Shown here piece by piece: positions 1-64,000 of a stretch of 64,000 nucleotides of DNA (positions are counted from its first letter, which is position 1; the number at the start of each line of letters is the position of its first letter). The stretch spans positions 62,001 to 126,000 of the forward strand of contig NZ_JAAILA010000031.1 in NCBI RefSeq assembly GCF_010974825.1, written 5' to 3'. The notes beneath the pieces were generated by a model, which worked only from the letters and a program-made list of their open reading frames with translations, did not search any database and was not told the DNA's origin. Origin of the DNA: Aeromonas rivipollensis. GTDB lineage: Bacteria; Pseudomonadota; Gammaproteobacteria; Enterobacterales; Aeromonadaceae. Both the position numbers and the translations under genes were made by a program.

Positions 1-7
1 GCGAGAT

Positions 8-37
8 AAAAAAACCGGCCACGAGGGCCGGTTTTGT
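8..37 (-). terminator. Rho-independent terminator of the nuo operon
   Basis: A 10-bp perfect stem (11-20 with 26-35) with a 5-nt loop is flanked by A and T tracts, so it can work in both directions. It lies just downstream of the nuoN stop codon and is the obvious end of the nuo transcript. Confidence 0.9.
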
Positions 38-56
38 TGTCTTGGCTGACGGGGTG

Positions 57-1520
57 CTAGCGCAGCACCACGTACTGGAAGCCCTGCACCAGGCTGATGA
101 CCGGCTGGGGGTAGATGCCCAGCGCCACCACCAGGATGGCGGAGAGCAGCACCACAAGCCCACCGGAGGAGAAGGCCCAGTCGGCCCTGGCATCGCGCAG
201 CTGCATGCCGGGTTCCCGCAGATAGAGGGTGACCATGACCCGCAGGTAGTAGTAGAGGCCCAGGGCACTGCCGAGCACTATGGCGCCGGAGAGCCACCAC
301 AGCTTGGCATCGACCGTCACCCCGATGAGGTAGAACTTGCCGATGAAGCCCAGCGTCATGGGGATGCCCGCCAGGGAGAGCATCATCACCGTCATGACGG
401 CTGTCAGGTAGGGGCGCTTCCAGAACAGGCCGCGATAGCTGTGCAGGGAGTCCGCATCCTTGCCGCGATAGGGGCTGGACATCATGCTGATGACGCCGAA
501 GGCCCCCAGGCTGGTGAAGAGGTACATCAGCAGGTAGACACCGGCCGCTTCCACCGGCATCTGGCCGAGGCGGCTCGCCACTATCACTGCCAGCAGGTAG
601 CCGAAGTGGGAGATGGAGGAGTAACCCATCATCCGCTTGATGTTGGTCTGGATCAGCGCCAAGAGGTTGCCGACCACGATGGAGATGACCGCCATGGCCG
701 CCAGCAGCCAGTGGATCATGGGATCCGAGGTGGCCGGCACCGCCAGGTAGAAGCGCAGCAGCACGCAGAACACGGCTATCTTGCTCACGGTGGCGAGGAA
801 GGTGGCCACAGGTGCCGGGGCGCCCTCATAGACATCCGGGGTCCAGAGGTGGAAGGGGGCGAGCGACAACTTGAAGGCAAAGCCCACCAGCATCAGGCCA
901 AAGCCCCCCATCAGCAGCGGGTGGTGAGCCGGGCTCTGGGCCAGGGTCAGACCGAGATCGCTGAAGCTCAGGCTGCCTGCCTGGGCATAGAGCAGCGCCA
1001 TGCCGAACAGCAGGAAGGCGGTGGCGGCAGCGGAGAGCACCATGTACTTGATGCTGGCCTCCAGGGAATGGCGCTCGCGATAGGCATAACCCACCAGACC
1101 GAACATGGGCAGGGTCAGCATCTCGATCCCGATAAACAGTGACGCGAGATGGCGGGAACCCGCCAGCACCAGGCCACCGGCGGTGGCGATCAAGAGCAGC
1201 AGGTAGAACTCTTCCCGGTTGTCCGGGTAGCCCTTGAGCCAGGAGCGACCGAAGGTACAGGTGGCCAGGGCGCCGATGAGCACCAGCCCCATGTAGAAGA
1301 CCGCATAGCTGTCCACTTGCAGCAGGGGAGTGACCCCCTGATCCCCCTGGGCCATGACGATGGGCAGGGAGAAGAGCGCCAGGTTGAGGCCTGTGATGGT
1401 CACCACGAAGGCGGTGTCATCGCAGCGCTTCCAGGCGATGGCGAGCATCAGGGCGACCATGGCCCCCGTGGTCAGCAACAGGGGCAGCAGGGCCAATAGT
1501 TGGGCGGCGGTAAACGTCAT
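57..1520 (-). CDS. nuoN: NADH-quinone oxidoreductase subunit N
   Basis: Antiporter-like membrane subunit of respiratory complex I, one of the three large proton-pumping subunits (with NuoL and NuoM). The 487-residue product is almost entirely hydrophobic helices, about 14, and carries the Proton_antipo_M core over roughly residues 120-420; E. coli NuoN has a similar length. It is the last gene of the 13-gene operon, starts with ATG, and ends just before a strong terminator. Assignment rests on length, hydrophobic pattern and position after nuoM. Confidence 0.97.
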
Positions 1521-1569
1521 GACAAGGCTCCCGGTGTGGACAAGGAAAGGGAGAGAGAAACAGAGGGCA

Positions 1570-3087
1570 TCATTGCAGTGCTCCTGTGGCTGGCAGCGCG
1601 TACCAGTGCAGCACGCTCAGCAGGCTGCTGCTGGCGGTGTCGAGCACGGGTTGCGGGTAGAGACCGAGCAGCACCAGCAGACCGGCTATGGTCAGCATCA
1701 TGGCCAGCTCCCGTCTGTCCAGGCCCTTGAGGACGCTCTCGTCCTTGGGGGCACCGAAACAGGCGCGCTGCAGCATGATGAGGGAGTAGACCGAGGCCAG
1801 CACCAGGCCGAAGGTGGCGATGATGGTGATGATGGGGGCCACCTGGAAGCTGCCGATGAGGATCAGGAACTCGCCGACAAAGTTGCCGGTGCCCGGCATG
1901 CCAAGGGAGGCCACCGAGAAGAACAGCATGACGCCGGGCAGGTAGCGCAGCCGACCCCAGAGGCCGCCCATCAGGCGCAGGTCCCGGGTGTGCAGGCGCT
2001 CGTAGAGCTGGCCGCACAGGATGAAGAGACCGGCGGCGGAGAGGCCGTGGGCTATCATCTGCACCACAGCCCCTTGCAGGGCCAGCTCGCTGCCGGAGTA
2101 GATGGCGATCATCACGAAGCCCATGTGGGAGATGCTGGTGTAGGCCACCAGACGCTTGATGTCGGTCTGGGCGAACGCCAGCAGGGCGCCGTAGACGATG
2201 CCGAAGAGGCCAAGGAGCATGGCGTAGGGGGCGAACTCGGCGGAGGCCTCCGGGAAGAGCGGCAGCGTGAAGCGCAGCAGGCCGTAGGCGGCGGTTTTGA
2301 GCAAGATCCCCGCCAAGTCCACAGAACCCGCGGTCGGCGCCTGGCTGTGGGCGTCCGGCAACCAGCCATGGAGCGGCACCAGGGGCATCTTGACCGCGAA
2401 GGCGATGAAGAAGCCCAGCATCAGCAGCCACTGCACGCCCTTGCTCATCGGGGTATTGAGCAGGTCGAGGTAGTTGAAGGTGAAGACGCCGGTGCTGGCG
2501 TGGTGGGTCAGCACCAGCCCGAGGATGGCCACCAGCATGATGAGGCCACTCGCCTGGGTGTAGATGAAGAACTTGGTGGCCGCGTTGATCCGGGATTTAC
2601 CGTCGGTGACCGAGTGGCCCCAGAGCGCGATCAGGAAGTACATGGGAACCAGCATCATCTCCCAGAAGAAGAAGAACAGGAACAGGTCCACCGCCATGAA
2701 GACGCCGAGCACACCCCCCAGGATCCACAGCAGGTTGAGGTGGAAGAAGCCGATGCGCTGCACGATTTCCTTCCAGGAACAGAGGATGGCAAGCACACCG
2801 ATGAAGCTGGTGAGCATCACCATCAGGAGGGACAAGCCGTCTACCGCCAGGTGCAATGAGATGCCGAAGCGGGGGATCCAGGGTTGCTGCCACTCGGCCG
2901 CCCAGACGGGGAGGCCGGGGTTCGCGAGGGAGAAGTCACCCCCCAGCCAGATGGCACCGGAGAGCACCAGGCAGGCGCTCATGGAGAGCAGGGCTACCCA
3001 GCGAACGAATTGTCCGCCGAGCCGCTCCATCTGCCAGCAGAGCAAGCCGCCGATAAAAGGAATTAACAAGATCCAGAGTAAGGTCAC
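1570..3087 (-). CDS. nuoM: NADH-quinone oxidoreductase subunit M
   Basis: Second antiporter-like proton-pumping subunit of complex I in the inner membrane. The 505-residue protein starts with GTG, begins with the hydrophobic stretch [14 protein letters not shown] that matches the family N-terminus, and carries the conserved helix-breaking and lysine-containing segments of the antiporter core (for example [10 protein letters not shown] near residue 265). It sits between nuoL and nuoN with a 49-bp gap to nuoN. Confidence 0.97.
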
Positions 3088-3155
3088 GATATCAGCTCTC
3101 GTCTAGGTTCTAGTCGGGCAGGCCCCGGGCCTGCCACACATATTGGGCTCATGGA

Positions 3156-5003
3156 TCAGCCGAGCAGCAGCAGGGCCAGGATCAGGGCGGCGCCCATCCC
3201 CATGGAGGCGGCGTACCAGCGCAGCTTGCCGGACACAGTCCAGGCCAGCAACTGGTGGCCCCCCTGGGCCAGCACGGCGGGCAGGTTCATCATCCGATCC
3301 AGCGGGTCCTTGCCGAGCAAGCGGGTCACCAGCAGGTAGGGCTTGACCCAGATCCAGTCATACAGCCAGTCAAAGCCCCAGGCATTGAACCAGAGGGTGC
3401 TGAGCGCGCGGCCGACGGCACTCTCGGCGATCCCCTTCGCCAGGCGACGTTCGCCGAGAAAGAGGAAGGCTGCGAGCGCAATGCCTGCCACGGCGATGAC
3501 GCCGGAGAGGATCTCGAGGCTGTGACGGCCCTCCTCGATATGATCCCCCGGGCCTGCCGGCAGCACTCCGGCGAGCGGCGGCACTATCAGGGCACCCACA
3601 CCGGTGGAGAGCACCAGCAGCACCAGCAGCGGCAGCTGGTGGGCCAGGCCGTGGCCTTTGTGCGCCTGCGTCTGTGCCTTGCCGTGGAAGGCGATGAAGA
3701 TGAGGCGGAAGGTGTAGAGGGAGGTCAGGAAGGCCCCACCCAGACCGGCCCACAGCAGGGCGCTCTGGCCACTGGCCTGCACCTGCCAGAGGATGGCGTC
3801 CTTGCTGTAGAAGCCGGCGGTGACCAGCGGCAGCGCGGCCAGGGCCGAGCCCCCCACCAGGAAGCAGGCATAGACCAGCGGCAGGCTCTTGCGCAGGCCC
3901 CCCATCTTGAAGATGTTCTGCTCGTGGTGGGTCGCGACTATGACGGCCCCGGCGGAGAGGAACAAGAGCGCCTTGAAGAAGGCGTGGGTCATCAGGTGGA
4001 AGATGGCCCCTTCCCAGGCACCGACCCCCAGGGCCAGGAACATGTAGCCTATCTGGCTCATGGTGGAGTAAGCCAGGATCCGCTTGATGTCGGTCTGCAC
4101 CAGGGCGGCAAAGCCTGCCAGCACTAGGGTAATGGCACCGACCAGGGCCACCAGATGGAGGATCTCCGGGGCCAGCAGGAAGAGGCCGTGGGTGCGGGCG
4201 ATGAGGTAGACACCAGCGGTCACCATGGTGGCCGCGTGGATCAGCGCCGAAACCGGGGTCGGACCCGCCATGGCGTCTGCCAGCCAGGTCTGCAGGGGCA
4301 GCTGGGCGGATTTGCCGACCGCGCCGCCGAGCAGCATCAGGCAGGCGAACGACAGGGCAGGGGAGCCCTCGGCAAACATAGCGGGGGCGCGCACCAGCAG
4401 CTCGTGGATGTTGAGGGTGCCGAGCTCGCGGTAGAGCACGAAGAGCCCGATGGCGAGGAAGACGTCACCGACCCGGGTCACCACGAAGGCCTTGAGGGCG
4501 GCCGCCCCGTTGGCGGGGTTGCGGTAGTAGAAGCCGATCAGCAGGTAGCTGCACAGCCCCACCCCTTCCCAACCCAGGTAGACGAACAGCAGATCATCGG
4601 CCAGCACCAGGAACAGCATGCTAGCGATGAAGAGGTTGGTGTAGGTGAAGAAGCGGGAATACCCCTCTTCCCCGCGCATGTACCAGGAGGCGAACAGGTG
4701 GATGAAGAAGCCCACCCCTGTCACCACCCCCAGCATGGTCAGCGACAGCCCATCCAGCGCCAGGCGGAAGGCGGGCTGGAATTCGCCCACCGACATCCAC
4801 TGCCACAGGGTCTGGGTATAGACGCCGCCCTCGGGGGTGTGATTGAGGAAGTCGAACCCGACCCAGATTGTGGTCAGGGCCGACAGGCCTATGCTGCCGA
4901 CACCGATGAGTGCCGCGCTGCGCTCGCCGAGACGGCCGATGGAGAAGGCCAGCAGCAGCCACCCCAGCAGGGGGAACAGGAAAGTCAAGTATAGGAGGCT
5001 CAT
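3156..5003 (-). CDS. nuoL: NADH-quinone oxidoreductase subunit L
   Basis: Distal proton-pumping subunit of complex I. At 615 residues it is the largest membrane subunit, as in E. coli, with the antiporter core ([18 protein letters not shown], about residues 225-242) followed by a C-terminal extension that in the family forms the lateral helix along the membrane arm. Its ATG overlaps the nuoK stop codon (ATGA), which indicates translational coupling. Confidence 0.97.
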
Positions 5004-5308
5004 CCGCGCATCTCGCTCACAGTGTCCACGTTCAGGGTGTGGTAACGACGATAGAGCAGCAGTAACAGGGCGAGGCCTATACTGGCCTCCGCTGCCGCCA
5101 GAGAAATCACCAGTATGTACATGATCTGGCCGTCGGCCTGGGCCCAGCGGCTACCCGCCACCACGAACGCCAGCGCGGACGCATTCATCATGATTTCGAT
5201 ACTCATGAGGATAAACAGCAGGTTGCGGCGGATCAGCAGACCGCACAAACCGATGCAGAACAGGATTGCCGCGAGCAGCAAGCCGTGCTCCATGGGGATA
5301 CCACTCAT
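5000..5308 (-). CDS. nuoK: NADH-quinone oxidoreductase subunit K
   Basis: Small membrane subunit of complex I (102 residues, three helices), homologous to MrpC. The conserved glutamate-bearing helix [14 protein letters not shown] is present. Both ends overlap their neighbours by 4 bp (ATGA junctions with nuoJ and nuoL), so nuoJ, nuoK and nuoL are translated as a coupled block. Confidence 0.97.
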
Positions 5309-5856
5309 TGCTGACCTCCTTCCTGGGATGGGCGAGCTGTGGGTTTGGGGACGGAAAGCACTTCCCCGCTCTTGTCTTCACGGCCAAGGTGATAGGCGGT
5401 GACCAGACCCGCCAGCAGCAGTATGGAGGCGAGCTCCACCGCCAGCACATAGGGGCCGAACAGGGCGATGCCGACCTCTTTCGCACTGACGTCGGTCTGC
5501 CCGAGTTCACCGCCGGTGACCCCGAGAATGCCGTAGGCCAGGAAGCCGAGCAGGATGAGGGAGAGCAGGGCAGGCCCACCCCAGGTCATGGGGGTGAGCC
5601 AGTTGCGCTCCTGATCCTGGGATGAACCCAGGTTCAGCATCATCACCACGAACACGAACAGCACCATGATGGCGCCGGCGTAGACGATCACCTGCAGGGC
5701 GCCAGCAAAGGAGGCTCCCAGGCAGAAGAAGATCATGGCCACGGCGATGAGCGAGATGATGAGATTGAGCAGCGCATGCATGGGGTTGCTGGTGCTGATG
5801 ACCCGCAGCGTGCTGTAAACGGCGACCAGGGCCGCGGCATAAAATGCCAGTTCCAT
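5305..5856 (-). CDS. nuoJ: NADH-quinone oxidoreductase subunit J
   Basis: Membrane subunit of complex I, 183 residues with five predicted helices; the third holds the [16 protein letters not shown] segment that in the family contains the pi-bulge helix linking quinone reduction to pumping. The hydrophilic C-terminal tail of about 20 residues is typical. Tightly packed between nuoI (9-bp gap) and nuoK (overlap). Confidence 0.96.
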
Positions 5857-5865
5857 GATTGACTC

Positions 5866-6408
5866 CTAGGGCAGCAGGCTCTTGACATCGATGGGTTTGG
5901 CTTCGTTCTCGGCATCCCCTTTGGGCTTGCCGTCGATGGCCATCCCGCTCATGCGGTAGAAGTTGTAGTCCGGGTATTTGCCGGGGCCGCTGATCAGCAG
6001 ATCTTCCTTCTCGTACACCAGATCCTGGCGGCGATACTCGCCCATCTCGAAATCCGGCGTCAGCTGGATGGCGGTGGTGGGGCAGGCCTCTTCACACAGA
6101 CCGCAGAAGATGCAGCGGGAGAAGTTGATGCGGAAGAACTCCGGGTACCAGCGACCGTCGTCCCGCTCCGCTTTTTGCAGCGAGATACAGCCGACCGGGC
6201 AGGCCACGGCGCACAGGTTGCACGCCACGCAGCGCTCGTCACCGTCCGGATCCCGGGTCAACACGATACGACCACGGAAACGGGGCGCGGCATAGACCTG
6301 CTGCTCCGGGTAGCTCAGAGTCTCGCGGGGGCGCCAGGCATGGGAGAAGACCATCCCCAGACTGCGCAGTTGGGTGCCAACACCCTTGATAATGCTCGTA
6401 ATTTTCAT
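5866..6408 (-). CDS. nuoI: NADH-quinone oxidoreductase subunit I (two 4Fe-4S clusters)
   Basis: Peripheral-arm subunit that passes electrons through clusters N6a and N6b towards N2. Two complete CxxCxxCxxxCP ferredoxin motifs are visible: [12 protein letters not shown] and [12 protein letters not shown]. The 180-residue length matches E. coli NuoI. It lies directly after nuoH in the operon with a 7-bp gap. Confidence 0.98.
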
Positions 6409-6415
6409 TGGTGCC

Positions 6416-7384
6416 TCACTGCACGTTCATAAGCACGACGGCGCCGGTTACCAGCATGTTGAGCAAGGTAAGCGGTAAGCAGACTTTCCAGCCAAAGGAC
6501 ATCACCTGGTCAAAGCGCGGGCGGGGCAGGGAGGCCCGCAGCAGGATGAAGAACACCATGAAACAGGCGGTCTTCAGGGCAAACCAGATGAAGGGCGGCA
6601 ACCAGGGGCCGTGCCAGCCACCGAAGAAGAGGGTCACGATGAGGGAGGAGATCAGCACTATGCCGATGTACTCGCCCACGAAGAACAGACCCCACTTCAT
6701 ACCCGCGTACTCGATGTGATAGCCGTCGGCGAGCTCCTGCTCGGCCTCCGGCTGGTCAAACGGGTGACGGTGGGTGACGGCAACCCCGGCAAACAGGAAG
6801 GTGATGAAGCCCAGGAACTGGGGGATCACGTTCCACAATCCTGCTTGCGCTTCGACTATATCCCGCAGGTTGAAGCTGCCGGTCTGGATGACGATGCCCA
6901 TCAAGGAGAGGCCGAGGAACACCTCGTAGGAGAGGGTCTGGGCCGAGGCGCGCAGGCTGCCGAGCAGGGAGTACTTGTTGTTGCTCGACCAGCCGGCAAA
7001 GAGCACGGCGTAGACCGCCAGCCCCGCTATGGCCAGGATGTAGAGCAGTCCCACGTTGAGATCCGCCACGCCCCAGGTGGGGGTGATGGGCACCACCGCA
7101 AACGCCAGGATGAAGGCGGTAAAGGCGATGATGGGGGCCAGCACGAAGATCCGGCGATCCGCGAAGGGCGGGATCCAGTCCTCCTTGAAGAACATCTTGA
7201 CCATGTCGGCCGCCAGTTGCAGCAGGCCGAAGGGGCCCACCCGGTTGGGGCCGTACCTGTCTTGCCAGAGCGCCAGCAGACGGCGCTCGATGAAGCTCAT
7301 GAAGGCGCCAGCCCCCACAATCCCCACCAGCACGATCAAGGCTTTGCCTACCTCCAGCAACAGATCGATCAGCTCATTGCTCAT
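6416..7384 (-). CDS. nuoH: NADH-quinone oxidoreductase subunit H
   Basis: Membrane subunit that forms the quinone-binding chamber with NuoB and NuoD. The 322-residue protein has about eight helices and the conserved charged motifs [16 protein letters not shown] near residue 42 and [17 protein letters not shown] near residue 208. Its start overlaps the nuoG stop by 4 bp. Confidence 0.97.
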
Positions 7385-10110
7385 GCGATGGCCTCCTGCA
7401 AGTCAGTCACATAGGCCTGGTGCAGCGCGGTCGGCAGACCATGGGCGCCCAGGGGCAGGCCGAGCAGACCCGGTGCCAGCCGTTCGCTGATCCGAAGTCG
7501 CAGCCGCCAGTGGTGACCACCCCAGGAGAAGGCCACCTGGTTGCCGGCATGAAGGGCCAAACGGGCGGCATCGGCCGGGTTCAGCACCAGCTCTGGGTCT
7601 CCCATGCGGGCCTGGATGACGGGGCTGCGCGCGGAGAGCTCGTCGCCACCGAACAGCTGGTCATAGCTCACCACTTGCAGCGCTGCCTGGGCGGTGAAGG
7701 GGGCGGGAATGGTGTCGAACCAGCCGAGGGACTCGCTGCCCGGCTCCAGCAGGCGACGACCGGGATCGCCGGCCCGCAGGCTGCCACCCACCTCGTCCTG
7801 GAACTTGTTCCAGGCGGAGGGGGAGTTCCAGCCCGGTGCCCAGGCGAACGGCACCTGTTGCAGGGGTTGGCGGGCACCGGCGTAGCCTTCCATGGAGAAG
7901 TTGAAGGGGGAGTCTGGGTCTTGCGCCACCCGGGGCTCGCTCACGTTCTGATCCGCCAGCATGGAGGTGCGGCCGCTGTAGCGGTGTGGCTCGCGCGCGA
8001 GCTTCATGCCGCGGATACGCAGTCCGGCATTGGGGGCGGCTTCGCCCATGGTGGCCAGCAGCGGGGCAGAGGCGGCGCAGGCCGCACTCACCTCGTCGAA
8101 GCTGCTCCAGCGCGGGGACTTGCCGTCCAGCGTGCCTTGCAGCGCGGCCAGCCAGCGCCAGCCTTCGCGCACCTGGATGTCGGCGTCGTAGAAGGCGGGG
8201 GCATAGACCTGGAAGAAGCGCTGGGCACGGCCTTCCATGTTCACCACAGTGCCATCGGCCTCCGCAAAGCTGGCGGCAGGCAGCACCAGGTGGGCCTGCT
8301 GGGCGGTGCGGGTGTCCTGATGATCCACCACCAGCAGATGCTGCAGGCGCTTGATGGCGGCATCGACCCGGTTGCGGGGAGCACGGCGATAGAGATCGTT
8401 CTCCAGGGTGATCAGCGCAAGGGACTCGCTCCCTTCGATGCGCTCGAGGGCGGCTTCCAGGGGAGCGGCGTTGCCGGCCAGCATGGCCAGCCCCAGGCTG
8501 TTGGCCTCCTGGGCCACCAGTGCCAGTTCGACGGTCTGACCACGACCCTTGAGGGCGTGGGCTATGTTGCTGGCCGCCTCGATCAGCGCCTGGCTGCGGG
8601 CACCGGAGCCTGCGATGATGAGCGGCTTCTTGGCGTTGCCAAGCAGCTCGGCCCAGCGGGTCGCTTGAGCCAGCTGATCGGCGCCCAGATCCTGCGGGGC
8701 AGGGGCGGAACCGTCGAGCAGGTGGGCGATGGCAAAGCCGAGGCGGGCCTGATCGGCGTGAGGGGCATGCAGGGTATCGGCGGCCACGTCGTCGAGACGG
8801 GTCTGATCCAGGCTGGTGATGAGCAGCGGATAACGCTCATTCTGAGCGAGCGTCTGCACCGCGGCGACCTGCCACAGGTCCACCTTCAGCTTGCGGGCGA
8901 TCTCGCGGCCCTTGCCCTTGACTGCCTGACGCAGTGCCAGGCTGATCCGGGCGGCCGTCTGGGTGACATCTTCACCCAGCACCAGCACGGCGTCGGCCTC
9001 TTCCATGTCACGCAGGCTGGGGGTTCGTACCCCGCCCTGGTGCAGGACATGCAGCATCTTCTGCAGGCAGGCCCATTCGCTCTGCTCGACCCCTGCGTAG
9101 AAGTTGGCGGCGCCCACCAGCTCGCGCAGGGCGAAGTTGCTCTCGAGTGACGCTCGTGGCGAGCCGATGCCGATGATGCCGCTTGCGGTGCGCAGGGCAT
9201 CGGCGGCGCGGTTGAGGGCGCCATCGACCGTGATGGCCAGCTTGTCATTGCCATCCTGAAGCAGGGGCTGGCGCGGGCGGTCGGCCTGGTTGACATAGCC
9301 GTAACCGAAGCGGCCACGATCACAGAGGAAGTAGTGGTTCAGGGCGCCGTGGAAGCGGTTCTCGATGCGGCGCAGCTCGCCGTAGCGCTCCCCCGGGCTG
9401 ATGTTGCAGCCGACCGAGCACTGCTGGCAGATGCTGGGGGCAAACTGCATGTCCCACTTGCGGTTGTAGCGCTCGGAATGGGTCTTGTCGGTGAAGACGC
9501 CGGTGGGGCAGACCTCCACCAGGTTGCCGGAGAACTCGCTCTCCAGGGTGCCATCCTCGACCCGGCCGAAGTAGACGTTGTCGTGGGCGCCGTAGACACC
9601 CAGATCCTCGCCGCCGGCGTAATCCTTGTAGTAACGCACGCAGCGATAGCAGGCGATGCAGCGGTTCATCTCGTGGTTGATGAAGGGGCCGAGATCCTGA
9701 TTCTGGTGGGTGCGCTTGGTGAAGCGGTAGCGACGGCTGTTGTGGCCCGTCATCACCGTCATGTCTTGCAGGTGGCAGGCGCCACCCTCTTCACACACAG
9801 GGCAGTCGTGGGGGTGGTTGGTCATCTGCCACTCCACCACAGTCTTGCGAAACTCCTTCGCCTCTTCGTCCTCGATGGAGATATAGGTGCCATCTGTGGA
9901 GGGGGTCATGCAGGACATGACCAGGCGGCCGCGCTTGTCGTCGGCATTCTGATACTGTTTGACCGCACACTGGCGGCAGGCGCCGACGCTACCGAGCGCC
10001 GGGTGCCAGCAAAAATAGGGGACGTCCAGACCCAGGGACAGACAGGCTTGCAGCAGGTTATCTGCCCCGTCTACCTCGAACTCTTTACCGTCTACATGAA
10101 TGGTTGCCAT
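7381..10110 (-). CDS. nuoG: NADH-quinone oxidoreductase subunit G
   Basis: Largest peripheral subunit of complex I (909 residues; 908 in E. coli). The N-terminal 2Fe-2S domain (cysteines in [20 protein letters not shown]) is followed by the His-Cys3 segment [15 protein letters not shown], the 4Fe-4S motif CIACYRC, and CQQCSVGC, the extra N7 site found in gammaproteobacterial NuoG. The rest is a molybdopterin-oxidoreductase-like fold without evident catalytic function. The 58-bp gap to nuoF upstream is the largest in this part of the operon. Confidence 0.98.
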
Positions 10111-10168
10111 ACAACTTCCCTGAAACCTGTTTTGTGAAATCGGCTATTGCCCGATGCGTTCTGGCGTA

Positions 10169-11536
10169 TTACCAGCGCTCGCCCAGCAGATTGGGCTGGA
10201 TACCCTTGAACAGCTTGTGATTGTCATGGGGGGCCTTGACCCCGGCCTCGAACTCGGACCGGAAGTACTTCATGGCACTGCCAAGGGGCTCGACGGCGCC
10301 GGGGGCATGGGCGCAGAAGGTCTTGCCCGGCCCCAGGAAGCTGACCAGCTGCTCCAGGGTGGCGAGATCCTCGGGCTGGCCTTCGCCTCGCTCCAGGGCC
10401 CGCAGGATCTTGACGCTCCAGGGCAGGCCGTCGCGGCAGGGGGTGCACCAGCCGCAGGATTCGCGGGCGAAGAACTCTTCCATGTTGCGCAAGAGTCCGA
10501 CCATGTTGATGCTGTCATCCACCGCCATGGCGAGGCCGGTGCCCATGCGGGTGCCGACCTTGCCGATGCCACCGGCATACATCTGGGCATCCAGGTGCTC
10601 GGGCAACAGGAAGCCGGTGCCGGCACCGCCCGGTTGCCAGGCCTTCAGGCGATAGCCGCTCTTCATGCCACCGGCGTAGTTCTCAAACAGCTCGCGGGCT
10701 GTGATGCCAAAGGGCAGCTCCCACAGGCCCGGGTTGTTGACCTTGCCGGAGAAGCCCATCAGCTTGGTGCCGTGATCTTCCGAGCCTGGCAGCGCCAGCC
10801 CCTGGTACCACTCGACGCCGTTGCCTATGATGGCGGGCACGTTGCACAGGGTTTCGACGTTGTTGACGCAGGTCGGCTTGCCCCAGACGCCGGAGACGGC
10901 GGGGAAGGGGGGCTTGGCGCGCGGGTTGGCGCGGCGCCCTTCCAGGGAGTTGATAAGCGCGGTCTCTTCGCCGCAGATGTAACGCCCTGCGCCGGTGTGG
11001 ACGAACAGCTCGAAGTCAAAGCCCGAGCCCAGGATGTTCTTGCCGAGCAGGCCGGCGGCCTTGGCCTCTTCCACCGCACGGCGCAGGTGGATGGCGGCAT
11101 CCACGTACTCGCCGCGCAGGAAGATGTAGCCACGGTAGGCCTTGAGGGCCCGGGCACTGATGATCATCCCCTCGATCAGCAGGTGGGGCAACTGCTCCAT
11201 CAGCAGCCGGTCTTTGTAGGTGTTCGGCTCCATCTCGTCGGCGTTGCAGAGCAGGTAACGGATGTTCATGCTCTCGTCTTTGGGCATCAGGCCCCACTTC
11301 ACCCCGGTGGAGAAGCCGGCGCCGCCGCGCCCCTTGAGGCCGGCGTCCTTGACGGTGCCGACTATCTCGTCAGGGCTCATCTGACTCAGTGCCTTGCGGG
11401 CCGCTTCGTAGCCCTGCTTGCTCTGGTATTCGTCCAGCCAGACCGGCTGGCCGTCATCCCGCAACCGCCAGGTGAGCGGATGGGTCTCGGCCGCACGGGC
11501 GATGCGGTTGGCGGTGCCAAAGGATGCCAAACTCAT
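10169..11536 (-). CDS. nuoF: NADH-quinone oxidoreductase subunit F (NADH/FMN site)
   Basis: Entry point of electrons into complex I: binds NADH, FMN and cluster N3. The nucleotide-binding glycine-rich motif [13 protein letters not shown] (about residue 69) and the cluster motif [12 protein letters not shown] (about residue 355), with a further cysteine downstream in KTFCAHAPG, are intact. At 455 residues it is slightly longer than E. coli NuoF. ATGA overlap with nuoE. Confidence 0.98.
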
Positions 11537-12075
11537 GGATAAGCCTCCAGGGTCTTGAGCAGGCTGACGGCATCGAGCCCACCGTAGGTATCGTCGTCTA
11601 TCATCAGCGCCGGCCCCTTGTCGCAGTTGCCGAGGCAGCAGACCGGCAGCAGGGTGAAGCGGCCGTCAGGGGAGGTCTGGCCGGGGGCCAGATCCATGAC
11701 CTCTTTCAGGCCGGCCAGCAGTTGCTCATGGCCGTTGATGTAACAGACCATGCTGTCACAGACACGGATGATGTGGCGGCCTACCGGCTGGCGGAAGATC
11801 TGGCTGTAGAAGGTGGCGACCCCTTCCACGTCGCTGGCAGGGATGCCGAGCACGGCGGCGATGGCATGGATGGCACCGTCCGGTACCCAGCCGCGGGCCT
11901 GCTGCACTATCTTGAGCGCTTCTATGCTGGCGGCGCGGGGATCTTCGTAGTGGTGCGTCTCATGCGCTATGGCATCGCGCTCGGCCTGGCTCAGGACGAA
12001 GCCGTCCCCCTTGCTCTGGCATGCGCTCTGTCCCGCGTTGGACGATGTATTCTTGCACTGACATTGCTGGCTCAT
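11533..12075 (-). CDS. nuoE: NADH-quinone oxidoreductase subunit E (2Fe-2S, N1a)
   Basis: Thioredoxin-fold subunit that holds cluster N1a beside NuoF. The ATG at 12075 is the only sensible start after the nuoCD stop; a longer open frame runs upstream only as an overlap with nuoCD. The ligand cysteines are in CDSMVC and CCLGNC. The core from the [10 protein letters not shown] segment onward follows E. coli NuoE closely, but the first 25 residues differ and carry three extra cysteines (positions 5, 7 and 19). Confidence 0.96.
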
Positions 12076-12107
12076 GAACTTAACCTTTTGTCGTTTATTC
12101 TTCTTGT

Positions 12108-12137
12108 CCCGTTGCGCCCTCCTGTGGGCGCGGCGGG
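12108..12137 (-). promoter_or_regulatory. Intercistronic hairpin between nuoCD and nuoE
   Basis: A GC-rich imperfect stem (12108-12119 with 12126-12137: 6 bp plus 4 bp around a 2-by-2 internal loop, 6-nt apical loop) fills most of the 65-bp gap between nuoCD and nuoE. There is no U tract, so it is not a classic terminator. It may be a processing or stability element that tunes the ratio of the two parts of the message. Confidence 0.55.
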
Positions 12138-12140
12138 AAC

Positions 12141-13946
12141 TTAACGATCCACATCCGACATGACGAAATCGATACTGCCCAGGTAGACGATGAGATCCGA
12201 CACCATCTGGCCACGGATCACCGAGGGGATCTGCTGCAGGTGGGCAAAGCTCGGAGTCCGGATCCGGGTCCGGTAGCTCATGGTGGAGCCGTCGCTGGTC
12301 AGGTAGTAACTGTTGATCCCCTTGGTCGCCTCTATCATCTGGAAGGACTCGGCGGCCGGCATCACAGGGCCCCAGGAGACTTGCAGGAAGTGGGTGATCA
12401 GGGTCTCGATGTCCTGCAGGGTGCGTTCTTTGGGCGGCGGCGTGGTGAGCGGGTGATCCGCCTTGAAGGGCCCCTCCGGCATGTTCTTCATGCACTGCTC
12501 TATGATGCGCATGCTCTGGCGGATCTCCTCGATGCGCACCGTGGCTCTGTCGTAGGCATCCCCATTGCTGCCCACCGGCACCTCGAACTCGAACTGATCG
12601 TAGCCGGAATAAGGGCGCCATTTGCGCACGTCGAAGTTGAGGCCGGTGGCCCGCAGACCGCCCCCCGTGGTGCCCCAGGCGAGCGCCTGCGCCGTGTTGT
12701 AGGCGGCGACGCCTATGGTACGACCGCGCAGTATGCTGTTGCGCATGGCGGCCTTCTCATACTCCATCAGGCGCTTGGGCAGCCAGCTCAGCAGGTTGTC
12801 CTGGATGAGACGGGCCCAGCCGATGGGCAGGTCGTGGGCCACACCGCCGATGCGGAACCAGGCCGGGTGCATGCGGGCGCCCGTGATGGCCTCGATGATG
12901 GTGTAGATCTTCTGCCGGTCGGTGAAGGTGAAGAAGACAGGGGTCATGGCCCCCACGTCCTGGATGTAGGTGCCAAGGAACAGCAAGTGGCTCTGGATGC
13001 GGAACAGCTCCGCCATCATCACCCGGATCATGTCGACCCGGTTGGGAACCTTGATCCCCGCCAGCTTCTCGACTGCCAGCACATAGGGCAGGTTGTTCAT
13101 CACCCCGCCTAAGTACTCGACCCGGTCTGTGTAGGGGATGTAGCTGTGCCAGGACTGGCGCTCGCCCATCTTCTCGGCACCGCGGTGGTGATAGCCGATG
13201 TCAGGCACGCAGTCGCGGATCTCTTCCCCGTCGAGCTGCAGCACCAGGCGGAAGGCGCCGTGGGCCGAGGGGTGGTTGGGACCGAGGTTCAGGAACATGT
13301 AGTCCTCGTTCTCGTTGCCCCGGGCCATGCCCCACTCTTCGGGCTTGAACAGCAGGTTGTCCTGCTCCTGATCCTGCTTGACCGCATCGAGCATGAAGGG
13401 ATCGAACTCGGTGGCGCGGGCCGGGTAGTCCTTGCGCAGCGGGTGTCCCTGCCAGCTCTTTGGCATCATGATGCGGGTGAGATGGGGGTGACCGTCGAAG
13501 GTGATGCCCATCAGATCCCAGACTTCCCGCTCGTACCAGTTGGCGTTGGGGAAGTGACGGCTGACGGTGGGCAGGTGCAGATCGCTCTCCATCAGCGGCA
13601 CCTTCAGCATCACATCGGCGTTACGGTCGATGGAGATGAGGTGATAGAAGACGGTGAAGTCGCTGCCCGGCAGGCCGTGGCGATGGCTGCGCATCCGCTC
13701 GTCGGTGGCGCTGAGATCAAACAGCATCACGAAGGGGGAGGGAAGCTTTTGCAGGAAGCCCATCACGTCCAGCAGCAGATCGCGGGAGAGCCAGATCACC
13801 GGCACTCCGGTACGGGTGCTCTGCACCGTGAAGCGCTCGGCACCGAAGTGGGCGAAGAGTTCGCCGACCACCTGGGCATCGGCGTGATCCGCCGTCTGCC
13901 CCTGGGCCATGGTGTAGTTGCTTGGGAATTCTCGAGTCAGTTTCAT
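12141..13946 (-). CDS. nuoC: NADH-quinone oxidoreductase fused subunit C/D
   Basis: Single 601-residue polypeptide joining the 30-kDa subunit (NuoC, about residues 1-190) to the 49-kDa subunit (NuoD, from about 205), as in E. coli and relatives. The D part contributes the quinone site next to cluster N2; the conserved [18 protein letters not shown] segment marks its start and the sequence ends in the family-typical [15 protein letters not shown] 2-bp gap separates it from nuoB. Often named nuoCD. Confidence 0.97.
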
Positions 13947-13948
13947 GG

Positions 13949-14623
13949 TCAGATCTCATCCGGCGTGCGCAGGTTGGTGACTTGGATGCGCTCTTCCCGC
14001 TTGCGATCCTTCTCGGCCTGCATCTGGGGACGGTAGATCCCCTGATCGCCCACCACCCAGGAGAGGGGGCGGCGCTCCTTGCCGATGGAGTCCTGCAGCA
14101 GCATCAGGGCCTGCAGGAAGGCTTCGGGACGGGGCGGGCAGCCCGGAATGTAGACATCGACCGGCAGGAACTTGTCCACCCCCTGCACCACGGAATAGAT
14201 GTCATACATGCCGCCCGAGTTGGCACAGGCGCCCATGGAGATGACCCACTTGGGTTCGAGCAGCTGCTCATAGAGGCGCTGGATGACAGGCGCCATCTTG
14301 ATGAAGGGAGTGCCGGCGATCACCATGAAATCCGCCTGACGGGGCGAGGCCCGGATGACTTCGGCGCCGAAGCGGGCCACGTCATGGGGGGAGGTGAAGG
14401 CGGTACACATCTCCACATAGCAGCAGGAGATGCCGAAGTTGTAGGGCCAGAGGGAGTTCTTGCGGCCCCAGTTGACGGTGTCTTGCAGCACCTCTTCGAG
14501 GCGCCCGATCATGATGCCGCGGGTCGCCTGCTGCGCCAGCGGGTCATCGACGGTCTGGCGCTGTTCCTGGGGGTAGCGCTCAACGGGCGCATCCGGGTCA
14601 ATCCGGGTCAGGGTGTACTTCAT
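13949..14623 (-). CDS. nuoB: NADH-quinone oxidoreductase subunit B (cluster N2)
   Basis: Holds the terminal 4Fe-4S cluster N2 that reduces quinone. The unusual tandem cysteines are visible in ISCCYVEMC, with the other ligands in [11 protein letters not shown] and GCPPRPEAF. At 224 residues it matches E. coli NuoB (220). Second gene of the operon, 29 bp after nuoA. Confidence 0.97.
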
Positions 14624-14652
14624 GGTGCAACCTCAAAGGGATAATCGGTAAA

Positions 14653-15057
14653 TCAGTCTGGCTTCTTGTCAGTCAGGACGCGTTTCTTCGGGGCCCAGTC
14701 GAGGGCACCGATGCGCCACAGGTAGATGAGGCCTACCAGCAGCAGGGTGATGAAGATGGTGGCTTCGATAAAGCCGACCCAGCCGCTTTCCCGAACGGAG
14801 ACGGACCAGGCGAAGAGATAGAGCGCTTCGACGTCGAAGATGACGAAGAACATGGCGACCAGATAGAACTTGGCGGAGAAACGCAGACGGGCATTGCCGA
14901 CGGAATCTATGCCGGATTCGAAGGGCCTGTTTTTGGCACGGCCATAGGCGCGTCCCCCCAGCAAGGCCGCGACGCCTATCATGGTCAGGCAGATGCAGAT
15001 GGCCCCAATGACATAGACAGCAAAGGCCCAATGCTGGACAGCAATATCAGCAAACAT
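14653..15057 (-). CDS. nuoA: NADH-quinone oxidoreductase subunit A
   Basis: First gene of the nuo operon. Three-helix membrane subunit of 134 residues; the loop motif [23 protein letters not shown]-type segment (about residues 46-68) and the [11 protein letters not shown] stretch are the family signatures. The 258-bp region upstream holds the operon's regulatory DNA. Confidence 0.96.
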
Positions 15058-15108
15058 AGGAGTTTTCCCTAACCGAATTAATCATGTGACTTAACAAGGA
15101 TGCTACGT

Positions 15109-15114
15109 ATTATG
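15109..15114 (-). promoter_or_regulatory. Candidate -10 box of the nuo promoter
   Basis: Minus-strand CATAAT about 50 bp upstream of the nuoA ATG is a good sigma-70 -10 hexamer, but no clear -35 lies at the right distance, which would fit an activator-dependent promoter. Assignment is by motif only. Confidence 0.35.
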
Positions 15115-15148
15115 CCAGTTCCATACTGATTTACATGTCATTTCAAAG

Positions 15149-15163
15149 GATTAATTATTAATC
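15149..15163. promoter_or_regulatory. Perfect 7-1-7 palindrome upstream of nuoA
   Basis: GATTAAT-T-ATTAATC is an exact inverted repeat about 90 bp upstream of the nuoA start. The AT-rich, TTAAT-containing arms resemble ArcA-type direct repeats only loosely. The binding protein is unknown. Confidence 0.45.
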
Positions 15164-15209
15164 AACGGGAGGAAAATCGCGTTTTGCTAGCGGGGTCAAT
15201 TTTCTCATT

Positions 15210-15224
15210 TGAGAATCATTTTCA
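15210..15224. promoter_or_regulatory. Candidate Fur box upstream of the nuo operon
   Basis: TGAGAATCATTTTCA matches the 7-1-7 Fur consensus (TGATAAT-N-ATTATCA) at 13 of 15 positions. It lies about 150 bp upstream of nuoA and 90 bp from the motB-like gene's terminator, so nuo is the only gene it can plausibly serve. Iron control of an iron-sulfur-rich complex would make sense, but the distance from the putative -10 is large. Confidence 0.5.
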
Positions 15225-15285
15225 ATTGCTTTTACGCGGTGGGGAAAACAGCTGATTCGCTTGCAAAATAAACTAATCGACAAAA

Positions 15286-15314
15286 CGAAAGACCCCGCAT
15301 GGCGGGGTCTTTTC
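15286..15314 (-). terminator. Terminator after the stator operon
   Basis: Perfect 8-bp stem GACCCCGC/GCGGGGTC with a 3-nt loop (15291-15309), followed on the minus strand by a U-rich run. It lies immediately after the stop codon of the MotB-like gene. Confidence 0.85.
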
Positions 15315-15315
15315 A

Positions 15316-16191
15316 TCAGGGGGCGAGGAGGGGGAGGGCTTGCTCCGCCGCCTTGCCCTGGGAGAGCACTATCTCCACCCGGCGGTTGGCCTGGCGATGG
15401 GCCGGGGTGTCGTTGGCAAAGCGGGGCTGGGTGTCGGCCACGCCCTGGGCGATGACGCGGCGCGAATCCAGCTTGGGGTTGGTGAGCAGGGTATGGACTA
15501 TGGTGGCCGCCCGCAGCACCGACAGCTCCCAGTTGTTGCGATAGAGCTCCACCGGCGCCTGGGAGTTGTCGGTGTGGCCGGTGACCACCACCATGCCCGG
15601 AATATCGGCCAGCACATCGGAGACCTTGTTGACCAGGGGGATGAACTGGGGCTGCAGGAAGGCTGAATCGGCGGGGAACAGGGTCTTCTCGCCGATGCGG
15701 ATCACCAGCTGGCTGCCGAGCTGCTCCACCTCGATCTCCTGGGATTCAATCTGGCTCTTGAGCTGCTGCTGCAGTTTTTGCTTGGTAACCGTGGCCCAAT
15801 CCTGCTCCTTGGTCTTGTGCGGCCATGACTCGGTGGCGCTGGGCTTCTCCGAGGCGCCTATGGTCTCGTTGAAGGGGTCGGCCGCGGCGGCCGGGCTCTG
15901 GGTGTCCAGCAGCTCCTCCTTCTGGGAGGTACCTGGGGTGGTCTTGGACTCAGGCTCGAGTATGCCGGTGCCCCCTTGCATCACGGGAGAGCCCGCGGGC
16001 AGAGAGATGAGGCCTATCTTGCCAAGAGACTCGATAAAGCCCTGGATCAGCACCCGGGTTTCCGACTGCTTGGCCATGGCGAAGGAGTAGAGCACCACGA
16101 ACAGGGCAAACAGCAGGGTCATGAAGTCGGCATAGGAGACCAGCCAGCGCTCATGGTTCTCCGGTGCCTCAGCCTTTTTCTTTTTCGCCAC
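15316..16191 (-). CDS. Flagellar motor stator protein, MotB/PomB2/MotD type
   Basis: Peptidoglycan-anchored half of an ion-driven stator. From the GTG at 16191 (GGAGG five bases upstream) the product is 291 residues: a short basic N-terminus, one membrane helix containing the ion-binding Asp22 in SYADFMTLLFALF, a linker, and a C-terminal OmpA-like domain with GHTDNSQAPVELYRNNWELS and NRRVEIVL. A longer TTG start at 16215 exists but has no good ribosome site. Overlaps the motA-like gene by 23 bp. Aeromonas species are known to have two polar stators, PomAB and PomA2B2; this pair is closer to the MotC/MotD type, so PomB2 is the likely name. Confidence 0.88.
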   Translation of the reverse strand: MAKKKKAEAPENHERWLVSYADFMTLLFALFVVLYSFAMAKQSETRVLIQGFIESLGKIGLISLPAGSPVMQGGTGILEPESKTTPGTSQKEELLDTQSPAAAADPFNETIGASEKPSATESWPHKTKEQDWATVTKQKLQQQLKSQIESQEIEVEQLGSQLVIRIGEKTLFPADSAFLQPQFIPLVNKVSDVLADIPGMVVVTGHTDNSQAPVELYRNNWELSVLRAATIVHTLLTNPKLDSRRVIAQGVADTQPRFANDTPAHRQANRRVEIVLSQGKAAEQALPLLAP

Positions 16192-16927
16192 CGTGACCTC
16201 CGAGGTAGGGTTCAAGGGTCACTTGCAGCCGCTGTTGTGACTCGCCGTCCACTATGCAGAGGATGCCGGTCAGGGTCATCTCCTTGTAGTGGCGGATCTG
16301 GTGGGCGAATCCCTTGTAGCGGTTGCCAAAGGGCAGGAAGATCAGGTTGGCGGCACCGACCCCGTAAATGGTGGCGATGAAGGCCACTGCGATGGCGCCC
16401 CCCAGCTTGTCGGGCTGATCGAGCAGCCCCATGGCATGGATCAGGCCGAACACGGCACCGACTATCCCCATGGTCGGGCAGTAGCCTCCCATGGCTTCGT
16501 AGAATTTGACGGTCTGCTCGAGATCTTCCTGCTCGAATTCGATCTCGTTTTCCAGCACCTCGTGGATCTTGGTCTTCTCGTAGCCATCCACCATCATCTG
16601 CACCCCCTTTTTCAGGAAGGGATCCTTGATGTCATCGATCATCCCCTCCAGCGCCAGCATGCCGCTGCGCCGGGCATTGCCTGCCAGGGTCTCCAGCAAC
16701 TGGGCCTGCTCCAGCATGTCGAGGCGCAGGGGAGAGATGAGCCACTTGAAACGCTTGAAGGTCTTGCCGACCACGGAGAAGGGGAATTGGGTCAGGGCGG
16801 CACCCACTGTGCCCCCGATCACGATGAGAAAGGCGGGGAGATCGAGCAGGGCGCTGGGGTGCCCCCCCTCGATGATGTTGCCACCCAGGATGGCAGCCAG
16901 GGCCAGCAGCAAACCAATAAGACTCAT
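16169..16927 (-). CDS. Flagellar motor stator protein, MotA/PomA2/MotC type
   Basis: Four-helix stator subunit (252 residues) that with the MotB-type partner conducts ions and generates torque on FliG. Helices at about 2-20, 30-50, 145-170 and 180-205 bracket a large cytoplasmic loop; the N-terminal LALAAILGGNIIEGGHPSAL and the GGTVGAALTQFP segments are like Pseudomonas MotC. No other flagellar gene is nearby, as is common for stator pairs. Ion preference cannot be read from the sequence with confidence. Confidence 0.88.
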   Translation of the reverse strand: MSLIGLLLALAAILGGNIIEGGHPSALLDLPAFLIVIGGTVGAALTQFPFSVVGKTFKRFKWLISPLRLDMLEQAQLLETLAGNARRSGMLALEGMIDDIKDPFLKKGVQMMVDGYEKTKIHEVLENEIEFEQEDLEQTVKFYEAMGGYCPTMGIVGAVFGLIHAMGLLDQPDKLGGAIAVAFIATIYGVGAANLIFLPFGNRYKGFAHQIRHYKEMTLTGILCIVDGESQQRLQVTLEPYLGGHGGEKEKG

Positions 16928-16958
16928 TTGTCCATATCCCTATGCGTTGTGTGTGGCT

Positions 16959-16988
16959 AGTGTAGCCATTTAACTATCAGTTTTTCAA
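16959..16988 (-). promoter_or_regulatory. Sigma-70-like promoter of the stator pair
   Basis: Minus-strand TTGAAA (16983-16988) and TACACT (16959-16964) are separated by 18 bp and lie about 35-60 bp upstream of the MotA-like ATG. Confidence 0.5.
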
Positions 16989-17243
16989 AACGAAATACAA
17001 TCGGTGAGCAATATCCGGGAGCTAACCGGCACGGGCCCACCCTCCTGTGTCGGCCCGTGTCGCGGGATCATGAGGGCTGGCGGGCGCCAGCATGGCAGCA
17101 AGGGGGCAACCGGGTATCCTGGCCCCTTGGTGAAGTGGAAAGGGATTGTGCGGACAGGTCGGTGATAAAAAGAGAGTGATGGGCGAGGAGTGGTGGAGAG
17201 CGGTCTTCTCCCCTCGGTTCTGGGGGCGCAGGAGTTCAAACGC

Positions 17244-17271
17244 AAAAAACCGACCCTGAGGTCGGTTTTTT
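17244..17271 (-). terminator. Terminator of the third tRNA-Ser tail unit
   Basis: Stem CCGACC/GGTCGG with flanking A and T runs, nearly identical to the terminator directly after tRNA-Ser at 17587-17613. It follows the degenerate tRNA tail ending at 17278. Confidence 0.8.
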
Positions 17272-17277
17272 ATAATT

Positions 17278-17297
17278 TGGCGGTGGGTCGGGATTGA
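17278..17297 (-). repeat. Degenerate tRNA-Ser 3'-end copy (tail unit 3)
   Basis: On the minus strand ATCCCGACCCACCGCCA resembles the last 17 bases of tRNA-Ser(GGA) and ends in CCA, then runs into an A/T-rich stretch and a terminator, exactly as the real gene does. It lies 160 bp beyond tail unit 2. Confidence 0.7.
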
Positions 17298-17392
17298 CTC
17301 GCGCCATCCCTGGCGCTCGCCCTGCGGCTGTCCAAGGGGGCTGTCCTGCCCCCTTGTCGAACCAGGGTTAGAACCGAGCCGCCCCTCACCGG

Positions 17393-17436
17393 ATAAAGTA
17401 AAAGGGCCTGTCTTGCGACAGGCCCTTTTACTTTAT
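17393..17436 (-). terminator. Long terminator hairpin of tail unit 2
   Basis: Perfect 20-bp stem (17393-17412 with 17417-17436) and a 4-nt loop. An almost identical hairpin follows the second tRNA-Ser at 52413-52456. Confidence 0.85.
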
Positions 17437-17437
17437 T

Positions 17438-17454
17438 TGGCGGTGAGGGAGGGA
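17438..17454 (-). repeat. Exact copy of the tRNA-Ser 3' end (tail unit 2)
   Basis: Seventeen bases, TCCCTCCCTCACCGCCA on the minus strand, are identical to the 3' end of the tRNA-Ser gene at 17620-17707, 182 bp away in the same orientation. The preceding CGAATC also resembles the T-arm. No other part of a tRNA is present. Confidence 0.85.
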
Positions 17455-17586
17455 TGATTCGCCACTGCGTGGCTCACCCCTTAGGGGCGGCCGTTGGCCG
17501 TTCATCGCAGCAAGCTGCTCTGCTCGAACCCGGCGAGGGTTCTCCCCCTCCCTCCATGGGCATCAGGTTTGCGGTGCCCCCAGATG

Positions 17587-17613
17587 CAAAAAACCGACCC
17601 TGAGGTCGGTCTT
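17587..17613 (-). terminator. Terminator directly after tRNA-Ser (copy A)
   Basis: Stem 17594-17599 with 17604-17609 followed on the minus strand by six Ts. Confidence 0.85.
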
Positions 17614-17619
17614 TCAATT

Positions 17620-17707
17620 TGGCGGTGAGGGAGGGATTCGAACCCTCGATACGTTGCCGTATACACACTTTCCAGGCGTGCTCCTTCAGCCACTCGGACA
17701 CCTCACC
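17620..17707 (-). tRNA. tRNA-Ser(GGA), copy A
   Basis: Class II tRNA of 88 nt including encoded CCA. Acceptor arms GGTGAGG and CCTCACC pair, the anticodon loop CTGGAAA gives GGA, the variable arm is long, and the T-loop is GGTTCGAATCC. Identical in sequence to the gene at 52324-52411 on the other strand. It is preceded by its own promoter and followed by two tail-repeat units. Confidence 0.97.
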
Positions 17708-17779
17708 AAATTTTTGACTGCTGTTTAACGTGTTCAATCGCCACGTGGTTCGTTGCGCTGCTGCGCTGGAACGGGGCGT

Positions 17780-17808
17780 AATTTAGGGGAAAGCTGACTC
17801 GGGGTCAA
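17780..17808 (-). promoter_or_regulatory. Promoter of tRNA-Ser copy A
   Basis: Minus-strand TTGACC (17803-17808) and TAAATT (17780-17785) with a 17-bp spacer, followed by a GC-rich discriminator typical of stringently controlled stable-RNA promoters. The -10 region and its surroundings are shared with copy B. Confidence 0.75.
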
Positions 17809-17884
17809 ACACTTTTCCCCTTATTTTTCAGAATCTTTATCGAATGCCTATCCCTTGCACAGAATGCCGGTTTTTTAAACCGGC

Positions 17885-18502
17885 TCAGGGTTTGTCCAAA
17901 ATGATCAGGCTGTCGGGCAACTCGTTTTGATCCCGGGTCGCCGGAAATGCATCGGTCAGTATGGCGCTGGTGCGCTCCACGCACTCGAGGAAGCCCTGCT
18001 CCACCTCCTTGTTGCGCACACGCACCACGAAGTCGTCGATGATCAGCTGCCACTGCGCGTTGTCTATGTGCTGGGCTATGCCGTCATCCACCAGGATCTC
18101 CACATAGTGCTCCGCCACCGAGACGAAGATCAGCACCCCGAGCCGGTCGCGGGTGCGGTGCAGCCCCTGCTCGACAAATTGCAGGCGGGCCATCAGTGCA
18201 GCCCTGTGCTGACGCACCTTTTTCGGGATCAGCCGCATCTTGATGGGGGTCCAGTGGAACAGCAGGCTCAGCAGCAACCAGACCGACCACTGCACCAGCA
18301 GGATCTCGTACCAGCCGAGCCAGAAACCGAGCTGGAACACCAGCAAGGGGGTGAGCATGGCCAGCAGCGCCGCCCAGAGAGTGGGAATGTAGCGATACCC
18401 ATCGCTGGCCGGAGCCAGCACTGTGACCAGTTCAGCATCAGTCTCTAGCTCCGCTTCGCGCACCTTGGCTTGAAGCGTGTGGAAGAACTGTTTAGAAATC
18501 AT
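17885..18502 (-). CDS. TPM-domain membrane protein
   Basis: A 205-residue protein with an N-terminal half-TPM region, two central membrane helices (about residues 40-90, WAALLAMLTPLLVFQLGFWL and following) and a C-terminal part with GVLIFVSVAEHYVEILVDDGIA, the hallmark of TPM (TLP18.3/Psb32/MOLO-1) domains. There is no signal peptide, so the domain is probably cytoplasmic or membrane-held, unlike the secreted YgcG type next to it. It is the third gene of a lemA-ygcG-TPM cluster. Biochemical role unknown. Confidence 0.8.
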   Translation of the reverse strand: MISKQFFHTLQAKVREAELETDAELVTVLAPASDGYRYIPTLWAALLAMLTPLLVFQLGFWLGWYEILLVQWSVWLLLSLLFHWTPIKMRLIPKKVRQHRAALMARLQFVEQGLHRTRDRLGVLIFVSVAEHYVEILVDDGIAQHIDNAQWQLIIDDFVVRVRNKEVEQGFLECVERTSAILTDAFPATRDQNELPDSLIILDKP

Positions 18503-18522
18503 GATTTGTCTCTTTACTCCTG

Positions 18523-19245
18523 TTACCAGCCACCGGAGGCTCCGCCACCGCCAAAACTGCCGCCGCCACCGCTGAATCCGCCGCCAGAGCGACCACCAAA
18601 GGAGCCGGCACCAAATCCACCGGCCATGTAGGCCGCCCGACGTCGTCCCCCCGGCCCACCGCCGCCACCACGCAGGTTGTGCAGCACTATCATCGCAATC
18701 ACCACCAGAATAAACAGCCAGGGGCCGCCACCGCTGTCACTCTTCGGCTGCTCGACCGGCTGATACTCTCCGGCGAGTGCCTTCATGATGCTCTGGCTGC
18801 CGGCCACCACGCCGGCCACCATGTCGCCGCGCTTGAAGGCGGGCAGGATCCGGGTCTGGATGATGTTGGCGGCGATGGCATCGGGCAGGGCGCCCTCCAG
18901 GCCATAGCCCACCTCGATGCGCACCTTGCGCTCATCCTGGGCGATCAGCAGCAGCACGCCGTTGTTCTTGCCCTTCTGGCCTATGCCCCAGTGGCGACCG
19001 AGCTGGTAGCCGTACTCCTCTATGGTCTCCCCATCGAGGCTGTCGACGGAGACCACCACCAGCTGGATACCGCTGCGCTTTTCAAAGGCAGCCAGTTGCT
19101 GGGTCAGCTGGTGGGCCTGTTTGCGGGACATCAGCGCCGCCTCATCCACCACACGTCCGCTCAGGGCCGGAAAGTTCGGCGCGGCTTGCAGCGCTGCCGT
19201 CCAGAGCAGCAGCAAGGGGAGCAGCGCGCGCAACATCATGGTCAT
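18523..19245 (-). CDS. YgcG-family TPM-domain protein
   Basis: A 240-residue protein with a signal peptide (about residues 1-22), a periplasmic TPM domain (about 30-155, ending in the IAANIIQTRILPAFKRGDMV segment), a membrane helix near 175-190 and a glycine-rich tail (GGSFGGGGASGGW). This is the architecture of the YgcG/BatZ-like family that accompanies LemA. The start overlaps the lemA stop (ATGA). The function of the LemA/TPM module is still poorly defined. Confidence 0.88.
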   Translation of the reverse strand: MTMMLRALLPLLLLWTAALQAAPNFPALSGRVVDEAALMSRKQAHQLTQQLAAFEKRSGIQLVVVSVDSLDGETIEEYGYQLGRHWGIGQKGKNNGVLLLIAQDERKVRIEVGYGLEGALPDAIAANIIQTRILPAFKRGDMVAGVVAGSQSIMKALAGEYQPVEQPKSDSGGGPWLFILVVIAMIVLHNLRGGGGGPGGRRRAAYMAGGFGAGSFGGRSGGGFSGGGGSFGGGGASGGW

Positions 19246-19832
19246 TGGAAGCTGACCTTGGGCGCCTCATCGGCACCGGGCTTGGCGCTGAAACTGGGTT
19301 TGGCCTCGAGATCCGAATAGAGCAGCTTGGACCAGATGACCCCCGGGAAGGTGCGGATCTCGGTATTGAACTGGCGTACCGCCTCTATGTAGTCGCGCCT
19401 GGCCACCGCGATGCGATTCTCGGTGCCTTCCAGCTGGGCCTGCAGGGTCAGGAACTGCTGATCCGCTTTCAGATCCGGGTAGCGCTCGACCACCACCATC
19501 AGGCGGGAGAGGGCGCTGGAGAGCTGATCCTGGGCCGCTTCAAAGGTCTTGAGCTGGGAGGGGTCGCTCACCTGCACGCTGCCGACCCGGGCGCGGGCAT
19601 CGGTGACCGCTTTCAGGGTATCCTGCTCATGGCTGGCGTACCCCTTGACGGTGGCCACCAGGTTGGGAATGAGATCGGCGCGGCGCTGATACTGGTTCTC
19701 GACCTGGCCCCAGCTTGCCTTGACCTGCTCATCCAGGGTGGGGATGTTGTTCATGCCGCACCCGGTCAATCCCAGCAGCAGGGTGAAAGTCAGCAGGCAC
19801 TGGGTGGCCCTGTGCCGGAGTGAAGTGGCCAT
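19242..19832 (-). CDS. lemA: LemA family lipoprotein
   Basis: From the ATG at 19832 (GGAG upstream) the 196-residue product has a lipoprotein signal with lipobox LTGC (Cys25) and the LemA core of long helices, including the conserved YQRRADLIPNLVATVKGYA and FNTEIRTFPG segments. An upstream ATG at 19847 is in frame but lacks a ribosome site. First gene of the three-gene cluster with YgcG and the second TPM protein. Confidence 0.88.
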   Translation of the reverse strand: MATSLRHRATQCLLTFTLLLGLTGCGMNNIPTLDEQVKASWGQVENQYQRRADLIPNLVATVKGYASHEQDTLKAVTDARARVGSVQVSDPSQLKTFEAAQDQLSSALSRLMVVVERYPDLKADQQFLTLQAQLEGTENRIAVARRDYIEAVRQFNTEIRTFPGVIWSKLLYSDLEAKPSFSAKPGADEAPKVSFQ

Positions 19833-19889
19833 CTTGTTGTTCTCCATTGAAATTTCTGACGGATATCGGCTCACCATAGCAGCTTGTGG

Positions 19890-20633
19890 TCAGCCCTCAC
19901 AACGCTTCGGTAAGACGGGGGCACGGTAGCTCATGGAGACCTTGGGCAACTGGGGCTTGTCCTTGAGCCAGGAGGCCAGCTCGGCATCGCAACCATTGCC
20001 GGGTGGGATGGGGGCCTGGGGCTGGCAATCCGGGCTATTCGCCGGGCAGCGCAACCTGACGTGGAAGTGGCTGAAGTGGCCGACCCAGGGGCGCAGCTTG
20101 GCGACCCAGGGTTCATCGACCGCCCGTTTGCACACCTCGGCCTTGATGACGGGGTTGACGAAGATGCGCGCCACCTCGGGCTTGCTGGCCGCGAGGCGCA
20201 GCAGATTGAGCTGCTGGGGGCCAAAGCGCCCCGGCAGCATTTTGTAGCTGGGCTCATCGATCAGCGCCCACTCCTTGGGGGCGTCCTGCTCCCATTTGCT
20301 GATGGGGTGGTTTGCCATCCGGAACCAGATGTCGGCGTCGAGGCCGGTCTGGTGGCTGCGATGGCCGGAGGTGAAGGGGCCGCCACGGGCCATGGCGAGA
20401 TCGGCGATATAGAGATCCGGCATGCCGGCCAGCCTGGTCTGGTTGGCCAGGCCCTGCAGGTAATGAATGAGATCGGGGTGACCGTAATAGCGCAGCCGCT
20501 TGGTGCGGATCACCTGATAGCCGGGTCCCGTCAGCGGCAGGGATACGCCGTTTTTCAGACAACCGGCCGCGTAGCCGCCGATGGCTTCTGCATAGAGGGC
20601 GCTGGTGGTGAACAGCAGGGCAGTGGCGAACAT
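19890..20633 (-). CDS. mepA: Penicillin-insensitive murein endopeptidase
   Basis: Periplasmic zinc LAS peptidase that cuts D-alanyl-meso-diaminopimelate cross-links. From the ATG at 20633 (GGAG upstream) the product is 247 residues with a signal peptide ending near ALYA, the metal motif HRSHQTGLDADIW and the second motif HFSHFHVRLRCP. The remaining cysteines match the E. coli MepA pattern. A longer open frame to 20744 has no signal peptide and is rejected. Confidence 0.93.
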   Translation of the reverse strand: MFATALLFTTSALYAEAIGGYAAGCLKNGVSLPLTGPGYQVIRTKRLRYYGHPDLIHYLQGLANQTRLAGMPDLYIADLAMARGGPFTSGHRSHQTGLDADIWFRMANHPISKWEQDAPKEWALIDEPSYKMLPGRFGPQQLNLLRLAASKPEVARIFVNPVIKAEVCKRAVDEPWVAKLRPWVGHFSHFHVRLRCPANSPDCQPQAPIPPGNGCDAELASWLKDKPQLPKVSMSYRAPVLPKRCEG

Positions 20634-20796
20634 GGGACTCCTGAAGATGGCGGGCTCAGACAGCCCCAAGCATACCAAGAGTGGCGGCCAGTCGTCATCC
20701 GCGCCGCCGCGCCGGTTGCAACCCATGGGCGGGCTCGCGCACAATGCGGGCCAACACGGGGCGGCAGGGCCGTTTCCATCATGTGAGGAGGATGAA

Positions 20797-21339
20797 ATGA
20801 GAGTCAGTGAACTGGCATCGCGGGGGGGCGTGAACTGGCTGATGCCCCCGGCGCGGCGCTTCTACGGGGTCATGATCTGCCTGTTGCTGGCGAGCCTGGG
20901 CACTGTGGTGGCCGCGCTCTTGCTGGGGTATCCCGAGATGGGGCTGCTGCCCTGGGTCGGTCTGGTGTTTGGCGGCATAGTGCTGGTGATGATGGTGTTG
21001 CCGCGCAACTGGCAGCGCTGGCGGTTGGCGGAGCTCGCCTGGGACGACCATCACCTCTATCTGCTCAATGGTGGCGAAGACAGGGCCCTGGCCCTGCCGA
21101 GGGCGGCATTGGTGGGCATAGAGCGGGATCGCAAGGTGGGGCACGACGGTCAGTGGCTCGACTTCAGCCTGGATCTGGGGCTGGATGGGGAGGCCCTGGC
21201 CGACGCCACCGCCTTGCTGGGGCTGACCCGGGAAGGCACCCATGAGGTGGCCCCCGGTGTCTATCGCTTTGGTTTTAAACGGGCCTGGCACAGCCGCCGC
21301 GCCCTGAGCAGCTTGTTGGCCGCGCTGCAACCAGTCTGA
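20797..21339 (+). CDS. Uncharacterised membrane protein
   Basis: A 180-residue protein with an excellent ribosome site (GAGGAGGAT). Two adjacent membrane helices (about residues 22-44 and 50-68) form a hairpin, followed by a soluble domain of about 110 residues with a WDDHHLYLLNGGEDRALALPRAAL beta-rich start. I do not recognise the family; the layout recalls small PH-like membrane proteins of the bPH type. It stands alone, divergent from mepA. Confidence 0.7.
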   Translation: MRVSELASRGGVNWLMPPARRFYGVMICLLLASLGTVVAALLLGYPEMGLLPWVGLVFGGIVLVMMVLPRNWQRWRLAELAWDDHHLYLLNGGEDRALALPRAALVGIERDRKVGHDGQWLDFSLDLGLDGEALADATALLGLTREGTHEVAPGVYRFGFKRAWHSRRALSSLLAALQPV

Positions 21340-21550
21340 CTATTTTCTCGACAATTTATCGCAAAGCTCAGATACTCCCTCTGATTCGAATTGATCTTTC
21401 CTGCTCCGATAGTCCAAGAGATCAACAACTTGGGCCTCGAGGCAGGGAGTGCCACGGTATGATGCCATGGCTGGTCCGGCAGGGGGGTTGTGCCCTTACT
21501 CCAGGTCGGTGGATGCATAGAGAAGGCACCTTGAATCGAGAGTGGATGGC

Positions 21551-21829
21551 ATGAAGATTTACGTAGGTAATCTGTCGTACCGGATGACGGCCGACGAACT
21601 GACAAATGTGTTCAGCCAATTTGGGCAGGTAGACAAGGTCGATATCATCATCGATCGCGATACCGGTCAGTCCAAGGGGTTTGGCTTCATTGAAATGCCT
21701 GTCAACGGGGATGCCGAGAAGGCCATCGCCGAGTTGCACGGCACCGAAATAGGTGGCCGGACCATCACAGTCAACCAGGCCAAACCGAAGACAGATGCAC
21801 CTCGTGGTCGCCCCCAGCGCCATCGTTGA
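21551..21829 (+). CDS. RNA-binding protein with a single RRM
   Basis: A 92-residue protein that is essentially one RNA recognition motif: RNP2 IYVGNL at residues 3-8 and RNP1 KGFGFIEM at 42-49, followed by a short basic tail ending RGRPQRHR. Such proteins in gammaproteobacteria and cyanobacteria bind single-stranded RNA, often in the cold. A GTG nine bases upstream is an alternative start. The upstream region carries a TATGAT -10 at about 21460, implying a leader of roughly 85 nt. Confidence 0.88.
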   Translation: MKIYVGNLSYRMTADELTNVFSQFGQVDKVDIIIDRDTGQSKGFGFIEMPVNGDAEKAIAELHGTEIGGRTITVNQAKPKTDAPRGRPQRHR

Positions 21830-21844
21830 ATCGTCTCGATAACG

Positions 21845-21876
21845 AAAAACGGCATGGAGCAATCCATGCCGTTTTT
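21845..21876. terminator. Bidirectional terminator between the RRM gene and the aldo-keto reductase gene
   Basis: Perfect 14-bp stem (21845-21858 with 21863-21876) with A and T tracts at the two ends, serving both convergent genes. Confidence 0.9.
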
Positions 21877-21905
21877 GTTTGCCTCGCGCTCAGTGGCCGG
21901 CGGGA

Positions 21906-22805
21906 TCAGGGCACATCGTAACCCAGGGCGGCCTTGCGGATGCGGAACCACTGCTGGCGGTTGAGCTGGATGGACTCGGCCGCCGCGGCGGCGGCGATCC
22001 GCTCCCGCTTGCCCGAGCCGATGAGCGGCAGCGGCTGGCTCGGCAGCATCATCACCCAGGCGTAGACCACCTGCTCTATGTGCTGAGCGCCCACTTCATG
22101 GCGGATCTGCTCGAGCTCGGCCCGCAGCGGGGCATAGGCGGGATCGTTGAACAGCCGTCCGCCACCGAGGCAGGACCAGGCCATGGGCTTGATGCCCAGT
22201 TGCTGGCACTGATCCAGGGCGCCATCCAGCGTCCCTTCCTGGTGCAGCGGCGAGATCTCCAGCTGGTTGGTGACTAGGGGGAAGGGCAGGCGGGATTGCA
22301 GCAGCGAGAACTGGTGGGGAGTGAAGTTGGAGACACCGGCGTGCTTGATCTTGCCCGCCTGCTTGAGACTGATGAAGGCCTCGGCCACCTCGTCGGCATT
22401 CATCAGAGGGTCAGGGCGGTGGATCAGCAGCAGATCCAGGTGATCGGTGCCGAGCTTTTGCAAGGAGGCCTCGGCGCTGGCGACGATGTGGTCCTTGCTG
22501 GTGTTGTAGTGATTGAGGGCGTGTTCCGGCTTGGCGGTGAGGGCGATGCCGCACTTGCTGACAATCTCCATCCGGCTGCGCAGGGAGGGCTCCAGACGCA
22601 GGGCCTGGCCGAAGGCCTCCTCGCACTGGTAACCGCCGTAGATGTCGGCGTGATCTATGGTGGTGACCCCGAGATCCAGGTGGTATTTCATCAGATCCAG
22701 CAGGGCGGCCGGGGAGAGTTGCCACTCCATCAGGCGCCAGTAGCCCATGATGAGGCGGGAGAAGGTGGGGCCTTGATGGTGCAGGGCAAGACGGGATACG
22801 GACAT
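21906..22805 (-). CDS. Aldo/keto reductase, YdhF-like
   Basis: NADPH-dependent oxidoreductase of the AKR superfamily, 299 residues from ATG 22805 (AGGAG upstream). The catalytic tetrad is visible: Asp in TIDHAD, Tyr in IYGGY, Lys in IVSKCG and His in LLLIHRPD. The C-terminal LIGSGKRERI is the cofactor phosphate site. Closest by eye to E. coli YdhF. Substrate unknown. Divergent from the HTH gene at 22984. Confidence 0.87.
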   Translation of the reverse strand: MSVSRLALHHQGPTFSRLIMGYWRLMEWQLSPAALLDLMKYHLDLGVTTIDHADIYGGYQCEEAFGQALRLEPSLRSRMEIVSKCGIALTAKPEHALNHYNTSKDHIVASAEASLQKLGTDHLDLLLIHRPDPLMNADEVAEAFISLKQAGKIKHAGVSNFTPHQFSLLQSRLPFPLVTNQLEISPLHQEGTLDGALDQCQQLGIKPMAWSCLGGGRLFNDPAYAPLRAELEQIRHEVGAQHIEQVVYAWVMMLPSQPLPLIGSGKRERIAAAAAAESIQLNRQQWFRIRKAALGYDVP

Positions 22806-22983
22806 GGTGACTCCTCTACGGATAAAGAGACAGACAAATAAAGGCAGAATCAATGCTGCCAGCATCTTGGTCTCTTCTGGCGGACAAGGCAATAATGCCC
22901 CCCTCGCGAATTCGAACTATGGTTCTGACCGACACAGGGGCCCGGGCGCAGAGACGGGCCAAAAAGACGATGGAGGGGTTGTG

Positions 22984-23391
22984 ATGGAAGGATTTGCCGC
23001 CAGGCTGCAGAGCCTGATCGGGGAGGGCAGCGTCAGCGCCTTCGCCCGCAAGGTGGGGCTGAGTGAGGCCCTGATCCGCAAGTATCTGAAAGGGGCCGAG
23101 CCCGGTCTTGGCAAGGCGAACCAGATCGCCATGGGGGCCAACTGCTCCCTGGAGTGGCTCGCCACCGGCTGCGGTTACCTCTATCGCCAGGCCGAGGTGG
23201 TGGACAGGGACGCGTTGGCGGCGGCGGGGGCGCTGGTGCAGGAGAAGCTCCCCGGCCAGCCGCTGCCGGACGAGCAGCATCTGGTGACCCTGCTCGCCTA
23301 TTACCAGTTCCTGCGCAGCCACAAGCAGGCGGACGGTTTTCTGGATCTGGCGCGGGCGCGGGAGTTCGGCCGTCATCTGGCAGAGGCCTGA
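22984..23391 (+). CDS. Helix-turn-helix transcriptional regulator
   Basis: A 135-residue protein with an N-terminal HTH (about residues 8-60: SVSAFARKVGLSEALIRKYL) like those of phage repressor and Ner-type proteins, and a helical C-terminal region of about 70 residues with no peptidase motif. Good ribosome site (GGAGGGG). It stands divergent from the aldo-keto reductase, which is a natural regulatory target; no other phage genes are near. Confidence 0.8.
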   Translation: MEGFAARLQSLIGEGSVSAFARKVGLSEALIRKYLKGAEPGLGKANQIAMGANCSLEWLATGCGYLYRQAEVVDRDALAAAGALVQEKLPGQPLPDEQHLVTLLAYYQFLRSHKQADGFLDLARAREFGRHLAEA

Positions 23392-23465
23392 GGCCGCCGG
23401 GGTCCCCGGCAGGCCGCCATTCTTCTGATACCCTCTAAGCAATGGACAAATCCAAGGACGCACAG

Positions 23466-24173
23466 ATGAGTTATCTGATCCTGGGCAGTGGCGGATTGGG
23501 GGGGGCTCTGGCCCACGAACTCGCCAGCCGTGGCGAAGAGTGGTTGCTGGCGGGCAGGCAGTTGCCAAAAGGGCTGGATCCCGCCTGCTATTTCCCGTTG
23601 CAGGAAGTGGACCCGCTCTCCTTCGAGGCCCTGTTCACCCTCTATGACGCCACCACACTGCCGAGGGTGGTGATCAACACCATAGGTCTGCTGCACGATC
23701 TCAATCACATGCCGGAGCGGCGGGTGGAGGAGGTGAGCCCCCAGTGGCTTGGGGAGAGCCTGCAGGCCAATGCCTGGCCCCACCTGGCCCTGGGTGCCAG
23801 CCTGAGCCGGCTCATGACCCCCGAGAGCCGGTTGTGGCTCTGCTCTCTCTCGGATCTGGCGGGCAGCCTGGGGACGGGCAACCTGGAGGCCGTCGGGCGC
23901 TACAGCTACCGGATGAGCAAGGCGGCCCTCAACATGGGGGCCAGGATCCTGGCCGCCGAGTGGGCCGAACGCTTCCCCGGCGCCGGCGTCATCACGGTTC
24001 ACCCCGGGCTCATGGATACCCCCATGCAGCAACCCTTCCGGCAGGGGCTTGACCCGGCCCTGTTGCAGGATCCCGCCCTGGTGGCGCCGCAGTTGCTGGA
24101 TCTCCTGGCCTCATTGACCCTGGCGCACTCCGGCCGCTTCGTGGACTTGTACGGCCAGCCGCTGCCCTGGTGA
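23466..24173 (+). CDS. Short-chain dehydrogenase/reductase
   Basis: SDR of 235 residues resembling the CsgA/YciK-like cell-contact group. The cofactor glycine motif is LGSGGLGGAL near the N-terminus, the internal motif INTIGLLHD replaces the usual NNAG, and the active-site YRMSK (Tyr-x3-Lys) is present. The ATG at 23466 is chosen because it starts directly at the first beta strand. Substrate unknown. Confidence 0.82.
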   Translation: MSYLILGSGGLGGALAHELASRGEEWLLAGRQLPKGLDPACYFPLQEVDPLSFEALFTLYDATTLPRVVINTIGLLHDLNHMPERRVEEVSPQWLGESLQANAWPHLALGASLSRLMTPESRLWLCSLSDLAGSLGTGNLEAVGRYSYRMSKAALNMGARILAAEWAERFPGAGVITVHPGLMDTPMQQPFRQGLDPALLQDPALVAPQLLDLLASLTLAHSGRFVDLYGQPLPW

Positions 24174-24230
24174 GCCGCCGGGTTCACATTCCCGCCCCCC
24201 ATCCCTTGCCAGCATGATGCCGGCTGGTTA

Positions 24231-24261
24231 ATGTCATGCTCCTGCATCAGGAGGATGACAT
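24231..24261 (+). promoter_or_regulatory. Palindrome enclosing the ltaE ribosome-binding site
   Basis: A 12-bp stem with one G-G mismatch (24231-24243 with 24249-24261) and a GCATC loop covers the AGGAG ribosome site (24249-24253) and the first two bases of the start codon at 24260. As RNA it would hide the site; as DNA it is also a near-perfect operator-like palindrome. Confidence 0.6.
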
Positions 24262-25276
24262 GCGCTATATCGATTTACGAAGTGATACCGTGACCCAACC
24301 CACGGAAGCCATGCGCCAGAGCATGCTGCACGCCGAGGTGGGAGATGATGTCTACGGGGAAGATCCCAGCATCAATGCGCTCGAGCACAAAGGTGCCGAA
24401 CTGCTGGGCAAAGAGGCGGCCCTGTTCGTGCCATCCGGCACCATGTCCAACCTGCTGGCGATGATGAGCCACTGCCAGCGCGGGGAAGGGGCCGTGCTGG
24501 GTTCTGCCTCCCACATCTATCGCTACGAGGCGCAGGGCTCTGCCGTGCTGGGCTCGGTGGCCCTGCAGTCTGTCTCCATGCAGGCCGACGGTACCCTGGC
24601 CCTGAGCGACGTGCGGGCCGCCATTGCCCCCGATGACGCCCACTTCGTCCAGACCCGGCTGGTGTGCCTTGAAAATACCCACAATGGCAAGGTGCTGCCG
24701 CTGCATTACCTGCGCGAGATGCGCGACTTTGTGGATGAGCACGGCTTGCTGCTGCACCTGGACGGGGCCCGTCTCTTCAATGCGGTGGTGGCGAGCGGCG
24801 AGCCGGTCGCGGCGATAGCAGCCCCCTTCGACAGCATCTCCGTCTGCCTCTCCAAGGGGCTGGGGGCGCCGGTCGGTTCCCTGCTGGTGGGCTCCCATGG
24901 CTTCATCGCGCGGGCCAGACGGCTGCGCAAGATGCTGGGGGGCGGCATGCGTCAGGGGGGGATCCTGGCCCAGGCCGCCCTGTTTGCCCTGGATCAGCAC
25001 GTCACCCGGCTGGCGGACGATCATCGCCGCGCCAGACGCCTGGCTGAGGGGTTGGCCCCCTTGCCCGGCATAGCGCTCAATATGGAAGAGGTGCAGACCA
25101 ACATGGTGTTCCTGCGCTTGACCCGGGGGGATCCCGCCACCTTGCTCGGCTTCATGAAGGAGCGTGGCATCCTCTTCTCCGGCTATGGGGAGCTGAGGCT
25201 GGTGACCCATCTGCAGATCACCGATGACGACATCGACGAGGTGATAGATGCCTTCACCGAGTTCCTGAACGGCTGA
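24260..25276 (+). CDS. ltaE: Low-specificity L-threonine aldolase
   Basis: PLP enzyme of fold type I that cleaves L-threonine and L-allo-threonine to glycine and acetaldehyde. The 338-residue protein shows the family start [11 protein letters not shown], the [11 protein letters not shown] motif near residue 137, the cofactor-binding [10 protein letters not shown], and the Schiff-base Lys199 in [11 protein letters not shown]. Length matches E. coli LtaE (333). It lies after the SDR gene but has its own structured leader and terminator, so it is probably separate. Confidence 0.95.
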
Positions 25277-25295
25277 GCCTGATCGGCATGAAGCG

Positions 25296-25323
25296 AAGAA
25301 GGGCGCCTGATGGCGCCCTTCTT
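25296..25323. terminator. Bidirectional terminator between ltaE and the PAS gene
   Basis: Perfect 12-bp stem AAGAAGGGCGCC/GGCGCCCTTCTT with a 4-nt loop between two convergent genes. Confidence 0.85.
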
Positions 25324-25342
25324 GTGTCTCTGTGCCGAAGAA

Positions 25343-25774
25343 TCACCCCTGGCGCTGGCCCGTGATCAGCATGGCCTCGTCGGTGGCGTCGTAGATCATG
25401 ATGGCCAGATGGGTGACCTCGCCGCCAAAATCGGCCAGGGGCACCAGGGTCAGGTTCTGGTACATGTGGGGTGCCGAGCCCGTGATGGGGCGGTAGTTGG
25501 AGAAGCGCAGCAGGTAGGGGCGTTGCTCCCAGGTGCTGAAGGCGCGGTTGTTGAGCTTGAACACCATGTTCGCCTTGCGCTCCAGCCAGGCGCGGTCCAC
25601 GTCGGGGAAGAGGTCGAACAGCACCTGATCCCGCACCTCGCCGGCCAGTCGGCCGCTGTGGCTCTCCATGAAGCCGTTCCATACCTGAACCCGGTAGCCC
25701 TTGTCGAGCACGACCAGCCCCACGTCCAGGTTCTGGACTATGTTCATCAGCCAATGAAATTCCCGGATTTCCAT
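25343..25774 (-). CDS. Stand-alone PAS-domain protein
   Basis: A 143-residue protein that is one PAS domain (MNIVQNLDVGLVVLDKGYRVQVWNGFMESHSG at about residues 10-41, then LFDLFPDVDRAWLERK). There is no output domain, so it likely acts by binding a partner. ATG 25774 is preceded by GGAG at good distance. It lies 109 bp downstream of the REC-CheC gene on the same strand, and the two are probably cotranscribed parts of one signalling unit. Confidence 0.8.
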   Translation of the reverse strand: MEIREFHWLMNIVQNLDVGLVVLDKGYRVQVWNGFMESHSGRLAGEVRDQVLFDLFPDVDRAWLERKANMVFKLNNRAFSTWEQRPYLLRFSNYRPITGSAPHMYQNLTLVPLADFGGEVTHLAIMIYDATDEAMLITGQRQG

Positions 25775-25830
25775 GGTCACTCCTGGTGCCTGAGTCTGTG
25801 TTGTTGATGCTGAAGGTGCTGATTGGCAAC

Positions 25831-25925
25831 CGTTAGAGCATATGCATGAACTTGTTATTGATGCTGACGATGGGATAACACCGCTAGAGCATATGCATGA
25901 TCTTGTTGTTCATGGTGGCGATGGA
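25831..25925 (-). repeat. Imperfect direct repeat of the REC-CheC gene's 3' end
   Basis: The 44 bases at 25882-25925, covering the last codons of the REC-CheC gene, recur at 25831-25874 with 37 of 44 identical. The downstream copy still reads as an open tail, IVSINNKFMHML and stop, parallel to the real IATMNNKIMHML and stop, 51 bp apart. Confidence 0.75.
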
Positions 25926-26906
25926 GTCTTCGGTGAACAGCAGCAGCAGGTCGCACTGCACCGCATAACCCTGTACCCGGTAGTTGATCTCGATGGCCAG
26001 GGTGCGGCGCCAGCGACTCTGGTTGGTGCGAATGAGATCCCTAATGGGCCTGTGCTGACCGAGCACCACGGGATGGCCCTGGCTGAAGGGGGTGTCGAGC
26101 TGGTTGGCGTAGCCGCGCAGGAAGGCCCCGATCAAGACGTTGGCGGTATCCATCAGCAGTTCCAGCTCGGCGTTGTGATCCAGCACCCCCTGATGGTTCA
26201 TCAGGCGTGCCAGATCCTGGAAGCTGGCATCGTGAAACAGCAGGAGTGCCTCGCCGGCTATGCCGGCCCCGATGAAGCCCTGGCAGACGGCGGAGAGGGT
26301 ATCCGACTCGGCGGCGGCCGAGAGGGCCATGTGCAGCTCGGAGACCTCCAGCACGTTGACGTTGGGGATGGGCAGCAGCACGAAGGCATCCAGCAGGCGA
26401 GCCAGCAGATCGGCCCCCTGGCCCATGGCGACGTTGGCGAGCTCCTGATAAACATCCCGCAGCTCTGGGGTGAACTGGATGGTGCTCTCGAGGGGGGCGT
26501 GACCGGCGACGGCAAGGGCGGGTGCGGCGGCCGGGTGGGGAGCCGCTTGCCACAAGCCGTGGCGGCTGAGCAGGGCTAGCAGGCTCTCCGGTGAGGCCGG
26601 TTTCTTGATGAAATCGAGGGCCCCGAGGGCCATGACGCGGGCGTGGGCTTCCGGCTGGATGTCACCGGAGACCACAATCACCTTGCTGCGCAGCCCCTCG
26701 CGCTTGAGGGTCTCCAGCACGCCATAGCCGTCCATCTCCGGCATGGTCAGATCGAGAAAGATCAGGTCGCCGTGGCCCATCAGGATCTGCTCAACCCCTT
26801 CCAGGCCGTCAGCGGCCTGATGCAGGGTGACATTCCAGCCGGCAGGCAGGGCGCGCATCAACTGCTTGCGAGCGAACCCCGAGTCATCACATATCAATAC
26901 ATTCAT
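25884..26906 (-). CDS. Response regulator with CheC-like phosphatase domain
   Basis: A 340-residue protein. Residues 1-120 are a receiver domain with acidic pocket D7-D8, phospho-acceptor D52 (LIFLDLTMPEMDG) and switch lysines in FIKKP (101-102). Residues about 155-335 look like a CheC/CheX-type domain with two copies of the helix signature, ELANVAMGQGADLLARLL and ELLMDTANVLIGAFLRGY. CheC proteins dephosphorylate CheY-P, so this may be a self-contained or partner-directed phosphatase. Located between a LysR gene and the PAS gene, all on the minus strand. Confidence 0.82.
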   Translation of the reverse strand: MNVLICDDSGFARKQLMRALPAGWNVTLHQAADGLEGVEQILMGHGDLIFLDLTMPEMDGYGVLETLKREGLRSKVIVVSGDIQPEAHARVMALGALDFIKKPASPESLLALLSRHGLWQAAPHPAAAPALAVAGHAPLESTIQFTPELRDVYQELANVAMGQGADLLARLLDAFVLLPIPNVNVLEVSELHMALSAAAESDTLSAVCQGFIGAGIAGEALLLFHDASFQDLARLMNHQGVLDHNAELELLMDTANVLIGAFLRGYANQLDTPFSQGHPVVLGQHRPIRDLIRTNQSRWRRTLAIEINYRVQGYAVQCDLLLLFTEDSIATMNNKIMHML

Positions 26907-26952
26907 AGTGTTAGCCGACCTGTGCAACGAGGATTGCGCTAAGTGTGGGCGA

Positions 26953-27897
26953 TCAACCGTCAGATGCAACGGGCAGCGGCATGGCCGGCAAAAATTGATC
27001 GTCCCGCTGATGATGGCGATAGCGTGCGGAGTATTTCTCGACGAAATCGGCAAACATCTTAACACGCAACGGGGTGAACTGGGGCTGGCAATGGAGCATG
27101 TAGAAGGGGCGCTTGCCCGACTGCCAGTCCGGCAGCACGGCGACCAGCTGCTCGTCTTGCAGGAAGGGGTGCACATAATGCAGGGGGGCATTGACGATGC
27201 CAAGGTGGCGCCGGGCCGCCCGCACGGCGGCCTGAGTCTGGTTGACGTTCAGGCGTGGTGTCCGCTTGACCTGCACCGTCTGCTGGTCCCGCCCGCTCAG
27301 CTGCCAGTGCTGGTGGGGCCAGCAGTAGATGAGATCGTGCTCTTCCAGCTGCGCCGGGTGGGAGGGGATGCCCATCTTCTCCAGATAGAGAGGGGAGGCA
27401 AACAGGCCGTACTCGATGTGACCGAGGCAGAGGGCATTGGGCAGGGTCTGGGAGAGCTCGCCGTTGAAAAACACCAGATCCCTGTCCTGATCACAGAGAG
27501 GGGCGTGATCGTTGGTCTGGCTGATGTCGAACTGCACCCCGGGATAGCGCAGACCGAAGTCAGCCAGCATGTCGACCAGTATGGTATTGGAGAGGGCGAT
27601 GGGCGCGGCGAGGCGGATGAGGCCGCTGATGTCCCTCTCCTGGCCCTGGATCTCGCCGGTCGCCTGTTCGATTTCGGCCAGCGGCGTGCACAGGCGCTCG
27701 TAATAGCGCAGCCCCTCGTCGGTGAGGCGCAGCTTGCGGGTGGATCTGTGCAGCAAGGCGCACCCGAGCTGTTCTTCCAGTTGTGAAATGCGTCGACTGA
27801 TGGTGCCGGTCGGCATGCCCAGCGCGGCGGCGGCGTGGGAGAAACCGCCCTCTTGCACCACCTTGACGAACAGATAGAACTCTTCGATGTACTTCAT
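26953..27897 (-). CDS. LysR-family transcriptional regulator
   Basis: A 314-residue LTTR with the N-terminal winged HTH (FVKVVQEGGFSHAAAALGMPTGTISRRISQLEEQLG, residues about 8-42) of the DsdC/AaeR-like two-partner group in which substrates are often aromatic or unknown, and a substrate-binding domain from about residue 95. Its gene ends 46 bp before the REC-CheC start on the same strand. Target not evident. Confidence 0.88.
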   Translation of the reverse strand: MKYIEEFYLFVKVVQEGGFSHAAAALGMPTGTISRRISQLEEQLGCALLHRSTRKLRLTDEGLRYYERLCTPLAEIEQATGEIQGQERDISGLIRLAAPIALSNTILVDMLADFGLRYPGVQFDISQTNDHAPLCDQDRDLVFFNGELSQTLPNALCLGHIEYGLFASPLYLEKMGIPSHPAQLEEHDLIYCWPHQHWQLSGRDQQTVQVKRTPRLNVNQTQAAVRAARRHLGIVNAPLHYVHPFLQDEQLVAVLPDWQSGKRPFYMLHCQPQFTPLRVKMFADFVEKYSARYRHHQRDDQFLPAMPLPVASDG

Positions 27898-27974
27898 AAG
27901 CGGCTTAGGGGGTGTTTGTAACAAGCCCGTGACCTTATGAAGAGTCGCCAGGCTTGGCAAGCGCAATCCGGCGT

Positions 27975-28676
27975 TTAATTGATCTGGATTAGATTCGACT
28001 CGCGCTGGTACTGATTGAGCAAATGGACGAAGTCGGCGGGGGGCCGGTCCAGGCTGTTGTCCGGCACCAGCAGATCATAACCCAGCAGATCCCGCAGTCT
28101 GGCCATGCGGTTGCCCAGCATGGCGATCACCCCATCGTATTGCTGGCCTGAGGGGGAGCGAAAGCGGCTCTCCTCCAGCAGCCCCTCGCCCAGCAGCCCG
28201 CTGCCGCAGCCTCCGGTGAGGCAGTCGGGGCGCTCGCTGCTGATGGCCTGCAACAGCACGGCGCGCTGCTCGGTCAGCAGGCGAACGGCCAGCCTGGGTG
28301 TGATCAGCGTCAAAAAATCGTCGTAATCCTTAATCTTCAAACCTATGTAGGGCAGGGGCACCAGATCCCACCCTAAATGGATACGTGGTTGATCAATTCG
28401 CTGAATATTTCTCCATTTCAGGATCCAGCCACCGTACTTATGGTGATATTGCAGACAATCCTGACACAGGGAGAGACTAAAATGAGGCTCAGCCAGTTTC
28501 AGCGCCCCGACAAGAATTGTCATCAGACCAGTCAGCAGGAGGAAGATGACCGGCATTAGTAGTTGTTCAGGAAAGAAAAAAAGTATAAAAATCATAGCAA
28601 TGGTTATGACCATGCCCAACAATACCAGTGTGAGCCCATTTCTTCTGACCATGGGGATCACATGTAGCGTTTTCAT
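27975..28676 (-). CDS. DUF2982-family membrane protein
   Basis: A 233-residue protein with two N-terminal membrane helices (about residues 15-35 and 40-58, rich in Phe and Ile) and a soluble domain with GGWILKWRNIQRIDQPRIHL, typical of the DUF2982 family of Vibrio, Shewanella and Aeromonas. Function unknown. The coding sequence is more AT-rich than its neighbours in the first third. Divergent from the GGDEF-EAL gene. A GTG seven codons upstream is an alternative start. Confidence 0.78.
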   Translation of the reverse strand: MKTLHVIPMVRRNGLTLVLLGMVITIAMIFILFFFPEQLLMPVIFLLLTGLMTILVGALKLAEPHFSLSLCQDCLQYHHKYGGWILKWRNIQRIDQPRIHLGWDLVPLPYIGLKIKDYDDFLTLITPRLAVRLLTEQRAVLLQAISSERPDCLTGGCGSGLLGEGLLEESRFRSPSGQQYDGVIAMLGNRMARLRDLLGYDLLVPDNSLDRPPADFVHLLNQYQRESNLIQIN

Positions 28677-28782
28677 ATGATTTCGGCCCTTTTTCACCTG
28701 CCTGTTTCCAGATTATGGGTCGGAACGGATTTTGTACCAGCACGGACGCGTTTGCCAAAGACGGGTCCAGGCTGGTTCTGCC

Positions 28783-30786
28783 ATGAGCTTTCAGCATGAA
28801 TCATCACGTAACATGAATACGCTAGACGAACGCCTGCTTACCGCGATGGACGTGCTCCATACGCCCATCTGGGTCTATGACATCCAGCGTCACCACATTT
28901 ACTGGGCCAATGGCTCCGCCCTGGGGTTGTGGGAGGCGAGCTCCCTGGCCGAGCTGCAATCCCGCGACTTCTCGGCCGACATGGCCGCCGCCATCGATCT
29001 GCTGTTGCAGCGTTATCTCGGTGATTTTCAACAGGATCGCAGTTACAACGAGTGGTGGACCCTCTCCCCCAAGGGGGTCAAGAAGCAGGTCTATCTGCGC
29101 CTCTCCGGCATCCAGCTCGCCGGGCGCCAGATGATGATGACGGAGGCGGTCATCGATGCCGACACCCTCTATCAGGAGTCCTCCCTCGCCACTGGCGATA
29201 CCCTGGCCTGCCTGTTCGACAACGAGGGGGCCCTCGAGAGCGGCAACCACCACTTCGACATGTGTTTTGGCACCGGCATCACCCGGCTGGCCCAGGTCTT
29301 CTCCGGTGACGACGAGGCCTTCTACACCCGGCTCTCCCGGGTGGGGGAGGTGGTGGCCGAGGGGGAGTGCCGGACCCAGAAGGGGATGCGCTGGTTCCAG
29401 TATCAGTTCCGCCACATCCAGCAGGGTGCGCGGATCTTGCTGACCATGCGGGACATCACGGATCGCAAGCTCGAGGAGCTCGAACACCGTCACCTGGCCT
29501 GGCACGACTCCCTCACCGGCCTGCTCAATCGCTACGGCCTGATGAAGTCCCTCGAGGCCTATTGCGGCCTGGGGGGGCGCTTTGCCCTGGTGTTCATGGA
29601 CTTGGACAACTTCAAGCTGGTCAATGACAACTATGGCCACAAGGCGGGGGATCGCCTGCTGGAGCGGGTGGCCGGGCGGCTCAAGCAGATCTGCCCGCGG
29701 GACGTGGAGCTGGCGCGCCTCGGCGGGGACGAGTTCACCGCCCTGGTGCCTCTCAGTCAGGCCAGCGAGCGAGCGCAGGAGGTGGCTGATCTCATGCTCT
29801 CCCAGATGAGCAAACCGCTGCAGCTGAGCGGGGTGCCTGAGGTCACCATAGGCGGCAGCATCGGCATCGCCATCTATCCGGACGACGCGGACGACGGGGA
29901 CAACCTCATCACCCGTGCCGACATGGCCATGTACCAGGCCAAGCAGATGGGGCGCCTGCGTTGGCAGCGCTTCACCCCCAGCATGCAGCAGAGCCTGCAC
30001 CGCAAGCTGACCCTGAAGCAGTTTCTGGCCAAGGCCGTCGGCCGGGGGGAGCTGAGCCTGCGCTATCAACCCCAGGTGGACGTGGCCCAGGGGAAGCTCA
30101 TCGGCCTGGAGGCACTGTTGCGCTGGTACAACCCCGTGCTCGGGCACGTCTCGCCGGCGGAGTTCATTCCGCTTGCCGAAGAGATGGGGCTGATCCGTGA
30201 AATAGGGAGCTGGGTGCTCGCCACCGCCTTGGCCCAGATGGGGGAGTGGCAGCGCCAATGGCAGGTGCGGGTGCCGGTGTCGGTCAACCTCTCCGGCTTC
30301 CAGCTCTCCGCCTCCCTGCCGGGGCAGGTGGCGCAGCAGCTCAGGGAGTCCGAGGTCGAGGCGGGCCTGCTGACGCTGGAGCTGTCCGAAACCGTGCTGA
30401 TGCTGGACATGAAGGGTTGCATCGAGATCCTCGACGCCCTGAGCGAGCAGGGGATCAAGATCGCCATCGACGACTTCGGCACCGGCTACTCCTCCCTGGC
30501 CTACCTCAACCGTCTGCCCATCGACACCATCAAGCTGGATCGCTCCTTCGTGGTGGGGCTGAACCTGCCGGTGATCCGAGCCACCGTGGCCATGGCCACC
30601 AGCCTGGGGCTCGGGATCCTGGCGGAAGGGGTGGAGGACGAGCACGAGCTGGCGGCCCTGCGGGCCCAGGGCTGTCATGTCTTCCAGGGGTTCCTGTTCA
30701 GCACCCCCATGACCCCGGAGGAGGTGGCGGCGGCAGGCTTCGGGATCCGCTGCAAGCTTGGTCACTATCCGCTGATCAGCACCTGA
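28783..30786 (+). CDS. GGDEF-EAL cyclic-di-GMP protein with N-terminal PAS
   Basis: A 667-residue cytoplasmic protein. An N-terminal PAS-like domain (about residues 20-110, PIWVYDIQRHHIYWANGSA) and a second sensor segment precede a GGDEF domain with intact GGDEF at 314-318 and an EAL domain with EAL at 443-445. The EAL catalytic motifs DDFGTGYSSL and the EGVED motif are intact, so phosphodiesterase activity is likely; the residues before GGDEF do not form a clean RxxD inhibitory site. No membrane helices. The ATG at 28813 is an alternative start. Confidence 0.9.
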   Translation: MSFQHESSRNMNTLDERLLTAMDVLHTPIWVYDIQRHHIYWANGSALGLWEASSLAELQSRDFSADMAAAIDLLLQRYLGDFQQDRSYNEWWTLSPKGVKKQVYLRLSGIQLAGRQMMMTEAVIDADTLYQESSLATGDTLACLFDNEGALESGNHHFDMCFGTGITRLAQVFSGDDEAFYTRLSRVGEVVAEGECRTQKGMRWFQYQFRHIQQGARILLTMRDITDRKLEELEHRHLAWHDSLTGLLNRYGLMKSLEAYCGLGGRFALVFMDLDNFKLVNDNYGHKAGDRLLERVAGRLKQICPRDVELARLGGDEFTALVPLSQASERAQEVADLMLSQMSKPLQLSGVPEVTIGGSIGIAIYPDDADDGDNLITRADMAMYQAKQMGRLRWQRFTPSMQQSLHRKLTLKQFLAKAVGRGELSLRYQPQVDVAQGKLIGLEALLRWYNPVLGHVSPAEFIPLAEEMGLIREIGSWVLATALAQMGEWQRQWQVRVPVSVNLSGFQLSASLPGQVAQQLRESEVEAGLLTLELSETVLMLDMKGCIEILDALSEQGIKIAIDDFGTGYSSLAYLNRLPIDTIKLDRSFVVGLNLPVIRATVAMATSLGLGILAEGVEDEHELAALRAQGCHVFQGFLFSTPMTPEEVAAAGFGIRCKLGHYPLIST

Positions 30787-30806
30787 TACCACCGCTGACA
30801 CTGTGC

Positions 30807-30837
30807 GGCATGTCCCATTTCAGGAGCGCGACATGCC
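30807..30837. promoter_or_regulatory. Inverted repeat between the GGDEF-EAL gene and abgT
   Basis: Exact 8-bp arms GGCATGTC and GACATGCC separated by 15 bp lie just after the GGDEF-EAL stop. There is no T run, so it is not a typical terminator; it could be an operator for abgT or a transcript-stabilising hairpin. Confidence 0.4.
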
Positions 30838-30939
30838 AAATTAAACATAATTAATCGAATTTTTGTCTCATATCATGGGATTCATTAGACGTTATCGCTA
30901 GTATGCGCGCTCATTCCTTGGTAATGGAGTATCACCATA

Positions 30940-32502
30940 ATGAGTCAAGCCGCAGTGAACGAGCGTCCGGCCAGTCCCAATGGCTGGTTGAACCGCTTCC
31001 TGAACGGGGTCGAGAAGGCGGGCAACAAGCTGCCGGATCCCGCCATGTTGTTCCTCTATGCCTTGCTGATCGTCTGGGTCGGCTCCTGGATAGGCTCCCA
31101 GTTCTCCTTCGATCTGGTCAATCCCCGCACCGGTGAGGCCGTGGTGGTCAACAACCTGTTGACCGGGGCAGGGCTGGCCGAGTTTCTCGCCAGCATGGTC
31201 ACCACCTTCACCGGCTTTGCACCGCTCGGCATAGTGCTGGTGGCCATGCTGGGGGTCGGGGTGGCCGAGCAGTCTGGCTTCATCAACACCGGCCTGAAGA
31301 AGCTGCTCAAGGTCACACCGGCGCGCTTCCTGACCCCCATGCTGATCCTGGTGGCCATCGTCAGCCATACGGCGGCAGATGCGGGCTATGTGCTGGTGAT
31401 CCCCATTGGCGGCATCATCTTCCATGCGGCGGGCCGTCATCCGCTGGCGGGCATAGCTGCGGCCTTTGCCGGGGTCTCCGGCGGCTTCGCCGCCAACTTC
31501 CTGCCCTCCGGCGGGGATGCGCTGCTGCAGGGGTTCACCCAGTCGGCGGCCCAGTTGCTCGACCCCGACTACATGGTCAACACCCTGTGCAACATCATCT
31601 TCACCGGCGCCTCCTCCCTGCTGATCATCTGTGTGGGCTGGTTTGTCACCGAGAAGATAGTGGAGCCGCGCCTCAAGCAGGTGCCCCTCAACGAGGATCT
31701 GGAGAGTGCCGACGAGATGGGGCGCTACAGCGCGCAGGAGAGCCGGGCCTTCAACTGGGCCGGGTTTGCCATGCTGGCGGCCGTGGTGCTGCTGGGGCTG
31801 GCCCTGTCCCCGGACGACTCGCCGATGCGGGCACCGGATGGATCGCTCACCACCTTCGCGGCACCCGTGATGAAGTCCATAGTGCCCCTCATCTTCCTGC
31901 TCTTCATCCTGCCCGGCATCGTCTACGGTTTCGTGGCGGGGAGCTTCAAGAGCGGCAAGGATGTGATCGATGCCATGTCCGCCACCATGAACAAGATGGG
32001 CTCCTACATGGTGATGGCCTTCTTCTGCGCCCTCTTCATCAAGGCGTTCGGTGACTCCAACCTGGGAACCCTGCTGGCCCTCTCCGGCGCCGAGGTGCTC
32101 CACGCCCTGGCGCTGCCGGGGGAGGTGACCATCGTCGGCATGATTCTGCTCACCGCCAGCGTCAACCTGGTGGTGGGCTCGGCCTCGGCCAAGTGGGCGC
32201 TCATCAGCCCCATCCTGGTGCCCATGCTGATGGCGGTGGGGATCTCCCCCGAGCTGACCCAGGCCGCCTATCGGGTAGGGGATTCCGCCTCCAACATCAT
32301 CACCCCGCTGATGGTCTTCTTCCCCCTGGTGGTGGTCTATTGCCAGCAGTATGTGAAGAGCACCGGCATCGGCACCCTGGTCTCCATGATGCTGCCCTAT
32401 TCCCTGGCCTTCCTGGTGAGCTGGACATGCTTCCTGCTGCTCTACTGGGCGCTGGGCTTCCCGCTCGGGCTGCAGGCTCCTTATGTGTATCCTGCCCCCT
32501 GA
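30940..32502 (+). CDS. abgT: AbgT-family transporter
   Basis: A 520-residue inner-membrane carrier of the AbgT family (p-aminobenzoyl-glutamate uptake in E. coli; sulfonamide/p-aminobenzoate efflux in MtrF/YdaH). About 12 helices; family motifs AIVSHTAADAGYVLVIP, GVSGGFAANFLPSGGDAL and GDSASNIITPLM are clear. It stands alone without abgA/abgB hydrolase genes, which makes the YdaH/efflux alternative worth keeping open. Ends at a strong terminator. Confidence 0.92.
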   Translation: MSQAAVNERPASPNGWLNRFLNGVEKAGNKLPDPAMLFLYALLIVWVGSWIGSQFSFDLVNPRTGEAVVVNNLLTGAGLAEFLASMVTTFTGFAPLGIVLVAMLGVGVAEQSGFINTGLKKLLKVTPARFLTPMLILVAIVSHTAADAGYVLVIPIGGIIFHAAGRHPLAGIAAAFAGVSGGFAANFLPSGGDALLQGFTQSAAQLLDPDYMVNTLCNIIFTGASSLLIICVGWFVTEKIVEPRLKQVPLNEDLESADEMGRYSAQESRAFNWAGFAMLAAVVLLGLALSPDDSPMRAPDGSLTTFAAPVMKSIVPLIFLLFILPGIVYGFVAGSFKSGKDVIDAMSATMNKMGSYMVMAFFCALFIKAFGDSNLGTLLALSGAEVLHALALPGEVTIVGMILLTASVNLVVGSASAKWALISPILVPMLMAVGISPELTQAAYRVGDSASNIITPLMVFFPLVVVYCQQYVKSTGIGTLVSMMLPYSLAFLVSWTCFLLLYWALGFPLGLQAPYVYPAP

Positions 32503-32508
32503 GGGTGA

Positions 32509-32537
32509 CGAGGGGCCTTGGGCCCCTCGCTTTTTTT
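32509..32537 (+). terminator. Terminator of the AbgT-family gene
   Basis: Nine-bp stem CGAGGGGCC/GGCCCCTCG with a 3-nt loop and a run of seven Ts, seven bases after the stop codon. Confidence 0.92.
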
Positions 32538-32569
32538 GGGTACAGTGTGACCTTCATTTTGGAGGCACC

Positions 32570-33295
32570 ATGAACCCGACCATCGATCTCATCCTTTCCC
32601 ATCGCTCCATTCGTCAGTTCACCCCTGAGCCCATCAGCGCCTCGCAACTCGATCAGATACTGAGCGCCGCCCAGAGCGCCTCCAGCTCCAGCTTCCTCCA
32701 GGCCAACAGCCTCATCCGGGTGACCGACAGGGGGCTGCGCGCCACCCTGGCCGAGCTGGCCGGACACCAGGCCTACGTGGCCGAGGCGGCGGAGTTCCTG
32801 CTGTTTTGCGCCGACTATCAACGCCACAGCCAGATAGTGCCGGACGCCCAGACCGGCTTCGTGGAGCAGCTCATGATCGGCGCCATCGACGGCGCCCTGA
32901 TGGCCCAGAATGCCCTGCTGGCGGCCCAGTCCCTGGGCCTTGGCGGCGTCTACATCGGCGGCATTCGCAACAACCCGGCGGCGGTGAGCGAGCTGCTGGG
33001 ACTGCCCCATCAGGTGATACCGCTGTTCGGCCTCTGCCTGGGTCATCCCGCCCAGCAGCCGGAGCAGAAGCCGCGGCTGCCCCGCGCCCTGGTGGTGCAC
33101 GAGAACCGCTATCCAGAGACGCTCGATCGCGCTCTGCTGGCGCAATACGACAGCCAAATCCACGACTACTACCTGGCCCGCAGCAGCAACAACAAGGTGC
33201 AGACCTGGAGCGGACAGATCAAGGCCATCCTTGGCAAGGAGGCGCGTCCCTTCATGCTGGGCTTCCTCCAGTCGAAGGGGTTTTGCCTCAAGTAA
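32570..33295 (+). CDS. nfsA: Oxygen-insensitive NADPH nitroreductase
   Basis: FMN-dependent nitroreductase, 241 residues, near the E. coli NfsA length (240). The N-terminal SHRSIRQFTPEPIS is the FMN-phosphate motif, and GLGGVYIGGIRNN with LPHQVIPLFGLCLGHP are family signatures. The start at 32570 follows GGAGG with ideal spacing. Reduces nitroaromatics and quinones by two electrons in the cytosol. Confidence 0.93.
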   Translation: MNPTIDLILSHRSIRQFTPEPISASQLDQILSAAQSASSSSFLQANSLIRVTDRGLRATLAELAGHQAYVAEAAEFLLFCADYQRHSQIVPDAQTGFVEQLMIGAIDGALMAQNALLAAQSLGLGGVYIGGIRNNPAAVSELLGLPHQVIPLFGLCLGHPAQQPEQKPRLPRALVVHENRYPETLDRALLAQYDSQIHDYYLARSSNNKVQTWSGQIKAILGKEARPFMLGFLQSKGFCLK

Positions 33296-33454
33296 TGGGG
33301 GCGGCGGGCGATATGGAGCATGAGGCCCCTGGCATCGCCATCGCCGCGGCTCCCTTGCGTTGTTGTGAGGCAAGGTGCGATCTGGGCGCTACCCTATGCG
33401 GGTAAGCTGTTGTAGGATCACGCAATTGGATTGGGACAGGAGTGTGAATACCCT

Positions 33455-34219
33455 ATGATTTTAACCTTGATATTGCTGTCGATTGGCGCACTCCTGTTTC
33501 TGGTCATCGCCTATAACGTGGTGCAGCAATACAAACAGAAGGCGGAAGCCGACAAGCGCCAGGCCATCGCCCGCCACAAGGCAGTGGCGGACGAGACGGA
33601 GGAGGTGCTGCTGAACGTCAACCTGGTGCCCTTCTCCAAGAACATGGTGCTGCTGCTGCAACACCGGATCCTGGATGCCTACCGCGCCATAGTGCAGGTC
33701 ATGCCGAACGCCCAGGTCAAGCAGCGCATCATCGACGTCCAGACCCAGATCAAGAACGTGCAGGAGAACTACAGCAGTCAGGACGAGGGGCACTTCAAGA
33801 CCCCGGAGTCCGACCGTCAGGCGATCCAGATGCTGCAGCTGGCCAAGAAGATGCGGGCCGTGCTGCGGGTCGAGCACAACAAGGGCAAGATAGACCCTCA
33901 GGGGTTTGCCCAGGAAGATCGCCGCCTCGAGCTGATGCAGCTCAAGATCAACATCGCCAACCTGATCAAGCGGGCCATGGATGCCCAGATCCAGGGGCAG
34001 TACGGCACCTGCCGTCAGCTCTATACCAAGGGGCTCGGCGCCCTGGCCAATGTCTCCGACAAGGACCCTTACCTGCTGGCGCGGGAAGAGGACATGCGAC
34101 AGGGGATGCGCCAGCTGGAAGAGCATCTGCAGCAGCACAGCGAGAAGGAGCTGCAAAACATCAAGGACAAAGAAGCGGACGAGCTCGATGTCCTGTTCCA
34201 ACCCAAGAAGAAATGGTGA
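33455..34219 (+). CDS. Uncharacterised membrane-anchored coiled-coil protein
   Basis: A 254-residue protein with one N-terminal membrane helix (residues 2-22) and a long, charged, mostly helical cytoplasmic part with heptad-like regions. Homologous open frames occur in Vibrio and Aeromonas, but I know no function. The start at 33455 is preceded by GGAG at a somewhat long distance. The stop is 2 bp before the YecM-like gene, so the two form an operon. Confidence 0.75.
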   Translation: MILTLILLSIGALLFLVIAYNVVQQYKQKAEADKRQAIARHKAVADETEEVLLNVNLVPFSKNMVLLLQHRILDAYRAIVQVMPNAQVKQRIIDVQTQIKNVQENYSSQDEGHFKTPESDRQAIQMLQLAKKMRAVLRVEHNKGKIDPQGFAQEDRRLELMQLKINIANLIKRAMDAQIQGQYGTCRQLYTKGLGALANVSDKDPYLLAREEDMRQGMRQLEEHLQQHSEKELQNIKDKEADELDVLFQPKKKW

Positions 34220-34221
34220 TC

Positions 34222-34767
34222 ATGTCTCATCCACTGGATACCACGCTGGGGCCCATGGCCCCATTCGTTTGCCAACTGCTCACTGAAATGCACGCCCTCA
34301 TGGGGGAGAGCGACGTCCCTGTGGTGGATCATCTCTGCTACCGCGCCGCCAGCTTGCCGGAATACCTGGCCCTGAAAGAGACGCTGGCGCGCCATGGGGT
34401 GCTGCTGGTGGAGGGAATGATAGGAGGCCGCCCCATCGCCACCTATCGCCTGCATCAGCCCGTCTGCTGGCAGCAGGTCACTGTCCCCTGCATCGAGCTG
34501 GCCGCCCCCAAGGCAGGCCGCGCCCATCAGGCGGGGCTGGAGCACATAGAGCTGGTGGTGCCCTCACTGCCGGCGCTGGTGGCCGCGCATCCCGGGCTTG
34601 CGTTCAAGACAGCCAACATGGACGACGGGCGCAACCCTGATGTGGGACTGATGCTGCCGTCGGGGCAAATCAAGTTTCATCTGCGCCCTTTGAGCGAGGT
34701 GATCGACGAGGAGCTGCACACCGGCGCCGTGGTGCCGGTGCCGGCGGATTATTACGACGGCCAGTGA
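34222..34767 (+). CDS. YecM-like VOC-fold protein
   Basis: A 181-residue protein matching the E. coli YecM family, a vicinal-oxygen-chelate fold protein likely to bind a metal. The pattern VDHLCYRAASLPEYLALKETL and EHIELVVPS in the two halves carries the histidine and glutamate residues expected of the metal site. Immediately follows the coiled-coil membrane protein gene. Enzymatic role unknown. Confidence 0.83.
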   Translation: MSHPLDTTLGPMAPFVCQLLTEMHALMGESDVPVVDHLCYRAASLPEYLALKETLARHGVLLVEGMIGGRPIATYRLHQPVCWQQVTVPCIELAAPKAGRAHQAGLEHIELVVPSLPALVAAHPGLAFKTANMDDGRNPDVGLMLPSGQIKFHLRPLSEVIDEELHTGAVVPVPADYYDGQ

Positions 34768-34780
34768 GTTGAGGGCCCCG

Positions 34781-36001
34781 TCACTGGCGTGACGAGGCGT
34801 GACAGGAGAGGGGCGGCGCCGCGCGCTCCTTGAGATGGCCGAGCCAGAGGCTCAAGGCGGCGGTGACGCAGAGCACCAGCTCGATGCCGAGCACCAATCC
34901 CCAGAGGCCCCCCCGCTCCCAGAAGGGATGCAAGTAAAGCCCCCCCAGACTGGCCCCCAGATAATACCCCACCAGATAGAGCGACGAGGCGAGCGCCCTG
35001 TTGTGCTCCACATGCTGGCCGACCCAGGCGCTGGCGCAGGCGTGGGCGAGGAAGAAGCCGAAACTCGAGACCAGCAGGCCACCTATGATGGCGGCAAGGG
35101 TCCCCTGCAGCAGGGCGAGACTGCCGAGTGCCATCAGGGCTATCCCCGCCAGCAGCAGGCGCTGGGCCCCAAAGCGATGGGCACAGCGGCCGCTCAGGGA
35201 GGAGGCGAGGGTGCCGGTGAGGTAGGTCAGAAACAGCATGCCGAGCCACTGGGTCGGCAGGGAGAAGGGGGCCTTGGCCAGCAGGAAGGTGAGGTAGCTG
35301 TACTGGTTCAGGAACACCATGAAGTTGAGCCCGCCGATGAGATAGGCCCCCAGCAGCAAGGGGTTGCCGAGGTGGCTCTGGATGGCCCCGCGCAGTTGTC
35401 CGGGCGCCGCCACCACGGCCACGAAACGGGTCTGGGCGGGTAGCAACCAGATGATCAGCGGCAGCAGGGTGAGACTGATAAGCCCGATCCCGAGGAAGGT
35501 ATGTTGCCAGTCGCCAAACCAGCCCGCCAGCAGGCCGCCGACCACCCGGCCGGCGATGCCGCCGAGGGAGTTGGCGGCGATATAGACCCCCACCGCCGAG
35601 AGCAGGGCGCGCTTGCTGAACTCTTCTCCCATGTAGGCGATGGCGGTGGCAGGCAGCCCGGCCAGGAGCGCCCCCTGCAGGATGCGCAGGCACACCAGCA
35701 GATCGAAGCGAGTCACCCAGGGAATGCACAGGGAAAGCAGTATGGCGCAGGTTAAGGTCCACAGCATGATCCGGCGACGCCCGAACCTGTCCGCCAGGCG
35801 GGCGCAGATGAGCAGCGATCCCGCGAGCCCGGCGGTGCAGCCCGCCAGGGTCCATCCCGCCGACAGGGAGCTGACGGAGAACACCTGTGCCAGCAGGGGC
35901 AGCAGGGGATGGGTCTGATAGAGATTGAGAAATACTAGGAAGGAGCCCAGGCTGAGGGCCAGGGTGGCGCGTATCCATTCGCGACTGCCTACTTCGATCA
36001 T
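34781..36001 (-). CDS. MFS transporter, YnfM-like
   Basis: A 406-residue major-facilitator protein with 12 helices, the loop 2-3 motif ARLADRFGRRRIM, and the YnfM-like segments SFGFFLAHACASAWVG and SSLYLVGYYLGASLGG. E. coli ynfM has a divergent LysR gene, ynfL, and the same arrangement is seen here, which supports orthology of the pair. Substrate unknown (E. coli YnfM is linked to arabinose and drug efflux). Confidence 0.87.
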   Translation of the reverse strand: MIEVGSREWIRATLALSLGSFLVFLNLYQTHPLLPLLAQVFSVSSLSAGWTLAGCTAGLAGSLLICARLADRFGRRRIMLWTLTCAILLSLCIPWVTRFDLLVCLRILQGALLAGLPATAIAYMGEEFSKRALLSAVGVYIAANSLGGIAGRVVGGLLAGWFGDWQHTFLGIGLISLTLLPLIIWLLPAQTRFVAVVAAPGQLRGAIQSHLGNPLLLGAYLIGGLNFMVFLNQYSYLTFLLAKAPFSLPTQWLGMLFLTYLTGTLASSLSGRCAHRFGAQRLLLAGIALMALGSLALLQGTLAAIIGGLLVSSFGFFLAHACASAWVGQHVEHNRALASSLYLVGYYLGASLGGLYLHPFWERGGLWGLVLGIELVLCVTAALSLWLGHLKERAAPPLSCHASSRQ

Positions 36002-36068
36002 ATGGAGTTGTCCCGACGACTTTTGTGCAGAGTAGTGGGTCGCTCTATATAAATATAATATATTTAAG

Positions 36069-36083
36069 TTATCAGTCTGATAA
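36069..36083. promoter_or_regulatory. Perfect 7-1-7 palindrome, candidate LysR operator
   Basis: TTATCAG-T-CTGATAA lies 12 bp upstream of the LysR ATG, in the 93-bp divergent promoter shared with the MFS gene. The size and T...A ends fit a LysR recognition site. The surrounding sequence is very AT-rich. Confidence 0.6.
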
Positions 36084-36094
36084 ATGGAATTGAT

Positions 36095-37006
36095 ATGGAT
36101 CTGAAACAGCTCGGTTACCTGCTGGCGGTGCGGGACACGGGCTCCTTCACCAAGGCCGCCCAGGGCTTGCACGTGGCGCAACCGGCCGTCAGCATGGCCA
36201 TCGCCAAGCTGGAACAACAGCTCGAACTGCGCCTGTTCGACAGGCAGGATCGCAGCGTGCGGCTCACCCCTGAGGGGGAGGTGCTCTGCCGTCACGCCGA
36301 GCGGCTGCTGCTGCAGATGCACCAGGCAGAGGCGGAGATGGCCGAGCTCAAGGGACTGGAGCGGGGGGAGGTGCGCATCGGCATTCCCTACATGATGGGC
36401 TCCTATTACTTCCCGCCGATCCTGATGGCCTTCAAGCATAGCTACCCCGGTTTGAAGATCCGGGTGGAGGAGGCGGGCACCCGCGAGCTGCTCAGTCGCA
36501 TGGTGGACGGCAGCCTGGATCTGGCCATCCTTATCACCAGCGACTTGCCGCCGGCCCTCGAGGGAGCCCAGTTGCTGCGGGAAGAGATGCTGATGGTGGT
36601 GGGGGAGGAGCATCCCCTGCGCGGGGCCGGCGCCGTCTCGCTGCCACAGTTCTTCAGCCAGGAGCTCGCCATGTTCCGGCGGGGTTTCTACCACAGAGAG
36701 CACATGGAGGCGCTGGCACAGGGCTTGGGGATCGAGCCCAATATCGGCTTCGAGAGCAATCTCATCCCCCTGCTCAAAGCGGTGGTGCGGCAGGGGTTTG
36801 CCGTGACCACCTTCCTGCGCATGGCGCTGGAGGAGGAGACGGCGCTTTGCGGCATCCCCTTTGCTCCGCCCATCTTCCTCGATCTCTGCGTGGCCTGGCG
36901 GCGGGGAGATCCCCTCTCCATGGCCAACCGGGCGCTGCGGGATTTCCTGTTGGCACAGGCCAATCCAGAGTCAGCCCCAGACGGTGCCTTGATGGACAAT
37001 CAATAG
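36095..37006 (+). CDS. LysR-family regulator of the divergent MFS gene
   Basis: A 303-residue LTTR; HTH at residues 1-60 (LLAVRDTGSFTKAAQGLHVAQPAVSMAIAKLEQQLE) and effector domain from about 90. The pairing with a YnfM-like exporter mirrors E. coli ynfL-ynfM, and a perfect palindrome sits between them, so it probably controls the exporter and itself. It ends at a bidirectional terminator. Confidence 0.88.
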   Translation: MDLKQLGYLLAVRDTGSFTKAAQGLHVAQPAVSMAIAKLEQQLELRLFDRQDRSVRLTPEGEVLCRHAERLLLQMHQAEAEMAELKGLERGEVRIGIPYMMGSYYFPPILMAFKHSYPGLKIRVEEAGTRELLSRMVDGSLDLAILITSDLPPALEGAQLLREEMLMVVGEEHPLRGAGAVSLPQFFSQELAMFRRGFYHREHMEALAQGLGIEPNIGFESNLIPLLKAVVRQGFAVTTFLRMALEEETALCGIPFAPPIFLDLCVAWRRGDPLSMANRALRDFLLAQANPESAPDGALMDNQ

Positions 37007-37024
37007 GGCAGCGAAAACGCCAAC

Positions 37025-37053
37025 AAAAACGCCTCCCGATGGGAGGCGTTTTT
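37025..37053. terminator. Bidirectional terminator between the LysR gene and ribA
   Basis: Perfect 13-bp stem (37025-37037 with 37041-37053), 3-nt loop, A and T tracts on both sides; the two genes converge on it. Confidence 0.92.
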
Positions 37054-37078
37054 CATTCCGCTGCCAGGCTGCGAGCCA

Positions 37079-37672
37079 TCACTTCTTGAACAGATGATCC
37101 AGCTTGTTCGCCTTGGTGGAGAGATAGAACTCGTTGTGTGGATTGCGACCCTCCTGCAGGGGGACGCGCTCGGCCACCGGAATGCCAAAGGATTCCATCG
37201 CCTTCAGCTTGCGCGGGTTGTTGGTCATCAGGCGGAGGCTCTTGACCTCCAAGGCCTTCAGCATATCGGCACAAATGGTGTAATCGCGCATGTCGGCGGC
37301 AAAGCCCAGTGCCACGTTGGCCTCGACGGTGTCGGCGCCCTGATCCTGCAGATGATAGGCACGGATCTTGTTGAGCAGGCCTATGCCACGACCTTCCTGG
37401 CGGACATACAGCAAGACGCCGCGACCGGCCTTGGCGATCTTCTCCATGGCGGCCTGTAGCTGGAAGCCGCAGTCGCAACGCAGGCTGAACAGGGCGTCCC
37501 CGGTCAGACATTCGGAATGAATTCGGCCCAGTACGGGCTCACCGTCCGCGATATCGCCCATCACCAGTGCGGCGTGATCCTTGCCTGTACCGGTTTCCTG
37601 AAAGCCAACTAGCGTGAAGGTGCCCCAGGGGGTTGGCAACTTGGATTTAGCCACCAGGCTAATGCTGCTCAT
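37079..37672 (-). CDS. ribA: GTP cyclohydrolase II
   Basis: First step of riboflavin synthesis: opens GTP to 2,5-diamino-6-ribosylamino-4-pyrimidinone 5'-phosphate. The 197-residue protein has the zinc site [20 protein letters not shown] (three cysteines) and the catalytic segment [21 protein letters not shown]. coli RibA has 196 residues. Single-gene unit; I see no FMN riboswitch. Confidence 0.97.
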
Positions 37673-37855
37673 AGGGTTGCTCCTGACTACAACTGCTTAA
37701 AAAAGGCGGCCAGTTTAGCGCGCCTTGTCCATAACAACCATAAGAACAAAACCTTGCAGGAGGGATGGGTTACCGGATTGGTCATAATAGGCGCAATCGC
37801 GACGACTTTTGCGCAATTGTGTGCCCTGACAACTGCCAGCGCCGGTGCATTCGGG

Positions 37856-37861
37856 TATAAT
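37856..37861 (+). promoter_or_regulatory. Candidate -10 box of the cmk-rpsA transcript
   Basis: A perfect TATAAT lies 73 bp upstream of the cmk ATG, followed by a GC-rich discriminator. No convincing -35 is at the standard distance. Confidence 0.45.
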
Positions 37862-37933
37862 CGGCGCCCATTACCCCATCCCGCCAGGGATGTGTGCAAC
37901 CAGTCAACATGCCGAGTGCGCAGGAGAAAAGTT

Positions 37934-38626
37934 ATGCCTCAGATGGCCCCCGTGATGACAATTGATGGCCCGAGTGGAGCCGGTAAGGGCACCCTGTGCC
38001 AGCTGTTGGCAGAGAAACTGGGATGGCACCTGCTCGACTCCGGTGCCATCTACCGGGTGCTGGCGCTGGCGGCCTTGCACCACGATGTGGAGCTCGACGC
38101 CGAAGCCGCGCTGGTGCCCCTGGCCGCCAATCTGGACGTGCAGTTCCAGGTCGATGGCGGACAGGTCAAGGTGGTGCTGGAAGGGGAGGATGTCTCCCGT
38201 ACCATCCGCTCCCAGGAAGTGAGCGATGCCGCCAGCAAGGTCGCCGTCTTCCCCCGCGTGCGCGAGGCGCTGCTGCGCCGCCAGCGTGCCTTCCGCCAGT
38301 TGCCGGGCCTTATTGCCGATGGCCGTGACATGGGGACTGTGGTTTTCCCCGAGGCCGAGGTGAAGATTTTCCTCGATGCCAGCGCGGAAGAGCGGGCGCA
38401 GCGCCGCTATAAGCAGTTGCAAGATAAGGGCTTTGATGTTAACTTTGAGCGTCTTTTAACCGAGATTCGGGAACGTGACGATCGCGACAGAAATCGCGCC
38501 GTTGCCCCCCTGAAACCCGCGGAAGATGCTCTTGTGGTAGACTCAACGTCTATGACCATAGATGACGTGCTGGCAACGGTGCTCGCCTATGCGGAGCAAC
38601 AACTTGGTGATGTCAGCACCAGCTGA
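37934..38626 (+). CDS. cmk: Cytidylate kinase
   Basis: Phosphorylates CMP and dCMP. 230 residues from ATG 37934 (AGGAG upstream). The P-loop [22 protein letters not shown] and the [11 protein letters not shown] motif are intact. It heads the widely conserved cmk-rpsA-ihfB block. Confidence 0.97.
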
Positions 38627-38686
38627 TGTCAGTCGTCTGCACCATGGATGGCGCAGATAATTTAAAACAACCCCGCTTGTGCCGGA

Positions 38687-38719
38687 TTGCGAGTGGATGT
38701 TTCATTTGTGACACAAACA
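38687..38719 (+). promoter_or_regulatory. SD-less leader of rpsA with a palindrome before the start
   Basis: No purine-rich ribosome site precedes the rpsA ATG at 38720. Instead a perfect 6-1-6 palindrome TTTGTG-A-CACAAA (38705-38717) ends two bases before it. In E. coli the rpsA start also lacks a good Shine-Dalgarno and is autoregulated by S1 through leader structure. Confidence 0.6.
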
Positions 38720-40390
38720 ATGATCGAATCTTTTGCTCAACTCTTTGAAGAGTCCCTGAACGCCGTTGAAACCCGTCAAGGTTCCATCGTCAAGGGTACC
38801 GTCGTTGCTATCGAGAACGGTTTTGTACTGGTTGACGCCGGTCTGAAATCCGAGTCTGCCATTCCTGCTGAAGAGTTCAAGAACGCCCTGGGCGAACTGG
38901 AAATCAACGTAGGCGACACCGTTGACGTGGCTCTGGACTCTATCGAAGATGGTTTCGGCGAAACCAAGCTGTCCCGCGAAAAAGCCAAGCGCCACGAAGC
39001 CTGGCTGCAGCTTGAGAAGGCATACGAAGAGCAAGCTACCGTTATCGGTATCATCAACGGCAAGGTCAAGGGTGGTTTCACCGTTGAGCTGAACGGCATC
39101 CGTGCCTTCCTGCCGGGTTCTCTGGTTGACGTGCGTCCGATCCGTGACACCGCTCACCTGGAAAACAAAGAACTCGAGTTCAAGGTCATCAAGCTGGACC
39201 AGAAGCGCAACAACGTTGTCGTTTCCCGTCGTGCCGTGATCGAAACCGAGAACACCTCCGAGCGCGAAAGCCTGCTGGCCAACCTGCAAGAAGGTCAAGA
39301 AGTTAAGGGTATCGTCAAGAACCTGACCGACTACGGTGCATTCGTAGATCTGGGCGGTGTTGACGGCCTGCTGCACATCACCGACATGGCGTGGAAGCGT
39401 GTTAAGCATCCTTCCGAAATCGTCAACGTTGGCGACGAGATCGCAGTCAAGGTTCTGAAGTTCGACCGCGAGCGTACCCGTGTATCCCTGGGTCTGAAGC
39501 AGCTGGGCGAAGATCCCTGGGTTGCTATCGCCAAGCGTTACCCGGAGACCACCCGTCTGTCTGGCCGCGTGACCAACCTGACCGACTACGGCTGCTTCGT
39601 TGAAATCGAAGAAGGCGTTGAAGGCCTGGTACACGTATCCGAGATGGATTGGACCAACAAGAACATCCACCCGTCCAAGGTTGTTAACGTTGGCGACGTG
39701 GTTGACGTGATGGTTCTGGACATCGACGAAGAGCGTCGTCGTATCTCCCTGGGTCTGAAGCAGTGCAAGTCCAACCCGTGGCAGCTGTTTGCCGAAACTC
39801 ACGCCAAGGGCGACCGTGTTTCCGGCAAGATCAAGTCCATCACTGACTTCGGTATCTTCATCGGTCTGGACGGCGGCATCGACGGCCTGGTTCACCTGTC
39901 TGACATCTCCTGGAACAACCAGGGCGAAGAGGCAGTACGTGAATTCAAGAAGGGCGACGAAATCGAAGCCGTTGTTCTGCAAGTGGACCCGGAGCGCGAG
40001 CGCATCTCCCTGGGTGTCAAGCAGATCGAAGAAGACCCGTTCAACAAGTACCTGTCTGACAACAAGAAAGGTGCTATCGTGAAGGGTAAGGTTACCGAGG
40101 TTGACGCCAAGGGTGCCGTGATCGAACTGGCTGACGGCGTGGAAGGCTACCTGCGTGCCTCCGACGCTGCTCGTGACCGTGTAGAAGACGCCACTCTGGT
40201 GCTGTCTGTCGGTGACGAAGTTGAAGCCAAATTCATGGGTGTTGATCGCAAGAACCGTACCGTAAGCCTGTCTGTCCGTGCCAAGGACGAGGCTGACGAG
40301 CGTGTTGCCATCGACAGCCTGAACCAACAAGAAGAAGTTGTGTTCAGCAATGCCATGATGGAAGCGTTCAAAGCCGCCAAGGGTGAGTAA
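38720..40390 (+). CDS. rpsA: 30S ribosomal protein S1
   Basis: Six S1 (OB-fold) domains in 556 residues; E. coli S1 has 557. The start [13 protein letters not shown] aligns with E. coli [13 protein letters not shown], which fixes the ATG at 38720 although an open frame continues upstream. Repeats such as [24 protein letters not shown] and [25 protein letters not shown] mark domains 3 and 4. Codon choice (GTT, GGT, GAA, CGT) differs strongly from the GC3-rich neighbours, as expected of a highly expressed gene. Confidence 0.98.
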
Positions 40391-40403
40391 TCCTTGATGC
40401 AAG

Positions 40404-40432
40404 AAAAGGGCGGCTTCACGCCGCCCTTTTTT
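40404..40432 (+). terminator. Terminator after rpsA
   Basis: GGGCGGC/GCCGCCC stem extended by four A-T pairs, 5-nt loop, six Ts, directly after the rpsA stop. Confidence 0.92.
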
Positions 40433-40481
40433 ATCTTGGCATAATGAAATTGCATGTGATCGGGGAAGGAGATTTAACCTT

Positions 40482-40766
40482 ATGACCAAATCAGATCTCA
40501 TCGAACAATTGGCTGCCAGCCGCATGCATATGCCGGCCAAAGATGTCGAAGCCGCCATCAAGGAGATCCTTGAGCAGATGGCATCGACCTTGCAAAACGG
40601 CGACCGGATTGAAATCCGAGGATTTGGAAGTTTCTCACTGCACTATCGTGCGCCCCGCGTGGGTCGCAACCCCAAGACAGGGGACAAGGTTGAACTGACC
40701 GGGAAATATGTCCCGCATTTCAAGCCTGGTAAAGAGTTACGCGAACGCGTGAACATCATCGAATAA
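40482..40766 (+). CDS. ihfB: Integration host factor beta subunit
   Basis: DNA-bending HU-family protein of 94 residues, same length as E. coli IhfB. The DNA-intercalating arm [30 protein letters not shown] is intact. Strong ribosome site (AAGGAG). It follows rpsA as in most gammaproteobacteria, separated by a terminator so that it can also be transcribed on its own. Confidence 0.97.
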
Positions 40767-40771
40767 TGCAG

Positions 40772-40806
40772 AAAATGGCATACCTGGGTATGCCTTTTTT
40801 ATTTTT
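40772..40806 (+). terminator. Terminator after ihfB
   Basis: Stem GGCATAC/GTATGCC (40777-40783 with 40788-40794) followed by a long T run. Confidence 0.88.
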
Positions 40807-40922
40807 ACGTCTTTAGATATGTGATTTGTCAGGTTTCTCGCAGTCTTTTCCCATTCGCTCTAGAGTCTGCCTGTGATTTTAAGGATAATCAGTCTCTCAT
40901 TAGCTACAGACAGGGAGATCTT

Positions 40923-41207
40923 ATGAAGCGTATATTGGCCCTTATCCCATTGGTGCTGGTGTTTGTACTGACCCTCGCCATCGGCTCGCAAAATGGCCAG
41001 CTGGTGCAGTTCAACTATCTCATCGCCCAGGGGGAGTTCTCCCTCTCCATGCTGCTGGGGTTCTTCTTTGCCGGTGGCTTCCTGTTGGGCTGGCTGGTGT
41101 TCGGTCTGCTCTTCCTGCGCTTGAAACTGCAAAACCGCACCCTCAGTCGCACCATGCGTCGTCAATCCCGTGAGTTGGAGCTAGCCCGGTCGCCAGCCAA
41201 GGAATAA
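40923..41207 (+). CDS. lapA: Lipopolysaccharide assembly protein A
   Basis: Small membrane protein of 94 residues with two helices (about 3-21 and 42-66) and a basic tail; works with LapB to control LpxC turnover by FtsH and so LPS synthesis. The SQNGQLVQFNYL and GFFFAGGFLLGWLVFG stretches match the LapA (YciS) family. It is followed 9 bp later by lapB. Confidence 0.93.
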   Translation: MKRILALIPLVLVFVLTLAIGSQNGQLVQFNYLIAQGEFSLSMLLGFFFAGGFLLGWLVFGLLFLRLKLQNRTLSRTMRRQSRELELARSPAKE

Positions 41208-41216
41208 TGTCCCTCG

Positions 41217-42383
41217 ATGCTTGAACTGCTTTTCCTGCTGTTGCCGATTGCCGCCGGTTATGGCTGGTACATGGGACGCAGGAGTGTTCGCCAGGACACC
41301 CAGCAACAGAGTAACCAGTTTTCCCGCCAGTACGTGGCGGGCCTCAACTATTTGCTGTCTGACGAGTCGGACAAGGCGGTGGATCTCTTCATCCAGCTGC
41401 TGGAAGTCGACAGCGAAACCATCGAAACCCATCTCTCCCTCGGCAACCTGTTCCGTCAGCGGGGCGAGGTCGATCGCGCCATCAAGATCCACCAGAACCT
41501 GGTCGCCCGCCAGCTGACCCGGGAGCAGCGTCAGCTCGCGCTGCAGGAGCTGGCCAGGGATTTCCTGGCTGCCGGCCTGCTGGATCGGGCCGAAGCGCTC
41601 TGGAAGGAGCTGTGCGAAGACAGCGACTTTGAAGAGACGGCCCTGGCGCAGTTGCTCATTATCCATCAACAGCTGCGTGACTGGGACAAGGCCATCGAGG
41701 TCGCCATTCGCCTGCAGAAATTCCAGGGCAAGAAGCTGGCGGAGCCCATCTCCCATTTCTATTGCGAGCAGGCGGAGAGCGCCTTGCGTGACGGTGACAA
41801 GGGGGCGGGGATCGCCAAGTTCAAGCGGGCGCTCGTAGCCCACCCTGCCTGCGCTCGGGCCAGCCTGCGATTGGCCGATCTGTCGATGGAAGAGGGCAAG
41901 TACGAGGAGGCCAGCAAGGATCTGCTGCGGGTGTTCGAGCAGGACATGGATTTTGCCTCCGAAGCCATGCCCAGGCTGCTCGATTGCTATCAGCAGCTTG
42001 GCCGCACCCAGGAGCTGATCCCGCTGCTGGAGAAGGCGGTGGAGGATCATGCCGGTGTCAGCGTAACCCTGGCCCTGGCCAATCTGGTGGAGGCGCGCGA
42101 CGGCCTGAGCCAGGCCCGCGCCCTGGTGCTGCGTCAGCTGCGGCGCCACCCCTCCATGAAGGGGTTTTACCAGCTGGTGGGCTTCCAGTTGGCCAGCGCC
42201 GAGGAGGGGCCCGCCAAGGAGAGTCTGGAGCTGCTGCAGCAGCTGGTCGGCGAGCAGATCAAGATAAAATCGACCCACAAGTGCCGCCAGTGCGGCTTTG
42301 CCACCCATTCGCTGTTCTGGCAGTGTCCCTCCTGCCGGCAGTGGGGCTCCATCAAGCCTATTCGTGGCCTGGATGGTGAATAG
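41217..42383 (+). CDS. lapB: Lipopolysaccharide assembly protein B
   Basis: 388-residue inner-membrane anchored TPR protein (389 in E. coli, formerly YciM). One N-terminal helix (2-18), about nine TPR repeats, and a C-terminal rubredoxin-like metal domain with two CxxC pairs, CRQCGFATHSLFWQCPSC. Brings LpxC to FtsH and coordinates LPS output. Forms an operon with lapA. Confidence 0.96.
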   Translation: MLELLFLLLPIAAGYGWYMGRRSVRQDTQQQSNQFSRQYVAGLNYLLSDESDKAVDLFIQLLEVDSETIETHLSLGNLFRQRGEVDRAIKIHQNLVARQLTREQRQLALQELARDFLAAGLLDRAEALWKELCEDSDFEETALAQLLIIHQQLRDWDKAIEVAIRLQKFQGKKLAEPISHFYCEQAESALRDGDKGAGIAKFKRALVAHPACARASLRLADLSMEEGKYEEASKDLLRVFEQDMDFASEAMPRLLDCYQQLGRTQELIPLLEKAVEDHAGVSVTLALANLVEARDGLSQARALVLRQLRRHPSMKGFYQLVGFQLASAEEGPAKESLELLQQLVGEQIKIKSTHKCRQCGFATHSLFWQCPSCRQWGSIKPIRGLDGE

Positions 42384-42464
42384 CCCTTAGTGACCAAAAG
42401 TCCGTCCCCGCGCGCCTCGAGCGGAGGCGGCAAGCCGAACCCGGCGCTAACCCAAGTGATCAAG

Positions 42465-42514
42465 ATGCCAGACTGCGACCGGCTCGTCGGCCGTGTCGAG
42501 TCTGGATGTGGCAT
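42465..42514 (+). promoter_or_regulatory. Long hairpin in the pyrF leader
   Basis: Sequence from 42465 to 42514 folds into an extended stem: ATGCC and GGCAT at the base, CCAGACT/AGTCTGG, then CGAC/GTCG and GGC/GCC with small bulges, around a TCGTC loop. It ends 20 bp before the pyrF ATG. A second smaller hairpin lies at about 42413-42428. No T run follows. Confidence 0.5.
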
Positions 42515-42534
42515 AACAACCCATAGGAAGTGAC

Positions 42535-43233
42535 ATGCAAGACCCCAAAGTACTGGTCGCGCTGGATTATCAGCACGAAGCCGATGCCTTCGCCTTCATT
42601 GAACAGATCTCTCCGGCCGAGTGCCGCCTCAAGGTGGGCAAGGAGATGTTTACCCTGTTTGGCCCCCAGTTCGTGCGTCAGCTGGTGGCCAAGGGCTTCG
42701 AGGTGTTCCTGGATCTGAAGTTTCACGACATTCCCAACACGGTTGCCAAGGCCGTGGCGGCGAGTGCCGAGCTCGGGGTCTGGATGGTCAACGTCCATGC
42801 CTGCGGGGGAGAACGCATGATGCGCGCCGCCAGGGAGGCGCTGCTGCCCTATGGTGACAAGGCGCCTCTGCTGATCGGGGTGACAGTGCTGACCAGCATG
42901 GAGCAGTCCGATATGGCCCCCCTGGGTCTGGATGTGAGCCCGGCCGAGCAGGTGATCCGGCTGGCCACCCTCGCCAAGACGGCAGGGCTGGACGGCGTGG
43001 TCTGCTCCGCCGAGGAAGCCAGTGCGTTGAAAGCCTTGCTCGGCACCGACTTCAAGCTGGTGACCCCGGGCATTCGCCCGAGTGGATCGGCGGCCGGGGA
43101 TCAACGCCGGGTCATGACGCCGCTGGCGGCGGTGGAGGCGGGGGCCGACTACCTGGTGATTGGGCGACCCATTACCCAGGCGGCGGATCCGGCCGCCGTG
43201 TTGGGGGCGATCAACGCCGAGCTCAGCCGATAA
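42535..43233 (+). CDS. pyrF: Orotidine 5'-phosphate decarboxylase
   Basis: Last step of UMP synthesis. 232 residues, (beta/alpha)8 barrel, with the catalytic Lys-Asp array [11 protein letters not shown] near residue 60 and the phosphate-binding [14 protein letters not shown] and [11 protein letters not shown] motifs. It follows lapB as in E. coli but with a 151-bp structured gap, so its expression is probably tuned separately. Confidence 0.97.
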
Positions 43234-43253
43234 GGGGCCGACCCCTTGATGAC

Positions 43254-43288
43254 AACAGGCCGGATTGCAGATCCGGCCTGTTGCGTTT
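43254..43288 (+). terminator. Terminator after pyrF
   Basis: Perfect 12-bp stem (43254-43265 with 43271-43282), 5-nt loop, followed by GCGTTTT. Confidence 0.85.
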
Positions 43289-43342
43289 TGATGGGGCGCT
43301 GAGCGCTGCTGCGAATGAGTGGCAGCCCTTATCTGCGGGGGA

Positions 43343-43921
43343 TCAGGACTTGACGGTCTGCACACCCAGGCCGATGGGGAAGAGACCGAGCAACAGGCCG
43401 GCGGCCGAGCCGATGAGGTGCGACTCTATGTGCACCCTGGCGCCAATGAGGGCAGAGACAGGGCTCTCTCCCGCACTGTAAAAGTCCAGCCCGAGCTTGA
43501 TGACGATACCAAGCAGCATGAGCCAGCCCGAATGGCGACGATAGCGGATATCCTGCATGGCCCCCCACACGAACAGGCCGTGCAGCAGGCCGGATAGCCC
43601 CATGTACCATTGGGTCTGCGGGCACCACCACCAGATCCCGAGTCCGACGGCCGTCCCCAGCAGCAGGAGCAGCACGGGCAGGCGCCAGCCCGTCAGGTAT
43701 TCGCGAAACAGGCTGTAGAGCACCGCAAGCCCGCTCAGGTTGAGCAGCAGGTGCCATCCGTTGGTGTGGGCCAGATTGCCTGTTATGATGCGCCACCCTT
43801 CGCCCTGGGCGATCAGGTCGCGATCGAAGGAGAGCAGGTGGTTAGGTACGGTGAAGAAGAGCAAGGCAGTGACGAGCGAAAGCGTGATGACCCAGAGCAG
43901 CCCCGATTTTTCTGACAACAT
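43343..43921 (-). CDS. rrtA: Rhombosortase (GlyGly-CTERM intramembrane protease)
   Basis: 192-residue rhomboid-family serine protease with six or more helices. The catalytic motif GLSGLLHG gives Ser110 and the conserved His114; His168 in ESHLIGSAAGLLLG completes the dyad. Rhombosortases cut the C-terminal GlyGly-CTERM anchor of secreted proteases before or during type II secretion; no substrate gene is in this window. Its start codon overlaps that of the facing DTW gene (CATG at 43919-43922). Confidence 0.88.
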   Translation of the reverse strand: MLSEKSGLLWVITLSLVTALLFFTVPNHLLSFDRDLIAQGEGWRIITGNLAHTNGWHLLLNLSGLAVLYSLFREYLTGWRLPVLLLLLGTAVGLGIWWWCPQTQWYMGLSGLLHGLFVWGAMQDIRYRRHSGWLMLLGIVIKLGLDFYSAGESPVSALIGARVHIESHLIGSAAGLLLGLFPIGLGVQTVKS

Positions 43922-44531
43922 GAAACAACCCAACGACAGAGAGAGCCGATACTGTACACGCTGTACCCGAGCCCTCAAAGCCTGCCTGTGTGAATATATC
44001 CAGCCGGTGCCCCACCTCGCACCGCTCCATATCCTGCAGCATCCCGGCGAGGTCGCCCACCCCAAGGGAACGGCCGTCCTGCTGGCCGCCTCCCTCAGCC
44101 ATGCCCGCATTCACGTAGGGGAGCACTTCGCCGATGCCGACTGGCTCAATGCCCTGCTCGCCGATCCCAAGGTGCAGTGCTATCTGCTGTGGCCCGATGA
44201 TGAGGCCCTGACCCTGGCGCAGGTGCGCGAGGGCCGCGAGCAAGCCAAAGAGGTGCACTTTATCCTGCTCGATGGCACCTGGCGCAAGGCCTATCGCATG
44301 TTGCACAGCAACCCGGCCCTGCTGGGATTGCCGAGGATCACGCTGGGCACCATGGCGGGGCAATATTCCATTCGCAAGAAGCCGTTTCCCGAGGCGCTGT
44401 CGACCCTGGAGGCGGGCTACCATCTGTTATCCCAGTGGGAAGGGGAGCCCGAGCGCTTCGCCCCGCTGATGAACCTCTTTACCCAGTTGAACCGGCAGTG
44501 GCATGACTTTGCCCAAGGTCGCCGCGCTTGA
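43920..44531 (+). CDS. DTW-domain protein, tRNA-uridine aminocarboxypropyltransferase family
   Basis: 203-residue member of the DTW family, whose members TapT/TuaA add the acp group to tRNA uridine (acp3U). The four cysteines of the N-terminal zinc knuckle are at residues 12, 15, 22 and 24 ([13 protein letters not shown]), and the name-giving motif reads LDGTWRKA. There is no ribosome site before the ATG at 43920; an in-frame ATG at 43887 would add 11 residues and lengthen the head-to-head overlap with the rhombosortase gene. Ends 22 bp before queC. Confidence 0.85.
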
Positions 44532-44553
44532 ATCTGAATTGCAAACAGGAGTG

Positions 44554-45249
44554 ATGAACGTGAAAAAAGCCGTCGTGGTATTCAGTGGTGGTCAGGACAG
44601 TACCACCTGCCTGGTGCAGGCCCTGGCCCTCTATGATGAAGTGCACGCCATCACCTTCGACTATGGCCAGCGTCATCGGGAAGAGATCGAGACAGCTCGC
44701 CGTCTGGCGGGGCAGATCGGGATTGCCGCCCACAAGGTGATGGATGTGACCATGCTGGGTGAGCTGGCCGTCTCGGCCCTGACCCGGGACGACATCCCGG
44801 TCAGCGGTGAGCTGCAGGACAACGGCCTGCCCAACACCTTCGTGCCGGGCCGCAACATACTGTTTCTGACCCTGGCGGCCATCTATGCCTATCAGGTCGG
44901 TGCCGACACCCTGATCACCGGGGTGTGCGAGACCGACTTCTCCGGTTATCCCGATTGCCGCGACGACTTCGTCAAGGCCCTCAATCAGGCGGTGTCGCTG
45001 GGGCTGGATCGCGCCATTCGCTTCGAGACTCCCCTGATGTGGCTCGACAAGGCGGAAACCTGGGCGCTGGCGGATCACTATGGCCACCTCGAGACGGTGC
45101 GCCAGCAGACCCTCACCTGCTACAACGGCATCCAGGGGGATGGCTGCGGCACTTGCCCCGCCTGCGAGCTGCGCAGCCGCGGCCTGCAGCGCTATCTGGG
45201 CGACAAGGCGGGCATCATGGCCAGCTTGCGCGAGAAAACCGGATTGTGA
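44554..45249 (+). CDS. queC: 7-cyano-7-deazaguanine synthase
   Basis: ATP-dependent conversion of 7-carboxy-7-deazaguanine to preQ0, in queuosine synthesis. 231 residues from ATG 44554 (AGGAG upstream). PP-loop SGGQDSTT near the N-terminus and the zinc site [19 protein letters not shown] near the C-terminus. Upstream DTW gene and downstream queE make a tRNA-modification cluster. Confidence 0.96.
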
Positions 45250-45274
45250 TCCTGCCTCTTTCCCGGGTTTGGGG

Positions 45275-45280
45275 TATAAT
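45275..45280 (+). promoter_or_regulatory. Candidate -10 box before queE
   Basis: A perfect TATAAT lies in the 61-bp queC-queE gap, 31 bp before the queE start. No standard -35; the site could give queE a second transcript. Confidence 0.35.
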
Positions 45281-45310
45281 CCGCGCCTTTTGCAGCAAGC
45301 CGTGACCGAG

Positions 45311-45982
45311 ATGCACTACCCAATCAACGAGATCTTCCAGACCATCCAGGGGGAGGGCGTCTTCACCGGCGTGCCCGCCATCTTCGTTCGCCTGCAAGGC
45401 TGCCCGGTGGGCTGCCCCTGGTGCGACACCCGCCATACCTGGGTGGTGGATCCTGCCCGTGAGGTGGGCCGCCGCGAGGTGCTCGACCGATCCAACGAGT
45501 CCGATGGCTGGAGCAAGATGAGCACGGAGGAGATCCTGGGGAGCTTCGAGACCCTGGGTTACCGGGCGCGCCATGTGGTGTTGACCGGTGGCGAGCCCTG
45601 TCTCTACGATCTGCACGAACTCTCGGCGGCCCTGCTGGCGGCGGGATATCAGGTGCAGATCGAAACCAGTGGTACCAGCGAGATCCTGACCCACGCGCAG
45701 ACCTGGGTCACCGTCTCCCCCAAGATTGGCATGAAGGGGGGCTTGCCTGTGCTGGTGTCGGCCCTGGAGCGGGCCAACGAGATCAAGCATCCGGTGGCCA
45801 CCGAGCGCCATATCGAGGAGCTCGATGCCCTGCTGGCGACAGCCAGCCTGCGTCCCGACGTGGTGATAGCATTGCAGCCCATCAGCCAGAAGCCCAGGGC
45901 CACCGAACTGGCCATGGCGACCTGCATCGCCCGTAATTGGCGGCTCTCCATCCAGACCCATAAATATCTGAATATCGATTGA
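45311..45982 (+). CDS. queE: 7-carboxy-7-deazaguanine synthase
   Basis: Radical-SAM enzyme that rearranges 6-carboxytetrahydropterin to CDG. 223 residues, as in E. coli. The SAM cluster cysteines are at 31, 35 and 38 (CPVGCPWC), and the start MHYPINEIFQTIQGEG matches the family. Follows queC on the same strand. Confidence 0.96.
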   Translation: MHYPINEIFQTIQGEGVFTGVPAIFVRLQGCPVGCPWCDTRHTWVVDPAREVGRREVLDRSNESDGWSKMSTEEILGSFETLGYRARHVVLTGGEPCLYDLHELSAALLAAGYQVQIETSGTSEILTHAQTWVTVSPKIGMKGGLPVLVSALERANEIKHPVATERHIEELDALLATASLRPDVVIALQPISQKPRATELAMATCIARNWRLSIQTHKYLNID

Positions 45983-45983
45983 T

Positions 45984-46214
45984 ATGGACAGACTCTCCGA
46001 TGAGCGGGTATTGCTCACCCTGGCGGGCAAGATGCCCTACGGTAAATATCAGGGGCGACGCATCATAGATATTCCAGAGCCCTATCTAGTATGGATGGCG
46101 CGCAGCGGTTTTCCGGCTGGCGCATTGGGCCAAACCCTGGCACTGGCGTACGAGATAAAACTCAATGGACTCGAATCCATGATTATTCCCATTATTAACA
46201 GGATGTCAGAATGA
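45984..46214 (+). CDS. DUF3820 family protein
   Basis: 76-residue protein with the family core MPYGKYQGRRIIDIPEPYLVWM (residues about 17-38), found across gammaproteobacteria and sometimes labelled a putative quorum-sensing-regulated factor. It begins 1 bp after queE and its stop overlaps the next start (ATGA), so it is cotranscribed. More AT-rich than its neighbours. Function unknown. Confidence 0.82.
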   Translation: MDRLSDERVLLTLAGKMPYGKYQGRRIIDIPEPYLVWMARSGFPAGALGQTLALAYEIKLNGLESMIIPIINRMSE

Positions 46215-46774
46215 GAATATATACCCGGCAAGGGGACAAGGGCCTCACGCGGCTGGCTGATGGCTCCTCCCTTGCAAAAGATGACAGGCGGGTCGAGACC
46301 TATGGCGCCATTGACGAGCTCAATTCCCAGATAGGTCTGCTGATGGCCGAAATACCCGAGAATGAGCCGGCATTATTGGCTGAACTCATATTGCTGCAGC
46401 AAGAGCTGTTTGATTTGGGCGGGGAGCTGGCGTTTTCCAGCGAGGCGCAAAATGCTTCCCTGTGGCAGGTCAATGAGGCCTGGACGGCGCGGTTGGAGCA
46501 ACAGATTGACGCCTACAGCGCCCAGTTGCCGGTATTGCGCAATTTCATTCTGCCGAGCGGATCACGGGCGGCGGCGCAGGCCCATGTGGTGCGCACCCTG
46601 ACCCGTCGCTGCGAGCGGCTGCTGCTTGGCCTGAGCCGGGAAGAGCAGGTGAACCCGGCTATCCTGCCCTATCTGAATCGGCTAAGTGACTGGTTTTTCA
46701 CGGTGGCCAGATACTTGCTGGTCTCTGCCGGCACCCCGGAAGTGCTCTGGGTCAAGGCGGCAGACAGGCGCTGA
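46211..46774 (+). CDS. Cob(I)alamin adenosyltransferase, PduO type
   Basis: Transfers the adenosyl group of ATP to cob(I)alamin. 187 residues; the ATP-binding N-terminus IYTRQGDKGLTRLADG, the VETYGAIDELNSQIG segment, LPSGSRAAAQAHVVRTLTRRCER and the YLNRLSDWFFTVARY motif are all typical of PduO/MMAB enzymes. No other cobalamin gene is nearby, which suggests a salvage role. Confidence 0.92.
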   Translation: MRIYTRQGDKGLTRLADGSSLAKDDRRVETYGAIDELNSQIGLLMAEIPENEPALLAELILLQQELFDLGGELAFSSEAQNASLWQVNEAWTARLEQQIDAYSAQLPVLRNFILPSGSRAAAQAHVVRTLTRRCERLLLGLSREEQVNPAILPYLNRLSDWFFTVARYLLVSAGTPEVLWVKAADRR

Positions 46775-46792
46775 AACGCCCGGCACTGACAC

Positions 46793-46825
46793 AATAAAAA
46801 ACCTCGCATGGCGAGGTTTTTTATT
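46793..46825. terminator. Bidirectional terminator between the adenosyltransferase gene and hns
   Basis: Perfect 15-bp stem (46793-46807 with 46811-46825), 3-nt loop, with A and T tracts for both convergent genes. Confidence 0.93.
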
Positions 46826-46845
46826 GGGCGGGACTGTGCTTCAGA

Positions 46846-47250
46846 TCAGATGGCAAAGTCTTCCACGGATTTGCCTTCGGCCACTGCCTTGGCAATGGTG
46901 GAGGGCATGCGGCCCTGGCCGGTCCAGGTTTTTTCCACGCCATTGTCCAGATAACGATATTTGGCGGGGCGGGGAGCGCGTTTGCCTTTGCTGGCCTTGG
47001 TGCTTTCGGTGGCAACTGTGCCCACCAATTCAGCAGGATCTATCCCCGCGGCTTTCAACATTTCGGCGTATTCGGCAATTTTCTTCTGATGTTCTTCACG
47101 GGCCTGGCGTTCGGCAGATTCATCCTGCTGGCGCTCGGCGACCACCTCGGACAATTTCTGCAGTCCCTCTTCCAGTTGCTCCAGGGACAAATCGCGGCAG
47201 GCTGCGCGCAGACTACGGATATTCAGCAGAATTTTCAAAAATTCGTTCAT
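46846..47250 (-). CDS. hns: H-NS family nucleoid protein
   Basis: 134-residue silencer of AT-rich DNA. N-terminal dimerisation helices (LLNIRSLRAACRDLSLEQLEEGLQKL), a central coiled coil, a linker and the C-terminal DNA-binding core TWTGQGRMPSTIAKAV. Start at 47250 begins the typical MNEFLKILLNIRSLRAA. Single gene with its own AT-rich promoter region. Confidence 0.95.
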   Translation of the reverse strand: MNEFLKILLNIRSLRAACRDLSLEQLEEGLQKLSEVVAERQQDESAERQAREEHQKKIAEYAEMLKAAGIDPAELVGTVATESTKASKGKRAPRPAKYRYLDNGVEKTWTGQGRMPSTIAKAVAEGKSVEDFAI

Positions 47251-47303
47251 ATTGGCTACCACGCGAGCAGAAATATTAATGGGAAGGGCTGGTTTTTCGA
47301 TAA

Positions 47304-47331
47304 TTTATAGGGGGATTTGGCATCAAGTCAA
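47304..47331 (-). promoter_or_regulatory. Promoter of hns
   Basis: Minus-strand TTGACT (47326-47331) and TATAAA (47304-47309) with 16-bp spacing, about 55-80 bp upstream of the hns ATG. Confidence 0.6.
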
Positions 47332-47375
47332 GTCTGCCAAAATAATTAATTAGGTAGATAAATAAAGTCTGGCAA
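47330..47375. repeat. Direct repeats upstream of the hns promoter
   Basis: AAGTCTGCCAA (47330-47340) and AAGTCTGGCAA (47365-47375) are 10 of 11 identical, 35 bp apart; the first abuts the -35 box. The rest of the region to about 47520 is AT-rich and holds no gene. Confidence 0.4.
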
Positions 47376-47530
47376 TTATTCACGACGGCCGGTTTATTCT
47401 CTTTGCGGCGAGTTCATTTCCGAATGAGTGCTGAGTAGATGAAAATATCGACCATATCGTATTTTATGAACCATTTGACTACCATTTTTCCACTTTTCGC
47501 CACACAAGCCTTGAAATTTAATCAAAAAAC

Positions 47531-47558
47531 TTGCTATCACCCGGTGGCTCGATAAAAT
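47531..47558 (+). promoter_or_regulatory. Promoter of the lysine-riboswitch transcript
   Basis: TTGCTA (47531-47536) and TAAAAT (47553-47558) with a 16-bp spacer; transcription would start just before the aptamer. Confidence 0.6.
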
Positions 47559-47576
47559 GTGCCGCGAATACCTTTA

Positions 47577-47738
47577 AGTAGAGGCGCGCTGCCTATGAGT
47601 AACCGAGCGGAGGGTGATGCCTGCGATGCTCGATGAAAGGAGTCGGCGCCGAAGTGACCAGGCCATCATACCGGGTTGCTGGTTCTGCATCGAACAGGTG
47701 CAGGACTGCCATAGTCATCCACTATGGAGCGCTACCTG
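47577..47738 (+). ncRNA. Lysine riboswitch (L box) aptamer
   Basis: The conserved blocks of the LYS element appear in order: AGAGGCGCGCTGC, GAGTAA, GAAAGG, GGCGCCGAAG, TGGTTCTGCAT, GACTGCCATAGTC and GGAGCGCTACC. GTAG near 47579 pairs with CTAC near 47734 to close P1. It senses lysine and controls the carrier gene that follows. Confidence 0.95.
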
Positions 47739-47784
47739 AAGGGGCTGAGGAGTATGCCCGCCCTGGGTTTTGTTTCTTTGATCC

Positions 47785-47827
47785 TCTCGGTAGATCTCCA
47801 CCTGTTGTCTTTAGGTGCAAAGAGATC
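47785..47827 (+). promoter_or_regulatory. Expression platform of the lysine riboswitch
   Basis: GATCTCCACCT (47793-47803) can pair with AGGTG (47813-47817) and GAGATC (47822-47827), separated by a CAAA bulge, closing the region immediately before the ATG at 47828. The upstream GGTAG (about 47789-47793) can pair instead with CTACC at the 3' side of P1. This looks like translational control by a sequestering stem that competes with P1. Confidence 0.65.
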
Positions 47828-49408
47828 ATGGACATCGTTCATTACGCCGACTCCGGTTGGTCCGTCGTTCCCCCCTTGTTGGCCGTCGCCCTTGCGATCA
47901 TCACCCGCCGCGTCCTGGTGTCGCTGGGGGTGGGTATTGTGGCCGGCAGTCTGCTGCTCAACCAGTTCTCCCCCCTCGATTCCCTGCATTACATGCTGAA
48001 CACTGTGCTCAAGATCTTCTGGGTCGACGGTGCGATCAACCGGGACAACGTCAACATGATCCTGTTCATGTTGCTGCTGGGGGGCCTCATCAGCCTGATG
48101 AGCGTCTCCGGGGCGACCCGGGCCTTCGCCGAGTGGGCGGCGCGCCGCGCCAAGACCCGCAAGGGGGCCAAGGCCCTCACCGGCATGATGGTCTTCGCCT
48201 TCTTCATCGATGACTTCTTCCACAGCCTGTCGGTGGGGGCCATCTGCCGTCCGGTCACCGATCGCTTCCAGATCTCCCGTGCCAAGCTGGCCTATCTGCT
48301 GGACTCCACCGCGGCGCCGGTCTGCGTGCTGATGCCCATCTCCTCCTGGGGCGCTTACATCATCGCTCTGGTGGGCGGCATAATGGCGGCCCATGGCCTG
48401 ACCGATCAGAGCCCCATCTCCGCCTTCGTCGAGATGATCCCGATGAACCTCTATGCGGTCTTCACCCTGATCATGGTGCTGGTGGTGATTGCCTTCCAGC
48501 TCGACATCGGCTCCATGCGTCAACACGAGCAGTGGGCGCTGGAAGGCAAGCTGTGGGATGAGTCCAAGGGCCGTCCCATCGGCCTGGACATGGAGTCTCC
48601 GGAGGAGAGCAATGGCGGCATGATCGACATGGTGCTGCCGATCCTGACCCTGACCCTGGCGACCGTCTACTTCATGATAGATTCCGGCGCCGCCGTGCTG
48701 GCCGGCAAAGGCCTGTCGTTCAGCGTGCTCGGCTCGTTCGAGAACACCAACGTCGGCTCCTCCCTGGTCTATGGCGCCCTGTGCAGCCTGGTGGTCTCCA
48801 TCGGTCTGGCCATGCGCCTCAAGCTGGGTGCCAAGAACTGGATGAAGGCGGCCCCCCAGGGGATCATGGCCATGCTGCCCGCCATCAACATACTGCTGTT
48901 CGCCTGGACCATAGGCGCCGTGGTGCGCGACGTGGAGACCGGCAAGTACCTGGCCTCCATGGCCAACGGCAACCTGCCGATCGAAGTGTTGCCGGCTGTG
49001 GTCTTCATCCTCTCCTGCGCCATGGCCTTTGCCACGGGGACCAGCTGGGGCACCTTCGGCATCATGCTGCCGCTGGCCGGTGACATGGCGGCCGCCAGCG
49101 ACATCAGCCTGATGCTGCCGATGCTGGCCGCCGTGCTGGCGGGCTCTGTGTTCGGTGATCACAGCTCGCCCATCTCCAGCACCAGCATACTGTCGGCCAC
49201 AGGCGCCGGCTGCCATCACATCGATCACGTGATGACCCAGCTGCCCTATGCGCTCGCCATCGCCTTCGGTGCCGCCCTCGGTTACCTAGTGATGGGGATG
49301 ATGCACTCTGTGCTGGCGGGTTTCACCGTCAGCGGGCTCTGGTTCATCATCTTCTCCGGTTACCATTTGCGTAAAGCGCGGCTCCAGCGAGACCTGGCGG
49401 TCGCATAA
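47828..49408 (+). CDS. NhaC-family carrier, probable lysine transporter (LysW type)
   Basis: 526-residue inner-membrane protein with about 12 helices and the NhaC antiporter signatures FAFFIDDFFHSLSVGAICRP, AAPVCVLMPISSWGAY, ATGTSWGTFGIMLPLA and GDHSSPISSTSI. By similarity alone it would be called a Na+/H+ antiporter. A lysine riboswitch sits directly in front, and comparative work on LYS elements proposed NhaC-family LysW proteins as lysine transporters; I infer lysine uptake. The ATG at 47828 fits the riboswitch platform. Confidence 0.85.
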   Translation: MDIVHYADSGWSVVPPLLAVALAIITRRVLVSLGVGIVAGSLLLNQFSPLDSLHYMLNTVLKIFWVDGAINRDNVNMILFMLLLGGLISLMSVSGATRAFAEWAARRAKTRKGAKALTGMMVFAFFIDDFFHSLSVGAICRPVTDRFQISRAKLAYLLDSTAAPVCVLMPISSWGAYIIALVGGIMAAHGLTDQSPISAFVEMIPMNLYAVFTLIMVLVVIAFQLDIGSMRQHEQWALEGKLWDESKGRPIGLDMESPEESNGGMIDMVLPILTLTLATVYFMIDSGAAVLAGKGLSFSVLGSFENTNVGSSLVYGALCSLVVSIGLAMRLKLGAKNWMKAAPQGIMAMLPAINILLFAWTIGAVVRDVETGKYLASMANGNLPIEVLPAVVFILSCAMAFATGTSWGTFGIMLPLAGDMAAASDISLMLPMLAAVLAGSVFGDHSSPISSTSILSATGAGCHHIDHVMTQLPYALAIAFGAALGYLVMGMMHSVLAGFTVSGLWFIIFSGYHLRKARLQRDLAVA

Positions 49409-49410
49409 AT

Positions 49411-49441
49411 AAAACAAGGGGCCCACGGGCCCCTTGGTTTT
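49411..49441 (+). terminator. Terminator after the NhaC-family gene
   Basis: GC-rich stem CAAGGGGCCC/GGGCCCCTTG (49415-49436) preceded by As and followed by GGTTTTGG. Confidence 0.85.
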
Positions 49442-49494
49442 GGCAGGGGCTTTGGTTAGCATGCGCCCCATAAATTCAGTTTCGGAACAGTACC

Positions 49495-50076
49495 ATGGCT
49501 TCACTGCACTACAAATTTGCCACCATGAACTCGGGCAAGTCGACCCAGCTCATCCAGGCGCATTTCAACTATCTGGAGCGCGGTATGAATCCGCTGGCCA
49601 TGACGCCGGTCATCGACGACCGCTTCGGGGTCGGGGTGATCCGCGCCAGAGTGGGTCTGGAGCTGAAAGTGGAAGTGTTCAGTGACAGCTGCGATCTGTT
49701 CGAGATGGTCAAGGCGCGCCACGGCGAGAAGAAGATCGATGTGTTCATCGTCGACGAGGCGCAGTTCCTGACCCGCGAGCAGGTGTATCAGCTGGCCCGT
49801 ATCGTCGATGAGCTCAAGATCCCGGTCATGGCCTACGGCCTCAAGACAGATTTTCGCGGCGAGCTGTTCCCCGGCTCCTACCACCTGCTCTGTCTGGCCG
49901 ACAAGTTCGAGGAGCTCAAGAGCATCTGCTGGTGTGGCAACAAGGCACACATGAACTCCCGGGTGAACGAAGCCGGGTTGGTAATGCGTGACGGCGAGCA
50001 GGTGGAGATAGGGGACAACGACCGCTATGTGTCGCTCTGCCGCAAGCACTATCTGGAAGGGCGGGCTTACAAGTAA
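49495..50076 (+). CDS. tdk: Thymidine kinase
   Basis: Type II thymidine kinase of 193 residues for dT salvage. P-loop MNSGKST (11-17), the DEAQF Walker B segment near residue 87, and zinc cysteines in CWCGNKAHMNSR and SLCRKHY. E. coli Tdk is 205 residues. Single gene flanked by terminators. Confidence 0.97.
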   Translation: MASLHYKFATMNSGKSTQLIQAHFNYLERGMNPLAMTPVIDDRFGVGVIRARVGLELKVEVFSDSCDLFEMVKARHGEKKIDVFIVDEAQFLTREQVYQLARIVDELKIPVMAYGLKTDFRGELFPGSYHLLCLADKFEELKSICWCGNKAHMNSRVNEAGLVMRDGEQVEIGDNDRYVSLCRKHYLEGRAYK

Positions 50077-50087
50077 GCCACAGCATG

Positions 50088-50118
50088 AAGAAGGGCGCCT
50101 CACGGGCGCCCTTTTTTG
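50088..50118. terminator. Terminator between tdk and the MATCAP-like gene
   Basis: Nine-bp stem AAGGGCGCC/GGCGCCCTT (50091-50099 with 50105-50113) followed by six Ts; tdk and the next gene converge here. Confidence 0.9.
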
Positions 50119-50130
50119 TCGACGAAGGGC

Positions 50131-51468
50131 TCAGTCTATCTCTATGTCCACCGGCGCTATGATGGGGTCGGCCACCGGCAGGCGGTGGAACAGCTGGCGA
50201 AAATGCTGCTGTACCCGGCCGATGTCGATGAGCGACATGCCGGAAGCGAAGCCGAACCAGACATAGAGACCGGTTAGATCGCGAAACATGGGGGGCAGGT
50301 AGCGGGGCGCATCGATGAGCCCCTCCAGATAGTGCTGATAGAGCACAGGGATGTCGTCCAGGGTCACCTTGCCGACGAACAGCATGGGCAGGATCTCCGG
50401 CACCCCTTCCAGCACGGCGCTGCGGATGAAGTTGACCGTCTCCACATAGCCTCTCACGTAGGAGAGATCCTTGGTGAAGCAGGCGCCTCCCTCGACCATG
50501 CCGCCCCTAAACACCCGCTGGGTGATCTTGTAGGCATCGTGCTCGCTGGCCCCCTTCTCGACGAAGTGGCGGAACACCTCGATGAAGTCGGCGCCGCGCT
50601 CCGCCATGTCGATGGCCATCACCCGATCCGAGATGCGCTTGGCCCTGTCCGGAAAGGAGCTGAAGGTGAGGGTCTCAATGAGCACAGCCAGCCCCTCCTG
50701 GCAGGCGGTGATGCGCGGCGAGCCGGCACCCAGCCAGGTGGCATAGGATTGCTGGCGGCCGTTGAGGGTGGTGCCGACGTGCACCCAGCCCTCGTGCACC
50801 TCCAATACCTGCAAGTCCAGCTCGGAGAAGCGGGCGTGGGAGCTGAGCTTGATATAATCCCCCCCGGCGGCGGCATCGGAGACGATGCCATCGCTCAGCT
50901 TGACTTGCACCGTGCCGTCGCTGAAATAGTTCGACAGCTTGCCCTGCAGTTTGGCCACCGCCGCTTCCCCCTCGAACTCCTTGGGGTAGGGGCGCACCAG
51001 ATGGCGGGCGCCAGGCAGGGAGAAGATGTCGCACAGCCGGGCCCCCAGCTCTTTCAGAGTCTTGCGATCCCCGCGCAGGTGATCGCTCGCCGAGCCGTAC
51101 AGCAACTGGCTGTAGCGCTGAAAGTCCGGCTGCCCGCGCTGGCGCAGCATCTCGATCACCACCATGTACTGATCCACCGTCTCTTGCAGGATCCGGCCCA
51201 GATCATCCTGCGGCCCCAGCTTTCTGCGGATTCTGTCCCTCAGCTCCTTGAGCTCCAGGTATTTGTTGCGGGGATCGAAATCGAGGGGAAGGGCCTGATA
51301 GAAGTCGGCATCGATGGCGGGCAGCGCTCGTCCGCCCTTGGCGAGAAACTCGGTCTGCAGGTGGCGGGGCCATTTGATGGCATCCAGGATGCGAATGGGT
51401 TTTTGCAGGGCGAGCAGTTCATCCGAGAGGGATTTCAGGTGCAGGCGATACTTTTCTTGGATGGTCAT
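50131..51468 (-). CDS. DUF1704 (MATCAP-like) metallopeptidase, QEGLA motif protein
   Basis: 445-residue member of the family labelled flavohemoglobin expression-modulating QEGLA protein. From ATG 51468 (GAAGG upstream) the HExxxH motif HEGWVH lies at 225-230 and CQEGLA at 256-261, giving the two histidines and glutamate of a metal site. The eukaryotic relatives MATCAP1/2 are tubulin carboxypeptidases with the same HExxxH arrangement. The bacterial substrate is unknown. No signal peptide or membrane helix. Divergent from ybjN. Confidence 0.85.
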   Translation of the reverse strand: MTIQEKYRLHLKSLSDELLALQKPIRILDAIKWPRHLQTEFLAKGGRALPAIDADFYQALPLDFDPRNKYLELKELRDRIRRKLGPQDDLGRILQETVDQYMVVIEMLRQRGQPDFQRYSQLLYGSASDHLRGDRKTLKELGARLCDIFSLPGARHLVRPYPKEFEGEAAVAKLQGKLSNYFSDGTVQVKLSDGIVSDAAAGGDYIKLSSHARFSELDLQVLEVHEGWVHVGTTLNGRQQSYATWLGAGSPRITACQEGLAVLIETLTFSSFPDRAKRISDRVMAIDMAERGADFIEVFRHFVEKGASEHDAYKITQRVFRGGMVEGGACFTKDLSYVRGYVETVNFIRSAVLEGVPEILPMLFVGKVTLDDIPVLYQHYLEGLIDAPRYLPPMFRDLTGLYVWFGFASGMSLIDIGRVQQHFRQLFHRLPVADPIIAPVDIEID

Positions 51469-51627
51469 CGGGCCTTCTGTGGAGGCGAGTGCGGTACGAG
51501 AATGGCTGAGTATATGCATAGCGCTTGCCAAAAAGAAGCGAGACCAGGAGTGATCCCGCCTGTGCGCTTTTGGTTGTCGGAAAATTGGTTTAGACTGCGC
51601 CCCTTGATCCTTATTGTGTTCGTGAAA

Positions 51628-52083
51628 ATGATGAATATCCCCAGCTCTGAAATGATAATGCGTTGGCTGCAGCAGGCCCGGATCGAGCACTATGTGTGCG
51701 ATCAGTGCCACGGCATCCACATGGTCTCCCTGCAGTCCGTCGAGGGCATCCAGGAGAGCCGGATCTTCGTGGAAGAGGAAGGGTTGCTGTTTTCATCCGA
51801 GCTGGAGGTACGCCCCTCATCGCTGCTGCCCCTGGTGGCCGAGCTGGGTCGTCTCAACATGCAATACCCGTCCCTCAAGGTGTTCCTCGACATCATAGAT
51901 GACAACCTGCCGCGCCTCGTCGTGGGCCATACCGTCTTCACCAAGGCGGGTCTCTCCGTCGAGCAGTTCCTGCTGTTCGTCGAAAGCACCACGGCGGCGA
52001 CCCATGAAGTGGTTTCCGAATGTGAACGCCTCGGCTTCCTCAATCTGCCGGAGATCCAGGTCGCACCGGAATCTGTGCACTGA
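51628..52083 (+). CDS. ybjN: YbjN-family protein
   Basis: 151-residue protein matching E. coli YbjN, a type III secretion chaperone-like fold linked to stress and motility control. Shared features are YVCDQCHGIHMVSLQSVEGI at the N-terminus, EVRPSSLLPLVAELGRLN, and VFLDIIDDNLPRLVV. The ATG at 51628 has no strong ribosome site; the ATG at 51631 is equally possible. No partner gene is evident. Confidence 0.85.
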   Translation: MMNIPSSEMIMRWLQQARIEHYVCDQCHGIHMVSLQSVEGIQESRIFVEEEGLLFSSELEVRPSSLLPLVAELGRLNMQYPSLKVFLDIIDDNLPRLVVGHTVFTKAGLSVEQFLLFVESTTAATHEVVSECERLGFLNLPEIQVAPESVH

Positions 52084-52128
52084 GTTGCGCGTTTAATGTG
52101 CGAACGGTTCGCGGCAGCCAAAAAGCCG

Positions 52129-52157
52129 TTGACGCCGGCGGGGCTTTCCCCTAAATT
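52129..52157 (+). promoter_or_regulatory. Promoter of tRNA-Ser copy B
   Basis: TTGACG (52129-52134) and TAAATT (52152-52157) with a 17-bp spacer. The -10 region and the following ACGCCCCGTTCC are identical to the copy A promoter. Confidence 0.75.
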
Positions 52158-52229
52158 ACGCCCCGTTCCGGCGCAATAGCTCCGCGAATGTCGTGTTGGC
52201 TGAACACGTTAAACCACAGACCAAAATTT

Positions 52230-52323
52230 GGTGATGTGCACAAGTGGCTGCCAGCCGATGAAATCGGCAAGAAAGCACGCAGCGCGTGCTACGCAAGCCA
52301 CAGGCAGATGACTGAAACAAATT
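52230..52323 (+). ncRNA. Structured segment in the leader of tRNA-Ser copy B, possible decayed tRNA
   Basis: The first 21 bases match the 5' end of tRNA-Ser at 17 positions and occupy the place where copy A has its tRNA. The rest does not encode a tRNA but can fold as a three-way junction: outer stem 52244-52249/52296-52301, hairpins 52254-52259/52263-52268 and 52274-52280/52284-52290, all perfect. Copy A has no equivalent. Whether it is a decaying tRNA, a small RNA or a processing signal is open. Confidence 0.5.
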
Positions 52324-52411
52324 GGTGAGGTGTCCGAGTGGCTGAAGGAGCACGCCTGGAAAGTGTGTATACGGCAACGTATCGAGGGTTCGAATCCCTC
52401 CCTCACCGCCA
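52324..52411 (+). tRNA. tRNA-Ser(GGA), copy B
   Basis: Identical over all 88 nt to the gene at 17620-17707, with anticodon GGA and encoded CCA, but in the opposite orientation. Preceded by a promoter about 165 bp upstream and followed by the same 20-bp hairpin seen in tail unit 2 of copy A. Confidence 0.97.
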
Positions 52412-52412
52412 A

Positions 52413-52456
52413 ATAAAGTAAAAGGGCCTGTCGCAAGACAGGCCCTTTTACTTTAT
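52413..52456 (+). terminator. Terminator directly after tRNA-Ser copy B
   Basis: Perfect 20-bp stem (52413-52432 with 52437-52456) with a GCAA loop. This and the next 45 bp repeat the copy A sequence at 17350-17436 in inverted orientation almost without change. Confidence 0.85.
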
Positions 52457-52511
52457 CCGGTGATGGGCGGCTCGGTTCTAACCCTGGTTCGACAAGGGGG
52501 CATGATGGTCC

Positions 52512-52534
52512 GGTTAAATCCAGACCCGCCGCCA
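52512..52534 (+). repeat. Degenerate tRNA-Ser 3'-end copy after tRNA-Ser B
   Basis: GGTTAAATCCAGACCCGCCGCCA resembles a T-arm plus acceptor 3' half ending in CCA, 123 bp after the CCA of tRNA-Ser B, and is followed by a terminator as in copy A. Confidence 0.6.
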
Positions 52535-52538
52535 ACAT

Positions 52539-52566
52539 AAAAACCCGACCTCATGGTCGGGTTTTT
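52539..52566. terminator. Terminator after the tRNA-Ser B tail unit and katG
   Basis: CCCGACC/GGTCGGG stem with A and T runs on both sides; it can end both the tRNA-Ser transcript and the convergent katG transcript. Confidence 0.85.
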
Positions 52567-52637
52567 GTCTTGTGGTGCCCGGTCATCTCTCACGCATTTC
52601 CCTTGAAGCAGGCCTGGCGGCATGCAGGGAGTGAGCC

Positions 52638-55381
<2,744 letters not shown>

Positions 55382-55408
55382 AAAAAAACCGGCGCAGGGC
55401 CGGTTTTG
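55382..55408 (-). terminator. Terminator of the tRNA operon
   Basis: AAAACCGGC/GCCGGTTTT stem (55385-55393 with 55399-55407), followed on the minus strand by a T run. Confidence 0.85.
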
Positions 55409-55485
55409 ATGAGGGCATCAGATGCCCGGTTCATGGCAAGTCAGGCTTGCCCCTGTCGGCTTGATCCAGCACGAACAGGCAATAA

Positions 55486-55562
55486 TGGGGTGGCTGATGG
55501 GGCTCGAACCCACGACAACCGGAATCACAATCCGGGACTCTACCAACTGAGCTACAGCCACC
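55486..55562 (-). tRNA. tRNA-His(GTG)
   Basis: 77 nt including the extra 5' G (-1) unique to tRNA-His and encoded CCA. Anticodon GTG within GGATTGTGATTCC. Third tRNA of the Pro-Arg-His operon. Confidence 0.97.
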
Positions 55563-55610
55563 ACTGAAATCTGCCTTCAATGCTCCTCTTCGAGGGAAGA
55601 GTCACATTAA

Positions 55611-55687
<77 letters not shown>

Positions 55688-55723
55688 TCTGTATCGAGCC
55701 GTCACAAGACGTCTCGATGAACC

Positions 55724-55800
<77 letters not shown>

Positions 55801-55852
55801 AAATCTCATCGTCCAGCATACCGGGGGCGGTACGACTGGGCAACGGGCGGGC

Positions 55853-55882
55853 ATCATACCCAAGCGTCAAAGTCAGCGTCAA
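55853..55882 (-). promoter_or_regulatory. Promoter of the tRNA-Pro-Arg-His operon
   Basis: Minus-strand TTGACG (55877-55882) and TATGAT (55853-55858) with an 18-bp spacer, then a GCCCGCCCG discriminator, typical of stringent control. Confidence 0.75.
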
Positions 55883-56003
55883 TGACTTTTTCCGCCAGTA
55901 AATTCAAATGCCTACTTATTGCCCGCCAGGCGAGAGCCGCTAACACCCGCGCCAAAAAAATGCGACAATGCGCGGCAGTTGAACACATGGTGAGTGAAGA
56001 ACG

Positions 56004-56861
56004 ATGTCTGCCAAAATCATTGATGGAAAACAGGTTGCGCAAACGATTCGCAATCAGGTCGCCGAACAAGTCCAACAGCGGTTGGCACTGGGCAAGCGGG
56101 CACCGGGTCTGGCGGTGATCCTGGTGGGGCTGGATCCGGCGTCCCAGGTCTATGTGGGCAGCAAGCGTCGTGCCTGTGAAGAGGTGGGGTTTGTCTCCCG
56201 CTCCTATGATCTCAGCGCCAATGCGACCCAGGAAGAGTTGCTGGCCCTGATCGACCGGCTCAATGAGGATGCGGAGGTGGACGGCATCCTGGTGCAACTA
56301 CCCCTGCCGGCTCATTGCGACACCACCCAGGTGCTGGAGCGCATTCGTCCCGACAAGGACGTGGATGGTTTCCACCCCTATAACGTGGGCCGTCTGGCCC
56401 AGCGCATCCCGGCGCTGCGTCCCTGCACCCCCAAGGGGATCATGACCCTGATAGAGGCGACTGGCGTCAAGACCCACGGTCTGCATGCTGTGGTGGTCGG
56501 TGCCTCCAACATAGTCGGTCGCCCGATGACGCTGGAGCTGCTGCTGGCGGGTTGCACCACCACGACCTGCCATCGCTTCACCCAGGATCTGGAGGCCCAG
56601 GTGCGCCGTGCCGATCTGCTGGTGGTGGCGGTGGGCAAGCCGAACTTCATCCCCGGGGAGTGGGTCAAGCCCGGCGCCCTGGTGATCGACGTGGGGATCA
56701 ACCGCCTGGCCGACGGCTCCCTGGTGGGGGACGTGGAGTTTGAAACGGCGCGCAATCATGCCGCCTTCATCACCCCTGTGCCCGGTGGCGTGGGGCCCAT
56801 GACGGTGGCCAGCCTGATGGAGAACACCCTGAGCGCCTGCCAGGATTATCACGACGCCTGA
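56004..56861 (+). CDS. folD: Bifunctional methylene-THF dehydrogenase/cyclohydrolase
   Basis: Interconverts 5,10-methylene-, methenyl- and 10-formyl-tetrahydrofolate in the cytosol. 285 residues; catalytic Tyr50 and Lys54 in [13 protein letters not shown], the QLPLP motif near residue 99, the NADP motif [12 protein letters not shown], and the C-terminal [11 protein letters not shown]. Divergent from the tRNA operon. Confidence 0.97.
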
Positions 56862-56895
56862 GCAGGGCCCCTTCCCGCACCAGGGAATGGATGAG

Positions 56896-56927
56896 AGAAA
56901 GGGAAGGCCTGGCCTTCCCTTTTTTAT
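56896..56927 (+). terminator. Terminator after folD
   Basis: AGGGAAGGC/GCCTTCCCT stem with a 3-nt loop and a T run. Confidence 0.9.
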
Positions 56928-56978
56928 TGCTGGTCGAACGTGATGCTCTGCCGAGGCGATTGGGCAGGGGCGGCCTTG

Positions 56979-58142
56979 TCAGATCAGGACCAGCGCCGCC
57001 GCCAGATCGGCGATGAGATCATCGGCATCCTCCACCCCTATGCTGAAGCGGATGAGATCGTCGTTGACCCCGGCCGCGAGGCGGCTCGCCTCGTCCATGG
57101 CGGCGTGGGTGGTGCTGGCCGGATGGCAGGCCAGGCTCTCGAGATCCCCGAGGCTCACCGCCTGCACGAACAGCTGCAGGTTGTCGAGCAGTGTGGCGCA
57201 GCGGGCAAAGCCCCCTTCCAGCTCTATGCTCACCATGCCGCCAAAGCCGCTGGCGAAGGCGCCGAGGGCGTCGTGGCCCGGATGGCTGGCAAGGCCCGGA
57301 TAGATCACCTTCTTCACCGCCGGGTGGGCGGCGAGGAAGTCTGCCACCTTCTGGGCATTGTGCAGGTGGGCATCCATGCGCAGGGGCAGGGTCTTGACAC
57401 CGCGCTGCAGCAGGTAGGCCTCCTGTGGCCCAATGGGAGAGCCTATGTGCTTGAGGGCCACGGTGCGCACCGACTTCATCAGCGCGTGGGAGCCCGCCAC
57501 CACACCGGCGATGATGTCGCCGTGGCCGCCCAGGTACTTGGTGCCGCTGTGCATCACCAGATCGATACCCAGCTCCAGCGGGCGCAGCAGATAGGGGGTG
57601 AGGAAGGTGTTGTCACAGACGCTGATGGCACCCACCTTGCGGGCGGCTTCCACCACCACCCGGGGATCCACCACCTTGAGGGTGGGGTTGGTCAGGGTCT
57701 CGAACAGGATCACCTTGGTGGCGGGGTTGATGTTGGCCAGCAGATCCTGATCGCTGTCGTAACTTGTGATGGTGATGCCGGCGCGGCTGAAGGTCTGTTT
57801 CAGGAACGCATCTGTGCCGCCGTACAGCGGGCCGACATAGGCCACTTCATCCCCGCTGCTGGCCAGGGCATAGAGGATGGCGCTCACCGCCGCCATGCCG
57901 CTCGCCACCACCAGCGCCTCGTCGGCGCCCTCCAGGGCCGCCAGTTTCAGCTCCAGCTCGGCGGTGGTGGGGTTGCCGAAGCGACTGTAGATAAAGCCCG
58001 GGGCCTGGCCTGCGAAGCGCTCCTTGCCCGCCTGGGCATTGACGTAGCTGAAGGTGCTGCTCTGGTAGAGCGGTGTGGTGAGGGCGCCGGTCTGGGGGTC
58101 GATCCGCTGGCCGCTGTGCACGCTCATGGTCTTGAATTTCAT
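56979..58142 (-). CDS. Transsulfuration-family PLP enzyme (methionine or cystathionine gamma-lyase)
   Basis: 387-residue Cys/Met metabolism PLP enzyme. Family motifs include YSRFGNPT, the PLP-stacking Tyr107 in LYGGT and the Schiff-base Lys202 in HSGTKYLGGH. Methionine gamma-lyases usually have Cys after YG at this site (YGCT); here it is YGG as in cystathionine lyases and synthases, so the reaction is uncertain: gamma-lyase on methionine or cystathionine is likeliest. No met gene is adjacent. Lies downstream of the 2-oxoglutarate dioxygenase gene on the same strand. Confidence 0.85.
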   Translation of the reverse strand: MKFKTMSVHSGQRIDPQTGALTTPLYQSSTFSYVNAQAGKERFAGQAPGFIYSRFGNPTTAELELKLAALEGADEALVVASGMAAVSAILYALASSGDEVAYVGPLYGGTDAFLKQTFSRAGITITSYDSDQDLLANINPATKVILFETLTNPTLKVVDPRVVVEAARKVGAISVCDNTFLTPYLLRPLELGIDLVMHSGTKYLGGHGDIIAGVVAGSHALMKSVRTVALKHIGSPIGPQEAYLLQRGVKTLPLRMDAHLHNAQKVADFLAAHPAVKKVIYPGLASHPGHDALGAFASGFGGMVSIELEGGFARCATLLDNLQLFVQAVSLGDLESLACHPASTTHAAMDEASRLAAGVNDDLIRFSIGVEDADDLIADLAAALVLI

Positions 58143-58233
58143 CGTTTTGCTCCGTGGTCGCCAGGCTATGGCGTTGTTGTTCTGGTGTGGAAATCTGTGG
58201 AGGGGGCCGCGCCGGCGCCCCTCTCCTGTGGTC

Positions 58234-58257
58234 GGGATGGCAGCTTGTTGCCATCCC
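58234..58257 (-). promoter_or_regulatory. Hairpin between the dioxygenase and the PLP enzyme genes
   Basis: Perfect 9-bp stem GGGATGGCA/TGCCATCCC with a 6-nt loop, 12 bp after the dioxygenase stop. No T run, so it may be a weak attenuator or stability element. Confidence 0.45.
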
Positions 58258-58268
58258 CCTTGATGGCG

Positions 58269-59297
58269 TCAGGTCGGTACCGGCTCCTGCGCTACCCTGT
58301 GTTGCTGAGCATAGTGGCGCGCCGCCACATCGGGATGGGAGCGCAGCCTGCCCTTGAGCACGTTTTCCCCCACCTGATAGAAGAGGGGGTTGGCCGGGTC
58401 GCTCTCGGGCCCTTGTGCCTGCGCCGCCAGCTCGGGGGAGAGGGTGAGCAGCGGCACTGTGGCATCGAGTCTCGCCGCCATAAAGAAGGCGCAGGAGAGA
58501 CGCGAGACTCCGGGGGGCGGGCTCTGCACCCGGTGCAGGGTCGCCTTGAGATAGCCGTTGGAGGCAAGCTCCAGCAGCTCGCCTATGTTGACCACCAGGG
58601 CGCCGGGCAGGGGCGGTGCGGAAATCCAGCCGTGCGCCGTCTCCACCTCTAGCCCCGAGTGATCGTCCTGCATCACCAGGGTCAGGTAGCCGGGATCCTT
58701 GTGGGCGCCGACCCCCTGGCCGCTGCCTCCCGCTTCCCGTCCCGGGTAGTGAATGAGCTTCATGTGCTGATAGGGGGCGCCCTGGATGCTCTCGTCGAAC
58801 ACCCCGGCCGGTTGCTCCAGCACCTCGGCAAAGGCGGCGAGCAGGGTGAGGGTGATGTCGCTCAGCCGCTCCTGCCAGTCCAGCAGTTGCGTCTTCATCT
58901 CGGGCAGGGTCGTGGGCCACTGGTTGGGGCCTGTGAGCCGCTGCCAGGGTTTGCCGGTCTGCGCCAGGGGGAGGGCCTGCTCCTCGTTCATGATGTCGAA
59001 CTGCTCCCGCCTGTCCGGCCGCTCCCGGGTGAGCTCGGCACTCACCAGGTTGTAGCCACGAAAGTGGGGGGAGTGCACCATCTGCACCGCCAGCTTCTCC
59101 TGCAGGGGCAGGGCGAAGAAGCGGGCCGCCAGCGCCAGTGTCTCCCGTTGCTCCGCCTCGCTCAGACCATGGCCTGTCAGATAGAAGAAGCCGATGTCGC
59201 GGGCCGCCCGGCCAAGCCTGGCCAGCATCTGGCGACGCTCCTCGGGGGTGCCATTGATCGCGGCATAGTCGATGATGGGCAGTGATGAATGTTCCAT
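58269..59297 (-). CDS. 2-oxoglutarate/Fe(II) dioxygenase, isopenicillin N synthase family
   Basis: 342-residue oxygenase with an N-terminal DIOX_N region and a jelly-roll core. The iron ligands are His199 and Asp201 (GAHKDPG) and His255, and the 2-oxoglutarate site is RLS at 266-268. The ATG at 59297 is chosen because GAGGAG is six bases upstream; an ATG at 59303 sits directly on that site. Substrate unknown; the plant-hormone and antibiotic members of the family are far relatives. Confidence 0.87.
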   Translation of the reverse strand: MEHSSLPIIDYAAINGTPEERRQMLARLGRAARDIGFFYLTGHGLSEAEQRETLALAARFFALPLQEKLAVQMVHSPHFRGYNLVSAELTRERPDRREQFDIMNEEQALPLAQTGKPWQRLTGPNQWPTTLPEMKTQLLDWQERLSDITLTLLAAFAEVLEQPAGVFDESIQGAPYQHMKLIHYPGREAGGSGQGVGAHKDPGYLTLVMQDDHSGLEVETAHGWISAPPLPGALVVNIGELLELASNGYLKATLHRVQSPPPGVSRLSCAFFMAARLDATVPLLTLSPELAAQAQGPESDPANPLFYQVGENVLKGRLRSHPDVAARHYAQQHRVAQEPVPT

Positions 59298-59612
59298 GTG
59301 CATCTCCTCACTTGCCGGATGTCGGGTGCAGTCCCGAGGCTCCGGTACAAAGATGGCGGTGTGGTTCGTGGCAGGCGTCGGGGTCCGTGGCTCACGATGG
59401 CACCATTTGGGTTGAGGGGGATGCTACTGTTCGGGGTTATAAGGTGGAAGCAACAAAATATTCTTAGTTATATACAAAAGTCGAAATAGAATTCGAACGC
59501 TGTGGATCCGCCTGTCGATTGCACGGAGAAAATGCGCCCCTGCCGATCGCCTTGCCCCTGAGCACGCCTGGGGTCAGGGGCAGGGAAGGCGCAGTGCCCG
59601 TGGGAGGCGAAT
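59298..59612. other. Intergenic region upstream of the dioxygenase gene
   Basis: No gene is supported. AT-rich DNA at about 59425-59490 probably holds the dioxygenase promoter; the rest is GC-rich with no feature I can name. Confidence 0.45.
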
Positions 59613-59613
59613 G

Positions 59614-59645
59614 AACAAAGGGGAGGCATCAGCCTCCCCTTTGTT
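59614..59645 (-). terminator. Terminator after the NmrA-like reductase gene
   Basis: Perfect 14-bp stem (59614-59627 with 59632-59645) with a 4-nt loop, downstream of the minus-strand gene at 59702; the T run is short. Confidence 0.7.
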
Positions 59646-59701
59646 GGTGGGGCGCAAGGAGCAAGGGCGAGTGCCCGCTCGGTGCGCACCGGTCAGCCTC
59701 T

Positions 59702-60340
59702 TCAGTAACCCAGGGTGAAGCGCTGGCGCAGGTGCGCCGGTTGTTCCGCTTCGTTGAGCACAGCGTTCGCCAGATCCCCGACTGTGATCCCGGCAGGCTT
59801 GTCGCCGCTAAAGAGCACCTGATCGCCCCCTAGACGGTAGCCGCCGCGCTTCTCGCCGGGTTCGAGGAACACCGGCGGGGAGACGAAGCGCCAGTCGAGG
59901 GCGGCTTCGCGGCGCAGGGCGGTGAGACCGTCGCGGGCCGCAAGCGCCCCTTGCTTCCACTCGGTCGGGAAGTCCGGGGTATCCACCAGCTGCACGCCGG
60001 GGGCTATCTCCAGGCTGCCGGCACCGCCGACCACCAGCAACCAGCTGTGGGCGGCTTTGGCTGCCTCGACAATGGCGCTGGCGCCCTTGAGGTACTGATC
60101 ATGGATATCAGGGGCACTCCAGCCCGGGTTGTAGGCGCTGATCACCCTGTCCTGCCCCTTGAGCACGTCGGCCAGCGCCTGCGGGTCCTGGGCATCTACC
60201 GCCACTGTGGTGATCTGCGGGTGGGGGGCGACTTTACTTGTGTCGCGCACTATGGCGGTGACGTGATGGCCACGGCTGACGGCCTCATCGAGGATGGCTG
60301 AACCGACAAAACCGCTGGCACCTATGAGGGCAATTTTCAT
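59702..60340 (-). CDS. NAD(P)-dependent oxidoreductase, NmrA/YwnB-like
   Basis: 212-residue atypical SDR with the glycine motif LIGASGFVGSAI at residues 4-15 and the LLVVGGAGSLE segment near 102. Members bind NAD(P)(H) and often act as redox sensors or quinone/flavin reductases rather than having a known substrate. The gene is divergent from a LysR gene (60442), which probably regulates it. Confidence 0.85.
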   Translation of the reverse strand: MKIALIGASGFVGSAILDEAVSRGHHVTAIVRDTSKVAPHPQITTVAVDAQDPQALADVLKGQDRVISAYNPGWSAPDIHDQYLKGASAIVEAAKAAHSWLLVVGGAGSLEIAPGVQLVDTPDFPTEWKQGALAARDGLTALRREAALDWRFVSPPVFLEPGEKRGGYRLGGDQVLFSGDKPAGITVGDLANAVLNEAEQPAHLRQRFTLGY

Positions 60341-60389
60341 GGAGACGTCTCCTTCACTGTGGGAATGAGGCTATCCTACGCCCCCGGAT

Positions 60390-60405
60390 GTGATTTAATA
60401 ATCAC
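60390..60405. promoter_or_regulatory. Inverted repeat in the divergent NmrA-like/LysR promoter
   Basis: GTGATT-TAAT-AATCAC lies midway in the 101-bp gap between the divergent genes, a good size and place for a LysR site. Confidence 0.45.
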
Positions 60406-60441
60406 CTGTAAATTGCATTCACTTGTAAGCTGGAATTAATA

Positions 60442-61341
60442 ATGGATCAGCTCAGACGTTACGCCATCTTCGCCGCCGTGGTGGAGGCGGGCACCATGAC
60501 GGGGGCCGCCAAGGCCCTCGGCATGACCCCCTCCGCGGTCAGCCAGCATATAGGCCAGCTGGAGAGCCTGCTCGGCCTCATCCTGCTCCATCGCTCCACC
60601 CGCCGCCTCAGCCTGACCGAGGCGGGGGAGGTGGTGTGGCAGGGGTGCCAGTCTCTGCAACAGACCCTCAACCAGACCGAGCTGCGCCTCTCGGAAGTGC
60701 GTGACAGCCTGCTCGGGGAGGTGCGGATCACCGCGCCCGTGGGCATGGCGGGCCAGCCGCTGGCGCTGGCCTTGTCGCCCCTGTTGCAGGCCCATCCGGG
60801 CCTCTGCATCCAGATCATCGCCGACGACGAGAAGCGGGATCTCATTGCCGAGCGCATCGACGTGGCGCTGCGGGTCGGCTCCCTGCCGGACTCCACCCTG
60901 GTGGCCCGCAAGCTGGGCCAGACCCGGATGCTGCTCTGCGCCGCCCCCGCCTACCTGGCGCGCAAGGGGACGCCGCGCACCCCCGCCGATCTGGCGACTC
61001 ACGACTGGCTCAGTGGCGACATGCTGGGGAGCGGCTTGCTGCTCCTTGACGAGCGAGGGGGCGAGCACAGGGTGAGGTTCAAACCCAGGGTGCTCTGCAA
61101 CAACGTCCTGCCCCTGCGCCAGTTTGCCCTGGCGGGGCAGGGGATCTCCCTGCAACCCGAGGGGGAGGTTGGCGAGGATCTCGCCCAGGGCCGCCTGCTT
61201 GCCCTGCTGCCAGGCTTTCGGGTGCCGCCCATGGAGATCCACGCCATCACCCCCCAGCGGGAGATCCCGGAGAAGGTGCGGCGGGTGATCACCGCCCTGC
61301 GCAGCCATTTCGCCGAGCCAGGGGGAACGGCGCGCCCCTGA
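60442..61341 (+). CDS. LysR-family transcriptional regulator
   Basis: 299-residue LTTR. HTH in residues 1-60 (FAAVVEAGTMTGAAKALGMTPSAVSQHIGQLE) and an effector domain from about 90 with the DVALRVGSLPDSTLVARKLG pattern of the CrgA-like subgroup, which often controls divergent NAD(P)H oxidoreductases. That fits its neighbour. Confidence 0.9.
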   Translation: MDQLRRYAIFAAVVEAGTMTGAAKALGMTPSAVSQHIGQLESLLGLILLHRSTRRLSLTEAGEVVWQGCQSLQQTLNQTELRLSEVRDSLLGEVRITAPVGMAGQPLALALSPLLQAHPGLCIQIIADDEKRDLIAERIDVALRVGSLPDSTLVARKLGQTRMLLCAAPAYLARKGTPRTPADLATHDWLSGDMLGSGLLLLDERGGEHRVRFKPRVLCNNVLPLRQFALAGQGISLQPEGEVGEDLAQGRLLALLPGFRVPPMEIHAITPQREIPEKVRRVITALRSHFAEPGGTARP

Positions 61342-61426
61342 GCCGGGTGGCAACTGTCTCGTTCCGACTTGCAAACACAGAGAGCAGCCTGTTAGCTGCC
61401 CTCTGTCGCTCGCCTTGATCCCGGCG

Positions 61427-62167
61427 CTATTTCATATAAAGGCCGCCGTTGATGGCCAGGGTCTCCCCCGTGATATAGGCCCCCGCTTCGCTGGCGAGGA
61501 AGGCCACTGCGGCGGCTATCTCCTCCGGTTTGGCGAGGCGGCGCATGGGGATGTCGGCCTTGATGCTGTCGAGGATGTCGCTGCGGATCGCCGCCACCAT
61601 GGGGGTGGCGGTGTAGCCGGGGGCGATGGCGTTGACCGTGACCCCGAAGCGGGCCCCTTCCGCCGCCAGCGCCTTGGTGAAGCCCAGCATACCCGCCTTG
61701 GCCGCCGAGTAGTTGACCTGACCGAACTGCCCCTTCTGGCCGTTGACCGAGGAGATGTTGATGATGCGGGCATCGCGCTGCTCGCACATGGCGTCGAACA
61801 GCGGCTGGGTTACGTTGTAGAGGCTGCACAGGTTGGTGTGGATCACCTCGAACCACTGATCCGGCGCCATCCGCTTGAAGGCGCCATCTCGGGTGATGCC
61901 GGCGTTGTTGACCAGCACGTCCACCCGGCCCTCCTCCTGCAACAGGCGGCCCAGGGTCTCGCGGCACATGGCGGTGTCGGCCACGTCCAGCGCCAGCAGC
62001 CGCACCTGATCCTGGTGATAGCCCTGCTCTGCGTACCAGTCGTGGGCCGCCGCACTGTTGACGCTGGAGTGGGTGGCGATGATGCGATACCCCTGGGCCA
62101 GCAAGGCGGTGGTGATGGCGGATCCGATGCCGCCCCGGGCTCCGGTGATCAAGGCAATCTTCTTCAT
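61427..62167 (-). CDS. phaB: Acetoacetyl-CoA reductase
   Basis: NADPH-dependent SDR of 246 residues that makes (R)-3-hydroxybutyryl-CoA for polyhydroxyalkanoate. The N-terminal TGARGGIGSAI, NNAGITRDGAFKRM, catalytic YSAAK and C-terminal ITGETLAINGGLYMK are typical of PhaB/PhbB. No phaC or phaA gene lies in the window. The separation from FabG rests on the NGQKGQFGQVNYSAAKAG segment; a FabG-like role cannot be fully excluded. Confidence 0.87.
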   Translation of the reverse strand: MKKIALITGARGGIGSAITTALLAQGYRIIATHSSVNSAAAHDWYAEQGYHQDQVRLLALDVADTAMCRETLGRLLQEEGRVDVLVNNAGITRDGAFKRMAPDQWFEVIHTNLCSLYNVTQPLFDAMCEQRDARIINISSVNGQKGQFGQVNYSAAKAGMLGFTKALAAEGARFGVTVNAIAPGYTATPMVAAIRSDILDSIKADIPMRRLAKPEEIAAAVAFLASEAGAYITGETLAINGGLYMK

Positions 62168-62200
62168 CTTGGCTCTCCCTGCATATCACGAGTTGAACTG

Positions 62201-62214
62201 TGCCCCTGGGGGCA
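62201..62214. promoter_or_regulatory. Palindrome TGCCCC-TG-GGGGCA in the phaB-araC interval
   Basis: Perfect 6-bp arms, 34 bp upstream of phaB, next to the larger palindrome at 62222-62241. Confidence 0.35.
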
Positions 62215-62221
62215 ATTGACA

Positions 62222-62241
62222 ACATTGTTTGCAAACAATGT
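62222..62241. promoter_or_regulatory. Perfect 20-bp palindrome between phaB and the AraC-type gene
   Basis: ACATTGTTTG and its exact reverse complement form an uninterrupted 20-bp palindrome 55 bp upstream of phaB; a TTGACA overlaps its left edge (62216-62221). Size and symmetry suit a TetR- or LacI-type dimer. The third inverted repeat GTCAC-TTTT-GTGAC is at 62255-62268. Confidence 0.6.
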
Positions 62242-62434
62242 GGCAGGGAAAGGCGTCACTTTTGTGACAGGGGGGCGCCTGGGGGAGGGCTCTTGCGAGA
62301 GGGAGCCGGGCCGCCACCGGCCAGACGCCGGAGTTGCCGGGGCCGCACAAGGCTTGCCCCCGGCACGGCGGCCATGTTTAATGTGGCCACTTGGGCGAAT
62401 GCGCCCCTTCGCCGGCACAGAGCCTGACCACAGC

Positions 62435-63334
62435 ATGACAAGCTCCCCCGCTTTCCCAGACCCGGCGCCACGGACGCGCCCCCATTTCACCCGCATCGAG
62501 CGAGTGCTCGACTACATTCACGCCCACCTGGATCAGCCCCTGTCGCTGGAGCAGCTGGCCGAGCAGAGCTGCTGGTCGCGCTGGCAGTTGCAGCGGGTCT
62601 TCTTGCACGAGACCGGCCAGACGGTGGCCCACTATGTGCGCGAGTTGAAGCTGAGCCTGGCGGCGGAGGCGCTGCTCTCGAGCCGTCAGCGGGTACTGGA
62701 TCTGGCGCTGAACCACGGTTTTGGCTCGGAAGTCAGCTTCAGCCGGGCCTTCAAGCAGCACTTTGGCTGCTCCCCCCTGGCCTATCGCAAGCGGGGCCTG
62801 CGGCTGGGGCTGCGTACCCCCCTGGTACGGGTCCCCATGCCCCTGGCCAGTCCCCCCAGACTGGTGCAGGTGCGGGTGGAGAGCCGGCCTGGGTTCGCCC
62901 TGCACGGCGTCAGGGGGGAGATCCGGGGCCTGTTTGCCAGCGAGCCCGATTTTCAGCAGACGGTGCCCGCCATCTGGGGCGCCTGGCGCGAGGCGGGGGG
63001 GCGCCTGTCCTCCAGCGAGCTGCTCGGGGTGGTGGACGTGTCGGGGGCGGGGGAGCGGCTGCCTTACTGGGCCGGGGTGGCGGCAGAGGAGGGGAGCGAG
63101 CCCGGCCCCGGGCTGGCGCGCCTCAGGGTGCCGGCACAGGAGTACGCCGTGCTCAGCCACCTGGGCCCCATCGATACGCTTGGGCAGTGCCTCAACTGGT
63201 TCATCCTGCACTGGCTGCCCTCTTCCAGCTATCGCGGGTTGGATGGCTTCGAGCTGGAGCGCTATGCCCCGGGCTTTGACGGCCAGCAGCCCGATGCCTC
63301 CATGGAGTACTGGCTGCCCATAGCGCCCCGCTAG
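62435..63334 (+). CDS. AraC-family regulator with GyrI-like effector domain
   Basis: 299-residue regulator. Residues about 20-120 form the double HTH (RIERVLDYIHAHLDQPLSLEQLAEQSCWS ... FSRAFKQHFGCSPLAYRKRG), and about 145-299 a GyrI-like small-molecule-binding domain, the Rob/SoxS-plus-GyrI layout. Such proteins usually respond to drugs or hydrophobic compounds. Start at 62435 lies in the phaB-divergent region; a much longer frame upstream is antisense to phaB. Confidence 0.87.
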   Translation: MTSSPAFPDPAPRTRPHFTRIERVLDYIHAHLDQPLSLEQLAEQSCWSRWQLQRVFLHETGQTVAHYVRELKLSLAAEALLSSRQRVLDLALNHGFGSEVSFSRAFKQHFGCSPLAYRKRGLRLGLRTPLVRVPMPLASPPRLVQVRVESRPGFALHGVRGEIRGLFASEPDFQQTVPAIWGAWREAGGRLSSSELLGVVDVSGAGERLPYWAGVAAEEGSEPGPGLARLRVPAQEYAVLSHLGPIDTLGQCLNWFILHWLPSSSYRGLDGFELERYAPGFDGQQPDASMEYWLPIAPR

Positions 63335-63378
63335 GCTCGGCAACGAGACGCCTGCATGATCTCAGGCGGCCAGCCCCG

Positions 63379-64000
63379 TCAGTCCGCAGGGTGAACCCGG
63401 TTCTTGCCCGCCTCCTTGGCCTGATAGAGTGCCCGATCGACCCTTGCTATCAGCTGTGCGGCCGATTCATGGCGCCACAGCCCCAGCCCCGCCGAGAAGG
63501 TCACCACCAGTCCGGCTTCTCGCCATTGACGCTGCAGGACCCGCAGGCGCCAGCGATCCAGCAGGGCCAGTGCCTGGGCCTCGTCTTCCCCCGGGATCAG
63601 GATGGCCAACTCCTCCCCGCCGTACCGGTAGAGCCTGGCCAGGCCGTCGGCCACCGTCACCCCTTCCTGCGCCACGGCCTGGAGGACGCTGTCGCCCACC
63701 AGGTGTCCCAGTTGGTCGTTGATGGACTTGAAGTTGTCCAGATCTATCATGCCGAGGGCGAAGGGGCGGCCGTCAGCCAGATGGCTGGCCAGATCCTGAT
63801 CGAAGCTGCGGCGATTGAAGAGGCCGGTCAGGGCATCCGTGTTGGAGGCGGCGACGGCCTCCTGCATCTGGTGATGGGCACTTTGGATCTCCTGGCGCAG
63901 CAGCTCTCCGGGCTTGCTCATGTCGATGCGGCCGACGCGCATCAGGGCGATGATCTCGACGATCATCTTGTTGATGGCATGGCGCAGTGAGCCCCAGCAG
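63379..64000 (-). CDS. GGDEF-domain diguanylate cyclase (5' end outside the window)
   Basis: The frame stays open to the window edge, so the true start lies beyond 64000; the visible ATG at 63966 has no ribosome site that I can see. The last 160 residues are a full GGDEF domain: DALTGLFNRRSFDQDL, LGMIDLDNFKSINDQLGH, and the active-site variant GGEEL, which is functional in known cyclases. No RxxD site is in place. The upstream helix suggests a sensory or membrane part is missing here. Confidence 0.88.
   Translation of the reverse strand, partial: CWGSLRHAINKMIVEIIALMRVGRIDMSKPGELLRQEIQSAHHQMQEAVAASNTDALTGLFNRRSFDQDLASHLADGRPFALGMIDLDNFKSINDQLGHLVGDSVLQAVAQEGVTVADGLARLYRYGGEELAILIPGEDEAQALALLDRWRLRVLQRQWREAGLVVTFSAGLGLWRHESAAQLIARVDRALYQAKEAGKNRVHPAD

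Follow-up and report, generated by a model that had tools for sequence, protein, structure and literature searches.

A tRNA-Ser-hosted array of the RtT family in Aeromonas, and the match between RtT tails and the tRNAs that they follow

Introduction

The repeat unit of the tyrT locus of Escherichia coli is 178 bp long. The rtT RNA was first reported in 1991 (as cited in the accessible parts of PMC4986893 and PMC2965389), and its role is, as far as could be found in the accessible parts of the literature, still merely suggested. From the portions of the respective papers that were available, RtT relatives of Actinobacillus give northern signals (PMC4986893), the transcriptome of EHEC contains 3357 reads for RtT_1 and 3, 22 and 30 reads for RtT_2, RtT_3 and RtT_4 (PMC5331693), RtT is one of the RNAs that increase at low temperature in Thioalkalivibrio (PMC8092127), and a tandem GA motif is present in RtT (PMC7657543). 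In the open-access literature we found no statement of a rule relating the tail of these elements to an anti-tail, or of members with a 5S rRNA tail; since the search was mostly confined to open-access papers, with most subscription papers outside it, this absence is weak evidence of novelty.

Here we describe an array of two repeat units that follows a tRNA-Ser(GGA) gene in a window of 64,000 nucleotides, by which we mean the whole stretch of Aeromonas rivipollensis DNA that was analysed; the source genome is a draft of 4.53 Mb in 56 contigs. The array belongs to the RtT family, known from E. coli tyrT, with tRNA-Ser as its host, and in this membership it is of an already known kind. We have compared it with RtT elements from related and distant genomes with respect to the origin of their tails, the pairing of the tail with the 5′ arm of the element, and the places in which the core of the element is found.

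Results and Discussion

Layout of the array

The array, its host tRNA and the downstream copy of tail plus terminator lie within positions 17242-17707 of the window, and their features are listed in Table 1 together with those of a second tRNA-Ser(GGA) locus in the same window. An earlier note on this DNA, made from the sequence and its reading frames, had described a tRNA gene followed by two copies of its own 3′ end. This description is borne out: the repeats are recovered with tail spacings of 182 and 160, and the two units are bracketed by copies of tail plus terminator at 17586-17638 and 17242-17295. A 21-nt repeat is identical at 17435-17455 and 17617-17637, with a 71% copy at 17275-17295, while the exact 16-nt tail is present at 4 sites in the source genome, namely 3 tRNA-Ser(GGA) genes (L003, L005, L006) and 17438-17453. 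The nearest named match to the array is a record of Aeromonas caviae (84% identity over 87% of the query). The gene whose leader lies beyond the array is named motA from its sequence; elsewhere in the window Rfam reports a lysine riboswitch (47571-47742, 124.8 bits).

Table 1. Features of the array and of the second tRNA-Ser(GGA) locus, in window coordinates.
Feature	Position	Strand	Support
tRNA-Ser(GGA), host RNA gene; 3′ tail at 17620-17636	17620-17707	-	ARAGORN; Rfam tRNA
Terminator-like hairpin 1, 3′ of the tRNA	17588-17614	-	Repeat search; fold z -5.1
Unit 2, RtT: anti-tail arm, core hairpins, tRNA-Ser tail with CCA	17438-17566	-	RF00391 55.3 bits; R1 77.4 bits
Anti-tail arm GAGGGAGGG, reverse complement of CCCTCCCTC in the tail	17546-17554	-	Script; RF00391 alignment; family-wide covariation
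tRNA-Ser 3′ tail, exact 17-nt copy with CCA end	17438-17454	-	Repeat search
Terminator-like hairpin 2, perfect 20-bp stem	17393-17436	-	Repeat search; fold z -9.2
Unit 3, divergent RtT with degenerate tail	17278-17397	-	R1 37.0 bits, E 4.8e-9
Terminator-like hairpin 3, near copy of hairpin 1	17244-17271	-	Repeat search; fold z -5.3
Downstream direct copy of tail plus terminator	17242-17295	-	blastn, 87% over 55 columns
Second tRNA-Ser(GGA), then hairpin 2 copy and truncated unit 3	52324-52411	+	

Each tail had also been said to be followed by a terminator. A strong hairpin does follow every tail (none of 200 shuffles folds as well, for each of the three), but a generic terminator scan of 17200-17900 lists a single site (+ strand) and no minus-strand site, perhaps because the stems of the three hairpins extend into the T-runs. 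Two of these terminators had been called nearly identical, which holds for hairpins 1 and 3 (a common 34-nt repeat at 91% identity); the middle hairpin differs from both. The short hairpin and GARTCA motif that had been seen before the tails is recognized here as the last hairpin of the RtT fold. A promoter scan of the same interval gives 1 promoter-like site, upstream of the tRNA, with 0.4 expected by chance, and hairpin 1 would be expected to stop most transcription ahead of unit 2.

Family membership and distribution

Unit 2 matches Rfam family RF00391 (RtT) well above the cut-off of 45 bits (E 4.6e-8 over the window). For unit 3 cmscan with Rfam does not list RtT even at E≤1; it is found by R1, a covariance model built from 84 elements whose training set contains unit 2 and not unit 3, and, falling below the Rfam listing while being matched by R1, it is filed here as a relative of RtT only. 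An RtT element is expected to repeat, at its end, the 3′ terminus of the host tRNA; the copy is exact over 17 nt in unit 2 and degenerate, 71% over 21 nt, in unit 3. A tyrT array in the strict sense would have tRNA-Tyr as its host; with tRNA-Ser(GGA) in that place, the locus is an RtT array, but no tyrT array. Folded alone, unit 2 gives a weak signal, with a z-score of -2.06 (5 of 200 shuffles as good), and unit 3 a moderate one, with -3.06 (2 of 200).

The likeness to E. coli tyrT and rtT that the earlier note had pointed out therefore goes beyond resemblance, as unit 2 is above the RF00391 cut-off and RtT occurs at other tRNA-Ser loci in the genus. Nor are the units the product of random decay, which had been set against a real array, in view of the RF00391 match and of the R1 E-value for unit 3. 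Conservation in related genomes, the lack of which was to speak for decay, is found in part: RF00391 has matches in 16 of the 36 genomes of the genus, source genome included. Over wider samples it has matches in 21 of 61 relatives (E≤0.01; 20 above cut-off), 66 of 369 genomes of the class (E≤0.001; 24 above cut-off) and 38 of 398 genomes of the phylum (E≤1e-5; 30 above cut-off), the class- and phylum-scale searches having been run with strict filters that lose weak matches.

Further elements were reached with a structure pattern. The contig scan with this pattern returned at least the matches listed, with many chance matches among the real ones, and a subset with the core signature was picked from it. 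R1 has matches in 9 of the 12 genomes reached in this way (E≤0.01), with none in the other 3. In the phylum to which one Kiritimatiellae genome belongs, it has matches in 16 of 194 genomes (E≤1e-5, counting this genome itself). Of 16 pattern-reached elements that we inspected, most of them from this wider group, many but not all have tails that fit the preceding tRNA (Ser, Pro and Thr are examples). An RtT-like element with a tRNA-like tail was also seen in a contig labelled as a Clostridia MAG (L314, RGIG1738), with no tRNA found nearby; it may be real, or the contig may be mis-binned.

Phages have no match to the DNA of unit 2. A structure-like pattern occurs in 8 viral contigs, of which 5 carry an RtT-like element (3 with a full tRNA-like tail, 1 with a partial tail, 1 ended by the contig edge) and 3 look like chance; no tRNA lies within 1500 bases of any of the 8 matches. 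The array query matches 110 plasmid records, one of which covers at least 80% of the query; the E. coli ones listed cover only its first 98 bases, and the best-matching record has the size of a chromosome.

The tail matches the tRNA that it follows

The relationship between tails and neighboring tRNAs was analyzed in 215 matches, corresponding to 201 distinct elements; 25 of these have no tRNA in the fetched DNA, and 176 do. The analysis excludes 19 weak rows of the class search, two rows of the phylum search and the repeat listings. The number of mismatches over a 16-nt tail in these 176 elements is 0 in 125, 1 in 16, 2 in 6, 3 in 5 and 4 or more in 24, so that the tail is within 1 mismatch of the tRNA that it follows in 141 of 176 cases. 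Eight tRNA types are represented among the hosts of the 147 elements with at most 2 mismatches: Ser 57, Gln 31, Lys 22, Tyr 21, Pro 6, Arg 5, Asp 3 and Glu 2. Where tails have at most 2 mismatches and an upstream tRNA is present, the nearest one is of the type of the tail in 140 of 144 elements. The match also extends to the species: tails have a mean of 0-0.5 mismatches to the tRNA of their own species, and for the six tRNA types with at least 2 host tails and at least 5 elements each, the mean is 0-0.21 to the element's own tRNA versus 1.0-3.9 to the same tRNA type elsewhere. Past the tail, the 15 bases that follow the element and those that follow the tRNA have at most 2 mismatches in 45 of 138 cases, and 8 or more differences in 65.

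Overall, the RtT tail matches the tRNA that it follows. The 24 of 176 elements whose tails are unlike the nearby tRNA count against this rule; among the 49 elements without a local fit, 24 are within 2 mismatches of some known tRNA tail.

The 5′ arm and the core

Pairing between the 5′ arm and the tail was studied in an alignment (A1) of 84 diverse elements, comprising 83 of 115 eligible ones and that of the window, all with at most 2 tail mismatches. In the 10-pair helix formed by arm and tail 82.6% of the cells are paired, versus 46-54% when the strands are slid (n = 84), own-tail pairing totals 688 versus a permuted maximum of 606 (0 of 10,000 permutations reach it), and an arm pairs on average at 8.19 of 10 positions with its own tail, at 7.45 with tails of the same host type and at 6.62 with those of other types; all these pairing figures lean upward, because the search models include the anti-tail helix and A1 was chosen at ≤2 tail mismatches. 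The helix contains 139 double-change cells versus a shuffled mean of 53.6 (0 of 500 shuffles reach it); on another of the five covariation measures, the number of pairs with a double change, the value is 8 versus 6.8 in shuffles, and 80 of 500 shuffles reach it. The 5′ arm is a matching anti-tail that changes with the tail. The arm often resembles a reverse copy of the T-arm of the host; as an example, for Lys one may compare GGCAGGATGAGAACCTGC with the reverse complement TGCAGGATTCGAACCTGC.

The cores are rich in hairpins closed by GNA triloops (1.84 per core versus 0.12 in mononucleotide shuffles; 131 cores). RNAalifold recovers only 3 pairs from A1, probably because MAFFT misaligns the variable hairpins. 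In the structure of A1 made by hand the second core hairpin is out of register, with 34.7% of it paired, and the number of pairs with a double change over the whole structure is reached by 110 of 500 shuffles. A strand test comparing G-T with A-C cells gives 41 versus 13 over three helices together; for the anti-tail helix, in which many Ser rows are misregistered, the figures are 81 versus 56. Folding as RNA is weakly favoured by this test. Cores on different tRNAs of one genome have a mean identity of 0.704, versus 0.643 for cores of different family and host, and the closest core is in the same genome in 18 of 50 cases. This is modest support for a rapid spread of cores between the tRNAs of a genome, and we make no claim to that effect.

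A proposed module that borrows the 3′ end of its neighbor

In our preferred interpretation, to which we assign a probability of roughly 0.6, the array consists of RtT-family modules that borrow the 3′ end of the neighboring RNA, are matured by the enzymes of the host RNA, and have their tails kept by recombination. Each unit is composed of four parts: the anti-tail arm, core hairpins often closed by GNA, the host tail ending in CCA, and a terminator-like hairpin of its own. As both tail and anti-tail follow the host RNA, the two strands can pair into a terminal helix similar to that of T-arm and acceptor, with a CCA end. Transcription of the unit would occur by read-through or from its own promoter, and the enzymes of tRNA maturation would then free a compact RNA, about 130 nt long, that bears the host 3′ end. 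As the tail/anti-tail helix carries the mature 3′ end of the host, the same enzymes that finish the host probably finish the RNA of the unit. Recombination between tail copies is probably what keeps the tails alike; it could also let units come and go at tail boundaries, with the anti-tail keeping up via compensatory change or copying across the hairpin. What the sequences themselves establish is the fold, the agreement of tail and anti-tail with the host, the tandem arrangement, the hairpin behind every tail, and units that are present in one relative and absent from another; the steps of maturation and recombination are inferred.

Elements with 5S tails and cores in other places

Not all occurrences of the core are of this type. 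In Serratia rubidaea, 12 of 23 model matches have a tRNA tail within 2 mismatches; the remaining 11 include two after 5S rRNA, two in the 23S-5S spacer (L409 and L415), four dispersed copies, two within a lysine tRNA array that have no matching tail, and one elsewhere. The two that follow 5S rRNA, in the rrn operons of L409 (550-1350) and L408, are RtT-type elements with a 5S tail: they end in the 5S 3′ end plus trailer, with 28 identical bases (by script). This 5S-tail pattern was found in 3 of 119 genomes of the order of Serratia. In the two other genomes (L418 and L419) tail and arm are unlike those of Serratia and match the upstream 5S end of their own locus, over 22 and 29 identical bases; Rfam confirms the 5S end in L418 and reports none in L419, where it was recognized by eye and script only. 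A 5S-tailed RtT design, as these few cases suggest it, would be the most surprising result of this study.

The four dispersed copies of S. rubidaea (L411-L414) have constant inverted arms, and no Rfam RNA family is above cut-off in these stretches; they are a repeat family related to the RtT core. At four other loci (L111, L091, L098, L059) a near-complete tRNA body carries the core inside its T-loop, with a second core in the D-loop in L059. None of these four copies has a normal CCA end; that of L091 was compared by eye with the true tRNA of its locus. Matches that proved to be the genuine upstream tRNA are left out of this count.

Cores in such places are what one would look for if the core were a selfish module similar to REP/BIME sequences, lodging at or in stable RNA genes, with tails and anti-tails as by-products and no gain for the host. 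Nine of the 23 S. rubidaea matches lie away from tRNA tails, the two of the lysine array being additional to these, and the insertions in tRNA bodies and the excess of GNA triloop hairpins point the same way, as does the link between rtT and BIME/REP sequences made in the accessible parts of PMC2965389 and PMC12306157. We nonetheless hold such a selfish origin to be rather unlikely: no transposase or target-site duplication was noticed in an unsystematic look, cores on different tRNAs of the same genome are just modestly more alike, and the covariation of the anti-tail exceeds what a passive by-product would display, unless copying across the hairpin maintains it.

Gain and loss of units, and islands at the same tRNA

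Downstream of the second tRNA-Ser(GGA) of the window, the sequence has one difference from the array in the first 91 bases (by script), and the truncated copy of unit 3 (52455-52534) scores just 10.7 bits with R1 (E 0.13). Since hairpin 2 and unit 3 start directly after this tRNA, unit 2 seems to be an insertion at the tail, or its absence here a loss. Upstream of the same gene, region 52230-52320 contains a 5′ fragment of tRNA-Ser (GGTGATGTGCACAAGTGGCTG, 52230-52250) that breaks off at the D-loop and gives way to hairpin-like sequence; the break lies near the point at which the D-loop of the L059 copy is interrupted by its second core.

In three relatives (L369, L367, L389) the array is absent: their alignment with the window covers the tRNA with its first terminator and resumes at the leader of the motA gene; a fourth (L370) has no alignment to the gene leader. 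Across nine genomes of the genus, source genome included, 6 of 27 tRNA-Ser(GGA) loci carry RtT at E<1e-3, for 11 units in total. One further unit of the unit-3 type (38.3 bits) is on contig 3 of the source genome (L305, 1300-2200), where the tail ahead of it has no tRNA and a tyrosine integrase gene lies beside it. This unit apparently marks the far end of an island that entered a tRNA-Ser gene; the near end would be, from the similarity of the end sequences judged by eye, the tRNA-Ser of contig 9 (L003, 1100-1320). An integrated island that carries a tyrosine integrase appears to have separated the third tRNA-Ser(GGA) from its RtT unit. In L382 an integrase gene lies directly 3′ of the same tRNA, and L363 and L379 start with similar sequence there. 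Pfam scans of island proteins covered L305 and L382.

These islands have to be considered in connection with a further suggestion of the earlier note, that the repeats are scars of repeated integration, that is, copies of an attachment site at the tRNA 3′ end. The tails are indeed direct repeats, and islands with tyrosine integrases make use of the same tRNA tail at other places in the genus, integration at tRNA-Ser(GGA) being seen in L305 and L382. For the units themselves the suggestion is unsupported and we have rejected it as highly improbable: they are small (160-182 bp), they have a covarying fold in common with elements of other phyla, and no island or integrase is bounded by the tail copies of the array, between which there is no integrase-sized ORF among those of at least 60 aa. 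That the repeats are decaying remnants of tandem tRNA-Ser duplicates is barely credible and was likewise rejected, because, although tandem tRNA-Ser genes occur (L028) and a truncated unit follows the second tRNA-Ser at 52455-52534, the core is unlike tRNA and one fold with compensatory change extends across tRNA types and phyla, a covariation that strongly disfavours random decay.

RtT as a possible wider class

The module that borrows the 3′ end of its neighbor may be more general than its tRNA-Ser version. Its hosts in Pseudomonadota include eight or more tRNA types; genomes of the Verrucomicrobiota type add others, and 5S rRNA is a host as well. With these in mind we propose, tentatively and at somewhat less than even odds, that RtT is a wide bacterial class in which a core takes the 3′ end of the preceding stable RNA, rebuilds its terminal helix, and is matured or protected by the enzymes acting on that 3′ end, possibly buffering them. 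If tail and anti-tail follow the host across tRNA types, 5S rRNA and phyla, the RtT family has a definable rule; and if this rule is true, the purpose of RtT (a substrate of the maturation enzymes, a decoy, or a parasite of stable-RNA transcription) becomes testable by tail swaps. That the 3′ ends of tRNA and 5S rRNA can be duplicated beside their own genes also matters for the mapping of small RNAs and for attachment-site calls.

Comparison with known systems

Integrative elements that insert at the 3′ end of a tRNA gene also exploit this tail and leave it as a direct repeat; they differ from the array in being far longer and in carrying an integrase, whereas the tails of the array enclose no ORF of integrase size. 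REP/BIME sequences are short dispersed hairpins, to which rtT is reported to be similar in the accessible part of PMC2965389, whereas the units of the window carry a copy of the 3′ end of the neighboring RNA. Arrc20 and Arrc21 of Actinobacillus pleuropneumoniae are RtT candidates, members of RF00391 located beside tRNA genes (Asn, Lys) and detected by northern blots, but described, in the available text of PMC4986893, as upstream of these genes and as putative trans-acting sRNAs, with no word there on tail identity. The E. coli tyrT repeats (RF00391) likewise have a tRNA 3′ tail at the end of the unit and tandem units of similar length; the array of the window differs from them in having tRNA-Ser(GGA) as a host instead of tRNA-Tyr, and a terminator-like hairpin of its own in each unit, and to this known design the present comparison adds tails and anti-tails that match their host, be it one of eight tRNA types or 5S rRNA.
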